Below, piece after piece: positions 1 to 64,000 of a DNA stretch of 64,000 nucleotides. The notes under the pieces are model-generated. The model was not told the DNA's origin and did no database searches. It saw only the letters and a program-made list of their open reading frames with translations. The position numbers and the translations under genes were made by a program. This DNA is from Prillingera fragicola (taxonomy: Eukaryota > Basidiomycota > Tremellomycetes > Trichosporonales > Trichosporonaceae). Position 1 is the stretch's first letter; each line of letters opens with the position of its first letter. The stretch spans positions 1,550,001-1,614,000 of the forward strand of contig BEDY01000002.1 in NCBI GenBank assembly GCA_002335605.1, in the 5' to 3' direction.

Positions 1-73
1 GAGTGGGTCGATTGAATGATATGCTAATGCGATGCTATTCGTCATGTTCCAGTGGACACCGTCGCCAAGTCTT

Positions 74-1947
74 TCACCCTTGCAAACCCTTTACGCTCTC
101 CTCCACCTCGAGTCGCCTCCACTCGGCCAGACTCGCCGGGTTTACCACCCAGATTCGAGCCCTTTCAATCCCCTCCTCATCTCCATATGGAATACCGTCC
201 AGGACGCCTGCTTCACGTAGGACCTTGAGTACTGCCCCGCGGTTGTTCGTCAACACTGTCGCCCCCCGGCTCACACCCGCTAGAAGGGTTCGCAGCGTGT
301 GTCCGCTCGGTAACCTAGACGCTGGTGGGAACATTGTTGCCGTACGAAGCGGCGAGCTGGAAGCCCTGGCGTCGCACGCGCCCACAGCGCGAGCCTTGCC
401 AGACCTGGGTGCGGTGCCCTCGCGTTTTGGCTTCCCGCTCACGACTCCGAATGCAGGGGGAAGAGGTGCCTGCGAAGGTGGCGTAGCCGCCCCACTGCTC
501 GGTTCTTCGGGGACTGACTCGTCTGATGCGGCGAGCATGGCTGAGCACACATGCTCAACGACTCTGTCGAATGGAGTGCGCAAATCACAGAAAGCAGGAG
601 CGTCGTCCGCGTCCTCGAGGACGCGGACATGAATGTGCTGCAGGATACCCGTGTCCCCTGCCCACCTGCTATCCAGCCAAAATGCACCTTTGGCGGCCTT
701 TTGCTGATCAAACAGTGCCGCGGCTCGTGCACGCTCCGAGACGCCGCCTATGACGTCCACCAGACTCGGTAGCCGCTTACGGACCTCGCGGGTGACCCAG
801 AATCGCGGACTGGCGCCTGGCGGCAAGGTAGTCTCCAGACGCGTACGCAATTCGCGAATAAGCGGTCGGGCCATCTCACTGGCGAGCTGGTCCCGCAGAT
901 CACGACTTGCTCCAGTATGTGGTGCCGCCGTGCCATCAGGTTGCTGGAGACGGAATCGGGCCTCGAGCGCCTCTTCGTCGGCTGGCAGAGGATGGTGGGT
1001 GCTGTCACAGCACAGAGCGATGAGAACGGAGAGATCTAGAACAATGTCCGTTCCAGGAGTAGAAAGGGGTCGAACCGGCAATTGGGCTGGTAGAGAGAGG
1101 GGCCAGTCGGACACAAACTCGACCTCCACACCTAGAGCTCGCATGGCCTCGAATGTCGCTGGAATACGTGGGTCGGGATGACCTCCTGAAGGTGATGGCT
1201 CGAGACGAGTGAGAACAAAGCGAACATGCGGCGCACTTATACTGGAAAGACGAGGGTGCAACGCCGCTGCTTCTACTATCGCGCGGGCCTGCGCAAGCAG
1301 ACTGTTGTTAAGCTCAGGTGCTGCCGGGGACTCGGAGTCGTCAGAGTCATAGTCCGAGTTGACGTAGGAGTCCTGCTCGCGGAACTCGACTAAGAGTCGT
1401 GATGCCTTGATGCTTGACTGTCAACGAAGACTCTCGTGCTATACTCACGTGTTCACCTTGACCCACTCCTCACCGCCAGCCGCCACAACGTCTACCTTTG
1501 TGGCCCCAGACTTTTCGCCTGCGCGGCGATCAAGCACTTGCCATATTCCTACTAGAGGTCGAGGAGCCCTCAGGAATGCGTCCCAGACCCCTTGCAGCGA
1601 TACAAGGTTTGTAGAATAGTCGGCTGGTGGGTGTGGAGAAGCAACGACCTGGACAGTCAGAGCCTTCCCAAGCGAGAGCAGAAGCAGAAATGCCATGTGA
1701 GTTGATCTGCACTCACCGCATCCACAATAGCTCGCTCCTTGGCCACATGGTTTAGAAACTTGGACAAGCCACCGACAACCGCCTGCGTGTATTCGTCTGG
1801 GTGGTGCCAGTCGATAACTGGGGGCACATAGCGATCACCCGGTGGTGGATTTGCAATGTACCGCTCAATATCCTCAACAAGCGTATGCAGAGCTGATGCC
1901 GCAGCGACCAGAGTGTCTGGGGCCGAGCTGGCCGCCATAGAGTTCAC
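74..1947 (-). CDS. DUF1308-family protein (C7orf25/UPF0415 homologue)
   Basis: Three exons (1947-1717, 1648-1449, 1412-74) give 589 aa. The order of conserved blocks matches the animal UPF0415/C7orf25 family: an N-terminal helical part, then a strand block with 'VDVVAAGGEEWVKV', a segment 'FEAMRALGVEVEF', a hydrophobic 'VLDLSVLIALCCD' strand ending in Asp, and a C-terminal 'TVLTNNRGAVLKVLREAG'. The last blocks resemble the acidic strands and Asn/Asp positions of PIN-like folds, which is how the DUF1308 region is usually viewed. A low-complexity insert near residues 430-510 is not part of the family core. Exon 3 begins at a weaker AAG acceptor chosen because it alone keeps the frame and the family alignment. 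The start at 1947 gives the longest N-terminus; a Met three codons later is equally possible. Biochemical function is unknown. It is transcribed away from the SRA gene across 385 bp. Confidence 0.85.
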
Positions 1948-2332
1948 TCTGCGAGTCGTGGATGAGGCTGTGGATGAAGCGAAACAGGGAGAAAGGCGCA
2001 GGTATCACAAACGCACAACCGTTGATAATGATACAATGCTACTCAGAACTGAATGTCTTTTCTATGTGGTGGTGCAGTCTCCGCAAGAAGTCGATCCTCA
2101 TCTACCTTCATGCGTCCAGTAGTTGTGCATGCTTTTGAGTCATGGGTGAGTCGTGTGGGCCCCGCCTTTGTTTCTATTCGAGCCCCCTCCTTTAAAAAGG
2201 AGTGGCTGGCGACGCGCCTGCCCTTGACCCTGAGCATGCCATGTGCAGGTTGTACTGGAATGGCTATCTCATTGCTTTCCCCATAGACTTCTACTCATCA
2301 ATCGGCCCGTAGCCATCCACCCCCAAGTCATC
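1948..2332. promoter_or_regulatory. Shared upstream region of the DUF1308 and SRA genes
   Basis: A 385-bp divergent intergenic stretch that must carry the promoters of both flanking genes. No TATA box or known operator could be recognised with confidence. Confidence 0.5.
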
Positions 2333-3575
2333 ATGACGAACGTGTCATACGAGGAGCAGAGGCTACAGAATATTCGGTACGCGCCATGGCAGCATCACGT
2401 TTGCGTCGCGAACTCGAAAGCTGACAATTCAGCGACAATGAAGCTCTCCTCGTGTCCCTTGGTCTGAGTGTGCCCATGGCCAAGCCCAAGCCCAAGCCCA
2501 AAAAGCAAGCAACTACTGCATCTCGCAAACGCCCATTGGACAACGACACTTTTAAGAATGACGAGGCTCCTCCGTCTGATGACGACGAAGAGGAGGAGAA
2601 CCCACCCCGGCGTTCAATTCGCCCACCCAAGGCCCCTCGTACGAGTAAAGCTAGCCAACCAGTGACTCCGGTGCGCCGTTCTACCCGTGTCTCGCTCAGT
2701 CGCACATCCGGAAGTGGCAACGGTACTCCGATAAAGCATATCAAGCTCGATGACGACTATGACTCGGATGAGGAGGACAAGGCGTACAAGAGCTCGTATG
2801 CCAGCGGCAATGGCACGCCGCAGCGCAAGGCCCAGAAACTGGGCGTGCGCACCGAGGACCCGTAAGTCAGGGCCTGGTTGCTCTTCTGACGAGCACAGAA
2901 AGCAGTTTGGACCTATTCCTTGCGTAGAGGTTGGCACTTGGTGGCCATCGCGCATGGACTGCTCGACGGCCGCTGTCCATGCCCCCACTGTCGCTGGTAT
3001 CTCTGGCCATGCCGAGCTCGGCGCCTGGAGCGTTGCCCTGTCTGGCGGATACCCTGATGAGTGAGTGTCTTGTTTTGTCACACCACTGACGATCCAGTAT
3101 CGACCTCGGCTCCGCGTTCACTTACACCGGCTCAGGCGGACGCGCTCTCAAGGGCACGGCCAGCGCACCCAAAAACTTGCGTACTGCGCCGCAGAGCTCT
3201 AACCAGAGCTTTGAGCACACCTATAACGCGGCTCTGAAAAAGTCTGCCGAAACGCGCAAGCCTGTGCGTGTGATCCGCGGGTTCAAGCTTCAGTCAAAGT
3301 ATGCGCCTCTGGAGGGATACCGCTACGACGGGCTGTACATTGTCGAGCGCGCCTGGATGGCACGTGGTCTCGAAGGCTACATGGTGTGCAAGTACGCGTT
3401 CAAGCGTGTACCTGGGCAGCCTCCGCTTCCTGAACAGAATCAGACAAATGAGGAGGAGGAGGAGACCGACGAGGTAGGAATTGAAGAGCAGCCAGAGGAC
3501 AAGATCGCGGCCGAAGAAGAGGCCGAGATTGTGACAGAGGTCAAAACCCGCCCCAGGCGATCGCTACGGGGTTAG
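2333..3575 (+). CDS. SRA (YDG) domain protein, methylated-DNA reader
   Basis: Four exons (2333-2376, 2433-2861, 2899-3060, 3098-3575) give 370 aa. Residues 1-20 carry the 'YEEQRLQNI...NEALL' leader seen in fungal SRA proteins. Residues 25-155 are low-complexity and charged, with a Lys-Pro repeat near residue 28 and an acidic run near 60. The SRA domain covers about 159-322. It contains 'GAWSVALSGGY', 'FTYTGSGGR', the 'QSSNQSFEH' loop, 'KPVRVIRG' and the diagnostic 'YRYDGLY' (YDG near 288). These match UHRF1-type SRA domains that flip out 5-methylcytosine in hemimethylated DNA. The C-terminus is acidic and ends in Arg/Ser. No RING, PHD or Tudor domain is present, so it is a stand-alone SRA protein, as in Cryptococcus, where the UHRF1-like protein supports DNMT5 maintenance methylation. 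Methyl-CpG reading is inferred from the family. Confidence 0.9.
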
Positions 3576-3790
3576 GGGGATCAATACTTTGCCGTTGCTC
3601 GTTGTCTGATTGTAGTGCCTGTACGGTTGTGATGTATTCATTCTGTCCTCTACCCTCTGTGATTTATAGTTGCATATCACTTGTATAATTACGACGTCAC
3701 CAGACGCCTCTACTTGCCTTGCGGGGCATTGTCGTGCAGGTGTGCACAGCGCCCATGCGCACTGCTATTCTTTCGCCGCTCTATCCTTGC

Positions 3791-6221
3791 TCAAAACTGC
3801 CGATTCACGTAGATCCCAGTGGTCTCAGCTTTTACACCGGGCTTACTTGCGACCACCTCAATCTTCATCTCCATCCCACGGGCGGGGACTGTCCAGCGCA
3901 TGCCCGCCGGCCTATCCTTGGCAACCGCACTGGTTCCAGCGCCATACAGGAACACGGGCACAGGTGCAGGGGTGCCATTGACGCGAAGAGAGACTTCAGG
4001 TCCGGCCACAGCGTTCGGCTCTCCTGGCGTGGAACTGGCGTTGTCCGCGACGGGGGCAGGGTCCCCCTTGGCTGGTGGCAACAGCCAAGCCGTGAGTTCG
4101 AGCTCCGCCGTTCCCGCACCGACGAGGACTGAGTGAGTCACGACGCCTCTCAGGTTGTGTAACCTGATGGCATTTCGCGGAGCTGGGGCAGCGGGCAGGG
4201 TACTCGTGGCAGACGGCGGCGGTACTGGGATCGTCGTGGCGACCACTGGGGACGGGGGCGCACGCGATGCCATGGTGTAGGCCAAATCGATACGCTTGAT
4301 CGTGGGGCTACCCGGTGGCCGAGGCTCTGCTTGCAGGCCGACGCGGGAGCCGTGGGGGGTGAGTTCCATGGGAGAGGGCTGCGGAGGAGCAACACCACGC
4401 TTTCGCGCCTCGTTGGCAGCTACCATCTGGCGATATATGTTTTGAGCGAGCGCAGGAAGTGATGCAGCCCACAGCTGCTGTTCGTACGCAGGGTACCGAT
4501 CCAGGCTCGCGACAACTTCTTCAGTCACTACTCCGTGGGGTAGTTGGGGCAGATACGGCGATGACCCTATAACCGGGGCGGGTGATTGGCTAATCGCAGG
4601 GGACGCATGGTAAGATGCAGAGGCGCCGGCTGGCGTAGTCGGAAATGACGTTTGCTGCTGGTACGAGGAGCGCACATCTGGAGGAAAGGCCATACTGGTG
4701 TGCGTTGTGTGCGGCGTGCTCGCCTGACCGCTATGACGCACGGGCGTGATGGCGCTGACGCGCTGCTTGCTCGAGCTACCCGTTCGTACCTGGGATAGCC
4801 GCTCCTTCACGAGATCACGATGTTGGGAGACAATGTTGCGAATCTGGCGCGCATCCCGCCAAACCTCGCTCTCGTCCTCGTTGTATGACAGCGCATTGTC
4901 GCACATGAGTTCGACGTCGTCAAAGAATTGCTCTGCACCATCGTAGCGTCGAGCAACCATGCGCTGCTCAATTTGATCCAACGAGACCGGGTGCTTGACC
5001 GTTCGATAATAATCCTGGAATTCACGGCGATCAGGCAAATGAATAAAGATGGCTGCAATATCGCGGTCGCGTCCACTGCCCTGTCAGCCCTTGCACGTGC
5101 ACCCGACAACCTACTCTTCTGACTTAGCTTCCTTGATGGCGCGCATACACGGCTTGATAAGCTTGTACACAGTCGGTCCGTCTTTCATGTAAGCTCCGCG
5201 CTTCTTGCCTGTACCAGCGCCGCCCCGCGAACTTGAGCCATGGTCCCCAGCAGGAGTAGATGGGCCCGGTGTCGCGTTGGACTGCTCATCAGCACCATCG
5301 GGGTCTGCCGTTTGTCCACGCGAGCCCTCGTCGTCTTCGGCCTCGGAATCGCTGTCGTCGTTCTGACTCGTATGTTGAAAGTAAAAGGTTCGGGTCACTT
5401 TCTGGACATTGTCAGCCCATGAATGGGTGAGCAGGCGTGCCACGTGCACACGCATGCTGGCCAAGAAAAGCGCGTCGGCAGGCAATTCCACTCACGTGCA
5501 GCTTCTTGGCCCACTGGAACAATACCGAGTCCCGGATATTGTCTGCATTGTCAGCCGTGCGCTACCAGTCGTACACGTTCAGCTCGGCCGCTTACATCGC
5601 TTGGCGTTGTTCCAGATTTGGCCAAAGTCATGGCAAACGCTGTTCAAAGTATCGTACTGCGCTGCTTCCAGCTTATCGTGCACCATGTCCAGCGACATTG
5701 GGTGCTTGATCGTGTCATAATAATCGGGGAACTGACGCTTGCAACGGTGAGCGTTTGGTCTGGCATCGTTGACGGCGCAACACAAAACATATCGGTCTGA
5801 AGGCGACGGCACTCACCTTGTTGGGAAGTTTGACAAAGGGCTGAGCCATTGATTCTCCGCTGTGTGATCAGTAAAGCGCACGTTGAGTGAAGAGCGCTCC
5901 GGCAATGGGCAGCCGTGAAATGGATATTTTGACTCACGAGCTGTCCGTCATAGCCATAATCTTGTTGAACAACTGCAAGCCAAGCTGTTTTGCACGTTCA
6001 GGATCCTTGGGGTCCATGTCTGGTTTCTTATCTGCGGGTTCGACACTGGGAGTTCGGCGGCGTTTGCTGCGGCCTTCGCTGTTGAGGATGAGGGAAGGGT
6101 TGACGTCGAGCCTCCGCTTTCGTGCGGGCTTGTCCGGCGAGCCTCCGGGGTTGCCACCAGTACCCTCTGAGGGTTGCACAGCCGCTGGTGCAGTTTCGGC
6201 TTGTGGTTCGTCCTTTACCAT
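3791..6221 (-). CDS. RSC4: Tandem-bromodomain protein, RSC4-like chromatin-remodeller subunit
   Basis: Six exons (6221-5938, 5859-5817, 5737-5596, 5542-5496, 5401-5115, 5075-3791) give 695 aa. Bromodomain 1 (about residues 85-185) reads 'FVKLPNKRQFPDYYDTIKHP...' and ends in 'AKRYNIRDSVLFQWA', with the acetyl-lysine-binding Asn in YN. An acidic Ser/Asp linker follows. Bromodomain 2 (about 255-360) reads 'LPDRREFQDYYRTVKHP...' and 'ALSYNEDESEVW', again with the Asn. The C-terminal half is a Pro/Ala/Ser-rich linker and then a beta-rich conserved end. Two bromodomains without a BAH domain fit Rsc4 (RSC complex, nucleus) better than Rsc1/Rsc2; a PBRM1-type name is the alternative. Bromodomain 1 is spread over five short exons and bromodomain 2 lies mostly in one long exon. 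The gene is divergent from the HDAC fusion gene. Confidence 0.85.
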
Positions 6222-6589
6222 GGTGGATGCACTTGTAGATGCTTGGAGAAGAGCATTATGCGTTCATGTCGGTTGGTGGCAGAGGATGCTGCCCGGGCGT
6301 CAATGGATAATTTGATCCCGTCCACCCTTTGTTGACATGCTGGGCTTTGAATTTGAGAGACGGTGGGCCGGAACAATGTCAACATCACACCAGCGTCATT
6401 TTGCTCTGCAACTTGTTCACACTTGTCAATCCACTGGTACACTCGTGGGTACAGAGGCAACCAGGCTTTTATTGACGGATCTCAAGGTGAAGATCAAAGC
6501 CAGCGTTCACCTGGACTTCTTCAAGCCTATCGTCGTTTGCGCGCAGCCTATCGTCACCCGCCCTCCACACCGATCACCCACCCGCCACC
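6222..6589. promoter_or_regulatory. Shared upstream region of RSC4-like and HOS3-DPH6 genes
   Basis: A 368-bp divergent stretch between two genes with chromatin domains. No specific motif was recognised. The bases just before 6590 (CACC then ATG) give a good start context for the plus-strand gene. Confidence 0.5.
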
Positions 6590-9500
6590 ATGGCCAGTGG
6601 CCACCAAGGGGAATCCGGCCCCCTTGCGCTACTCATCCAACCAGCATGTCTTCAGCACAAGTACATTCGTCATGCCAACTCATCGCACATCTTTGAGAGG
6701 CCCGAGCGTCTTCGCGCTGTGTTGTTGGGCTTCGCGGCAGCCCTTGCTCGCCTCGAAGCTGACGACGCTTCCAAGGTGCCAATGTCACCCGCAGCGTCAG
6801 CTGATGGTGGCGACGACGATTTGTCGAATATGCTCTCGAGCTTGTCTATTCGGCCGTCAGTATCAGCCTTTCTCCCTCCTTCACATCTCATCCTCCCCCC
6901 GCCTCCCTCGCCACCTTCCACGCCAGGGCAGGTGCTCCTGCACAACCCGGCGCTGCAGCTCGCTCACGCCCCACCCGAGGAAGCACCGTTTCCCTTTATT
7001 CCCAAGTCTCGCGGTGCTGCTTTCCCCAACAGCACCTATCTCCGCGATCTTTTCAAATGGGCGAGCGAAGCAGTTGAGGCCATCCGAACAACTGGATGCG
7101 AGATTCCTCCAGACAAGGGTTTAAACCCAGGTGACCTTTATCTGGGTCCTGGCACTATCCTCGCAATCGAAGGAGCTGTAAGCGAAGGATCATTTGGTGG
7201 TACTGACCGCAAAGGTGCAAACAGTTTGCCAGGCTGTCGATGGGGTATGCGCCGCAAGCACACACGGGCAGCCTACCACCCCTCCTGCCAGCGTGCCAAC
7301 GTCACCCTCTGCATCACAACAGAGCCCGACAACGCAGTCATTTTCCGCAGCCTTTTGCGCCATTCGACCTCCTGGACACCACTGCGGCGAGGACGAACCC
7401 TCTGGGTAGGTCATGAGTGACAACGTCTGCTGACTTCAGCTTCTGCTACGTGAATAATGTTGTCGTTGGCGCAATGCATGGTACGTTGCTCAGTGGCACT
7501 GTGTAGTCCTCGATCTGACATTGCAGCCTACATTCAACATGATGTTGACCGCGCGATTATTATCGATTTTGACTTGCATCATGGTAATGGCACCCAGGCT
7601 CTGGTCATGCCCTTGAATGCGGCAAGCTACGCGGAGGATCTAGCCATGGCAGCAGGGAAGCCACCAAGCGACATGAGAGGCCTCAAGGGTCCTCGACGCG
7701 GATGGAAGGGGTTCTACGGATCGGTGCACGACATCTACAGTTATCCCTGCGAGGTGCGTATATTGACTACGCTCTGACTCACCCACTCAGGATGGCGATC
7801 TCGACTTGGTGAAGGATGCGAGTCTCAGCCTTGCTGCTCACGGACAGTACATGTAGGTGTGCGTTTCAAACCGCAGGACTGACACCCGCAGTGAGAACAT
7901 TCATCTGCAGCCATATGCCAATGAGGCCGACTTCTACGACCGAATTTATCCTAAATATCTCGCATTGCTGGACAAGGCACGCGTATTCATGGATGAGACA
8001 AAGGCAGACCCCGAGCGTACTGTTGTGTTTATCAGGTTTGTTCACCACTGCTGCAGGTGACTGACATTTCAGTGCTGGATTTGATGCTTGCGAGCACGAA
8101 CACCAAGGCATGCAGCGCCACGATCGACGAGTTCCGGTATCGTTCTACTCACGGTACACCAAGGACATCATGGCCTTTGCCGATGCCCACGCTCAAGGCA
8201 AGGTCGTATCTGTGCTGGAGGGAGGATATGGTGACAGGGCCCTTACGTCGGCAGCAATGGGCCACGCCATTGGAATGCTGGGCCGCGACGGTGTTGCAGA
8301 CTGGTGGAAGCTCGAGGAGTTGCTCATGGTAGGGGAAACGAGCCTCAAAAGTAACTGACAAGCGAAGCTCGAGCGTGCCGTGAAGAAACGTCGCAAAGGA
8401 AAGCTGTGCGCCCTGCCACCAGACCTCTCCTCTATTTCTCACATTGCGCGAACGCACGCTTTGCTGTCTCACTTTGAAGGAGGGGCTCCACCAGAGACTC
8501 CAGCTCCTAGTGTCAATGCGACACCCCAACAGCGCATGACTCTTAGGGAGCGCCGACCGAGGCAAGTTCCTCTGGACGACAGTCCAGCACCTCGCAGACG
8601 AGGCAAGACTCCAGCATCTACAAGCACCACCCCTGTCGCCACCCCTCGTCGTCCACATGTGACCGACAATCTGGCGTCCAAGATGAAGCAAGAGGTTGGC
8701 TTGGAGGTTGAACAGGCGAGCGAGAGAAAGGCGGCGACAGTGCAGTCAACACTGTCCGATGAGAAGCAAGGTCAATCACCCGCAATGATCGTTGATGACA
8801 GCAACATAAATGGTACATTCGCCCTTAACGCCGCAATGGCGGGGGTAGCCCTTGCATCCCCACCCAAAACGACAGGACTTCAAACAGTGGACAAGTCGTC
8901 CGCTAGCTCAATCGACGAGCCGAAGATCATGCTGCGTATTCCGCGCGTTACTCCTTCTGTCTCATCTCGTGACGTCTCGCAAAGCCAGTCGCCTGAAGCA
9001 CCGGCGCCAGTATCTCCCACTAAGTCTCCAGAGTCCACGGTCTTTCGTCCTGTCGATCCTCAAGCGGCCGTGCCAGCCCCTTACAATGGACCAGTGCTGG
9101 ACTCTGCTCAGCCCACGACTGGATCTGCCTTGCCAGCGTCATCTACAAAACAAGGTGTATTTGATTCGGCACTGCGTTCGCCTTCTTCCGCCTCTCCTGT
9201 GCCATCGCCGTCATCAACGACCACCAAACACAAAGTCATTGGCCTCATTTCTGGGGGCAAGGACAGCATCTTCAGCCTCATGCATGCAGTCGCCAACGGT
9301 CATGAGATTGTCGCCCTGGCAACCCTCACTCCCCCACCCGGAATCGGTACGTATTCGGGGCATTGTCGGGTGCTGACACATTGCAGACGAGTTGGACTCC
9401 CACATGTACCAATCTGTTGCCACGACGTTGCCCCCTCTCATTGCAAAGGCCATGGGGTTGCCGCACTATTCGCGCGTCATCACTGGCAGTGGAGTGGAGA

Positions 9501-11700
9501 AAACCTTGGAGTACGGCTCCCGGCAACTCAGTGGTGCGGGCGCCGGTGTAAAAGGAGACGAGACAGAGGACATGGCAGTGCTTTTGCAAGAAGTTATTGT
9601 GAGTGCCAGGTGGAGATTCGAAGCTCATTCTGCTAGGCCTCACATCCAGAGGCGACAGCCTTGTCTTCTGGTGCCATTCTGTCCAACTACCAACGCTTGC
9701 GTGTGGAGCACGTTTGTGGACGCCTGAGGCTGACATCTCTCGCCTACTTATGGCAGAGCGAGCAGCTTCCACTCGTTATCAGCATGATCAGCAGCGGCCT
9801 CGAAGCGGTTCTCGTAAAGGTATCCGGGTCAGGACTAAATGAGCAACACCTCGGCAAGTCGCTCAGCCAAATGTTTCCTGTCCTTTCACGACTGGTAAGT
9901 CGAGTTTGGACGGCCAGGACTGACCACGGCAGGAATTGCAAAATGGCACACACCCTGCTGGCGAGGGCGGCGAGTTCGAAACGTTTACCCTCAACTCGCC
10001 ACTATTCTCTCATCGCATCGTACTGGGCAGGAGCGAAGTGGCCGTCACTGACGCTTCCCCCATGTCCACGGTAGCCTATTTGCGCATTCATGAGGCAAGA
10101 CTGGAGGCCAAGGATGGGTGGGTTCGACCTACCTCGCAAGAGCTTCGGGGTTTGCTTGGCCTAGAGGACCACGACCCCCGCGGCCTTGATGAGGCAGCCG
10201 TCAAGGTGCTGGATGCGTGCAACATGGACATCGTCCCCCCTCATACTAGCTTGGCGTATAACAAACCACGCGAGTCAATCCCGGACGCGCTTCGTTACGG
10301 GCATAAAGGTCGGTGGTTTGCGCTTTCCGCCGAAGGATCAAGGCTCGGTACTGAGTCAATCGGCGAGGAGTTGACTCGTTGCCTCGACAGCATCACCCGT
10401 GAGCTACGGTGCCGTGAAAGTGGCTGATTGCGTAGAATGTTTAAACCGCCACGGGCCATCCCTGTTAAGCACGGCGTATGTGACCCTCATGCTGGCTGAC
10501 ATGTCCTTGTTTCCGGCGGCCAACGAGGCATATATGCGGTACTTTGGCGCATCACCTCCGGCCCGTGCATGCGTGGCGGTTCCAATGGATGAATCAAACC
10601 AGCGTGTTTGTGTTGAGGTAGTCGGACTGGACGACGAGCCAATGCCTACGGTACACGCGCTTGGTAGTCAACGGGTGGGAGATCGCAGCGCCTTGCACGT
10701 GCAGGGGTTGAGCTACTGGGCACCGGCCAACATTGGCCCGTACTCCCAGGCTGTTACCGTGAGTAGCTTTGAACTCGTTTGCATGGAAGCTAACATGCGC
10801 AGGTCAATTCTCGTGTCCACATTGCGGGCCAGATTCCGCTGTTGCCTTCGTCTCTCACTATTCCTGCACCTCCACCTGTGCCGGCTAGTCCTTACCCTGC
10901 CCAAGCGGCCCTCGCTCTGAAGCACGTCGGCAAGATTGTCGAGGTGCTTCGCTCCCCCAACTCGACAGGCGGCAACTGGCGCGGGTGGGGCGAGAGCGTC
11001 GTAGGCTGGTGGGCCTACCCCATTGACCTGTCCAGCGGAGGAGAGGGTTCCGACGTCGCGCGGCGAGCATGGATTGCCTGGGCACGAGAGAATGGGTGGA
11101 CTGGAGCACCAGCCATCTTTGTTCGAGCCAGTGCTCTTCCGCGCGGTGCTTTGGTCGAGTACCAGGTCAACATGCACACTGGCCGTGCAGGGTACGCCAC
11201 CTTGGCAGACGACGACCAGGACTACTTTGAAGAGCCTTTTGCAAAGTACTCACACGGAAAAGCTACCCGAGCCTACTGGGAGACCTGTATTGCCCCACCA
11301 AACCGTCAAGGGGCTCGTGCGGCCATTTTCCTTCAAGGTAAGCATTTTTTCCTCACGCGGAGTAACAAGTTAACCATCGAACAGAAGCCAGTGGCGGCAC
11401 CGAACTTGCAAGCAGCAGTGACATCAGTGCGGTCCTAGAGCATGCAGTTACAATCCGCGTTTACCACCTGCCTTCGGTTACGCCATCACAAAGTGAGTGC
11501 CAGGTCTACCCGAGGTGTTGACAGAACAGTTCTCCTCCTCCGTCACGCCGTCGCACGCGGTGCTTGCTACACTAGCATTCCCACCCACGAGATTTGCAAC
11601 GTACACGGCGAGGCATTTGCCATCGGGCTTGAGCTGTTTGGCGCGTAGAGCTGGAACCTGCCCAAGAAAAGTGCAGTTTTGTGAACTACACACAATGTAA
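6590..11700 (+). CDS. Fusion protein: Hos3-type histone deacetylase + Dph6 diphthine-ammonia ligase + two RidA domains
   Basis: Fifteen exons: 6590-7177, 7215-7405, 7440-7480, 7527-7753, 7791-7852, 7892-8035, 8073-8328, 8368-9346, 9387-9598, 9637-9894, 9933-10398, 10436-10758, 10803-11337, 11385-11492, 11525-11700; 1,521 aa. Residues about 15-480 are a Hos3-like class II HDAC with intact active-site blocks: 'RPPGHHCGEDEPSGF' (about 250), 'DFDLHHGNGTQ' (about 288), 'SAGFDACEHE' (about 419) and 'LEGGYGDRAL' (about 468). A disordered Ser/Pro-rich tail (about 505-790) runs in the same 979-nt exon straight into a Dph6 ATP-pyrophosphatase domain with PP-loop 'SGGKDS' (798-803), 'SSGAILSNYQR' and 'GEGGEFETF' (about 996). 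Two YjgF/RidA domains follow (about 1085-1205 and 1235-1490), as in yeast Dph6 (YLR143W). Dph6 amidates diphthine on eEF2 using ATP and ammonium. No stop or start separates the halves. The last exon is the least certain. Confidence 0.85.
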
Positions 11701-13256
11701 TTTATTAATTGTCGATGTTCGTTTGACACGAAGAGCTCCCTTAGTCTATCCGCAATGTCAGGATGATAACGATGCACAAGAGATTGCAGGGAACTGTTGT
11801 AATACCGTGAAACCCGCTGAAAGGACAGATCCACAGTACAGCCAGAGCCGAGACATGGGATGGCGCTGCCCTGTCGTTGCGACCCTTTCGCGATCTACGT
11901 TGTTCGAGACTTAATGTTGGGTTGTTCCTGTTGTTCGCTTGCTAGACAAAGACTCGGGACCTCGGCGCGAAGCCTGATCGACTGATGCAGAGAGTGCTCA
12001 AATATTTCTAGGCCAAGCAGGCACAGGGCACGCCGATCCTTGAGATTTGCTGGCGATCCCTACCCTGAGCAGCCATTCACCCATCACTGCCGCTTAAGCG
12101 TGTGCTCGTTTGACGGATTAAGCGTTTGCTCCCCGAAAGACAAACCGGGCAGCTCATGACATGAGCATGTGTACCTATGAGTCTCGGTACCAGAGGGATC
12201 ATGGAGCGGTCTGCATTCGTGCAGCAGTAGCTGCAGAAGGCGACGCTAGGTACCCAGACGCGTCTGTTTAACATCGCCGCGGTAAAGCCCCGCGCGGTAC
12301 GCGTTAACAAGAATATGCCACCGAAAAGCACACAGAAGGCACCTCGAAACGAGGTCCAAGTGCAATCCTGAGTCGCCCCAGGGGCGCAAGACTAACGGCA
12401 TTGTCCCAGACGCGTTGTGCTGTGAACAGCAGCGCACTTGTACGTGCAAGTCTGCCGTGTTACAGTGTTATCTCGAGTTTCTTGGGAGGGAAATTGGAGA
12501 CATTGAGCAGAGTTGTCTGCTTGAGTAATATTACACACCAAACGAGTCCAAGTCCCAGAGACCGGGGTCTGCGTCAGAGGAACGGAAGAGACGAGCTATC
12601 ATTCAAGCGCCTTGTGGTCTACCGTTGTCGTGGCTCGCAATTCCAGGTACCATGCCGAAACGGGTTGACGGGCGTCCCTGCCCGGGTGTGGCAGGTGTCG
12701 GTCCTGGCGGCAAGCGTTGTTCTGTGACTGTTGACGTGAGATTGCGTGAAGCGGGCCGATTCAACATTAGTGTGGTCGTGCAAGGACCGAAAGTGGCAGG
12801 CTGGAACTACGGGGACAGTTTCGATCAGTTTAAGTGGCTCCAGCGTTTTTGCGATGGCACGATGTCGCAGCAAAAGGTCATTGCAGGCCCAGTGAGGTGC
12901 GTGGTAGAAGTCCATACCAATGTACAACTATGTCTATGTGCTTGAGTGTGCTATGGGATGTCGGACGGTTGGGTCCGACCGTATGGGTAGGTGTGGAAAA
13001 AAATCGTTGGACAGTGAGAGTGGCCGCCAGCTGCGTGCTGAAGGTCACTGGTCGGTGCGTCCTAGAGGTCGTGATGTACATGAGGCTTTGCATGGGCAGT
13101 GTCCTTGTGGCGCCTGATGCTTGCGGCGTGTGGATTGCAAGCACATTGGCGCAGCCAAAAGTGTTTCGTGGCTGTGTATTGTTCGGGCCGCGCAGCGGCT
13201 ATGGTTGTGGATTGCGTCGTTGTCGCTTTTATAAGCCAGGGCCTTGAATGGTCCGA
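11701..13256. other. Intergenic, no gene recognised
   Basis: About 1.55 kb between the convergent ends of the fusion gene and the orphan gene at 13257. One plus-strand frame is open near 12652-12945 for about 98 codons, but it lacks recognisable similarity, domain or splice context. An imperfect direct repeat built on TTAAGCG-T-TGCTC occurs near 12094 and 12118. Nothing else stands out. Confidence 0.5.
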
Positions 13257-14928
13257 TTAATAGGTCTCAATCGAGTGCCAAGTTGGCGGGGCGGGCAGTG
13301 GGGGAAGGCCCTTGGCGTCCCAGACGGGGGGGCCTCCAGCACGGCAATGTGTGCGCTCGTGCATGTGCTCGTCCCAGTCGTCGCACTCGCTCAGCGAGTC
13401 GTCAGAGTGTGAGGGCACCAAGGCAGGAGTCTCGTCCATGGCGCCCTTGTGGCCGAATTCGACCTCGAAAACAAGAGCATCGTCGCGGTCCGTCGTAGGA
13501 GTACGAGGGACAGGCTCGGGGGAGGATGAACCGCTGCTGCGGTCGTCCGAAAGCTCGGGCTCGGAATCGACGTCGATGTCAGAGTCGACATCTGAGCCAC
13601 CCTCAATGATAAGGTCGAGCGATGGGCTCAGAGGAGCCGCCGAGGCGAGCTCAAGGTCGGCGGCAGTCACAGACTGATAGAGACCAGAGCGGCGGATGGG
13701 GGTCGCGTTGCGAGTGGCAGTGCGGGAGAGCAGAGCGTTCGAGAAGGCGCGGCGGCATGCCTTGTCGCCATCGCGCTGCAGGTCAAGCTGCTCAAGCCAA
13801 CGGCGCTTGCCCTCCTCACGCTCGTAGCGCGACGCGAGTTTGGTAATGCTACCCAGTCGCGACGCAAGCTGAGTGAGGCGCGCGAGCTCGGCGCTGTAAC
13901 GGGAACGCAGCTTGATGGGAAGCGCGTGCGCAGGGGGGATCGCCAGGAGGAGATTCTGGGGGGACGTGGTGCCGTCCGTGCGCTCCTCATCGACGGAGGT
14001 GCGCGGTGACGAAAATGGCGACGCACCCTCAGACATGGGGTTGGAGAGGGTCGTGCTGGATCCGCTCGAGTGAACGCGGCGCAGGGGTTGGCCGACGTCC
14101 TCAGCGAGTTCCACACCGGCAGCAGCAAGCAACGCGTTGATGACCTCGCGAAGCTTGGCGTACTCGTCCATCTTTGCCTGGGTCTCGCTCTCAATGGCCC
14201 AAAGAAGGTAAGCCGAGGGCATCTGCTCCTTGAGGGCTGGGAGAACGTAACGGCGGTACGCGTCGACGAGAAGCGAACGAGCCTGGCGGCGGTGGGCACG
14301 AGCAGGCTGCTGGTGAGCCACGACGTGGGCCGGGACAGCAGGGCGTTCGGGAGTAGCCGAAGAAAGAAGAGGAGAGATGAGCGAGTACAGGAGAGATGAG
14401 GGCGAGCGGCGCGAGGTTGTGCCAGTCGACGAGGACGAGAACGACGACATGCTCGAGGCATCACTGCTCATACTCGAGCGAGGGGTGTCGGCAGGTGATG
14501 CCGGCGCCGTGGGAGGGGGGGCGGCAGCGGCGGCAAAGGAAAGCTGAACCTCGTTGACCACTCGGTGCAGCTGGTTCACACACTCCTCGGACAGTTCGAC
14601 ATTTTGAGTCGAGCCGTCAACGAGGTGCACGACAATAGTCTGGTGGGGGAGCGAGAACGTGACGTTGTCGACAACACCAGAAATCCAACTGGCCTTGTCG
14701 CCCAAAAGCACATTGGTGCAGTCGACGTCCTCCTGGAGGCAAAGGCTGCGGTGGGCCAGAAGGTTTGGAGGAAGGGGGAGAGCGCGCGAGCTGTGCGCGT
14801 TAGCAACTTGAACTTGCAGGCCAGTCGGTCACTTACGTGTAAGGTGAAGCGGGAAGGGGAAGAGTGAAGAGGATGGTGGGGGGCGAAGGCTGGGATGGCG
14901 AGGGGACGGGGAGAAGACGAAGAAGCAT
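13257..14928 (-). CDS. Orphan protein with acidic C-terminus
   Basis: Two exons (14928-14837, 14790-13257) give 541 aa. The product is not recognised. Residues about 30-120 look folded, with the segment 'CTNVLLGDKASWISGVVD' followed by alternating hydrophobic beta-like strands ('VTFSLPHQTIVVHLVDGS') and a helix. A Ser/Pro/Ala linker and a helical block with 'ARSLLVDAYRRYVLPALKEQ' follow, then Arg/Glu-rich helices. The last 150 residues are acidic and Ser-rich, ending with a 'PPLPAPPTW' motif. There is no signal peptide or membrane segment. The start at 14928 is the first ATG upstream of the intron whose splicing keeps the frame; the Pro/Leu-rich first exon is the weakest part. The uninterrupted 1.5-kb frame and balanced composition support a real gene. 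No function is proposed. Confidence 0.65.
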
Positions 14929-17597
14929 GATGGGCAAAGGGTGTGCTGCGGTGCCAACACTACTACTACTGCTGCAGATGAATCGCAAAGGCTTGAAGCA
15001 GTTTGACGAAAAGCCGCGAGTTTAAGAATGAATGAACAGGATAGAGAAAGAAGATAGACCAGCTGTTCTGCTTTCCTCTAGTGGTGTATAAGTTTGCTTG
15101 CTTGCTGCGGCAGCTTGCTTGCTTGCGTGGAGAGATTGTGTGGTTGTGGGTAGGTTTGTGGGCTGGACAGCTGGCTGGTTGTGGTGCTCTCCCGTGCACG
15201 ATCCCGTTGAGCAGTGCGATCGTGAAACGAGCAATCCGCGCTGCGAGGACGCGGCTGCCCAGAGGAGTGCGAGCCACGCTGGTGTCGCACCTGGTCCCGC
15301 AGGCGCAATGCCCAAGGCCAGACCTTGTCGCAGTCACCCGTCTAAACGCGCGACTGATCGCCGCGCACGCCGGAGAACCCTGAACCCAGCTTGTTCCCTC
15401 TGGTCTGGAGCCCGAACGGTCGTCAAGTACTATCTCGGCTGAATTCAGGGTCCATGACACACACCAAATGAACAGTGTCCACAAACCGTCCAAATAGCAG
15501 CCCGACACACGCGCCTCCCACTTTCTGTTCCCTCAGGGACTGACGGGACGGGAAAGGGGCAAAGCGGGAAGGGCAGGCGGGCCGAAGGGACCTGGTCAGG
15601 GGCGCCAGACTTTTCCAGCCCTCGCCAACATGCACCTGTGCATTACCTATTCACACACGCTTGTACGCTTGGCCACTGCATATCTATCCCAAGCTGCCTC
15701 AAACCTACATGGACACTCTTCTGGGTTGTGGCCCGAATGTCGCAACTGCAGGGACCACCCGATACCAAACCAAGTCTAAAGATGCAGTCTAGCCTGCAGT
15801 CTAGCCTGCTGTTCTTTAGAGTTGCGGCGAACAGGTGATGCATGCCGTATACCATAGATTCAGTGCCACGCAAGTGTCGTACTCGTGATACCGCAATGTC
15901 TCTCGGGGTTCTCGTGCCAGTCGGTCCAGTTCCGAGATTGCGCTCTCGCTCGCAGCCGTAGCGAACTGTCCACCGTTGTTCATTCCACTGTCCCACCACA
16001 CGCCTCCTCGTCACAGCTAGACCTTATCGAGTACCGCTCGGCGCCACCCCCACTCATGGCCACTCATGTGCCCTCTGTCCCCGCAAGTGTTGACTCTTAG
16101 AGCTCTAGAACAGCCTGTTTGCGCATACTGCAGGCCCACCCTCGTTGTGAACCAGGCAAGATGTTGGTTAGTCTCGCTGGGAACTCCGGTGCCCTATTGA
16201 TAGATCAACGGCAACACGCCGGCACCGACCCTGAGACCGCATTACTGGGTCAGGGCCCGGCTGCTGTCGCGATTGCTGGGCCAGACTCTGGCGTTCAGGC
16301 TCACATGCCTAGTGTGCGCACATAACAAGTCAGTGAATCATTGGCACCTGCGCACCACCCAGTCCTGCAGTCGACCGGTGTGAGAAAGGTTTCTAGGTAT
16401 AAATGAGCTTGAATTCCACTGCCCGAGCTAAATGCGGGGATGCTGTGATGAGATATTCAATCACCGAGTGCGCTTCCCCCACTGCGGGTACCGCCGCCAC
16501 CCTTTGCGGCCGAGACAGGTGGCATGTGTCCGCGCCACTGCCGTGTGTAGCCTGAAAATGCACCCAAGAAACCTCGCCATAGGCCGTTGGGTGTGACATT
16601 TTCAAAGTGGGTAAAGAGGATGCTTTAACACCGCTGGATCCTGCGTGTGGCTGGAATCCGCCCTGGTTGAGAGAACCGCCCTGTACGGTTTGGGTCCGGC
16701 ACCGGCTTCTGGGCAGAGATTCGTTCGCTGAAGGTTTACCCACTTGCATCATGTCCAAGCCAAGGGGGTGGTAGCGCAAACACGCGATGGCTGGTTGGAA
16801 GACCACGACTACGACCCAAGCTCCACTTTCTCCACCCACCTGCTTTGACAGCAAGAGTCAGGACAGGCGGCTGGTCAAATTTGGACCCGCTGGCCGGCCG
16901 CTGGCAGGGGTGCCGTAACTAGCCGTTTACAGCCTTCTCACATGTTGCCGCCGCATGAAAGCACCCAATCTGGAGCCCCGTTGGTTGTTACGTGTTTGGG
17001 CTTCCCATTACGTTTCGGTTTCCACATGTACGACGCCAACTGCCATCACCTAAGAAGGCACAGACAGCAGTGCAGTTTGCTCTCCAAACAGACCTGCAGT
17101 GGACTGCATTTTGTTCCGGCACGCCCAGAATTAAGAGTGTGCCGCACGCGCCAGGAATCTGTTCCTCTGTGTCTGGATCGGTTTTTACGTGATAGTCGCC
17201 TTCTTCTACCACGCGCAACTGCTGCCAAAGGGTTCGCAGTTCTTCTGTGAAGGGAATCCGGCGCACACTTGGGAGGACCCCCGTTGCGCTGTCGACTGAT
17301 CATTGATGTGCATGTTAAGGCTAGGGTATCATTCTATGCAGGGTACGGAGCTTCACACCCGCGTCCGACGCCCCCGGGTCCGCACCGGGTCTCCTCCATA
17401 ACGGCGGCCACTACCGCCGCCGCCACCGCTGGCAGTGACTGGCAACGCACCGGTCCTCCCGGACTCCTGGACACGTCGAGCACCGAGTGTTGGATCCAAG
17501 TTGCGTCGCGTGCCAAGACACAAGACCATCCCGTCGCGTCGCGGCGCGTCCTTGCCCACTCCGTGCCGCTCGGGTAGTGGGTAGTCGGGCGGATTAA
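14929..17597. other. 2.7-kb stretch without recognisable genes
   Basis: This is the longest gene-free interval in the window. Frames are short and carry no recognisable domain on either strand. It has GCTT/GCTTGCTTGC microsatellite-like runs near 15090-15126 and a perfect 12-bp tandem duplication at 15784-15807. The block 17341-17580 is GC-rich with CCG/CGG runs. No tRNA, 5S rRNA or U6-like sequence was seen. It may hold a long promoter for the orphan gene or an untranslated transcript. Confidence 0.5.
15784..15807. repeat. Perfect 12-bp tandem duplication
   Basis: The unit GCAGTCTAGCCT occurs twice in direct succession, followed by a partial third copy (GC-TG). It lies in non-coding sequence. 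Confidence 0.8.
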
Positions 17598-19407
17598 TTA
17601 CGACAGGGAGGCCACAATGGCTTCAAATGTGAGGAAGATGACCATGTTGGTCTGCAAACGGGAGTATCAGCTTGTTGCAAGCGTTATCAGGAACTTGAGG
17701 AACTCACTGGGACAGCGCTGCGAGAAGGATGTGCGTTAGCTCCGAATTCGACGGTGGTGGGTTCGCAGAAGATAAGCTCGGCTGTCTTGTGCCTGCACCC
17801 TGCGTATCTACTCACCGGACAACTGTGGGCCACAGACCGGCAAACATCACCCTCCACCCTTCACTGCGTATGCTATCGGCCGCGACCTTCCAAAGACCTG
17901 GGGGAGGTCCTGTTTTCCGTATCACTTTGGCCGTGTCCCATTCAGAGCTGCTCTGCATGCGTGTCTTGAACACATCAAAGGGAAATGTGACTGTCCACGC
18001 GACGACGCCAGCTACACCACCAGCTGTCATGAGCTCAGCCCAGCTAAGTCCAGATTGTAACTCTGCTTCGGCCTCATGGATGAGGTCGTGCTTGTGGGGG
18101 TGGGATACTAGGGGATGATCGTTCTGCGCCCGTCGCCACTTGAAGAACCGACATGTCGCTTCGTACCTGGTGTTATCAAGTAGAGCGCCAAATGAGTTGA
18201 CGACACGTGTTAAGGAAGTCTGTTAGCTAACGACCCACCGTGCGCCTGTCACACGTACGAGCAAAAGTATGGCCCATAGGCCAGCTCGCGCCACACAGTC
18301 GCTGAAAATCCACGATACAGCCCTTTCAGACCACCTTCCTTCACGATGCCAATGGCCACTGACAAAGCGGATGGGTTCATGTGCGGCGGCATCGACTGTT
18401 GACGAATCTAGACACGTTAGCGACCAAGCGTACGCGCGCCGATGCTAGAGCCTCTGTTCCGAACGCACCTTGACAAGCTCAATCGGACATGTAAGGAAGC
18501 TAGCCGTCAGTATCAAGCAGATTAGGCCGTGGAGGAATGGAGAGTCTTGGTAGAGGTCGAGACAGCGTCTGCTTCGGAAGTACATCCGCCGGCGTCTACA
18601 GACGATGACTTACGCGCCAACCATTCCGCTGCCTGTGCCGGCGAGACAGATCTGTCCGAGTGTTGCGTCCTGGCCCTCTGGTGTGTGCTGAGCATTCATG
18701 AAGAACGAGTACGACGAAAATACCACGCCGTTGACCTGGACGCGTGAGTATTAGCCTGCTGTTCGCCACGAGTTATCATGTTGTCATGATCGTGTGCTCA
18801 TGTTTGAGTCGGTCGTCCTGTGCCTCTGCGGCGCCGTTGACCGGTGGCAGCTCTACACATTTTGACAAACGCGACGATGCGATATCGTGCGTAGTTGCCC
18901 AACACTCACAAAGGCAATGCCCGCCTATTCGTCAGCTCAGTCGGACCGCAGAAACTCACCATGGGGGACATGACTCCCTTGAATAGTCCTTTAGGCTGAT
19001 AGTCAGTACGCCGCTTTCAATATGCGCATAGCAAAACTCACACCCTCTTCGCGGACAATGGCCCCTGTGTGGTTAGCACGGCAGACCTCATATCTACATG
19101 TATTGTACCCACGGAAGGCCCCGGTAATCGACGCGTACCGTCCATTGTACTCTGGAGTCTGCCACCGGACTTTGACGACATCAAAAGGCTGTCCTACAAC
19201 GAGACCAACAGCGCCTGAGATTGTCAGCATGCAGATGCAGACATGAGGCCACCTGAAGCAGCTGAAGCAGTGCCCAGATACCCTTTGCTTGTCTCTCGAG
19301 ACTCCATTGACAATCAACGTACCCGCGATCACACCGGCGCCAAAATCAACCGCGGCGGAAGGTCCTGGACGGTCTTGTTCTGCGCTGTCAGTGGTGTTGA
19401 AAAGCAT
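17598..19407 (-). CDS. Mitochondrial solute carrier (SLC25 family)
   Basis: Eleven exons: 19407-19323, 19214-19113, 19064-19044, 18988-18960, 18924-18910, 18735-18614, 18499-18469, 18407-18259, 18166-17816, 17717-17708, 17651-17598; exactly 323 codons, 322 aa, the usual SLC25 length. All three carrier signatures are present: 'GQPFDVVKVRWQ', 'TCPIELVKIRQQ' and 'TFPFDVFKTRMQ', each starting a repeat of two membrane helices with the P-x-[DE]-x-x-[KR] kink. The half-signatures 'REEGLFKG', 'KEGGLKGLYRG' and 'SEGWRVMFAGLWP' follow. The protein would span the inner mitochondrial membrane six times. The loop 'MSPMAGIAFVNGVVF' resembles the amino-acid/acylcarnitine branch (SLC25A45/47/48, ORC), but the substrate cannot be assigned. 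Exons of 21, 15 and 10 nt are required to rebuild the signatures. The intron at 18909-18736 (174 nt) is longer than its neighbours. Confidence 0.85.
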
Positions 19408-19961
19408 TGGCCCATACCATCGCTGCTCATTGTTAGCTGGGGACTGTGAAGAGTGCCGCAACAGCTGGGTTGTGCGGTTATCGAGATCCCTATCAGCTCC
19501 GTCTACTGGAGTCTGGGGAAATGCGGTCCTGGCGCGGGGAAGGTGGTGCGAGTTCCGCAGTGTGGAGGCGCAGGTAACCTTGGGCACAGAAACACGGGGA
19601 CGCAGACAGAGAAGAGGGAATTGATATCGGTGTGCTGGCCAGCAGCACGTATGTTGAATGGTAGTGGTCTATGCTGTTGGGAAATCTGGTGCTTCATCGC
19701 ATCGTCAGAATGTCTCTTGATCTCTTGTGGCGTCTGCATGGAGCTCCGTGCCGAATCAACAATGCATCACCAAGGCCACGTGACACGGCCCTGGTTGGTC
19801 GTCATCACTGGATACCACGATGATAATCCCTCGGAATCGTCTTCTCTCCTGCAATCACTCTGACACGCGCGCAACCAGCTTGCACGTTTGATACCTTTGG
19901 GCAACATATCCCCAACGCTTTTCAGCATTTTTGTCACTCCGGCTCCGGCCGCCAAGGCGGC
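19408..19961. promoter_or_regulatory. Shared upstream region of SLC25 carrier and VPS28
   Basis: A 554-bp divergent interval. The minus-strand frame of the carrier is open further upstream of its assigned start, so a longer N-terminus cannot be excluded. No regulatory motif was recognised. Confidence 0.4.
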
Positions 19962-20703
19962 ATGACGACCATGAATCTCGACGAGGAGGTGCGGCTGTAC
20001 ACTACCAACACCGAACGTGAGCGCACAGAAAACCTAGCCACCCTGTACAGCATCATCGTCTCGCTTGAATACCTGGAGAGAGCCTACGTACGGGATAGCG
20101 TGACAAGCAAGGACTATGCACCGGCTTGCACTAGGCTGCTTGCCCAGTACAAGAGTCTCATGAAGCTCGTCGGCGAAAGCATTGGGGGGGTTGAGACATT
20201 CATGAAGCGATACAAGGTGAGTAGTGTGCGTGGCCCATCATCCTGCCACCGACTGGTCACTGACGTTAAAGATGGATCATCCGGCAGCCCTACACCGCTT
20301 GCAGGTCGGTGTACCTGCCACAGTCGAGCATAGTGCAGACGCTGGCGAGAGTGGTGAAAGCGGGAAATACGTCGCCGAGGCCACTCAAGCCTTCATCACC
20401 TTTATGGACGCGCTCAAGCTCAACCTGCGCGCTAAAGATCAGCTTCACCCGCTTCTCACAGAGGTCATGGCCGGTTACTCCAAGTTTAAAGGCAGTGCCG
20501 AGTGGGAAGGTCGGGCGAAGATCATTCAGTGGCTCATTACGCTTAATGCCATGCAGGCGGCCGATGAGATTACGGAGGAACAGTCACGGCAGGTGAGTAC
20601 TGAGCAATGAGTAAAAGTGGATGACGGCTAAACGATGCAGATGCTGTTCGACATTGAGAACGCATACAACGAGTTCTTCCGCTCCCTCAGCAGTGCAAAC
20701 TAA
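19962..20703 (+). CDS. VPS28: ESCRT-I subunit Vps28
   Basis: Three exons (19962-20216, 20272-20592, 20641-20703) give 212 aa, the family length. The N-terminal core domain (about 1-110) has 'LDEEVRLYTTNTERE' and 'LYSIIVSLEYLERAYVRDSVT', which pack against Vps23 and Vps37. The C-terminal four-helix domain (about 120-212) has 'FITFMDALKLNLRAKDQLHP', 'WLITLNAMQAADEITEEQSRQ' and 'MLFDIENAYNEFFRSL', which recruits ESCRT-II or Vps20. The protein sorts ubiquitinated cargo at endosomes. A second in-frame ATG at 19971 could serve as start. Tail-to-tail with NUF2, 152 bp apart. Confidence 0.95.
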
Positions 20704-20855
20704 CCATGACTTGCTCGGCCACATTACTAGTAGAGTCCTGTACCTCCACAGAACAAATGTTGTATTATGGATACCAGCGCAAACGATACCCGTATGGCTG
20801 GCTGTACATCCCGCAGAGTACTAATACATGAATACAGACTTATCCGACGTACACG

Positions 20856-22409
20856 CTACTCAACAACTGGGAGGTTGAGCTTCAACCGCATCGTGTCGAT
20901 GTAATCATCTGGATAGTCAGCGGTCTTTCCTACGTCAGCAAGACAAACTTACCGGCTGATCTCCTCATGGCCATATACTTTTCAACCATGGCATTAATCT
21001 CGAGCTGGTGGTGATCCAAGTGTTCCTTCATTCGCGCCTCAATCTCGCGCTGTTGTCCAGCAAGAGCCTCGACTTCCTTCTCGAATTTCTTGCGTTCTGT
21101 TGAGCGCTCCACATACCTGCGCCACGTCAGCGTTCAGTGTCTTCAGAGCACTCACTCCTTCTTCAGGCGCTCAATCTTGCGTTGCGACTCGGCGGCACCT
21201 TTGTCCGTGTTCTCTCGATTACGATCCAGCTTCTCCTCGGCATTCTTGATTTGCCGGTCGAGCTGCTGGCGACGGTGCTCGAGTCCCTCCTTCTCGATCT
21301 TTGCCGCGTCCACTTTACTACGCAGATCGGCGCGCCGCGTGTGCAGTTCTTCAATCTTGATTCGCTGCGCATCTAGCTCGCGTTCAATGTCCACGAGACG
21401 CTTCAACTCGGCCTCGAGACCGACAATGATTTCAAGTCGGCTGGCGTGGTCACGCGCCTTTCGTTGACGGTTGGCCAAGTCGTTACGGAGATTTTGCACC
21501 TGGCTCTGCATCTCGCCAATGTTGCGTTTGATACGGTCTGGTGAACGCACCAGCCTTTGTCGTGCGTTCGTGTTCTTCTCGCGTAAAACCTGCTCTTCGC
21601 GTTTGGCTGTACCGAGATCCGACAGGTAATCGCCTTTCTCCTTCTTCAGGTTCTCGAGGTCTGCTGAAACCGCCATCTGCTTTTGTCGCAGTTCAAGAAG
21701 TTGATCCGTGACCTTCTTGTTCATTGCCTCAAGCTCTTGCACCTTTGGCGTGTCTTTGGCATGCCTCAGCCTGGTTGTCAGCCAACGTGTCGGGGACGCG
21801 ACTTACGTGACAGTCTGGATGTCGGCCTCGATCTTCTCCAGCTTGTTCTTCAGACTCTCAGAACGACCCTTCTCCTCGTCCCAGCGATTGCACAAAGTGT
21901 ATACGAATGTGCCGCGTTCGTCCCTAAACTTCGCGAAGTTCATTACACCACTCAATACGACGCGTAGACGTGTTGGCGTCGGTCGCATAATGTCATTAGT
22001 CGAAAAATCCTTGATTTGACACAGATTGGCAAGGCGACGACTAAAAGTAAGCGCTTGATGGGGCACACAACTCACCAGTGTTTGAAGAACATGAGGAACT
22101 GTAGACTGTCGTTGTAGATGTCCTGATTTGTGAGCGAATGCACTTGTGCACTACAGATGTGACGCCCACCTTGTACTCGATCATTCCTAAAAGTGTCTGT
22201 TTCGGGCCCTCATAGGCATCTGACTGGATGCCCATGAACACATTGATCATCGAGTTCCAAATGCTGATAGTGGTTTGCGCGGTAGGCTTCTCAATGTCCT
22301 CGATGGAGCTGCTGATGCCGAGCGCGAGCAGGCACTCCACGAGTGTAGGCGACGAGAGCATTGGATACCCCGTGAAGTGGCCCTCCTTGGGCTTGCGTGG
22401 CGCTTGCAT
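20856..22409 (-). CDS. NUF2: Kinetochore protein Nuf2 (Ndc80 complex)
   Basis: Six exons (22409-22170, 22122-22076, 22040-21807, 21770-21156, 21116-20953, 20929-20856) give 457 aa. The N-terminal calponin-homology-like domain (about 1-150) opens with 'GYPMLSSPTLVECLLALGI' and includes 'ANLCQIKDFSTNDIMRP' and 'LRVVLSGVMNFAKFRDER'. This matches Nuf2, which with Ndc80 binds microtubules. From about residue 170 to 440 the protein is a continuous coiled coil rich in Glu, Lys, Arg and Leu heptads. All exon joins fall between conserved residues and the lengths sum to a whole number of codons. It acts at the outer kinetochore in chromosome segregation. Head-to-head with RQC1 across 393 bp. Confidence 0.92.
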
Positions 22410-22802
22410 CGTACTGATGCGTGTCTGTGACGATGGAGATGTCTAAAGAAATGATTGAACAGCGGAGATGGGATGTTGTTTGTTGTTGTCAAATAACCTT
22501 ACGTAATGTTATTATTTAGGCTCCGCTGTGACTGTACTGTACGACTCGTAATGGGTACACTTCCTGAATGGCCTGTGGCCCGTGGGTGGCAGAGGAGTGG
22601 CCAGGTATAGCACATGCATAGACGTGATGCTGAAGGAGGCACACATACGCCAGGAAGAATGGACAATAGGTTGAAAGGTTTCGTTGATAGTGGACAACCA
22701 AGTAACCTCCACCTTGTCACGTGAAGGGACTGCCACTGGTCATTGTCCGGAACCGTAACTCGACTCACTTGACTTCACAACTTTCTGCCATCACACAAAA
22801 AT
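22410..22802. promoter_or_regulatory. Shared upstream region of NUF2 and RQC1
   Basis: A 393-bp divergent interval. No motif was recognised; the sequence just before 22803 is A-rich (CACACAAAAAT), a favourable translation-start context. Confidence 0.4.
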
Positions 22803-25157
22803 ATGTCCAGGCTACGCAAAAGGCAAATGCGCGAGATTGAGGAACTCGAGGGCCCGAAGGCGGTCGAGACGCCCGTTGATCCCGAGGAGCCAGAGGAGGA
22901 AGAGGACGACGAAGAGGACGCCGGTCCGGTTGTGGCTAATCCATTCGCGGCAGTGAGTCACACTCTGGTGAAACTCTGTTCTCAGTTCAGCTCCTAACCG
23001 TGCAGCTCGAAGGGGACGATGAGCCAGATGGCGAAGACGATGAAGAGCATGACGAAAATGCTCCTGTTGTCGTGAAGAAGAAGGTAGGTAGTTCTTAGAC
23101 TGCGTTGTCGTTGACCTTATCCCCAGTGCAAGAAGAAGAAGCCAAAGAAGAAGAAGCCTACGGACGGAGTCTATGACGATGGAGCATCGTCTTCAGCTGT
23201 TTCAACACCCAAAGCAGGCAAAGGCAAGAAGAAGGGAGGCTCGCGAACTGATACACCGGACCCTTTGGACGGAATGGACGAGGTGGACCGGGCGCTGGCG
23301 GAGCTCAAGCTCAAGTACGGCGACGAGCCTGCCGTGGAGGGAGGATTGTCAAAACCCGAAGTGTCCGAGTCTCGTGCAGCCATGGCGTTCCGTGCTCTGC
23401 TGTCTGTGGATCCCAAGAATCTCGATGCGGACGCCGAGCTGCGTCGATTCTTTGGTTCCAAGGTTGTGCGTGATGGTCTTTTCTGTGTGGAACGGAGCTG
23501 ACAGCACAGATTGCCTCTGCGACTCCAACTGGAGGCAACCGTCATCGAGCAGCCATGGCTGCAAAGGCGCGTTACACCTTGGCCAAACCAAAACCGACGT
23601 ACCCTCCTCCCACCTCTCTTGCAGGTCTGAACATGCACGAGACAACGGAGGAGGATGTGATGGAGCTCTATGAGAGGCGAGGGTGGGAGCAGGTGGACAT
23701 GGGTGAACGTTGGTTCACCTTTGAACACTCACCGGCATGGCGTGAAATTCAGCGTCAATTCATTGGAGCAGTCCGTTCCCATGGTGCGTTGGGAGTGATT
23801 GGTGGAGCGCTGACATCCAGACCCCAATGAGCTCATGGCTCTGCTGCAAGTCTACCCTTGGCATGTGGATACATTGCTGCAAATGAGCGAGGTGTATCGT
23901 CTGCAAAGCGACATTGGGGCTGCATCCGACTTTGCTGAGCGAGCCCTGTATGCGTTTGACCGTTGTCTCGTGCCCGGTTTCAACGTCTCGAGTGGTGCGT
24001 GCCGACTCGACTTTGACCACGTTGAGAACCGGCCCATGTTCACGGCCATGCACCGCATCATTTCGTACCTCGGTCGTCGCGGGTGCTGGGTGACTGCCTT
24101 CAACTTTGGCAAGCTCCTCTTTGCTATGGACCCCGAAGGTGATCCTCACGGTTCCGCGTTCTGGCTCGACTTCTTGGCAATCAAATCTGGGAACGGACCG
24201 TGGCTTTTGTCAATGCTTGAGCAACGCGAGACCACTCGCGCTGTTGCTCTCTGGTTTGGCTACCCCGGCATGGCGTACGCCAAAGCGCTCGCGCTGCGCG
24301 CTGACGAGGACGCGCGAAAGGACAAGGCCCACCAAGCAAGTTCCGAAGCCTTGGCCACTGCGATCAGGACATTCCCCGAAGTGGTTGTGCTCCTGGGCGA
24401 CAAAATTGGCGCCGATCTCCCTGCCGCAGCTCGTATGCACTCACTGATGGGAGTGGAAGCAGGATACACGAACTCGCCGACCACTGTCATACATCTTCTG
24501 GCTCACATGTACGTTGCGCGCAACGAAGCGTTGTGGAAGGAAGAGAGTGTCAAAGAGTGGTTTGAAAAGACCATCGTCTCAACCTTGCCATCCCTCGACG
24601 ACGGTACCTCGGCTGCTCTGCGAGCAGAGGCGCACGCGATCGCACAGACGCCGCGTGATCTAGGCGCCGATGGCGATTTGCTCGTACCCCTCAATGTTTG
24701 CCGTCATGTTCTCTGTTCCGAGTCGACCAGCTGGCAGGGCTTCTTGCCGCCCACTATTACCTCGAGGCCTTTCCACGCCTTTGACCCCTTGCCTCCATCA
24801 ACAGCAGTCACAGCGTACAATGCCACGTACTTTGACCACGTCGCTCGCACGCTTGGAGGGCGGAACCGTGCACCGCCCGACGTGCAGCGTCAAATGTTTG
24901 AGCGATTCTTGGACGTCGTTCGTGGCATGATTGGGCAAGAGCCAGCTCAGTGGGAACCGGCCATGCGTGATCAGTTCCGCGAGTACGCTGGCGGGCAGGA
25001 CCCACAGGATATGCCTGTAGAGCAGCGCGCAAACATGGTGCGCCACATGGTGCGGACGTACGAAGAGGTAGTCCGGCAGCTGCAGAACGGACAGTTTGAC
25101 TTTGACGGCCAAGCTGCCGGCGGGGAAGGAGGGATGCCGGGGGCGTTCCCAGGGTAG
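22803..25157 (+). CDS. RQC1: Ribosome quality control complex subunit 1 (TCF25 family)
   Basis: Five exons (22803-22952, 23006-23083, 23127-23465, 23510-23783, 23821-25157) give 725 aa. The N-terminus starts 'MSRLRKRQMREIEELE', then runs of Glu/Asp and a Lys-rich block ('KKKKPKKKKP'), as in Rqc1/TCF25. The conserved core (about 230-640) has 'WFTFEHSPAWREIQRQF', 'DPNELMALLQVYPWHVDTLL', 'AERALYAFDRCLVPGFN' and 'RPMFTAMHRIISYLGRRGC', all typical of the TCF25 domain. In the RQC complex it works with Ltn1, Rqc2 and Cdc48 on stalled 60S subunits and influences ubiquitin chains on nascent peptides. The C-terminus is Gly/Gln-rich and ends in 'GGEGGMPGAFPG'. Tail-to-tail with the membrane protein gene, 148 bp apart. 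Confidence 0.93.
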
Positions 25158-25305
25158 AAGATAGCATTAGCGTTTCGTTGCATTGTGTGACATCCATGAG
25201 GAGCCAGTGCAGAAGCCGTCTGCTCCAATGCTGCCTCTCGTCACGAGATACATTCTGAGACAATACATCGCGAACTCACATCGCGTCTGCTGCCAATTCT
25301 GAGAT

Positions 25306-27007
25306 CTACCAGTTGGGTACAAGGACTGCGAGTGGTGTAAGGACAGCACAGGTGACACCGACAATTATAAGGGTGAGCCATCCGCGTGCATTTCGAATGC
25401 CGTACGGAGGCTCCTGGCGGAATATGCGCCACAAACCTGCGAGCACATCAAACGGCAAGTTGAACAGATTAAGGGGGACAGGAAGTGGTGGCGCACCAGG
25501 CGCCGAATCGGGGGAAGGAGGAAGGTAGCGAGCAACAGCAGCAGCAAGTGCACGGCGCGATGTGTGGCCAATGGCCGGACCATACTCAGCCTCCCAGGTG
25601 CCGTCGTGAAGCTCGTTGCTGGGTGCCATGGCCCGAAGAATGGAAAGGGCGCCCGAGAGGAAAATGACAAGGACAAGCGTAATGCCCAAGGCCACGCGCG
25701 TCTCGAAAGGCGCCACACCAACCTCGATGGGACCACCGCCGGTGACAGTGACACTGCCTGCACGCCACACGTCGCCGTTCAAAGCGTAAGCAAAAAGTGC
25801 CCAAAGCAGCGCCGCCAGAGGAATGAGAAGAGCAGCTGCTTTGGCTCCACGGGCCAGGATACCCGCAAGCATGGTTGCGAGGGGAAGGAGCCGATGCGGA
25901 AGCAGCAAGGGAATGGCCGGTGCCGATGGGAGAATAATGGCGAGGGTGCAGCAGGGAATTGCAATCACGCGCAAAGCAATGGCAAAGTTCTGCCAAATGT
26001 ACCACATGACACCCGCCAGTTGGGCGGGGAGCATGAGGGCGAGGTGTGCAGTACTGCTGGGACCGCGGCGGCGTGCCAGAGCATCAACAGCAGACTGATA
26101 AGGTTAGCGTCCAAGCACACCGCAGCACTCACTCCCAACAGTGAGGCCCACGACCAGACAACCCAAACAATCGTTGTAGGTCCACTGTTGTCGTCCTTGA
26201 CGTCAATATCCGGGACCAAGGCGGTCACAAAGGTTAGTGCGACAAAGACAAGCGATGCGACTAGCTCAAAGACATGTGCACGGCTGTGAATGTCAGCACG
26301 CACCAGTAGATTCCCCTCCCGCACACTACGTGGCCAGTCGTAATACTCACGCAGGGGTAATCGCGTTCTCCATGAAGATGCGAATTCCGCGGCCATGCAG
26401 ACGCCGAGAGCGGCTCCATGCACGAGGGACGGCAGCACGAATAAGCGGGTGGCTCAAGACAGCACCAGGGGTGGTGTGGTGAGCGAGAAGAGCAGCCACT
26501 ACCTGATCAGCCTTGCCACAGTGCGCGGTGGTTATGCGAATGTTGCCCCTCCGCCGTAGGTATGGACAACTTCACAGAGGCAACTGAGAACTCACCGTTA
26601 GTACTGCGATTGTTCTTCACGACAAGAGGTCGAGTGGTCTCCAAGATGTCGTCGTCGTCATCGTCTTTACCATCGGTCCCAGGCTCGGCAGTGTACTCCA
26701 AGGCTGTGTCCAGGAGAGCCAAACAGTGGTCGCGCAGGGCTGCCCGAGTGCGCGCGCTCTCGCTCGCACGGAAGGCAGCTGCCCGTGCGCTTCCCCGGCT
26801 GCGATCATGACGTTCAACGATATGGAGAGCGTACAATGCGCTCGCGAATTCGTGGGTGAGGTCCGAATTGGTGAAGCTTCCCATGTTACGGCCTCCACCA
26901 GCTTCGCCCGGCGATAGGAGGGCGGCAGCGCGGACCTCGAGGGTTTGGAGGTTGGCCTCTCCTGCTGCGCTTCCGCCAACTAGTGGTGTGCGCTCTGTCG
27001 GAGGCAT
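25306..27007 (-). CDS. Polytopic membrane protein, possibly Yvc1-like channel-related
   Basis: Four exons (27007-26576, 26502-26351, 26283-26133, 26094-25306) give 507 aa in a model that keeps phase throughout. The first splice is least sure (donor GTGAAG; an apparent GTGAGT slightly upstream breaks the frame). Residues 1-145 are soluble, with 'MPPTERTPLVGG' (dileucine-like context common in vacuolar proteins) and helical Arg/Ala-rich stretches. After the motif 'RGIRIFMENAITPA' come about seven or eight hydrophobic segments ('FELVASLVFVALTFVTALV', 'TTIVWVVWSWASLLG', 'VMWYIWQNFAIALRVI' and others), ending in a last helix 'LTLIIVGVTCAVLTPLAVLV'. The arrangement recalls fungal Yvc1/TRP-like vacuolar cation channel relatives, but no pore or filter is recognised, so function stays open. 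Confidence 0.65.
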
Positions 27008-27184
27008 TGTATGTGATTGATGAAAAGAAGCACAATGACATCTGCAACTACTGCCTGCTGTATCCGTCGGGCAAACATCGCGCCACCATCCAAAGATGGT
27101 GACGTCGGCCGAGCACACGTGACAGTCGGGGGCCGAGGCTCGGCGGGTGAAGTTGCGGAAGCAAAAAGGAGACGAGTGGTCTCA

Positions 27185-27269
27185 AACCCCAGGTGGGGAT
27201 CGAACCCACAACCGTCGCCTAACAACTGCGATAGAAGGGCGACGCGACTACCTATTGCGCCACAAGGGT
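27185..27269 (-). tRNA. tRNA-Arg (anticodon TCT) with short intron
   Basis: Read on the minus strand, it begins ACCCTTG and ends CTGGGGT plus discriminator, pairing except for one mismatch. It has a D arm (GCGC...GCGT), a T arm GTGGG-TTCGATC-CCCAC, and an anticodon stem TCGCC/GGCGA. The loop reads C-T-TCT-A followed by about 11 extra bases before the closing A, the canonical site of a nuclear tRNA intron after position 37. Anticodon TCT reads AGA. Box A (TGGCGCAATAGG) and box B (GGTTCGATCCC) promoters are visible. Confidence 0.88.
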
Positions 27270-27492
27270 CTGGCTTTTTCGGCACCAGCAGCATGCCTAA
27301 GAGCAGAACACTTTGTGGACATTGGCATAGTTGCCCTTATTTTGCTCCATACTTTCGTTATGCCTGCTAAATGGTCTTCCAGTTCTATAGGAACATGGTA
27401 ACATAATGTACAGCGCGTGCTGGAGACTCTCGCGCAACTTGGGTGGTGCCGCACTGGCCCATAGGATGCTGGGCTACTTAGTGTGCAACAAA
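27270..27492. other. Short gap between tRNA-Arg and YCG1
   Basis: 223 bp, with no gene recognised; it should carry the 3' end of the YCG1 transcript. Confidence 0.4.
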
Positions 27493-30400
27493 CTAATCGC
27501 TGCCAAGCATGCCGTCAACATCGTCGTCATCCTCTTCCTCCTCTTCCTCGTCCTCCTCGTCGACAGTCGCTGGCATCCGCTTGGTTGGCTTGCGCTTGAC
27601 TGGGGTCGCGTCGGAGTCACTAGATGCCACTGAGGAGGCCGTTCGTCCACGGGATGGCGCGCTCGACGGTGCGCGGGACCCAGCGCGACTGGAGCGGCGC
27701 TTGTCTGGTGACTCGGCCCGTTCCTCACTGCGTTGTTAGGTTCTGGTTATACTATGGCCCATCTGCAATACTTACACGTCGTCGATAAAACCAAAAAGCT
27801 CTTGGGTGTCCTCGCGCTCTTCGCCTTCTGCCCTGAACGCGTCCTCGTCATAGCCTTCCAGTTCAATGTACCGTTTGAGAAGAGTATTGTCGAAACGCAC
27901 AAGAGCGTTGCGAGAGGTTGCGTCGGAGAGAGGTCGCTTCTCCTTGACACTGGCACTGAGCTGGAAGGCCGCTTTGGTCTTCCACACGTCCACTTCAACG
28001 CTCTCCGGTAAATTCAGCTTGCCCAGGAAGCTAGTGAGCGTCTTGCGCACATCACGCGATTCTTCGGTGAGCATCGCCTTGAGGATTTCGATTGCGAGGT
28101 CAAGATGGATCAAGTGGTCTACGGCTGTATCCCGCTCGACGGCCTTGTAGGGGTCAAGCCAGTCGACCATCATGAGGCCCATCTGGGAGAGAGGAAGAAG
28201 ATCGGTGGCATCTTCAAACTCTTCGCCCAGCTGTGATAACATGGTAAACGTGTCGGCAAAAATGTTGAGCATGTGGCGCTGATTTTCTGGCGCCGAGTAG
28301 CAGTATACCGGCAAGAAGTATGTCAGGCATTGACGCAAGGATTGGTTGTCGGCAGTTTCGGGGGAGAAGTACAGCAGTACTAGGCTCTGGAGAACCGTCT
28401 CGTCCGAGATCATGCCCGCAAGCATCAGCTTGGCGACACCTTCGCACACCGTTGCCTGCACCTCAGCCGAGTCCTGAGCGATCATGTGGCGCACAAGGTC
28501 GACCACTCGGTCAGCAGGCATGGTCTTCGCAACAAGCGAGTTGATGTCGTGTACCATGAGCAGATCAAAGATGACCTGGACAACCTTGATTTTGAGCTCG
28601 TCATCTGCAGCGGTGAGTTGGCGAACGAACAAGCCAAACGAGTCGGCTGCCATCTTTTCGTCGATCATGCAGCAGAGACCGAGACAGACCAACCCCTGAT
28701 CACGCAGTGCCGGCTCCTCCTTGTTTTGCAAAGCAGGAATGATGAGGTCAGGCAGCAATCCGTGGAAGACCGAATTGTCTTGCAGAGGAGTGTTCACGCG
28801 CTCGAGGAGGCCAATGCAGATGAGGAGGCAGCGTAGGTCGACCATGGCTGCGCGCAAGACAGCCTCGGGGTCATTGAGATCAACGCGGGAACCGTCGCGG
28901 ATAGATTTAGAGGGGCTTCCCATTGACGACTTGCTTGGCGTGGGTACCTCGGACATGTCAACGTCGCCATCACCCTCGCGCATTTCGGTCACCACGTCGA
29001 CAATTAGTCGAATAAGGTCACGCTCCCCATTCGAAATCTTGCTGAGGACGTCCAAACAGCGAGGAATGAGTTCCTGGGGAAGCTCAAGCTGGGAAATCAT
29101 CTCGCGTGACAGCTGGAACATTTTGCGACGGCCGATCTCATCGGCATAGTCGAGGGTAATTGCCAACCGCAGCAGTTCGCCCACAACAAAGGCTTGCTCC
29201 TGCTTGGTCTTGCCGTCATCCTCGGAGGCTGCAACGAGCTTGTTGTACTCGTCTTGAGTCCGGTAGGCCAGAGCCGTGACGACTGGCATAGCATCCTCTA
29301 GACGCCTGTCATCCTGGACGTCAGCTTCCTTCCCTCATAAACGCTCACCTTGATAGACAGGCAGTGCTCTGCAAAGACACGGGCAAGGAAAGCCTTGTCT
29401 GGGTTCAGACTTGTCCACCAGTCGTCTCCAAACACGACGCTGTCGAGGACCTCGGGCCGCGTGACAAATAGTGAGAGTAGTGCATCCTCTGCAACCTCGC
29501 TGGACACCACGTCAAAGCGAGTCAGGAACTGCAGCAGGTCTCCTTCGGCCTGGTCCAGCCATCCACCAAGCATTGTCGCGGCTGCTTTGCGTACGTTGGG
29601 ATCACGGTCGCCCAAACCGTTGCGAACCAGAGTCTCGCGCTGGCCTATGGTAAGGATACGTGCGTCAGGCAGACCAATGGCACTCAGGCTACCGTGGTAG
29701 ACGGTGCGGCGAAGAATGGGGTCAACATCGCGCGTGCGAGACAGAATAAGGGGAAGAGTCGCTGGGTTTCGGGGAAGGTTGTACAGGGCAGCGCGGCGAA
29801 CCTCCCTAGCCCGTCAGCTGCTGTCAACAGGGCGTCACTCACGCAGCGGGGTCATGACGCAACAAGTCGACGAGCACATCAGCAAGCGACTCGTCGTCCT
29901 CATCCAGCTCTTCGCCATCCTCGGCCATCTGCAGCTTGGCGAGACCGACGGCGGCCTGCACCCTAACAGCAGCCTCCTTGTCTCGGGCACGATCCAAAAG
30001 GCAGCTGCGAAGAAGGACATATAGCTCGTCGCTAAATGTTAGCACCACTCTTACAACAGCAGACTCACTCAATCTCCCCCAGTCCGTTGATCAATGAAAC
30101 GGTCAACAAGGTGACACGGAAGCGCACGTTCTTGTCCTTGGCCTCCATACCGGCGAGGAGGTGGCGCAAAAGCTTGGAGACAAAGCGAGAAGACATTGAG
30201 TCTTCCTCTGCTTCGGCATCTGTCCCGTTAGCGCATGTCTATCGTGAAACGTCTAACCTTGCTCGCTAGTGTATGTGACATAACTGGCCACAAACTTGAC
30301 AATACGGTCGGCAACTGATACGCCCTTCTTGACTGGTAAGACGCGGTTCACCATGTCGAGAAAGATGTTGTTAAATGCCCGTTCGCCAATGAGACGAGTT

Positions 30401-30570
30401 CCCTTCGGTGTCTCCTCGGTGAGACCAGCGCAAGTCTCCTGGATCTTGCGGAGCTGGACGACATTCTTGCGGTGGTTGGCGGTGGTCCCCTGGGCTTGAT
30501 CAAAGATGGGAGCCACTGCCGATGGAAGCGAATCGCTCAGGTAGGAAATAGACACCCGGCGCGGCGCCAT
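27493..30570 (-). CDS. YCG1: Condensin subunit Ycg1/Cnd3 (CAP-G)
   Basis: Six exons (30570-30258, 30219-30069, 30031-29843, 29805-29349, 29313-27776, 27727-27493) give 960 aa. The protein is a HEAT-repeat solenoid: 'VRFRVTLLTVSLINGLGEID', 'AAVRVQAAVGLAKLQ', 'AEVRRAALYNLP', 'RDPNVRKAAATMLGGW', then a long alpha-helical region with 'RDQGLVCLGLCCMIDEKMA' and 'DSAEVQATVCEGVAKLMLAG'. These match the CAP-G/Cnd3 family. The start 'MAPRRVSISYLSDSLPSAVAPIFDQAQ' agrees with the family N-terminus. The last exon encodes a disordered Ser/Arg tail and an almost pure Asp/Glu run before the stop, a common end for condensin subunits. It partners with Brn1 and Smc2/Smc4 in mitotic chromosome compaction. Head-to-head with RPS11. 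Confidence 0.93.
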
Positions 30571-31109
30571 TGTGGGGAGGTTGCTGGGTGTACTAGGCTA
30601 TAGAGTGGTTGCGGAGGCGTGTTGGGCAGTTGATCCATGTTGTTTTGATTTGTTGTTGACGCGCCTGCTCTTGCCATAGTGACTCGCCACTTATTCTCGC
30701 TGCCCCCTTAAGCACATGGTTGACGGAGTGAAAAGCGGATCCAAAAGACCACGTGCGTTGATGAATTTTTTGGGAGATTTTGCCACAGTTTGATTTCGCC
30801 GACCGGAGTTTGGTGTCAATGGTTTCTGGCTGCTGCCAGGTCGTGCATTGTGTGCAGCCTGGCAGTGGTGTATTTCGTCGTCCCTCAAGCACCAAAAGAT
30901 CTCCACAAGACATTCAGTGAGTCGGCATGCTGCACGACCCCCAGCAACTCAATCACGAGCACGACGAGCACGCGCGACACGACATAAGGACGTCGACAGC
31001 GGCGTACGAGTCGTTGCAGTCGTGCTCGCCGTGTCTTCGACGCCATGTTGGAAGATTGGGGCTGTCGTGCCAGCAGCTGGGAGGATCTTGTTGCTAACGT
31101 AGCGCAGTC
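30571..31109. promoter_or_regulatory. Shared upstream region of YCG1 and RPS11
   Basis: A 539-bp divergent interval. It should contain the strong ribosomal-protein promoter and the RPS11 5' leader. An AG directly before 31110 (GTAGCGCAGTC-ATG) leaves open a 5'-UTR intron ending there. No specific ribosomal-protein box was recognised. Confidence 0.4.
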
Positions 31110-32092
31110 ATGGCTGAGATCGAGCGCGCCTTCCGCAAGCAGCACCTGTTCCAGAACGCGAAGTCGAAGGGTGAGCATCAATGCAGACGGGGACCGAGAA
31201 ACGTCGCTGACAAGTGTCTTCGTTCACTTCAATTTATTTTCGTCCATTCTACTCTCGTGCTCGCTCCTGCCTCTACCGCTTCTTCTGGCGTTTCCCTCGT
31301 GTTTGCTGTGTCTGCTGTGGTTGCTACGTCTGCTGGATCGTGAAATATGGGAATCTGGCACATGCTTCAAACTTTTCCTCCGACCCATCCTCGACCTCTA
31401 TTCTGTCACGTTTCCTTGTCTTCTGCACGCATCTCCAAACAGGCGGCAAGAAGGTGGCCACCAAGACCAAGCGTTGGTACAAGGACGTTGGTCTCGGCTT
31501 CAAGACCCCCACTGGTGAGTCGACATGAATGGAGAAACCGGGGCAGGATCAAGCGGGCGTGGCTTTGTGCACAAAAGGTGTTTCCTTTTGGAGAACGACA
31601 ACAGCCGGGGAGGGAGCTTGCGGAAAGGACGTGTAGCGGTATCGGGCTGCTGTGTCGCGAAAAGCATGTCCGCAGGGTTGGCTGGGGTTTTTTCTGTTGC
31701 GCGACCATGGTCTAACACTACCGCAGAGGCCATCAACGGCACCTACATCGACAAGAAGTGCCCCTTCACCGGCGATGTCTCGATCCGTGGCCGCATCCTT
31801 TCGGGTGTCGTCCACTCGACCAAGATGACCAACACCATCATCATCCGTCGTGACTACCTCCACTTGTGAGTTCTTGATAGTCGTTCGTTTTACTGACTGT
31901 GAAAGCATCCCCAAGTACCGCCGTTACGAGAAGCGCCACAAGAACCTCGCCGCCCACCTCTCGCCCGCTTTCCGTGTTGAGAAGGGTGACCAGGTTACCG
32001 TCGGCCAGTGCCGCCCCCTCTCGAAGACTGTTCGTTTCAACGTCCTCCGTGTCGCCAAGAACAAGTCGGCCTCGAAGTTCCAGAAGTTCTAA
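31110..32092 (+). CDS. RPS11: 40S ribosomal protein S11 (uS17)
   Basis: Four exons (31110-31170, 31443-31514, 31727-31865, 31906-32092) give 152 aa. The N-terminus '[21 protein letters not shown]' and the blocks '[28 protein letters not shown]', '[21 protein letters not shown]' and '[22 protein letters not shown]' are diagnostic of eukaryotic uS17, an rRNA-binding protein of the small subunit. Introns 1 and 2 are 272 and 212 nt, far longer than most introns in the window, while intron 3 is 40 nt. Long early introns in ribosomal-protein genes often carry regulation or small RNAs; no clear box C/D motif was seen in either. Codons are strongly biased to C-ending forms. Confidence 0.97.
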
Positions 32093-32715
32093 GTGCAGTG
32101 CTGGCTTAGATTTGATGGACTAGTGTAGGATTATGCATCGGCACTCCCCAACTACGGGAGCTGGTGTTCACTGAGACTGTATTGTTGCGTGAAGCTTTGG
32201 TGTGGCGGTTCCATACGCAAGCGGCTTGAGTTTGTTCCCAGAGGGCCGGCGTACAAGACGTAGAGTGAAGCGCAACTTGAGGAGCGCTGAGGGCCATCTT
32301 GCTTTGGCTGCTTTCCTCTTGCCAGTGCCACATGGATTGCAGATCAGTTGCTTTGGGTCGGGCGACATGCCAATACCTAGGGCTTCATGACCCACCCGTG
32401 CTGGCCAAGGAGCTGCTTCGCATGTGTCATGTTCAGCTGCGTTCTGGCTAGGTGTCACTGGAATTCCTGGTCATACAGCTATCCTCCTCACAGGGTTTTA
32501 CAGTTTGAAGGTCACAAGGTGTGCCAGACAACAAGTCGATGGGGTGGTGAAGTTCGTGAGACCTGCCAGACAGGGCAAGTCACGTGTTGGCCATGTGTTC
32601 GAATACGCTGGTCGCAGCGCCAGCGGAATCATGACGCTCGCTCACTTCTCTGTCTTGTCCTTCTCACTTCCATCACGAATTCGCCCATTCACGCATTCAC
32701 GCATTCACGCACGCC
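32093..32715. other. Intergenic between RPS11 and GET4
   Basis: 623 bp holding the RPS11 3' end and the GET4 promoter. A CACGTG E-box-like site is visible near 32580 (CAAGTCACGTGTTGG). A tandem 8-bp repeat lies just before the GET4 start. Confidence 0.45.
32687..32710 (+). repeat. Three tandem copies of an 8-bp unit in the GET4 leader
   Basis: ATTCACGC occurs three times without a break at 32687-32710, immediately before the GET4 ATG at 32716. It is non-coding and probably transcribed as 5' UTR. Confidence 0.8.
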
Positions 32716-33996
32716 ATGCCTCCTCGTCCAGCACGTACTCCAACCCTCGAGGCGACTCTTCCTCCTATTCTTGCCCTCCTGCAGAGCACTCCTCCAAATG
32801 CGTACTCGGCGCATCAGAAGGCGCTCACTACAACCGCGCGACTCGTTCACTCGGGCCAGGGCGCACTCGCAGCCGAGATCCTCTTCCAGGCCGGTCGCGA
32901 GCTGCTGAAGCTTGGGGAGGGTGCCAGTGGTGTTGAGCTTGGCGTGCGCATGGTTGACATTATGACGGAGATTGGAACTGCTGTGGACGACAAGTCGAGG
33001 GGTGAGTTAGAGCTTGTGCCAAGTTCCTGCTCCCGACTTGATGACACCCACTGACACTGCAGCAAACGTGACCCAGCTGCTTGCGCTCACCCCTTCTGCT
33101 GGTCCATGGCGCAAGAAGCTCGCCGACGCGGCCGTCAAGTGGTCGGCACGTGGTGGCTGCCCTACTGGCGACCCAGCGCTGCAGCAGTACATTGGCGAGC
33201 TTTACTACAAGGGTACGTGTCATGAATGGTCCACCGGCCGCTTTGGCTCTGACCGTGTTCGGCGCCGCCGCTGACATCTTAGATCGCGTGTTTGAGCCTG
33301 CTGAGCAGCACTTGCTTGCGTCCGGCAAGCGTGATGCGGCGACGTTGTTGGCCGACCTCATGTTCGAGTGGTCCGATAAGGGGAAGCAAGACCCGGGACC
33401 CTACGCCGCTCGCGGTGTTCTTCCGTGAGTTGCCAAGCATGTGTGGTTTTTCGGGCTGGTGCTAATCAAGCAGCTTCCTTGCCCACGCCCCTCCCAACCT
33501 CCTCCCAGCGACTGCCTTCCTCAGTCGCTTCCTCTCCCTGCTCTCTGCCCCTTCGTCGGCCGCCTCGTCCATTTTCCTGGGATCGGCACCGGGACCAACG
33601 GACTCGGACGAGGTCGTGCAGCTCACCACATCGCCCACGCTCAACTTCCTCCAGCTTGCTATCGCAACCGTGGAGCGCGCACCGGCACAGGGCACATCGG
33701 CCGTTCAGGCGCGCGGAACTGATGGCGGTGTGGCCCGTGACTGGAGCCAGCTCGTCGCAAGGTATCGCCGGATTGCGGGCAACGACGGGGTGCTCGCCAA
33801 CAAGGAGGTGATTGAGGTGAGTGCAGCGAGGATAAGCCCGCAAGTGCTGACAGTGCAGGCAATCGACCCCATCTCGCAGGTTGTCTTCCTTATTCCTCCT
33901 CGCGGTGGCGGCCAACCCGACCTGCTTCAGAACCTCATGGGCTCTCTGTTCGGCGGTGGTGGAGGCGGTGGTCTCCCCGGCATCGGTGCGCGCTGA
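32716..33996 (+). CDS. GET4: Get4, tail-anchored protein targeting factor
   Basis: Five exons (32716-33001, 33063-33212, 33283-33424, 33474-33816, 33859-33996) give 352 aa. The protein is an all-helical repeat fold: 'YSAHQKALTTTARLVHSGQ', 'AAEILFQAGRELLKLGEGASGVELGVRMVD', 'FEPAEQHLLASGKRDAATLLADLMFEW', 'PYAARGVLPFLAH', then 'PTLNFLQLAIATVERA' and 'WSQLVARYRRIAG'. This order matches Get4/TRC35, which with Get5 and Sgt2 hands tail-anchored proteins to Get3 for insertion into the ER. The C-terminus ends in a Gly-rich stretch ('LFGGGGGGGLPGIG'), a common low-complexity end in this family. Introns are 49-70 nt. A tRNA-Arg gene lies about 290 bp downstream on the other strand. Confidence 0.92.
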
Positions 33997-34283
33997 GTTT
34001 GAGTGCAGGGAGGCGGCGGTTTTGGCAGACGAGTGTCCTTTTCGGTGTCCTCGGGGCGGCGCTTGTAGGTAGATGTCTATGCATGCAGTAGTGTCTCGCA
34101 TGCAAGTAGTCTCCACCGCGATGTGGGTGTGGCCTGGGCAGGCATGTGAGCAATGCGCCAGTAGTGGCAGAGTGGGTGCCTGACACACACTCCCTGCAAG
34201 CACTCTTACTCCATCCGATGCCCCCTCGGTGCTCATTCATGTCGTTGAGGAGAGACCTCTTACGCATCCCGTAGCTCCAAAAA

Positions 34284-34384
34284 GGTCACGACGGGGCTCG
34301 AACCCGCGATCTCCTGATATACACATTGTGCTCGCACTCTCGTGCTCGTCGTAGTCAGACGCCTTGCCATTGGGCCACGCGACC
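34284..34384 (-). tRNA. tRNA-Arg (anticodon ACG) with about 30-nt intron
   Basis: On the minus strand, the acceptor stem GGTCGCG pairs with CGTGACC. D arm, T arm (GCGGG-TTCGAGC-CCCGT region) and anticodon stem TCTGA/TCAGG are all present. The loop reads C-T-ACG-A, then about 30 intron bases containing a small GCAC-GAGA-GTGC hairpin, then the closing A. Anticodon ACG (read as ICG) decodes CGU/CGC/CGA. Box B (GGTTCGAGCCC) is clear. Confidence 0.9.
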
Positions 34385-35947
34385 TGTTGAGTGCGAATAG
34401 CTGGAGACCCTGACCAACGTGCTGGCTACGGCCACAGAGAGTCCCAAGTCCCAAGGACATACCTGTAGAGCCCGTGGAGGCTTTTGCTGGGCGAGGAAAA
34501 AGTAGGGGGCTCGTGTTGGGAGCGCTTTCGTAGCTTTTGTGCTGGGAGGACAGGAGCTGATCGCGGCTGTTGAATGAAAGTCGAGGGGCAGATCGTCAAT
34601 TAGGTTTCGGCATGTGCGTAACCCGCTCTTCTGCAGAGCCCGCAAAGGTGTGTGGGGTTGAGATCTTCAGCATACTCGCAGCTGGCGCTACAGCCGGTAA
34701 ATGCGATATACGCGGGTTCGTAGGCCCGAGCTATGAACGGTCAGCAGGATGGAGAAGGCCAACTCGTCGAAGTAATTAATTCAGAATTAACTACTATCAC
34801 CACCCTTCACTGTATGGCCTATGCGCGCGGTGGCACAGCGTTCTGTGCATAATAATGCAGCATGTTTGGAAGCCTCCTGCGTATGTTGGTACAGAGGAAA
34901 GGGGCAAATAGAGATCAGACACGGTCTCAAGCCAGAATGACATCCGCTGCACCACTGAGGCAATCACAAGGGGGTCCCAACAGGGCATTGCACTCACGCA
35001 GCAACCAACGAATGGTCAGTGCCCTCGCATATACTGGAACCAAATGAGCTTGGGAGTGTCCAAGTGTTCAGGGCGCGGTCCTCGTCAGAGGACGCAGTAC
35101 GCAGCCTTTCCTTGAACCAGATACGGCACGACTGCCGGTTTAATAGTGCTGCCTAGTTTGCCACTGAAAACGGTCCAGGAATTAACACAACGCCGCCTAG
35201 TACAGAAGGCCAAGCAACATGCACCTGCACATGCGTTCAAGATAAGTGAGACCCACCTCACAGGCCCAATACCTATCCCCTGCCCCCGCCTCACCTCGGC
35301 ACGTTGGCCATTCCGGAAGGCGGAACACCACACCAACCAGCAGACGAGCTACCCTCCACCGTCGCGTCAACGAGTTTGCCTCCGGGTCACCTGCACAAGC
35401 GCGTCGACCCACAAGATGGATAAGATCGATAAGGAGCCCAGCTCCAACTCACCGACAGGGCAAGGTCCTGGTCAGCTGCTATGGTGCTGATATGATACCG
35501 GCTGAGAGAGCAAGCGGGTGGGGGAAGCATTGTGAGCGTGGCATTGCCACACACAATTGCCTCCGTCATCGGTTTCTTGGGGCATCCGGCATTCACTTTG
35601 ACACAAGCTGCACAAGACTAGCCGGACGACGGCGGTGCGAGGGACGCGTCAGCCACCCATTCGCCGTTAACCAGCGCGCAACGCAGCATGTTCTAGTACG
35701 CTTGTCTGGCTCCACAGCGTCTGCAACCTTGTCACTGATCACCCATTACCGACACATGGACCAATATTCTTCGGCCATACAAATCCATATCACAACTACT
35801 ACACACATGCTACTTCTGCTTTGATTTACTTCTTTCACTTTATTTCTCGCTACAGGACTCTCGAACGTCCTTCCTTCCCCCTACCGAGCCGAGAGTGCGC
35901 CGCGACGAGACTCTATGTTGGAACGGGTCATGGGGAGATGGAACTGA
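34385..35947. other. Intergenic, no gene recognised
   Basis: About 1.56 kb between the tRNA and the 3' end of the Cys/His-rich gene. Several frames of 60-190 codons exist, but they are rich in Arg/Ser/Pro with no domain, and look like chance frames in GC-rich DNA. Nothing else was recognised. Confidence 0.5.
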
Positions 35948-36907
35948 TTAGACGTGGAGGTTGGACTTGGGCTCCTTCGACTTGGCCTTGGCCATCTTCT
36001 TGCCCTCCTTGTGGAGCTTGCCAATCTGTAATCTCGTCAGCACACTGCCTATTGTTATCAGGGCCCATTGTCACACACCTGCTTCTTCCAGTTGACTATT
36101 CAAAGGGTAATCGGCCGAGAGAAGGCGATGAGAGTAATCATGTATGGCGGGAGGGCAGGCAGAAGAGCAGAGGGAGAGAGAGAAACTACGTCAGCATTTG
36201 ACTCGATAGCATGGCAGGCACGGGCAGGTTGCATGAAGTGCGGGGAACAAAGGGCAATGGCTTGCGAGCAGAGGCCGTGCGGTGGGGGGAGGGTCGAATT
36301 CAGGGGTTGGCTGGCTGGGCCCCGGACCCGCATGTTGTGCCCCAGACCCAGTTCCCCACAAGTCCAGGTGCACTGATAGCGCAGAGGTGGGTGGCAATGA
36401 TACTCACAGCACTGCTTGCAGTCGTTGTTGGCGTGGGCCTTGCAGACAATGTTCATGTCCTTGGTGTTGCGGTAGTAGGCAGGGAGGTCGAGGGGCTGGC
36501 GGGGAGCGGGGTCGTAGCCCATGACGCAGTCATTGTCTGCGACGGTGGTTAGCGGGCTTCTCCGATGGGTGTTCTGCTCCACCAACTCACCCTCGCGACC
36601 GTCAAAGCCACATGGCTCGCAGACCTCCTTACCGTGCTCGCAGAAGAGAGCATCGTTGATCTCGACTGGAAATGGGTCAGTGCTGGGGTTAAAGTGGCCA
36701 CTCACTGGAAGCGGTAGAGCTGGGAGGCGTCAGCAAGAGTTCTTAACAGGTCGTGCGAGTGCTCGTACGAGCTGGATGGGAGGGAGGGACATAATGATGC
36801 AAAGATCATGCACTACGTGCAGATGCCACGCGTAGATTCATACCGCGGATTGGGAAGGCGCGACAAAGGATAGGTACTCACTCCGTGGGGGAGGTGCCGA
36901 AGTCCAT
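35948..36907 (-). CDS. Small Cys/His-rich protein, probable zinc binder
   Basis: Six exons (36907-36882, 36719-36706, 36665-36591, 36536-36408, 36095-36079, 36025-35948) of 26, 14, 75, 129, 17 and 78 nt sum to 113 codons, 112 aa. After a short N-terminus the chain has 'FCEHGKEVCEPCGFDGRE', 'DNDCVMGYDP', 'RNTKDMNIVCKAH' and 'DCKQCFNWKKQIGKLH': eight Cys and several His spaced as C-x-H...C-x2-C...C...C-x2-H...C-x2-C, which could form two zinc sites. The tail is Lys-rich ('KEGKKMAKAKSKEPKS'). The family is not recognised and no function is proposed. Two micro-exons and a 312-nt intron (36407-36096) are needed for the frame; the conserved-looking Cys pairs on both sides of each join support the model, although the first two exons are less certain. 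Confidence 0.7.
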
Positions 36908-37400
36908 GATTGGAGATTGACTGGTGGCCGGGTTGGTGTACAAAGGGGTGGTGGATGAAGAGGTTGTTGGCTGTAGTCGCGAAGAGTACAGATACAGAAA
37001 GGAAGCAGGCTGTTCGCGTGCTTATATAGCTCTTGTGACACGGGGCGTGTGTAGGTGGGGTGGGGGATGTCTCGATGTGTGGCACTAGACCATCTAGATC
37101 GTCACCTGGTCAGGTGGTCAGCAGACCTCTTGCCGGCCTACGACACCCGACCGCCACACCGGCCTTTATAGTCCTTTATGAATGGACTCCACTTAAGAAC
37201 ATACTACTCGCCCGCTGTGCATGCGCGTCTGGTCGCATGAGCTCATAATACACCCGTGTCGCGTGCAGGGAATGCATGTACATGATGACGCATAGTGCCC
37301 TCCCAGTGCACAAAAGGAACTCGACTCGGGGATCAACAAGGAGACCCCGTTGTTCTTGGCCGAGTCGTTCCACCAATCTTGTATGGATCATTCTATGGGT
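36908..37400. promoter_or_regulatory. Upstream region of the Cys/His-rich gene and 3' region of the L2HGDH-like gene
   Basis: 493 bp. On the minus strand a TATATAAGC-type sequence near 37020-37030 lies about 120 bp upstream of the 36907 start and is a candidate TATA element. Nothing else was recognised. Confidence 0.4.
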
Positions 37401-39110
37401 CTACACGTCCTCACCCCACACATCGCGACGCACCATACGCGCAACATGCTCTCCCGTAGCCAGCGAGCTTGTCAGCCCCGGGCTTGCAAACCCAAGCAGC
37501 TCTACCAGTCCATTCCGGTCGGGGCTGTGTCGAATCATAAAGTCGAAGAAGCCTGCACCAGGCGGAACAATGTTTGGCCTGAAACCAGCGTAATCAGGCG
37601 TCAGCAGTGACGGGTCAATGCCAGGAAGGTATCGCTGCGCTGCGCGCCCGATGGACTCGAGCTGTGCAGGCGATGGCGCCAGGTGGTCCTGCCAGAAGTC
37701 GGGGTTCGCCTCAGACAGCGACGCGTCCCCCAGTGGTTCAGAGTCGGGCCCAAACTTGACATTGCCGTCGAGGTCGAGAGTCTGAGGGGTCAGTGGACTG
37801 CGCTGCGCGCAAACTCACCAGGTGCGTGCCCAAGTGGTCTAGGCTTTTGCCTGGGCAGGGGTAGATGAGGCGCTGAATGTTGCCCACTCCTGGGCCCTTG
37901 TAGGTCATGTAGTTGCCTTGTAGTAAGCACTGATACTACTATCTCACTCACCCTTTGCCAGGTACATGCTGATTCGCTCGCTTACCGGAACGATCTCGTT
38001 GACCAAGCTGGCAGCTGCAAGGCCGGCTGCGTTCACGACCACATCCGCCCGAACTGCCTCAACTTCACCCTTCTCTCCAGGTGCCTTGCCTTCCCAGCCT
38101 GTCTCGAGCTGCACAACCCATCCCTGGCCGTTCTCGTCGCGGTCTATACGCACGACACGTGTACCCGGAACTACGACCCCCTCGCCTCGCTCTCCCCCGT
38201 CCGCTACGCCAACACCAACGGGCATGGGTCCCTCTCTCTTGACCGAGTCCAAATAGTCTGGCTCTTCAATCTCTCGAGCCAGGCTGTCCACCAGCCCACC
38301 GGCATTCACAATGCCCGTGACGGGCACGAGCAGCGCGGCGCAGACGTCCTGAGACAAATCGGGCTCCAGACCCCTCGCCTCGTCGCCGGAGAGAAAGTAT
38401 GCAGGAATGACCGAGTTGGGCTCCATGGCTGACACCTCGCCTCCGGTAGAGAAGGCAGGGTGCTGGGTGTGCTCTGCGAGATGATCAAGATAGGGGATCT
38501 GATACTTGTCGGTCGCGACAATGAGCTGAGACAGTCAGCCCGAGCCCAGGTGGTGTTTATGCGACAGTAGACGCAGTGTTCTAGCCCCTTTATCGTGCAG
38601 TATCCAGAAGCACATATCAACAGCCCCCAAACTCAGATTCCACTCTCAGCGCTCACCTTCTCGGTCCTCTTGTGGCCAATGTCGAGGGCAGCGCAGCGAG
38701 CGTAGAGCAAATCGCGGCCACGAATACAAAGCTGGGACTTGAGGCTTCCCACGGGATAATAGATGCCTGCCTGTCAGTTTACCTCCTCAACGCGACCCAG
38801 CGTACCAGAGTGGATCACCTCCGAGTTGCGCGCCCTACGCCAATCAGTAACTTTTGGTACACCCGCCGCCGCTGCGGCGAACTTACGTCGTCTCCTGCCC
38901 AAGCTATCTCTGTTAGCATGATCCAAACAGTCGCAGCCTTACCATAGACCTCCGCTCCACTAGAAAGGTCGTCCTCGCAGCGCCTGCAGTGTTGACAAGG
39001 CCTGCCGCGACAGCGAGTCCAACAACGCCGCCTCCAACGACGAGGTGGTCGACAGACGTTGTCGGCGGCCGGAATGGATACGCCGTCCGAATCCGGCTTG
39101 CGTACGACAT
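37401..39110 (-). CDS. FAD-dependent L-2-hydroxyglutarate dehydrogenase-like oxidoreductase
   Basis: Seven exons (39110-38943, 38894-38887, 38834-38806, 38766-38657, 38525-37952, 37916-37819, 37781-37401) give 455 aa. The N-terminal Rossmann motif 'VDHLVVGGGVVGLAVAAGL' binds FAD. '[26 protein letters not shown]' is the block shared by L2HGDH and LhgO enzymes. 'EARGLEPDLS', 'GIVNAGGLVDSLA', 'ADVVVNAAGLAA' and 'MTYKGPGVGNIQRLIYPCPGKSLDHLGTHL' then 'DGNVKFGPDSE' follow the family order, as does the end 'GLVELLGFANPGLTSSLATGEHVA'. The enzyme would oxidise L-2-hydroxyglutarate to 2-oxoglutarate, usually in mitochondria. An Arg-rich first 20 residues could be a targeting sequence. Exon 2 is only 8 nt, yet it is needed to link the FAD strand to the '[10 protein letters not shown]' block in frame. 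D-amino-acid-oxidase-like alternatives fit less well. Confidence 0.88.
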
Positions 39111-40045
39111 TACTCCGTGACAGTGGTAGGGTTTTGGGTAACAGATATGGTGACAGATGGAGAATATAAAAGCCAGAACAAAGACGGACAGCCGGCGGAC
39201 ATGACTTCCCCGGCCTATCAATTGGCGGTCAAGTCCGATCTCGCACACCAAGGTGGAGGTTCACTTTGTTGTGCCCCTTCGACGTGGCCACAAACGACCA
39301 GGTACTGCGTTTTCGCCAAAGCAAAGCACGAGCAAGAGTCCCCCAAGTGTCAGTATGCATAGCACTTCAGCGTATGAATCTTAGCCGAAGCCTGGCACCA
39401 TGTTCTGAGATGCCTGCCCGGGACAGAGCTGGTGTAGTGAACAACGCCTCCTCTTCTCGTCAGCGGCTGCAAGACGTCCTGCGGATTTTTCTCAGCACAG
39501 GAACTATACATAAAGATGCACAAATGGGTGATAGTGGTGCCCTACCCAATTGCGCCCCCTTGGCCGGCTGAGGGTAGTGAGGAGCGATGAACATCGCACA
39601 GGTACCCATGAACATGGACACTGGTGGTGCGAGTGGCTCGACTGATCCTCGCACCTGGCCACCAGCTATCAGTAGTCTTCCGGGCTGCAATGCCCCGGAA
39701 TAGCGGACTGGGACAACCAACGACCCTGGACACGGTACGTGTAGAAGCCTGTACGACCCAAGGAGCCGTCCTCATGGGCATATCTATGCTTAATGACCTC
39801 TTACAGGTCCCTCTGTGCCCTGCGTAACACGGGGTAGACTGGGGAGAGCACCACTCGCCACTGGCAACAGCGAGCTGGCCATCATGGTGGGAGCTCATGT
39901 GTGGGCGGAGCGAAACGGGTTTTCGGAGTGAGATCGGATTTATTTTCGAGTCACGCCTTGCTAATCTCTGTGCGCTTCAGCTAGGTAGCCAACCAGTGCC
40001 TTTTGATTTCTCCAGCATCTCGCGACTATCCATTCACTCTCAAAA
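39111..40045. promoter_or_regulatory. Shared upstream region of the L2HGDH-like gene and LYS4
   Basis: 935 bp, the longest divergent interval in the window. A TATAAA sequence lies at 39165-39170 on the plus strand (its complement would be read from the other side). Both flanking enzymes concern C5-C6 dicarboxylic acid metabolism (2-oxoglutarate and homocitrate), which makes joint control plausible but unproven. No gene was seen inside. Confidence 0.45.
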
Positions 40046-42249
40046 ATGTCCATTTTCCGGGCACTCAGCTTGCGGCAAAGGCTGCCCCTGTCTGCCAGGG
40101 GCTACGCGACCGTCTCCAACCCCCAGACTCTTATCGAGAAGATTGTCCAAAAGTATGCCGTCGACCTTCCTGAGGGAGTCAAGGTTCGAGCTGGCGATTA
40201 TGTCATGATCAAGCCCGAGCATGTGTACGTGTTGCGAGTAGACCAAAAGCTGATGGCAGCATGACACACGACAACACTGGACCCGTCATCTCCAAGTTCA
40301 AGTCGCTCGAGTGCTCCAAGCTCGACAACCCTCGCCAGCCCGTCTACACTCTTGATCACGACGTGCAGAACAAGTCCGAGACCAATGTCAACAAGTACAA
40401 GCGTATCGAAGCATTTGCCAAGGAGCACGGCGTCGACTTTTACCCGGCTGGCCGTGGTATTGGCCACCAGATTATCGTTGAGGAGGGCTACGCCTGGCCC
40501 GGCAAGATGGTCGTTGCCAGTGACTCGCACTCGAACCACTATGGTGGTGTCGGATGCCTCGGTACTGCCATTGTCCGCACCGACGCTGCGTGAGTGCTAC
40601 AAGTGTCAACAGCTTGCTGACGGTTCAGTGGCATCTGGGCTACGGGCAAGTTCTGGTGGCAGATTCCCCGCGTTGTTCAGGTTTCGCTCGACGGCCAGCT
40701 GTCGCCCGGCGTCACTGGCAAGGATGTTATTGTTGCTCTGGCTGGTCTGTTCAATGAGGACCAGGTTCTCAACGCCGCGATCGAGTTTACCGGCCCCGGT
40801 ATCGAGCACATTCCCGTGGACCAGCGCCTCACCATTGCCAACATGACCACTGAGTGGGGGGCTGTCGCCGGTGTCTTCCCCGTCGACAACGTCCTCACCG
40901 AGTGGTACCAGAGCAACATTAAAAAGGCCGAGCTCCGCCGCTTCATCTCGCCCTCATCGACTGTTTCGTCTGACGGCACCCACCCCCGCATGAACGAGCA
41001 GCGCCTGGCCCAGAGTCTCAAGGAGAACAATGCAGCAGACCCCGGAGCTCACTACGCTGCCCGTCTTTCTCTCGACCTCTCGACTCTTGTCCCATATGTC
41101 TCTGGTCCCAACTCGGTCAAGGTCGCCACTGCCCTGCCCAAGCTCATGGACCCTCCCATCAAGATTGACAAGGCATACCTCGTCTCGTGCACCAACTCGC
41201 GTGCCTCGGACATTGCGGCTGCGGCTGCTGTCCTGAAGGGCAAGAAGATTGCTCCTGGTGTCGAGTTTTACATTGCTGCCGCTTCGAGCCGCGTTCAGGA
41301 GGATGCCGAGGCCTCGGGCGACTGGCAGGCGCTTATTGACGCTGGTGCCAAGACCCTTCCAGCTGGTTGTGGACCGTGCATTGGCCTGGGTGTTGGTCTG
41401 CTCGAGAAGGGTCAGGTCGGTATCAGTGCCACCAACCGCAACTACAAGGGTCGCATGGGTAGCCCCGACGCTATTGCCTACCTGGCCTCGCCCGCCGTTG
41501 TTGCCGCTTCGGCTGCCAAGGGTGTCATCTGCGGCCCCGACTCGATGGACATGGCCGCCCTCCCCCCTTACGAGGTCCCCAAGTTCTCGATTGTCGAGTC
41601 GCCTCCCCAGGCTGCCGCCGCTGTTGGCGAGCCAGAGCCCCTCCTCAAGGGCTTCCCCGAGTTCTTTGAGGGACCCCTTGTCTTTGCTCCCCAGGACAAC
41701 CTGACCACCGACGGCATGTACCCCGGCAAATACACTTACCAGGACGACATTACTCCCGAGCGCCAGGCCGAGGTCGTCATGGAGAACTACGACCCCGAGT
41801 TTGCCAAGACTATCGCAGGCATCCGCCCCGACGCTCCCACCCCCATCCTCCTCTCTGGCTACAACTTTGGTACCGGCTCGTCCCGTGAGCAGGCCGCTAC
41901 TGCCATCAAGTACGCTGGCATGCCCCTCGTCATTTGCGGATCGTTTGGTGACATTTTCAAGCGCAACGCCATCAACAACGGTCTCATCTGTGTCGAGGCT
42001 CCCGAGCTCATCGAGGACTTGACCAAGCGTTTCGGCAAGGACGGTGTCCGTGGCCAGGGTGGCAAGGATGGCGCTCTCACTGTCATCCCCAAGGACTGGT
42101 CGGTCAAGGTTGACACTCTGCGTGGCGGTGTTACAGTGACCATGGGCGCCGAGGGAGAGAAGTTCTACCCCTCTGGCCGCGTTGGTCGGAGTGTGCAGGA
42201 ACTGTGGGTGAACGGAGGACTGGAGGGATACATTCGGGCCTCGCTCTAG
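40046..42249 (+). CDS. LYS4: Mitochondrial homoaconitase (lysine biosynthesis)
   Basis: Three exons (40046-40224, 40260-40589, 40629-42249) give 709 aa. The first 25 residues are basic and Ser-rich ('[20 protein letters not shown]'), a typical mitochondrial presequence. The aconitase domain has 'MTHDNTGPV', '[11 protein letters not shown]', '[18 protein letters not shown]', and the three iron-sulphur cysteines in 'SCTNSR' and 'GCGPC'. The swivel domain near the C-terminus has '[21 protein letters not shown]' and 'FKRNAINNG'. The fungal '[13 protein letters not shown]' and overall length fit homoaconitase rather than aconitase. It interconverts homocitrate/homoaconitate and homoisocitrate in the alpha-aminoadipate pathway. 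Codons are strongly C-biased, suggesting high expression. An isopropylmalate isomerase alternative is unlikely because of length and domain order. Confidence 0.95.
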
Positions 42250-42797
42250 AGGACTGTAGTTTTACCCCATAGCATCGCGGCAGCAGCATTTTTCCACTAG
42301 TCTCGGGGGTTGTTATCGATGCATTTGTACCCACTGGCCGTGTCGCCGCCACAATAGCAATGGTGATGTTTGTGGGCGGGATCAAAGCAGCTGAGACTAA
42401 CAACCAAGAGCCTGACATGGGGCGTGTCCCGTGATTTCCCTGTGCTGAATTGGCAATCCACCCCTTTAGCCACTCGCACGGCCCAATCTGACAGGACGAC
42501 TGGACCACCCACTCCTTTCCTCCCCTCCACTCGGCACCTCCACTACTCCCAGCCGCCGCTCACCACTGCGATATCAGGTTGCCCAGTCTCCACCTGTCCT
42601 TGCGCTCCTCTAGCAGCTCTTAACCGCTGTCAGGCTACTCCCCAAGCCCACATATTCGATTTGAGACAGTTTACTGCAGTGGCAAGGCCCGCAAACCCCG
42701 TCTTCCCATAGCGCAAACCCCCGTTTCTACCTCCACCAGGCCGCGTTCCCCCTCCACCCTCGACCTCCATCGACCTCCGCCCCTGGTACTCCTCACC
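42250..42797. promoter_or_regulatory. Upstream region of the zinc-finger regulator gene
   Basis: 548 bp. A strongly pyrimidine-rich (CT) tract covers about 42500-42560 and again 42720-42790, like CT-rich fungal core promoters and leaders. No other motif was recognised. Confidence 0.45.
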
Positions 42798-45700
42798 ATG
42801 CCGGCTCGCAGAACAACCGCCGTTGGCCCAGATGGCAGCCCTCTTCCTGCAGAGGGTGGCAAAGAAAAGCTCACCTTTGGTTGCGCCTTTCCTGGATGTG
42901 GACAGGTACGTGGGCGGTCCCCCCACCGCAGGCCTCCCCCCGCGTCGACCATCCCTTCCCGCAAGGGATGTGGCAGTCCTTGCCATCGCATTCGAGAAAA
43001 CGCGTCGCTGACTTTCATCAGACCTACAGTCGCATGGAATACCTGAAGCGTCATCAGCGCAAGCGTGAGCAGACCTAGCCTGTGTATTCAAACGCGGGCC
43101 AAGGAAAAGGATGAACATGACTGACCAATCTTGTAGACCAAGATGAGCGACCATTCCAGTGCAAGGACTGCTCCAAGGCGTTTGCCCGCAGGTAGGCCGT
43201 GCATACCAGGGACCCCATACTGACCTACTAGCGACGTGCTGCTCCGTCATCGCCGTCGGTGCCACCCCACGCCACCACCTCGGGACAGGTCGTCCCACTC
43301 TCCTCTGCCGCCCCCGAGGGCCCATCCCTCGGTGCCAATTTCGTCGTCGCGTACCTCGGAACGTGAAGCTTCGCCACTCCGTGGAGGTCGCAAGCATCCT
43401 CGCGACTCGGCGGAATCCTCGCATGGCGAGCACCCCAGTGGTCGTGCGCGTATAACTCTCTCTGAAGAGGATGACGAGGAACGCTACGGCTCGCACTTTT
43501 CGCGCAACGGAATGGGCAATGGTGGTGTGTTTGGAGTACCCAACTACTTCAGTGGGAACCCTGTGAATACAGACACAAATTATACGCCTCATCTCTTACC
43601 GATGTTCCAGAATACCGATAACTCTTTCCACAACATGCACGACCCAAACCACCTCGAGGACGCGTCGGTGCTGCTCTCCATGGCGTACCCCGGCGGCGTT
43701 GTTCCTCCCAACAACAGCAGCCCTTCAAGCCAGCGCCCGGCCGACTGGGAAGGTGACCAGACTATCAGCATGATGATGGAGGCTGGCTCAACCGGAGGCG
43801 CCACTTCTACTACTCCTACTACTGTCAAAGAAAAGGAGAACTCTAGCGAGCCGAATTTTAACTCGGGCGCCGTCGATAACCCGGCTCGGCCGGCGGCGCC
43901 GGGAGCACTGCTGCCCGAGTCGATGGGGAACATTGGTACCATGAACTGGTTTGCTAATGCGAACGACACTTCCACTTGGAACCTGTCGTCCGACTCTCCA
44001 CGTCCCCCTTCTCCTTTCAACCTTTCCAATTTCTTTTCCAACGCCCCCATCGGGCTTCCGGGCATCCTGACAAACGAAACTACGGCAATGGCCATTGCAG
44101 CAGCAGCCGCAGCTGCAGCGTCATCCGACACTCAGAGCGACAGCGCTCTCGCACAGGCCAATCAAGTGGTGGCCTCCATACTCGACCAGCTGGCCATGAA
44201 CGACGTGCCCGAAACCAAGGCCAATCCCAACCCAGAGCGACCGCTGCTCCGTCTTGCCAACACTGAACTCATTCACCGAGCTGGAGACGAGTGCCCGCGG
44301 AACTCGCGATTCTATCTCCCCGCAGACCGCTTTGCAGGTTGCTACCAGATCCCCCATTGGGGTATCCCTCCCCTTCGCACGCTCTCGGTCATGGCGGCGA
44401 GGACGTATTACACCGTGCTCAATCACTTTTCCTTTGTCCATGAGCCAACCTTCCAGCTCATCGACACGGCAGCTTGCCTGGCCTTTGCCATCTGCACTGT
44501 TGGCGGCATTCGTACCGGCAACCGCCGCAAAACGATCGACGGGTCGATTCACATGCTTCCTGGCTCCAATGCTCCCTCTCCCGACGTCGCACGCGCGGGA
44601 TTGTGGGAATCTGTTGGTAACAACTTTGCCATTGGTGTAGACCCAGAGGAGCAGGAGGACCAGCGCCGACTTGAAGAGTGGGACGGTGGCCAGGTCGTGC
44701 GTCACGAAAAGACCAACATGCTTGTCAAGTCCTTTTCCCTCGCCCAAGGCGTGCTCATGACCGAGTACAACGTGGCCCTTCTTCAAGCACTTCTTCTGTA
44801 CCATGCGCCATACTTTTTGTCGCAGATTGAGCAGGAGCGCCGCCACGCCAACATGTTCCTGGGCACAATTGTCAGCGTGAGTCTCGATTGATGAGGTTGA
44901 TAGTCATAGTGTTGACAAACAAGATTACGCGCCAAATTGGCTTTTTCCTTTCCGAGCTCGAGCACGCAGATACCATGATCCAGCTGCCCAAGGTGCCTTA
45001 CACCCCAATGGAGTTGGAAACTAGTTGGAAGCACTGGGTGCAGCTGGAATCACGCCGTCGCACGGCCTATCTCGTCTACCACCTCGACACTGTGTCAGCA
45101 CTCGAGTCGTCCAGGCAGTCGATCATTACGCCCAGCGAGGTCGCGGCCATTCCTCTTCCAGCCCCAGACTCCCTTTGGAAGGCTGCTACCGCTGATGAGT
45201 GGTACCTGGCAGCGCAGTCTTACCGCCCCATCACCTTGGATGAAGCCTTGCGTCGCACGTTGAACGTCCCTCGCGCCGGCTCGTTTGACAAGTTTGCCAA
45301 GGGAGTGCAACCCACGCACGCCAATGCTCTTGACGATGCCGAATACGGACCATTTGCGAGGACTGCGGTCATACTGTCGCTTCTCCGGGGCATCATTGAT
45401 CTTGGTCAGGGCAAGCGCGACCGCGGCGACTGGGGAGACCTCACCGACCTCTGGGTTTCTGATGAGAGTCTGCGTCCGTCATCGACATGCATTTCTGGCA
45501 GCGGTGCCGACCTCGGCACCTTTTCTCTCGAGGCGCTCAAGGGCATATTCACGCTCGGCCTTCAGCGCTGGCACGAAGGCTGGCAGACCGACCAGCTCTG
45601 TACCCCAAGTCCAACGTCGTGGAGTCCTGCATCTGTGCAGCTTCTCACGCCGCTGGGCAACGGCTCCACCCCGGACTCGATGCTTTCAGACCCATATCCT

Positions 45701-45918
45701 AAACCCCAGGGCAAGCTCGTCTATTGCGAAGAGGCCATGCCCTTCTATTTCCTTGCACAGGCGCTGTTGACCTTGTACTCGCCTTCCGTCAAGAACAACC
45801 ATTCTTTCGCAAAAACACGGTACAGCGAGCTCCTGGAAGCGTCGCGAGCACTTGTGAGTACTGAAGCGATTGACAATTTCAACCTGGTGCTAATCCCAAC
45901 TAGGCGCGGGCAGCATAG
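42798..45918 (+). CDS. Transcription factor with two C2H2 fingers and a fungal_trans domain
   Basis: Six exons (42798-42905, 43022-43064, 43137-43191, 43232-44876, 44924-45853, 45904-45918) give 931 aa. Finger 1 reads 'FGCAFPGCGQTYSRMEYLKRHQRKH' in split form (C-x4-C...H-x3-H) and finger 2 reads 'FQCKDCSKAFARSDVLLRH', each broken by a short intron. A long disordered Ser/Pro/Asn region with poly-Ala (near 440) follows. From about 500 the regulatory domain of fungal Zn-cluster factors appears: 'LRTLSVMAARTYYTVLNHFSFVHEPTFQLID', 'LLQALLLYHAPYFLS', then 'WKHWVQLESRRRTAYLVYHLDT'. C2H2 fingers with this domain occur in a minority of fungal regulators. It is presumably nuclear and DNA-binding; the targets are unknown. 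If the last intron is retained, the end moves about 70 nt downstream. Confidence 0.88.
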
Positions 45919-46813
45919 ACGACAGGCTGCGCGCCCGTTCCGCGTACTACTGGATACCCTTTGGCCTTTGGTATTGGTAACCTGTTCATGATGATTTGTA
46001 TGACTAGTAGGCCTGATGGCAGACCTTACGCTTTTGTCGATGTAGAGCATCTGTGAAGCTGGGCCGAGGGTCACTCTTACCAATGGTACTGAGATCGACG
46101 CTAGTTCGTGGTGAGACAGGCTCAAAGGGAGGAGTTGGGATCCTGCTTCTATTCCAGTACAGTCCCACAACGACAGACCGCACTGTGCACGAGATAGATT
46201 GTGGTACAGTCGTTTCGGACTTGAAATGCCGTTTGCTTCGGATGTGGTGAACGGCCAGCTTGAAACCGCTACCTCGAGCGCGTCCCTGATCCTGATCCCT
46301 GAACAGGCCTGAACTGCGATGCAAGGGCACGCGCAGGTGCACAGCAGCGTCGCGCGTTCGGCGATCGCAGGATATGGGATAAACGTCACCCAGCGGCGTT
46401 TTCGGGAATAAAAGGGTTCCACGTGTAGAGGCACACCGCTTGCCCGTCTCCTGCCCAGCGATCACAGGCCACATCCACGCTGGCCCCTCCGGCGCTGGGT
46501 GGGTAGCTGAGAATGCGTCATGGCTACCACCCCCTGTTCCTTCTTGCTCATCATCGTTTCCTCTCACCCTCATCCAACAACTTGTGCCCATTCACTGGTA
46601 CAACGTATCGCATCAAAGGCTTAATCTCCTCAAAGTTGCATTGGATTCAGCACAAACGACACTGCCCATTCCTACCAGCCTTTGTCAACTGCACCTTCCC
46701 CGAAGTACTTTCGGCATCGAAAAGAAGCGACAGTCATTGAGAGGGATCGCGCGACCTACCCCTCGCCGCTACTAGAACACACCTCGTGCCTCATCCACTA
46801 AAAGCTTGTCGCC
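45919..46813. other. Intergenic, upstream of the VAP gene
   Basis: 895 bp with no recognised gene. The 250 bp before 46814 are C/T-rich and probably hold the VAP promoter and leader. Confidence 0.45.
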
Positions 46814-48650
46814 ATGTCCGTTACTCTTTCGCCGCCCAGCCAGCTCGGCTTCCCTCGTGAGTGTAACAGATTGAACCTGGGAACTTTGGCGCGAACCACG
46901 CTCGGCCCAAGGTGTATGAGAGCGATGGGACCGCGATGAGGCTTCTCAAGGGAGGCACGCCAACCGATGCGCCCATCCAGCACACAGCGGGCGTGCATGC
47001 GAAGGCCGACGTGTCGTGGATGCTGTGCGGGGCCTCAATGTTGTGGCGATATCGCAGCCGCTGACTATCGCAGGCCCGCTTACCACTATCGTGAAGCGTT
47101 CGCTCCTTATCCACAACCCCCACTCGTCTCCCGTCGCCTTCAAGGTCAAGACGACTGCTCCCAAGCAGTACTGCGTTCGCCCCAACCAGGGCCGTGTCGA
47201 GCCCGCTGAAACCATCGAGGTTCAGAGTGCGTATCGTCGGGTCATGGTGCTGATAAACCAACGCTGACCAGCCCAGTTGTTCTCCAGCCCCTGCCCTCCG
47301 ACCCTCCCCCCCACGCCAAGTGCAAGGACAAGTTCCTCGTGCAGTCGGCGTTCATTCCTCCTGATGAGGAGATTCGCAACCTTCCTGAAATGGTGCGTGC
47401 ACCCCACACCATCAGCATGACACACACTGACACACGCAGTGGGCCCAGGTCGAGAAGACGAACAAGGCGGCCATCCAGGAGCAGAAGATTCGCTGCGCAT
47501 ATCTCGCGGCCGAAGACGGCTCGGGAGACCCCAACGGTATCCCTGAGGAGAACGAGGACTCGCCTATCGACCACAGCCGTCTCCAGGACTCGACCTTTGA
47601 CAGTCCGTCGCAGCCCAGTAGGAACGAGGAATGGGTGAGTCGTCTTTCTGGTTTGCCTGTCCTTGAGAGTGTTCAGAGTACGAGTGTCAGACATGGGACG
47701 TTCGCTCGACCGCTCCCACGGACGAGTATCTCGTGGCCTCTCTGGCCGGCTTCATTGATTTGTTCTTGCGGCACGTCTGTTTATCATGGTTCCAGCACCG
47801 CGAGCAAGGTGAAGGCCTCACGCGTTGGACAGTCAACGCCGAGCGCAATTTTGATCCCACCTTGTTCCCTAACGGCGGCCGTACGGTGTGGGAGCTTCCT
47901 GAGCCCAAGAAGTCAGCTTCAAAGTCGAACTTGAAACCTCTTCCTACAGACCCCAAGAAACTGTCTCTGCAATTCCCGCATGGGTTCGTTGTGACGGTGG
48001 AGGAGAAGAACCCAGCAATCATACTGCGTCCTGTTCATGTTTGTGACACCTTTCCCATTGCTCCAATCTCTCTCGCCATCTGGTCGAGAATTGTTCATGC
48101 CATTACCCCCTCGCACGTGTCTGATCATTTGAATCTGACATCTTAGATCGCTGCTCAGTCCTCGCCTATCCCCTCGCGCACTGTCAATGGCGACAGCAAG
48201 GACCTTCCTGCCACTCCCTCTCGCTCGGGACTTGGTGCAGCCGCAGCCGGTGCTGCAGCGGGCGCTGGCGCGCTCGGTGCTATTGCCGCGGGTAACGCCT
48301 CTGGCCAGCCCTCGGGCACTCGTGAGATCCCCTCGCTCTCCGCTGGTGACGTCCAGCGCATGGGCGCACCCACCAACGTTGCTCTGGAGCAGTCGCTAAG
48401 TGCCACTGCTACCGACTCTGAGAAGCTCGCCGTCGCCAACCAGGAGATTGAGCGTCTGAGGGCCCAGCTTGCCGAAGCCCAAGGCCCCAACGTCACTGGC
48501 CTGCGGAAGCGCGGCGGCGCGCCCACCGACGCCGCGCCGGGCGGGGCTATTGCCACCAAGACGGCGCAGGCCCCTGCCCAAGGCATTCCTCTCGAGGTTT
48601 GCGCTGGTCTCGTCTTTGCCGTCTTTGTCCTTACGTACCTGTTCTTCTAA
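46814..48650 (+). CDS. SCS2: VAP/Scs2-family ER membrane protein
   Basis: Five exons (46814-46856, 47074-47226, 47277-47392, 47440-47634, 48147-48650) give 336 aa. The MSP domain (about 1-110) contains the VAP signature 'FKVKTTAPKQYCVRPNQGR' and 'CKDKFLVQSAF', which bind FFAT motifs of lipid-transfer proteins. A Ser/Pro/Ala-rich linker, a short coiled coil ('EKLAVANQEIERLRAQLAEA') and a C-terminal anchor helix ('IPLEVCAGLVFAVFVLTYLFF') complete a tail-anchored ER protein. Such a tail anchor is a natural client of the GET pathway, whose Get4 is also in this window. The fourth intron (47635-48146) is 512 nt and contains long open frames. The first intron is 217 nt. Confidence 0.92.
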
Positions 48651-49091
48651 GCGTGTGGCTTATTTAGTTGTGTGAGCGTCCGTTACACGGAGGGGCGAAA
48701 TTTCAATGTGAGATGCGAGCTACATTTATGAGTGACGAGGAGCAAGCTACAGGGCATGGGCGAGTCGCCCCATGATGGTAGCACGCGGTGATGTTGCAGA
48801 ATCTGCGCGTACCATGAGCTGCATGATCTGCCTCCAGGGTTACAGGATCACAGGCACCGACCATCTTGCCCTCGCAATGGCTGTCATTTCTTAACTTCCA
48901 CAACTCGGCATCATTGGCGACCTTTGAGCATCGTATACCTCAGCACAACACTCGAGACTCGGCGAGCCAGACGGAAGGACTTCAATCGCCTATTACACAC
49001 GGCACGTAGAAATACGGATCCTGGGAAATATCGTTAACTCTCCTGGACAGCGGCAACTTCTCAGTCATCCATCTCTCACCCACATCCAACC
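48651..49091. other. Intergenic between VAP and OTU2 genes
   Basis: 441 bp with no recognised gene; it should carry the VAP terminator and the OTU2 promoter. CA-rich sequence precedes the start at 49092. Confidence 0.45.
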
Positions 49092-50413
49092 ATGCCCGGC
49101 TCCAAACGTCGTGCGCTCAAGAAGCTCCTCAAGGGCGAGTCTGGCACCAGCACCCCGGAAACCTCCGAATCCAGCACCTCTCTGACCGTGGACTCGGCCA
49201 GCAGCGTCACCCTCTCCCCAAATTCGTCCACCTCCGAGGTCCCCACGCCCTCCACGAGTGACAGCGCTGCCGTCCTCTCAGACACTCCCATCCCTTCCGA
49301 ATCTTCCACCAGCGCAAGTCTCGAGAATTCTGCTTCGCCTGCCCCTGCTCCTGCGGGCGGCATGTATGGGAACAACAACCTGTGGGGTAATGGGGCTGCC
49401 CGCGGCGGGAAAAAGTCGAGCAAGCAGCGTTTCGCCGAGAGGCAGGTGAGTGGTCTGGCCGCAGCAGGCAGTGGCGATCTGGCCCTGATGTCATGGGCGG
49501 GGACCACTGCTGTCACTGCTATCGGAGGCCTGGCTGACTATCGCAGGCGCGCAAAAAGCAGGCTATTATTGACAACGGACCACCCTCGGACCCTGCTTGG
49601 AACGCCCAGTTGGAGAAGGAGCGCCAGACTGAGATTGCCGTTATCAACAATGCGTGCGAGGTACTTGGGCGGGAGATCTTTGAGATCCAGCCCGATGGAC
49701 ACTGCATGTTTGCCGCTGTGGCCGACCAGCTGGGTGCCATGGGCGTCTTGTCTGCTGAGAAGGTAGGTTGGAGTCGTAGGACAGCGGTGCCAGTTGGTAG
49801 AGTGCGGCTGACACTTTCAGGCTAATAACCCTTACCACACCCGCCGCGTTGCCGCACAGTTTATGCGCGACAATCAGGACGACTTTATCCCCTTCCTTCC
49901 CTCAGTGGACGGCGAGGACATGCCGGGCGCGACTGACGACGGCTTGATGACTCCAGAGCAGTTCAACGAGTACTGCCACCGCGTGGAGAGCACAGGAGAA
50001 TGGGGCGGCGAGCCAGAGGTTAGTGTCCCGTGCCCATGCTTTCTGGTTGGCTAGCGGCTTGGCATGATACGAACGAGGGCGAAGCCATTCCTGTACTTGT
50101 GCTGACACTCTCAGATCCAGGCTCTGTGTCGCGCCTTTGACGTTCCCATTCACGTCATTCAGAGTGGCCCTCCCACTGTCGTGTCCCACGGCGGTGCCGA
50201 GGACAGCTTTGGTGGCGCTTTGACCCCAGAGCAGAGCAAGGCGGCAGGCGACAACATTGTGCGCATCTCGTACCACAGGAGGATGTACGGTCTTGGCGAG
50301 GTGAGTTCCGCTGCAGATACGAGGGTGCAATTGGCGGCCTGCTCTCTGTATTGCCATGGCTTGTGCTAACAAGATCACAGCACTACAACTCATTGCGCCT
50401 TGCCAGCCCGTGA
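49092..50413 (+). CDS. OTU2: OTU-domain deubiquitinase (Otu2/OTUD6 type)
   Basis: Five exons (49092-49445, 49547-49762, 49821-50018, 50115-50300, 50381-50413), all in phase 0, give 328 aa. The N-terminus is basic and then Ser/Thr/Pro-rich, followed by 'SSKQRFAERQARKKQAIID', the coiled leader common to OTUD6 proteins. The OTU domain (about 145-328) has 'EIQPDGHCMFAAVADQLG' with the catalytic Asp and Cys, 'MTPEQFNEYCHRVE', 'WGGEPEIQALCRAFDVPIHVIQ' and the final 'HYNSLR' with the catalytic His. Otu2 in yeast removes ubiquitin from 40S protein eS7, so a ribosome-linked role is likely by family. The last exon is only 33 nt and encodes the catalytic His. Confidence 0.93.
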
Positions 50414-50764
50414 GATCGTTGCGATTACATGTTATGACGTTTGCTGGCTGTCCACCATTGGCTGGTGCAGCACATCAGGAGCCAAGACAGCCAAGATGGG
50501 AATAGACCTCACTGCCAGATGCATTAAGTGGCTGATACTCTCATGACATTTTGTACAGCCGTGCTTTCTCCACGTCTGCCTGCACCGAATCCAAGTAGTT
50601 GGTGCTGGTGCGCGACCAAGAAGCTGTACATGACGCTGCGGGCGTCGGTGGTCTCCGACTGGAATCATTTGTTTCCGTCCATCATGTTGTAACGTAGTCA
50701 AGAGGGACGCGTCGAAACTACAGCATCCTTTCGCTCAACCTCCAACTGCAACACACTACTTGGA
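50414..50764. other. Intergenic between OTU2 and the PY-motif membrane protein
   Basis: 351 bp; no gene or motif was recognised. Confidence 0.4.
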
Positions 50765-51627
50765 ATGCCTTCACCACGACTTATAGCCCGCGATGAAGGA
50801 GGGGACGACGCCGGCCGGCCGGGCTCATCCGGCCTGCCGTACCTCGCCCTCCTGGTATTGATCGTTGGCGTGTGTGGAGGATACTTTTGGTGGCGGCGGT
50901 CTAGGCGGACGCAAAGCACCTTTCCGTGAGTATCGTTTACTGTCGCGACGGCGTGCGATAGCCCAACGGACGTGGCTCTGGGAAAGCTTGTCTCGAACAA
51001 TGGACTGTAATGACGTTTCGGGCACACGAGCTGACATTCAGACTGCAGAGTCTTGGAGCATCACCAGGGCTGCGGCTGTCAACTGAAGAAGGAGTAAGTG
51101 CTTGCAATTATTACAGATGACATTCGGCTGACTGCTTGCTTTTCTCTTCTTCTTTGCGCGACGTTTGTCCCTCATTTTGTCTCTCGTGTTGGACTCTTGC
51201 GCGCACGACCTCCCCCTAACTTCTGCCCTGCCTCCAGCCTCCTACACAGTCCTTCATCTCCAACAACTGGTCGACCGATTCGCTCCCTGCACTGGCAGCA
51301 GGTGATGTGCCCTTTATCGACCCTTCTGCGACTCGCGAGGCAGCTACTGCCGCGACCCTCGCCGTGTCAAAGCAACCACCTCCACCCTATGACGCACTCG
51401 CTGCAAACGATCCAGGCCAGGACATTGGCCAAACGTCGGTTTCGCTCAAGTCCAAGAGAGCCAAGTCAAAGCCAAGCGATGGCCGTCGCTCACGTAGCCC
51501 TTGGGATGATAATGAGCGTCGCGGAAGCGCAGATGAGCACAGCGCCGACAGTGGGAATGACGACAATAGCAATAGTGACCATTTGGACCCGAATTCCGTC
51601 TTCAGCATTGCAGACGAGGATGATTAG
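50765..51627 (+). CDS. Single-pass membrane protein with a cytosolic PY motif
   Basis: Three exons (50765-50925, 51042-51093, 51238-51627) give 200 aa. Residues 1-23 are polar, residues 24-42 form one membrane helix ('LPYLALLVLIVGVCGGYFWW'), and 'RRSRR' follows directly, placing the C-terminal 155 residues in the cytosol by the positive-inside rule. Residues 118-122 are 'PPPPY', a PPxY motif recognised by WW domains of Nedd4/Rsp5 ubiquitin ligases. The tail then has a Lys-rich stretch and an acidic end full of Asp, Ser and Asn. No family is recognised. The layout (one helix next to a PY motif) is that of Rsp5 adaptors such as yeast Bsd2, Tre1 or Ssh4 in general design only. Confidence 0.7.
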
Positions 51628-52129
51628 AGTGAATATTTAGAACTGGCTGCCATGTACCGTCATACCCGTGGTACGCGTCCATGCATGTTGTAATGTAACT
51701 GGCAGCTGCAGAAGACTCGTTGATGACAACACATAGTCGGCGGGTGACCTTGCGCCACGCGTCGGCGGCCAACTTCCCCTGGGCCCGGCGGCGTCTTCCC
51801 TGGACCAGCAGTTCCAGCACCACAACCAACGCCGAATTGACCCCCTCTTTGCTGTCCTCCACCTTTCTTTACACCAACCACACCTTCGGCCCGGCATGAT
51901 CCTTTCCCCCATTCACTGGCCATAGTAGGATCCATTCCACTCTAGGTCCACTGCCGACCCGTTCTTTACTCGCAGCGGCTACGACACCGAGTGCTCCCAC
52001 GCCAGCGCGGAATCGTAGCCGGAACCTCCCTCACCTTACCGTGGACCGCCTGCCCTATACCGGCCGTCTACTGACCTTGACATCCTCCCTCGGGGTATAC
52101 ATTGTGCGCCGACAGGCCAACCTTCAACC
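51628..52129. promoter_or_regulatory. Upstream region of PIK1
   Basis: 502 bp with no recognised gene. It probably contains the PIK1 promoter; C-rich tracts precede the start at 52130. Confidence 0.4.
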
Positions 52130-55100
52130 ATGTCTCATGCACTTCTGTGGGTATTGCCGACAGACCACGCAACTTGGGCTAACCAACATCTCTTAGATTG
52201 CGGCTGTTCCTGTCGCCGTACTTCTCCATCTCGGTCGCTATGCACTACCTCAAGACATACCCGGAGAGCATTGGCATCAGTCACTATCTGTGTTGGCGCA
52301 TGAAGTCGATGCCCTTCGAGGAAGTGGAGTTCTACTGGCCTCAGATTTGGTGCGTCAACAATTCGATGTTTGGCACGTTTCATCCTTGTCCGCGGAAGCG
52401 GCATGGTATTGGTGCTAGCACCCGCTGTTCAATGATGGACCAGCTGACCTCTACAGCCACTTGTTAATCACGCGGCCAACAGAGAGTAATGCGCTCGAGA
52501 GCTTTGTGCTGCAGCGCGCCGAGGAGAGCACACACTCGGCGATGCTGGTGAGTTGAATAGCCGGTGGCCCAACTGACAAAGAAGACCTTCTGGTTCATGC
52601 AGAGCGCGCTACACGACTTGATGCCCACACGCACTACCAACCCCCGGCCCTTCCTCATTTGCCAGCGTGTGCTTCACCGCTGCCACGAGATCATCTTTGG
52701 TGACCCTCCAGAGCCTTCACGCTCACCGTATCGCTCCTTGCCAGCATCTCCACCCGGATCGAGTCCCTCCCTCACAGGCGGCTCTGCAGCCGCTGCCCTT
52801 CTTGGTGACATCCCATCCGAGCCTCTTATTCCCCGCGTGCGAGTGAATCCTCACGCGGCGTCCGCCCTTGTCGGCATGGGCGTCATGCTCGCAGGGGCGC
52901 CTGCAATGCCAGCTGCCACAGCGTTGGCTGGAGAGTGGGCTGTCATCCAAGGACGCAGGCCGATGAACGACGGCAACGAAGGCCGCGCACGCGTGGAAGT
53001 CGACAAGTCTGGAGGCGCTGAAGCACCGCGTGACAGCCAGTGGGATCGCAAGGGCTCGCGTAAGGCGGCTGCAGACAGCGAGGCTTCTGAGGACGAGGAC
53101 AACGCCAGGGCACAGGCTAGCGCAGTGCCGCAACGTTTGATGCAGACCAACACCTCGCCTTCCAATCGGCCATCACTTCACACGTCCAGGAGTGCGAACG
53201 CGCTTGCTCGACCACAGCCTCATCTAGCCAAGACGATGCCGTCGTTCTTTGAGTCTGCACCTGCGTTCTCGGTCATGGATCAGCGCGGACGCGATCCATT
53301 CTCGCAGAGCCCCGCCCCAAGTGACGCGCCTCTCCCTTCCACCACCCCTACGCACCAACCATTCCACTCCGTTCCCGACTTCACCTCGGGCGGAACACCT
53401 ACTCGCCGCGGAACTAACAACCCGCCATCGCCAGAGGCTTTGCTACAAATGTACTCGCTCGAGGCGCAGAAGCAGCTTCTTCGCAGCCACTACTGCCGTA
53501 GTGAGATTCGATTCCTTCTCCTCCTCGAGGATATTAGCAACCGATTGCTAGTCATTCCCAAGCCTGCTCGCATCTCAGCTTTGCGAGCAGAACTCACAAG
53601 CTTGAATCACAATCTGCCCGCGGAAGTGTGCATGCCACTGTGGTGCAATGCCGACCACCACCGGCACAATAACACACCAACCTCGTCATCCTCGCCGAGG
53701 AGACCGACCACTGCCAAGAGGAAGGGAGCTCACTCGCGTGTCGTGCGAATCTCACCTGGTGACTCTGTGGTCTTAAACTCGGCTGAACGCGCGCCTTACC
53801 TCCTGCACGTTGAGATTCTGGAGGACGATCTCGATTTTGACCCCACAAGGAGGGAGAACCGCGAGCTGCTCAAAAAGATCGTTGTGCAGGAGGACGCAAA
53901 GAGGCGGAAGCGCGATGGAACGGCAGGCGACCCACCGATCGGCATCCGGGAAGCCTTCGGGGCACCAATGCCGCCTCCTTTGCCCGAGCCAAGTGTTGTC
54001 TCACGAGGACCATCACCGCCTTCAGACCGCGCTCCTTCTGCCGGACCCGAGAGCTCATTCGAGGCCCCCACTCCCGGCTCGCGTAAAGACATGGTGCCTG
54101 ACGAGATGGAGGAGATGGACTTGGTGGAACAGCTCTATGGCAACAAGCTTTCTGTGCGCGACAACTTGCCCGACTTGAGTGACACGATTCCCCTCCCCTC
54201 GGCGCCCAAGAATAAGCAACTCGACCTCGAAGTGTGGAATAGCCGCGTGGACGACCCCCATTCTCGCCGTTCATCCCTAGGCGGAGGCTCTCCTATGGGC
54301 CAGCGCACACCAGGTGTTTCTGGCACTCCTGGTGGCTCCCAGCCAGTTAGCCCTGGGCTCCGCCCTGCTACACCCGGTACTCCTGTTGATGGCCCCAAAA
54401 CTGTCATCACCATGGAGGACTATGCTGAACGAATGCGCACGGCGGCTGTCATGCTGGCCCAGCTAAACGCCTCCCTGATCCCACCTGTGCCCGAGGCTCC
54501 TACAACATCTGGCCCCCTTCGGTGGATCCCCGGCACTGGATGGATTACTGGTGCCAAGGACAAAGAAAAGGAGGCAGCCGAAGCAGCGGGATCTGGAGGT
54601 GCTGGCGGCAAACTGCGCCTGGCGGCTGCGCAGGCGGCTGCTATTCGTGAGCGCATCATGGAGGAGATGATGGCTCTCGAGGAGGAGCGTGTTTCACGGA
54701 TGACGGCCCGACCCGAGGGCATGGACGTCGAAGCCACTATTGGTCTTGAGGGCAAGACTGCCGAGGATGAAGGAATCGTGCGACGCGAGATCAACAAGGC
54801 CGATCCCTCTGCTGCTGTGTTCAAAGAGTCGTGGACTGCCAAGAAGAGCCGCATTCGTGCTGCTTCTCCATGGGGCCATCTTGCCAACTGGGACGTCATC
54901 TCGGTCATCGTCAAGACTGGTGCGGATCTCCGCCAGGAGCAGTTGGCCACCCAGCTCATCGAGAGGTTTACGCGTATCTGGCGCGAGGAGAAGTGCGATT
55001 GCTTTGCCAGGTTGTGAGTATCATTATATGCCAAAGGATCCGAGCTGACAGGGCAGCTTCCGCATTCTTATTACCGGCGAGACCTCGGGACTCGTCGAGA

Positions 55101-55810
55101 CCATCACGGACGCCGTTTCCGTGCACTCGATTAAGAAGAGTGAATACGCACGTCGGGTGGCCGAAGGAGTGCCGATCGGACACGTGTCGCTCATGGACCA
55201 CTACGTAAACACCTATGGCAAGCCCGATAGTGGCATCTTTGCCCGCGCCCGTCGTAACTTTATCAAGTCATTGGCAGGCTACTCGGTCATTACGTTCTTG
55301 CTCCAGATCAAGGATCGCCATAATGGAAACATTTTAGTGGACCGTGACGGCCATCTGATCCACATCGACTTTGGCTTCATGCTCTCCAACTCGCCAGGCG
55401 GTAACATGGGCTTTGAAGCTGCGCCATTCAAGTTGCCACTCGAGTACATCGAGATCATGGGTGGCCTTGACAGCCCTGGCTACGTGTACTTTAAGAAGTT
55501 GTTCAAGGAAGGCTTCGAGGCCGCACGCAAGCATTCTGACAGCCTAATCAGTGAGTTTGTTGTTGCTGAAGCCACTACACGATGCTGACTACCGCGAGCT
55601 ATCGTTGAGCTCATGCAGAGGGACTCGAAGCTTGACTGTTTCACGCTTTTTGGCGAGAACACTGTCAATTATCTGCGTGAGCGCTTCGCCTTGGGTCTCA
55701 CGACGGCCGCGGTCGACGCATACCTCGACCGCCTCATTGTTAGCTCTACTGGCAGCAATTATACACGACTGTACGACACGTTCCAGTACTATAGCCAAGG
55801 CGTCTTGTAA
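52130..55810 (+). CDS. PIK1: Phosphatidylinositol 4-kinase Pik1 (PI4K type III beta)
   Basis: Six exons (52130-52146, 52197-52349, 52457-52547, 52585-55013, 55057-55550, 55599-55810) give 1,131 aa. The N-terminal lipid-kinase-unique helical domain starts 'LLRLFLSPYFSISVAMHYLKTYPESIGISHYLC' (given here in part) and includes 'FYWPQICHLLITRP' and 'HDLMPTRTTNPRPFLICQRVLHRCHEI'. A long disordered region covers about 200-430. The Frq1/NCS-1-like linker and the start of the catalytic domain follow ('VVLNSAERAPYLLHVEIL'). The kinase domain ends the protein: 'GADLRQEQLATQLI', catalytic loop 'KDRHNGNIL' (about 983) and 'HIDFGFMLSNSPGG' (about 1000). It makes PI4P at the Golgi and nucleus. The first exon is 17 nt and encodes only 'MSHAL'. 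Confidence 0.95.
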
Positions 55811-55914
55811 TCGCAAAGGATCATCTTGGGTATTCCTGTTGGGTAGAGTACACACCGCATCAGCATCTGCACATCATGCATTATCTAAGTTTCATGGGCA
55901 GTGACTGTTCGCTT

Positions 55915-56864
55915 TTACCACTCCTCTGGCTCATCGATCCACTCTCCCGTGCGCCTCAGTTCACGCTCCCTCTCACGCAGCAGCCTGTAACCCTTCCACC
56001 TAGCCTCGACATCGCGGTTCTGCATGCGAGTGACACCCAGTTCGCGACGCAGCTCTCCAATGCCCTGCTCCCATCGCTTCTCCCAGTACACACCCACAAG
56101 CGTGCGTCCTCCAGCACCAGTCCGCAACGCCCAAGGCACCCAGTCCTCGCGCCACATCTCGCGGCGCGTGGTACTGAGACGCATGGGTCCTCCAATGGCT
56201 GACAAGGCTGCGGCTGGCAGACCCATGTTGGCCCACTCGAGGACCTTGAGGGTCAGCTCGTGAGCGAGCGTTGGCGGCAGGCAAAAGAGCGTGTGATACA
56301 AGTCGTGTGTCTGGCGGTAGCGCAGCATCGTGTAGGCCAATGTCGGCGAGTCAATGTACCGCACCTGTACTGTCAGTGACACATGGGACGACCGTTGCAT
56401 ACCTTTTCCCGTGAGTCGGGCGTGATGCCGTCACGGTCCAGCCATTCAACATACTCGCGGCCAAGCGTACCACGCTTCAACCCCCGGAGATGGGCGAGAT
56501 TGACCGTCTGCGAGCTAACGAGTGGCCGGTCACGCATAATCTGGCGGCCCTCTGGATGGCTCGTCATCGACTCGTGCAGGCGAGGCAGAAAGGTGGAGGC
56601 TGTCGACTCGGATAGAGTTGCGATAAGATCCGGACGGCTAGTGTAGTTCATGACGCCCCAGAGCGCTGAGCCCACGGCGAGCAGCGCGTTCTGGGGACCG
56701 TTGAGGGGGACATGGTCGGGGTAGTTTTTGGGAGGAGGGGTGGGGAACGAGGAGGATGACGAAGCTGACGTTGAGGCGAGACGCGAAATGGCGGGTATTG
56801 AAGGTAACAGGATTCGAGCAGATGCCCTCTGCACGCTCAGCAATGAGGTTGGAATGCAAGTCAT
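55915..56864 (-). CDS. COQ4: Coenzyme Q biosynthesis protein Coq4
   Basis: Two exons (56864-56403, 56364-55915) give 303 aa. The first 45 residues are Ser/Arg-rich without acidic residues, a mitochondrial presequence. The body contains '[23 protein letters not shown]', '[11 protein letters not shown]', '[14 protein letters not shown]' and the zinc-ligand motif HD-x2-H-x11-E ('[17 protein letters not shown]'). These are diagnostic for Coq4, which organises the CoQ synthome on the matrix face of the inner membrane and has been linked to removal of the C1 carboxyl group. The end is Arg/Glu-rich. Tail-to-tail with PIK1 (104 bp) and head-to-head with the mitoribosomal uL24m gene (215 bp). Confidence 0.95.
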
Positions 56865-57079
56865 TGTGTCTGATGCAAGTATAAGTGCTGGCGATGCATG
56901 TCATTGTCTTGTCTGGCAGAGTCATCTCGCGGCTGGTCGCTGTGGTGGAGGTGCAAAAGACGTGTCATTTATTCTCCGGACTTTTCAGTATCAACCGCGA
57001 GGAGCCTAGGACCGCAAAAGATCGAGTGGTGGTGCTCAAAGTGAGGTCGACAACGCTTGAAAGACCAACAACAGCACCA
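56865..57079. promoter_or_regulatory. 215-bp divergent promoter between COQ4 and uL24m genes
   Basis: The two starts are 215 bp apart on opposite strands and both products are mitochondrial, so this short region must serve both. No CCAAT or other known motif could be assigned by eye. Confidence 0.5.
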
Positions 57080-58565
57080 TGTCAGCCACTCATGTGGAGC
57101 GCATCCCCAAGGGTAAGTAAAATGATAACCAGATAGATAGCGCCGCTAATAAAGCAGGGTTTCATCACCTCGAGGTCACTGTGCGCAACAAGTTTGTCCA
57201 AAAGTTCGTATTCGGGCACTCGTGTGGATGAAGGCCACTGCTAACCCTCCAGATACCCTTCACGCGCCCCTCACCCTCCCCGTCAGTTTGTCCAGGCCAA
57301 GGATCGTATCAAGAGGTGGAACATTGTCCCCGGCGACAAGGTCCGCCTCATGGTTGGCAAGCCGACCGAGAAGTATCTCGACGAGGCTCAAGGCAAGGCT
57401 GGCGGATGGAAGATCTACACTGTGATGAGCGTGGACATGGAACGCAACCGCTTGTACTTGGATGGTCTTACGGTGCGTCTTAATACTGCTAGGAAGAGCT
57501 GGTAATTCTGACCCACTGCAGAACAAGCGCGCAAACCCCGTTCAGCCTCCCCCTTCAAACCTGGCCGAGCTTGATGAGGACACCCAGCGCTCGTGGCTGG
57601 AGCAGAAGAACTGGTTGTCGACTCGCCGCCCAGTTAACTACAGCAATGTTCAGCTTTGCATTGAGGATGCCGGTGCGGACAGCGTCTTTGTGAATCGTAT
57701 AGCGACTTCGGCACCGTTCTACCACAACCGTATGAGGAGGTGGACTTGGCACCGTTACGCTAGCAAGCTGAGCGGAGAGGTAGAGCTTTCTCGCCACGCT
57801 TCGCGCGACCAGGTTCTCATTCCTTGGCCCAAGGGGGAGGGCAACAAGGATACAGAGCGTGAGTGACTTGGATAAGACTACAAACTGACCATGGCAGCTG
57901 GACAGTTTGACACGTTGGCCAAGGACGTCCAGGTGCCGACACTCGCGCTTGGTGATGTCGATTCGGTGCCTCTGGAGCTTGTTCCTCAGTCATTGCGAGC
58001 ACCAGTACCCAAGGACGAGGCGTGGGCAAATGAGTACATTCTCAACCCGGGAGCGCGCTCAGACAAGAGTCTGCAGGCCGTCATGCCGCTGTACCTCGGC
58101 GATGAACTTAGCCCTCGTTTCTCGCGGGCGAAGATGCAGTCTGGCTTCCGCGTGCGTCGTGAGCGGGAGGAGGAGATTCGCGAAATGGTTGGCAAGGAGG
58201 CCGTCAACATGTGGGAGGCTGGTGGACGCGACAAGGGACTCGAGGGGGTGCTCAACCTTGAGATCGTTGGCCTGGCCGACGTCAACATCCGCCCACGCAC
58301 CCGCAAGGATGTGCGCGAGGGTGCTATTGCCGAGTTTGACGCCAAGGTCGAGGCCATCAAGAAGGCCAACGCCTATGCCCGCGCTGCCGGTGCTCTCTTT
58401 GACTCCAGCACTGGACAGTTTATCGATGGTCCCAAGGGCAAGAAGATTGCGTACAAACGGGCTCGCAAGGACCGTAAGCTCCGTAAGGCGGTGGAGCGTC
58501 TCCAGAGCCTCACCCTCAAGGACGCCAAGAACCAGGTCATCCCCAAGGAGCTCCAAGCCCAGTAG
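57080..58565 (+). CDS. Mitochondrial ribosomal protein uL24m (MRPL40/MRPL24)
   Basis: Five exons (57080-57113, 57158-57203, 57253-57472, 57522-57858, 57898-58565) give 434 aa. A KOW/SH3-like start of uL24 is present: 'DRIKRWNIVPGDKVRLMVGK', then 'GWKIYTVMSVDMERNRLYLDGL' and 'NKRANPVQPPP'. Fungal mitochondrial uL24 has this core followed by a long extension, here with 'YSNVQLCIEDAG', 'WTWHRYASKLSGEV' and a Lys/Arg-rich helical C-terminus ('KKIAYKRARKDRKLRKAVERLQSL'). It belongs to the mitochondrial large subunit. The splice after exon 2 uses a weak donor (GTTCGT); a better-looking GTATTC two bases later breaks the frame. Tail-to-tail with the 5-phosphatase gene, 133 bp apart. Confidence 0.88.
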
Positions 58566-58698
58566 TGCTACCTTGAGTGGACTCATAGCTGCATGCACAA
58601 TCATTCATAGAACGCAGCGTTTTGGCAGTTGAACATTATGATTGGTACATGACTGGTGTAGATGTATTGTTCAGAGGAAGAGTCCATGCTGAGCGCGC

Positions 58699-61600
58699 CT
58701 ATCCTTCAAGGAGAGCACGCACAAAGCTCTCGCGGCCAGCGGGAGGGCTACCAAACACGGCGACCGCCAGGGCGTTGACAGTCGCATCGTCGACGGCCTC
58801 GGCACCTGCACACAGCTTGACCACGCTCATCAGACCGATGAGGACCTGTCATGTCAGCCCGGCCCTATCCAGCCATACGGGAAGACTCACATTGGCGTAG
58901 ACGCTGGGAATCTTTTCCACAACGCCAAAGGCATCGTCCCGCTCCCGGACAACCTTGCAAGCTGCGCGCTGCGATTCCGGAACGAGCTTGGTAGGAAGTG
59001 CGAACAGGATGTGCAGCAGTGCGGCGGCGATGGCTGGGGCGTCTTCCGGTAGCTTCTCTGCTCCAGAATCAAGAGCCTGCTGATCAGCGATACTCATCAC
59101 TACAAGGTTGACCGCTTACGTCAATCACATCCAGGACAGCAGCCTGGTCGACGTCCCCTGTCCACAGCTGAGGAGACCCAGGTCCCTCGCCCATGAGAGC
59201 CTCCAGCAGGCGCCACACCTCGCGCGGTGGCTTGGTACCTTTGGGTGTGGGACTGGTCTCCCGGTACTCGGACTCTGGGGGGCGGAGCAGCACCTTGCGC
59301 TGGGCGAGTGGCAGATCGCGGATGACTGCCGAGAGGTCGGGAAGCAGTTCCAGGGGCAGCCCAACGATGGTGGGCATGAATTGGGCGCGCAAGGAGATGA
59401 AGGAGTCCTTGCCGCCTTCGATCTGCAAAACCAGGACATCGTTCACGTCTGCTCCAGTGGTGAGGTCGCTTGCACGGCTGTCGTCCACAAAGGCCGTCAC
59501 ATCGAGAGTGACAGTCTCGCCGCTTGGAACCATACCAGTTGCCGGGAAGGGCCAGAACCACGGCTTGCAGATCGGCTTGCCTGGTGAAGGAACACGGAAC
59601 GAGTAGGACGCATTGACACGACCAGTATTGTGTAGCGTAAGCACACGTGTCACCTGGCGACCATAGGTCAGTTGCCCAAAGTCGAGTTCCTCTTCCTGCA
59701 CGCTCAAGCTGGCACGGTATTGTTCGTCAAGTTTGTCCAGCTCGCTTTGCACAGCCGCCGCGACAGTGTTCCGCTTGGACTCGATGGCCACGCGCACGTC
59801 CACGGAATAGACTGAGCTGACGGGAAGGTGATCGGACCAGAGAAGCTCGTGCGACGTGTACTTTGTCGACTTGAGGTCGATGCCGTTTGAAAGATGCAAG
59901 ATGCGGTCCGTGTACGCCGGAGCACGCTTGGGGTCCAAGGTCTTCGACCCGTGAACGTACTTGTACGACGGGCGGAAGGTGATGCGGGGCTCAGAAAATC
60001 CCTCAAACGACAGGCCATCCGCAATGTCTGTAGAGAGCTGGTCGGCAGTGAGAATTGTTGTAAAGTCGTTGACATCCAGAAGGGCACGTATCTCCTTGTC
60101 CTCCAACTCGACACGGTAGTTGAGGTCGCCCATCCAGAAGACGACATCTGAGTCGTCGATAAGCAGAGGAGTTCCATCGTCGTTGTAGTATGCCTCGAGA
60201 CTCGGTGTGACACCTGAAGGAACAGGGAATGTGAGACCACTGCGAAGTGCTTCGTAGTCTAGGCGCCTCCGTCCAAGCTGATTGGCAAATGCCGCCAAGT
60301 GACAGTTCACAACGGTGATGACAGTACCGTGCACCTTCATGCGAACTGCAACACCAGCCTTGTTGCCACCAAATCCGAGCAGTCCAATGCCCCTTGCAGT
60401 CTCTGAAACGAGCCTCACGTCGGGACGCAGTTCACTCCTGACAAGGACAATCATGAGAACGCCGACATACTGCACGCTGGCAATCTACACTTGTCAGCTT
60501 CAGCATCAAGGGTAGGACTTACTTGTTCATAGCAGTCCTTGGTGTCTCCCAAGCCGTTGAAAATGGCGGCCCCCCAGGCGGCCGCACGATCGTTGCCTTG
60601 GGAAACAAGTAATGCCCCCGTACGCAGATCAGCCTCCTGCAGTCCCACAACAATAATGTCCTCGGAACCATGCCCGACGAGAGGGCCTAGCTCTGTCGTC
60701 CCAGGCGGAGGCACGCGGTCGTTGACATTGTAGGTCACGAGACGGATGCTAATCGGATGTGTCGTCGTCCACTCTGCCTCGCGCGCAAAGATCCGCTTGC
60801 GCAAGAAGCCTAGGCGGGAGAACCCAGGCAAGTATGGGTTAGGATATCGGTCCTCGTCCTCGCTGTCGATTCCAGATTGCTCGCCCGACGCTGCGGCAGG
60901 AACGTCACCGTTGCCGTTGGGACTCTCCTTATCATCTGTCGGGGAGGAGATTTTGATCGCTGGCGCGAGGACGTCTGACACTTTGGGCTCTTCTGGCGCC
61001 TTGCCGGCCTCTGCCAATTCATTCGGGCCCAGCTCCTCCTTGACCAAGTCCTCAGATGCTTCAGGCTCAGTGTCGGAATTCTTGTCCTTGCCCTCGGCCT
61101 CGCTGCCATCCTCCGATCCGACCTTGATATCGTCCAGGTCCCCAGACTCGTCGGCTTCTGTGACCCTGGAGAGGTCTCCAACCTCGGTGTCGTCCTTGGC
61201 CTGGACCCCGTCGTCACTGGCCTCCTCAGACAACGGCTCGACGACCGCCTTCGGCACATTTTCCTTGGGCTTCTTCTTGTCATCAGTGTTAGGCCCACTT
61301 GTACCAAGTTTCCCAAATGATCGCTGCAGGCTAGCCACTGCCCGTCAGCACTTCAGCTAGAGCAGCAATGCCCACCAGCTTGCAACTTGGCCGGCTCACT
61401 CGGAGCGCTGGCCTCAGTCTCGGCGTAATAGTTGAGCCAGGCATGGGAGGTCGGTGATGAGACTGATGGTGTCAACTCTAGTAAAGGGGCACACACTCAC
61501 ACGACGCTGCCACGGCCTTGCGGAGCTCCTTTACGAGCGCCTGCACTCGAACTGCATCACCGGCAGGGAACTGAAGCTCGGCAGCACGGCCAGGCCCTGT

Positions 61601-62016
61601 GCTCACAGAGACTTCAATGTCTGTGAGGTCAGCGGAGATTGGTGCACAATCACTTACGCGGCTTGGAGCTCTGCGCAAAGTACGAGGTAGACGGTGATGG
61701 GGGAATTTGCATCATTGCGACCTTGAACGACGGCTTGATGGGCAATGCTCGCAAGACCCGTACTGGCTCGTGATCTGTTGGCGCGGAAACGACAAGCACC
61801 CTAGTGGTATGAGCTGAAGAACCCACGGTAAGACTAGGAGACATACGCTGCTTCCTCTGTGCCGCCGACGGCATGTGCGAGAATGGTGACCTCTGCCTGA
61901 ACCCTGCCAAAGGAAGTTCGGAGGCGACAAGGTGAGACTGCAGCGACCGTGTCATTCGGGCGTAGGAGTGCTTGCAGTGAGCCTTGATGAGACGTTGGAT
62001 ATGCACCTGGCGGCAT
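58699..62016 (-). CDS. OCRL/INPP5B-type inositol polyphosphate 5-phosphatase
   Basis: Eight exons (62016-61847, 61800-61658, 61620-61501, 61462-61376, 61337-60523, 60484-59120, 59079-58891, 58845-58699) give 1,011 aa. Residues about 30-140 look like the N-terminal PH-like domain. An acidic disordered linker (about 180-330) follows. The 5-phosphatase domain (about 340-660) has 'RLVTYNVNDR', 'DIIVVGLQEAD', 'GNKAGVAVRM', 'NCHLAAF', 'FWMGDLNYRVEL' (about 564) and 'RAPAYTDRIL' (about 635), with the metal and phosphate ligands present. An ASH domain ('LDFGQLTYGRQVTRVLTLHNTG') and a shortened RhoGAP-like domain complete the OCRL/INPP5B order. It would remove the 5-phosphate from PI(4,5)P2. Start choice rests on the open frame upstream of the PH-like strands. 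Confidence 0.9.
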
Positions 62017-63474
62017 GATGGGCGTGCGTATACGTCGACAAGTGACAAGAGTGGGCGATAATCAAGAATGAGTGAGTAACAAGAGTCGTCCAACGTGTAA
62101 CCAAGGCGTGCCAGGGAACGGGGATCACCCGTTGCGGGGGGTGGGTTGCCTGTGAGCGGGAGAGAGTGCGGGGCCCGAAAAGGAGATTGACACAATCTCC
62201 ATTCATGTGAAACTCGATGAAACCATGGAGCAAAAAGTCGCCAGAGATCGTGCGTGAACGGACCAGTCCTGGTCATCTCTCTTCCACCCTCCTTGGCATC
62301 TTGCTCCTTTTTTTGTCATGGATTTCTGAGCCCCGCTCATGCTAACTACACCGACGTACAACCCGTGGCTCGGGCTGCGCACTGTCATTCCAAGGGCATG
62401 TCTGCTGAGGCAAGTCCCTATCGCTTTCGTGGACCAGCATCCCCGAGTGCATACAAGCAGCCAATGACTCAAAATCTAGGTCATATGAACGTCTCTGCTA
62501 CCCTCGAATCACGATAGTTGAGCAGCGCTCATCAAGCTGCCACCCATCACAGCAATTTCATCAGCCACTTATACCTCCCTCTGTCCTGGTCCTCCTGCTC
62601 CCATTCCCTGCACAAGTCTCAATTATATGGCTTCCTGGCTTCCTGTCCACCTCCTCTGGCCGTCTGGAACGACTCATAGCGACTGTGAACTCGCTCAAGA
62701 TGATTGTCCATGAGAGGCTCATTGCAGACCGGGTGCCTGGGTGGGCTATGCTTAATTCTGCTTCAGGGAAATTCACTGCTGGGCCGTCGACTCCATTCCA
62801 GCAAACACACTGTGCACTGTCATCCGTCAGACTGCACCAACTGCGCTCCTCTTCGCTGACGGGGGGCTCCAGCTGTGCAGGTGCGTAGATCCACGCGAGC
62901 ATTACTTTCTTCTCGACTTGCAGAACCTGCTTTTCGGTCAAATGGGGATCGGAAGCGCTGCCAGTGACGATAGTCACGTCAGCCATTGAGATCCCAGCGG
63001 AACTGGAGTACCCTCCATATGGTCAATGCCAGTCTCCGACTACGAGCTCTCTGGGTGGTTTGTCACTTTGAAAGGAATTCCTTCCCCCTGCAACCGCAAG
63101 GTCAGGCTTTGAACTGTTTGTACACTGGGACCAAGGAGTTTGCGCGGTGTGCGGCATAATCATCTCATTCATAGTAATTCCTCACCAAATCCTATTCAAC
63201 TGCGTGAAGATACATGCGCGCTTGTCCGACTTCAAGAACTACGCATGCCAAATGCCATAAAGCCATAGCAACCTCGTGCACAATCGCGATCACTACTACA
63301 GTAGGTGTTTGCCTGCCAGAGCCTGGCTTGCCTGGGTTGCCCAGCCCAAATTGGTCCCGCGTAGTCCAATTGTACGTGACTGTCTGTCAGGGGTCAGGCA
63401 CAGTGTTTACACCAGCTAGTTGTTCTACGTCGTCTCTTGCCTTCACATCATCGTCAACCACCTGCATCGACACT
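62017..63474. other. Intergenic; one doubtful minus-strand frame
   Basis: About 1.46 kb. A minus-strand frame from 62986 to 62561 (141 codons, starting MADVTIVTGSASDPHL) has a good start context and reasonable composition, but no recognised domain or splice support. It is kept as a possibility only. The rest holds the promoters of the flanking genes. Confidence 0.35.
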
Positions 63475-64000
63475 ATGCTCGCCTCCGCCGTCCTCATCTC
63501 TGCCCGTGAGTGTCCCAGACCGACAGACGTGCACGAAAGATCAAGCTTGCCGCGCCGGACCGCATATAGCGCACCAACGAAAACAGGCTGATGCTGCAGT
63601 TGCCTCGACCGCCCTTGCCGGCCCCTACGCCCGTCAGCTTGACAGCCGCCAGGGCGCAGCCGGCGTTGCCGACCTGGTTCCTTCGTCATGCTCGTCGCAG
63701 TGCACCAAGTTTGTCGCTTCCGCTGGTCCTTGTGCCAGCACCGGCAGCGCTAGCGACTGTGCCAGTGTTTGTGAGGTGCGTTTGTCCATTGTGTTGTTTG
63801 CATCTGTTTGGGATGGCTTGGAATGGCTTGTTGCGGGGTTTGGTGGGCAGCAGCACAGGCCGACTCGATGATTTGTGATGGCTGCCCACTGGCGCACCGA
63901 CAGGTCTCCGCGGGGCGACAGACTGTGAAGGACGAAGAAGATCGAAGTGCTGGGCAAGGCTTGGCACCCAAACCACAGCAGTTGGCTGACGGAACTTATA
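63475..64000 (+). CDS. Secreted cysteine-rich protein (partial, runs off the window)
   Basis: Two exons are visible (63475-63505 and 63600-63775), giving 69 residues in frame. They are followed by a donor (GTGCGT) and an intron that probably continues past the window end. The start reads 'MLASAVLISALASTALAGP', a clear signal peptide with cleavage after Ala-Gly or nearby, split by the first intron. The mature part is Gln/Arg-Gly, then Ser/Ala-rich with 'SSCSSQCTKFVASAGPC' and 'SDCASVCE': spacing C-x3-C-x9-C-x8-C-x3-C, suggesting disulphides. Such small Ser/Cys-rich secreted proteins are frequent in basidiomycetes. Family and function are not recognised, and the 3' end is missing. Confidence 0.7.

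Follow-up and report, generated by a model that had tools for sequence, protein, structure and literature searches.

A predicted in-frame fusion of a Hos3-type histone deacetylase with a duplicated Dph6 in Prillingera fragicola

The window, a 64,000-nucleotide stretch of one Prillingera fragicola contig, carries on its forward strand a gene predicted to encode a Hos3-type histone deacetylase continued in frame by a complete Dph6. Dph6 is the diphthine–ammonia ligase, responsible for the last step of diphthamide formation on the translation factor eEF2. The locus lies ~1.56 Mb into the 2.63-Mb contig and has the following features.

6590..11648, + strand: whole Hos3–Dph6 fusion gene (ATG 6590, TAG 11646–11648; 15 exons; 1,502 aa)
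6590–7177, 7215–7405, 7440–7480, 7527–7753, 7791–7852, 7892–8035, 8073–8328, 8368–9346, 9387–9598, 9637–9894, 9933–10398, 10436–10758, 10803–11337, 11385–11492, 11530–11648, + strand: exons of the fusion gene
7118..8259, + strand: Hos3-type deacetylase domain (aa 177–480; PF00850, 134.3 bits, cut-off 27.9)
8368..9346, + strand: junction exon, Hos3 tail and Dph6 start (979 nt, one open frame)
8383..8403, + strand: basic patch KKRRKGK, a possible nuclear localisation signal (aa 509–515)
8923..8946, + strand: KIMLRIPR, conserved Hos3 tail motif (aa 689–696), containing the Met at 8929
9226..11645, + strand: complete Dph6 module, lacking its own start Met (aa 790–1502)
9232..10037, + strand: PP-loop diphthamide synthase domain (aa 792–1021; PF01902, 112.3 bits, cut-off 23.2)
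10332..10620, + strand: first Rid (YjgF) domain (aa 1120–1203; PF01042, the better of two stretches)
10720..11330, + strand: second Rid domain (about aa 1237–1425, edges approximate; second PF01042 and TIGR00004 stretches, PRK11401 match)

The gene was spliced manually, guided by relatives, giving 14 introns of 34–47 nt and a spliced frame whose single stop is terminal. Leave-one-out scores of these introns, computed with hand-set branch weights, range from 6.2 to 19.6. Intron 1 is 7178–7214; the alternative 7178–7232 was discarded, as it would remove VQTVCQ, which relatives have. For intron 14, an acceptor leading to a stop at 11698–11700 was rejected. The one ending at 11529 yields the C-terminus common to other Dph6 proteins, which sets the stop at TAG 11646–11648; the end at 11700 and length of 1,521 aa in the first-pass annotation are thereby revised, and would fit the rejected acceptor. 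Slightly different versions of the model entered some analyses: 1,515 aa as the query of the homologue search (91 matches), and 1,496 aa, whole or in part, in the Dph6 tree, conservation count and tail and codon analyses (residue numbers 6 lower after residue 196 than in the 1,502-aa numbering used here).

A Pfam domain search, proposed at first pass, returned Hist_deacetyl (177–480), Diphthami_syn_2 (792–1021) and two Ribonuc_L-PSP stretches, every family above its cut-off. The translated Hos3 half contains HH 251/252, D289, H291, D422 and Y470. We take D289, H291 and D422 to be the Zn ligands, and assign the roles of HH and Y470 likewise, as in class I/II HDACs. The closest solved structure is yeast Hos3 (7wjl, E 2.4e-56); it scored 194.7 bits and the next structure 108.4, which places the domain with Hos3 rather than with Hda1/HDAC6. 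Tails were compared across 29 Hos3 matches; two short ones, P0225 (459 aa) and P0226 (517 aa), were set aside. A patch resembling KKRRKGK is found in 26/26 non-Naganishia relatives examined, and a KIxLRIP-like motif (degenerate pattern) in 24/26. From this motif to Dph6 there are 93 aa in the fusion, against 91 aa from motif to stop in Vanrija albida Hos3. Because the KIxLRIP-like motif of relatives is retained, the linker is, judged by sequence, Hos3's native tail.

The join lies within one exon, 8368–9346, whose Hos3 frame stays open between the two flanking introns, just as the first-pass annotation had described it. This exon encodes residues 504–829: the basic patch, ~286 mostly low-complexity residues (close to the ~285 first estimated) and then KHKVIGLISGGKDS, amounting to about 40 Dph6 residues rather than the 50 originally counted. 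There is no in-frame Met between 8929 and 9280, bearing out the reported lack of a nearby Dph6 start. Runs of 94 open codons occur by chance at 3,832 of 127,436 positions of the shuffled window and at 11 of 1,036 positions of 11701–12500 (taken as non-coding), and runs of 285 codons at 0 of 126,290 shuffled positions. Across 12 half-overlapping 150-nt segments of the exon, the model frame outscores the other two + strand frames in all 12, and in 10 it outscores all five alternative frames; its absolute codon score is negative in 3/12, the linker scoring low. Towards the end of the linker, third-position GC falls to 0.44, from 0.58 in the deacetylase part; the Dph6 part has 0.62.

A strict intron scan of the junction exon gave no candidates (the same scan recovered 9/14 introns as then modelled), and no CTRAY branch-like motif was found in 8861–9228. 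Candidate scores, unlike those of true introns, are not leave-one-out; on this scale a 51-nt, frame-preserving candidate at 8695–8745 reaches 12.1, exceeded by 10/14 true introns. It scores like a weak true intron, and its use would shorten the fusion, not break it. The best frame-shifting candidate shown, 8947–8984, scores 7.6, below 13/14 true introns.

The fused Dph6 module can be aligned end to end with 24 other Dph6 proteins. Its PP-loop domain conserves SGGKDS (798–803), E888, Y918, Q919, E997, E1000 and E1002, and 12/12 checked PP-loop, catalytic or EF-2-facing positions are intact. The motifs of both halves are thus all present, in agreement with the earlier impression of two intact catalytic sets. 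According to PMC3541065, an EGGE-x-E motif separates Dph6 from B12-type DUF71 proteins (ENGEF/YH), and S44, Y45, E78, Y103, Q104, A149, E183 and E186 (PF0828 numbering) face EF-2. The fused protein has AGEGGEFET and SGGKDS, and so is of the EGGE-x-E and not the ENGEF/YH type. By eye, it retains S44, E78, Y103, Q104, E183 and E186 (same numbering), with Y45 replaced by His and A149 by Gly, as in its own stand-alone copy (below) and the Tremellomycete rows inspected. Against the archaeal NCBIfam model Dph6_archaeal (TIGR03679, cut-off 197.3), fused, stand-alone and Vanrija Dph6 score 158, 159.3 and 160.3 bits, respectively, all three below the cut-off.

A second, conventional, stand-alone Dph6 is encoded in the same genome on contig C5. 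We took it as 713 aa (714 at first reading), with the first acceptor 3 nt further on, matching relatives; it shares 55.6% identity with the fused copy over 723 columns, end to end. Its gene has three introns versus seven in the fused module (all with GT–AG ends, interrupting 713 open codons), and the three lie, by eye, at matching positions. When ORFs from the first 40 kb of the window were compared with those in ~42 kb around the C5 gene, dph6 was the only gene in common. Two PF01866 loci show that the first diphthamide step is also present in the genome. No further Hos3 was found there, five of seven matches being the fusion gene and the remaining two 47% identical. Together with the stand-alone Dph6, this means that the fusion involves a duplicated Dph6; with that other copy in the genome, the fused one appears by comparison to be a diverged paralogue with a backup.

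A 26-row tree, which includes 24 of 120 listed Dph6 matches, places the two P. fragicola copies as sisters (support 87/90), as does a dating tree on 19 of the 26 rows (92/91); the species groups with Vanrija and Cutaneotrichosporon. In the dating tree, alternative dates for the duplication withstand the test (p-AU 0.071–0.184). The fused branch measures 0.6 changes per site. Of the 115 columns invariant in the 24 other proteins, the fused copy retains 109 and the stand-alone 114; single-copy Dph6 proteins of other species depart in up to eight (leave-one-out count). In relative-rate tests, two of five outgroups show an excess of unique changes in the fused copy (99 v 61, p 0.003; 90 v 62, p 0.02) and the other three do not, so mild relaxation is possible.

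None of the 91 database matches carries both domains, the highest identity among them being 71%; the protein searches scored candidates of 0.55–1.75x query length sharing exact words, and few Trichosporonales were among the matches. In ten relatives compared, Hos3 and Dph6 are on different contigs, as listed. Of the two-gene state envisaged for relatives, the separate genes are found, but going by the listed contigs they do not lie side by side, divided by a stop in the homologous linker. The literature searched yielded no description of a Hos3–Dph6 fusion, or of any HDAC–diphthamide enzyme fusion, as the first-pass annotation had supposed, and the domain architecture appears to be new. Three Naganishia Hos3 proteins (P0014, P0015 and P0016) are annotated with FolC joined to the same tail.

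The claim of an in-frame fusion thus stands: a complete deacetylase and a complete Dph6, with PP-loop and two Rid domains, share one open frame. We consider a genuine gene fusion likely, one in which a spare dph6 copy became joined to the Hos3 tail and the two activities are uncoupled. As to the order of events, we infer that the 3′ end of hos3 received a DNA copy of dph6; the introns retained in the fused dph6 argue that it was not a retrocopy. Hos3 stop and Dph6 start would then have been lost, so that the Hos3 promoter would drive a single transcript and a single 1,502-aa protein (estimated mass ~160 kDa), ordered as deacetylase, Hos3's presumably flexible tail as linker, and complete Dph6. 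A flexible tail together with a spare Dph6 would explain why the join was tolerated. The stand-alone dph6 would have stayed on its other contig to do the housekeeping work, and the fused copy, diverged but constrained, probably continues to amidate eEF2 diphthine at whatever site Hos3 brings it to, most likely with no chemical coupling between the two activities.

A functional coupling, in which selection joined deacetylation to eEF2 maturation at, for example, the bud neck, nuclear pore or nucleus, seems unlikely to us. It would suit two modules kept intact since an old duplication, the basic patch retained beside the deacetylase domain, and the bud-neck and nuclear-pore action of yeast Hos3 described in the review PMC6960265. 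Yet the stand-alone Dph6 persists, the join recurs in 0/91 other matches, annotation places a different enzyme on the Hos3 tail in Naganishia, and no paper pairing YLR143W with Hos3 was found in the literature searched. The Rosetta-stone link between deacetylation and diphthamide drawn in the first-pass annotation is not supported, for similar reasons: a separate ordinary Dph6 is kept, making the fusion less informative on a shared pathway than first seemed, relatives' genes are apart, and the Naganishia tail is annotated with the unrelated FolC. A duplicated Dph6 and FolC on the same tail favour a tolerant, enzyme-capturing tail over a specific Hos3–diphthamide link. About equally doubtful is that the fused Dph6 is a decaying, enzymatically dead passenger. 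It has altered 6/115 otherwise invariant columns, against 1/115 in the stand-alone copy, and changes faster with 2/5 outgroups; however, all 12 checked positions are intact, seven introns keep GT–AG ends and 713 codons are open, single-copy Dph6 proteins elsewhere depart in as many as eight columns, and a neutral copy at 0.6 changes per site would be expected to lose far more than six.

Still less probable are two genes read as one, with Dph6 transcribed separately from a hidden upstream start exon or internal start and Hos3 ended by an unrecognised intron. Some weak intron candidates, the low third-position GC directly before Dph6, and Met 8929, which could start Dph6 with a 99-residue leader, speak for it, but that Met sits inside the Hos3 motif, the junction exon lacks any in-frame stop, and neither the strict scan nor the branch-motif search of 8861–9228 offered a candidate. 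Least credible, and very improbable, is an assembly or sequencing artefact such as a chimeric join or missed frameshift. Assembled contigs can be chimeric, but this join falls in frame within one exon, ~1.56 Mb into a 2.63-Mb contig, with Hos3 tail homology reaching to 93 aa before it; the two Dph6 copies are only ~56% identical, making a collapsed repeat unlikely.

The favoured reading, a spare Dph6 captured by the Hos3 tail, describes a new pairing of two enzymes, each apparently functional, alongside a separate Dph6 kept elsewhere in the genome. It offers a clean natural case for asking if functional links can be predicted from gene fusions, since the fused Dph6 half could be removed, probably without complete loss of diphthamide. 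With the Naganishia annotated proteins, it suggests that other enzymes have landed on the Hos3 tail repeatedly, which is a caution for Rosetta-stone inference. More speculatively, and improbably in our judgement, Hos3 could act as a hub for fusions across Tremellomycetes, with a tail that has taken an ATP-dependent C–N ligase at least twice (Dph6 and the annotated FolC), the pairing being selected, for example, because it brings such ligases to the septin neck or the nuclear pore, and a dedicated second Dph6 giving compartment- or daughter-specific eEF2 diphthamide.

The fusion shares its deacetylase domain, basic patch and KIxLRIP-like motif with Hos3 relatives (yeast 7wjl; Vanrija and Cutaneotrichosporon), its Hos3 half being 64–71% identical to the closest; whereas these finish in a low-complexity tail, the fusion protein continues into Dph6. 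Eukaryotic Dph6 (yeast YLR143w type; Vanrija albida P0092) has the same PP-loop, EGGExE and two Rid domains as the fused half, which differs in lacking its own start Met, in lying behind a deacetylase and in having a second copy in the genome. DUF71/Dph6 fusions with asparagine-synthetase-type and Rid domains, their partners read as ammonia suppliers, are described in the available part of PMC3541065; there, as here, Dph6 is joined to other domains, with no deacetylase among the partners given in that part. The Naganishia proteins, known from annotated proteins and not from DNA, carry FolC (dihydrofolate/folylpolyglutamate synthase) instead of Dph6. Like the fusion, they bear a metabolic enzyme on the Hos3 tail; it is almost complete and follows shortly behind the tail motif, which there has the form KIILKF/VILKF.

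The fused gene joins a Hos3-type deacetylase, through a linker, to a Dph6 with two Rid domains, and a second Dph6 stands alone elsewhere in the same genome:

6590 (ATG) to 11646–11648 (TAG), fused gene, 14 introns of 34–47 nt, 1,502 aa
8368–9346, plus strand, exon 8 of the fused gene, holding the Hos3 tail and the Dph6 start in one frame
C5:35501–38896 (a different contig, ~37 kb from its start), stand-alone Dph6, 713–714 aa, own start Met

A Pfam search of the fused protein gives matches to Hist_deacetyl and Diphthami_syn_2 and two stretches of Ribonuc_L-PSP, every family above its cut-off, in agreement with the domains assigned to the 1,521-aa model of the first-pass annotation. Yeast Hos3 is the closest solved structure to the deacetylase part (7wjl, E 2.4e-56), and two archaeal proteins (3rjz and 2d13) are closest to the Dph6 part. 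As first modelled, nine of the 14 introns contain CTGAC, two a close variant and three none. Upstream on the minus strand, the translation of an ORF at 5579–5812 resembles a bromodomain by eye.

Exon 8 is open from end to end in the model frame, as first described. By codon score this frame tops the three plus-strand frames in all 12 windows and all six frames in ten; one reverse frame outscores it in windows 8893–9042 and 9118–9267, and its own score is negative in three of the 12. Third-position GC is 0.44 near the junction, versus 0.58 in the deacetylase part and 0.62 in the Dph6 part. A strict intron scan (donor, CTRAY branch, first AG), which recovered 9 of 14 introns as then modelled, returns no candidate inside the exon. 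Looser scoring gives 132 GT-AG pairs, the best of which (8695–8745, 51 nt, score 12.1) preserves the frame and falls below 10 of the 14 true introns; the best frame-shifting candidate among the pairs shown (8947–8984, score 7.6) falls below 13.

Judged by sequence comparison, the linker is Hos3’s own tail. Among 29 Hos3 relatives (26 non-Naganishia Tremellomycetes and three Naganishia), a degenerate KIxLRIP pattern is present in 24 of the 26, being absent from Tremella and Kockovaella, and in none of the Naganishia proteins, where KIILKF or VILKF is seen by eye instead. All 26 also carry a basic patch C-terminal of the deacetylase domain. The motif lies 91 residues before the stop in Vanrija albida Hos3 (the top Hos3 match among the matches listed) and 93 before KHKVIGL of Dph6 in the fused protein; Dph6 thus begins about where Hos3 would end. 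The nearest upstream in-frame Met is indeed at 8929, and belongs to this Hos3 motif.

A PF01902 search of the genome yields one locus besides the fused gene, the stand-alone Dph6. Its three introns match in place, by eye, three of the seven in the fused Dph6 part, and the two copies share 55.6% identity over 723 columns. Searching with the deacetylase part gave seven matches, five to the fused gene and two that are short and 47% identical, with no other Hos3 found in the genome; the remaining Hist_deacetyl loci are therefore other deacetylases. Two PF01866 loci (Dph1/Dph2 family) suggest that the early diphthamide pathway is present.

The two Dph6 copies are sisters (support 92/91 and 87/90) nested in a Vanrija/Cutaneotrichosporon group (99/97), with four alternatives not rejected for Dph6 (p-AU 0.071–0.184); the Hos3 part falls in the same group (100/100). 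Between ~42 kb around the C5 gene and the ORFs of the window’s first 40 kb, nothing but dph6 is common. The simplest account would be a gene-sized DNA duplication of dph6 into the 3′ end of hos3.

Fused Dph6 is probably a working enzyme, perhaps mildly relaxed. It departs in 6 of 115 columns invariant among 24 other Dph6 proteins, versus one for the stand-alone copy and 0 to 8 for the 24 when each is left out in turn. Relative-rate tests find it faster than the stand-alone copy with two of five outgroups. Twelve positions, from the PP-loop and the set in PMC3541065, are unchanged, one comparison row being incomplete at the PP-loop; archaeal Y45 and A149 of that set, mapped by eye, are His and Gly in both copies.

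The first-pass annotation had asked whether relatives share the join: in ten species compared the two genes are listed apart, and no second Hos3–Dph6 protein was found. The contigs listed for Hos3 and Dph6 differ in length in 10/10 species with one row for each gene, on a single contig (V. albida, Cutaneotrichosporon spelunceum, Cryptotrichosporon argae, Kwoniella shandongensis, K. newhampshirensis, K. dejecticola, Kwoniella sp. CBS 6097, Kwoniella sp. DSM 27419, Kockovaella imperatae and Cryptococcus sp. DSM 104548), these being chosen by eye and a species’ rows possibly coming from different assemblies. A whole-protein search (7,986 candidates scored, ~833 aa upward, domains from precomputed Pfam lists) gave both domains in 0 of 91 matches; none had both among the best 120 of 2,265 Dph6 matches or of 929 Hos3 matches. 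Other Dph6 proteins, from Synchytrium (P0021, P0022) and Bifiguratus (P0018), have DHH/DHHA2, tubulin or Ish1/DUF2087 domains in their annotation, possibly through merged gene models.

Hos3 of Naganishia liquefaciens (P0014), N. vaughanmartiniae (P0015) and N. friedmannii (P0016) is annotated with FolC, a dihydrofolate/folylpolyglutamate synthase, at the same tail position. These FolC parts are nearly full length (224–237 bits, cut-off 162.65). The Pfam scan detects a Mur ligase domain in P0014 only, also the one of the three compared with solved structures, and P0015 has a Met directly before its FolC part. The joins are known from annotated proteins, and Hos3 and FolC could conceivably be separate genes.

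The genome retains a stand-alone Dph6, and in Naganishia this tail is annotated with a different enzyme; a tolerated fusion of a spare Dph6 copy is accordingly the most likely reading. The same two observations speak against the proposed Rosetta-stone link between deacetylation and diphthamide formation, and selected coupling of the two activities appears unlikely. Rid domains on Dph6 were proposed as ammonia suppliers in PMC3541065, which would explain their presence without the deacetylase. The review PMC6960265 reports yeast Hos3 from the bud neck as well as from the nuclear pores of the daughter, and Cryptococcus Hos3 is among seven class I/II deacetylases studied by deletion (PMC5979944). 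Among the matches listed, open-licence full-text literature yielded no description of a Hos3–Dph6 or deacetylase–diphthamide enzyme fusion, of which the first-pass annotation likewise knew none, no account of a Naganishia histone deacetylase with folylpolyglutamate synthase, and no joint mention of yeast YLR143W and Hos3. As annotated, the Naganishia proteins parallel the fused gene in carrying a nearly complete enzyme on the Hos3 tail, but the partner in Naganishia is FolC, not Dph6.
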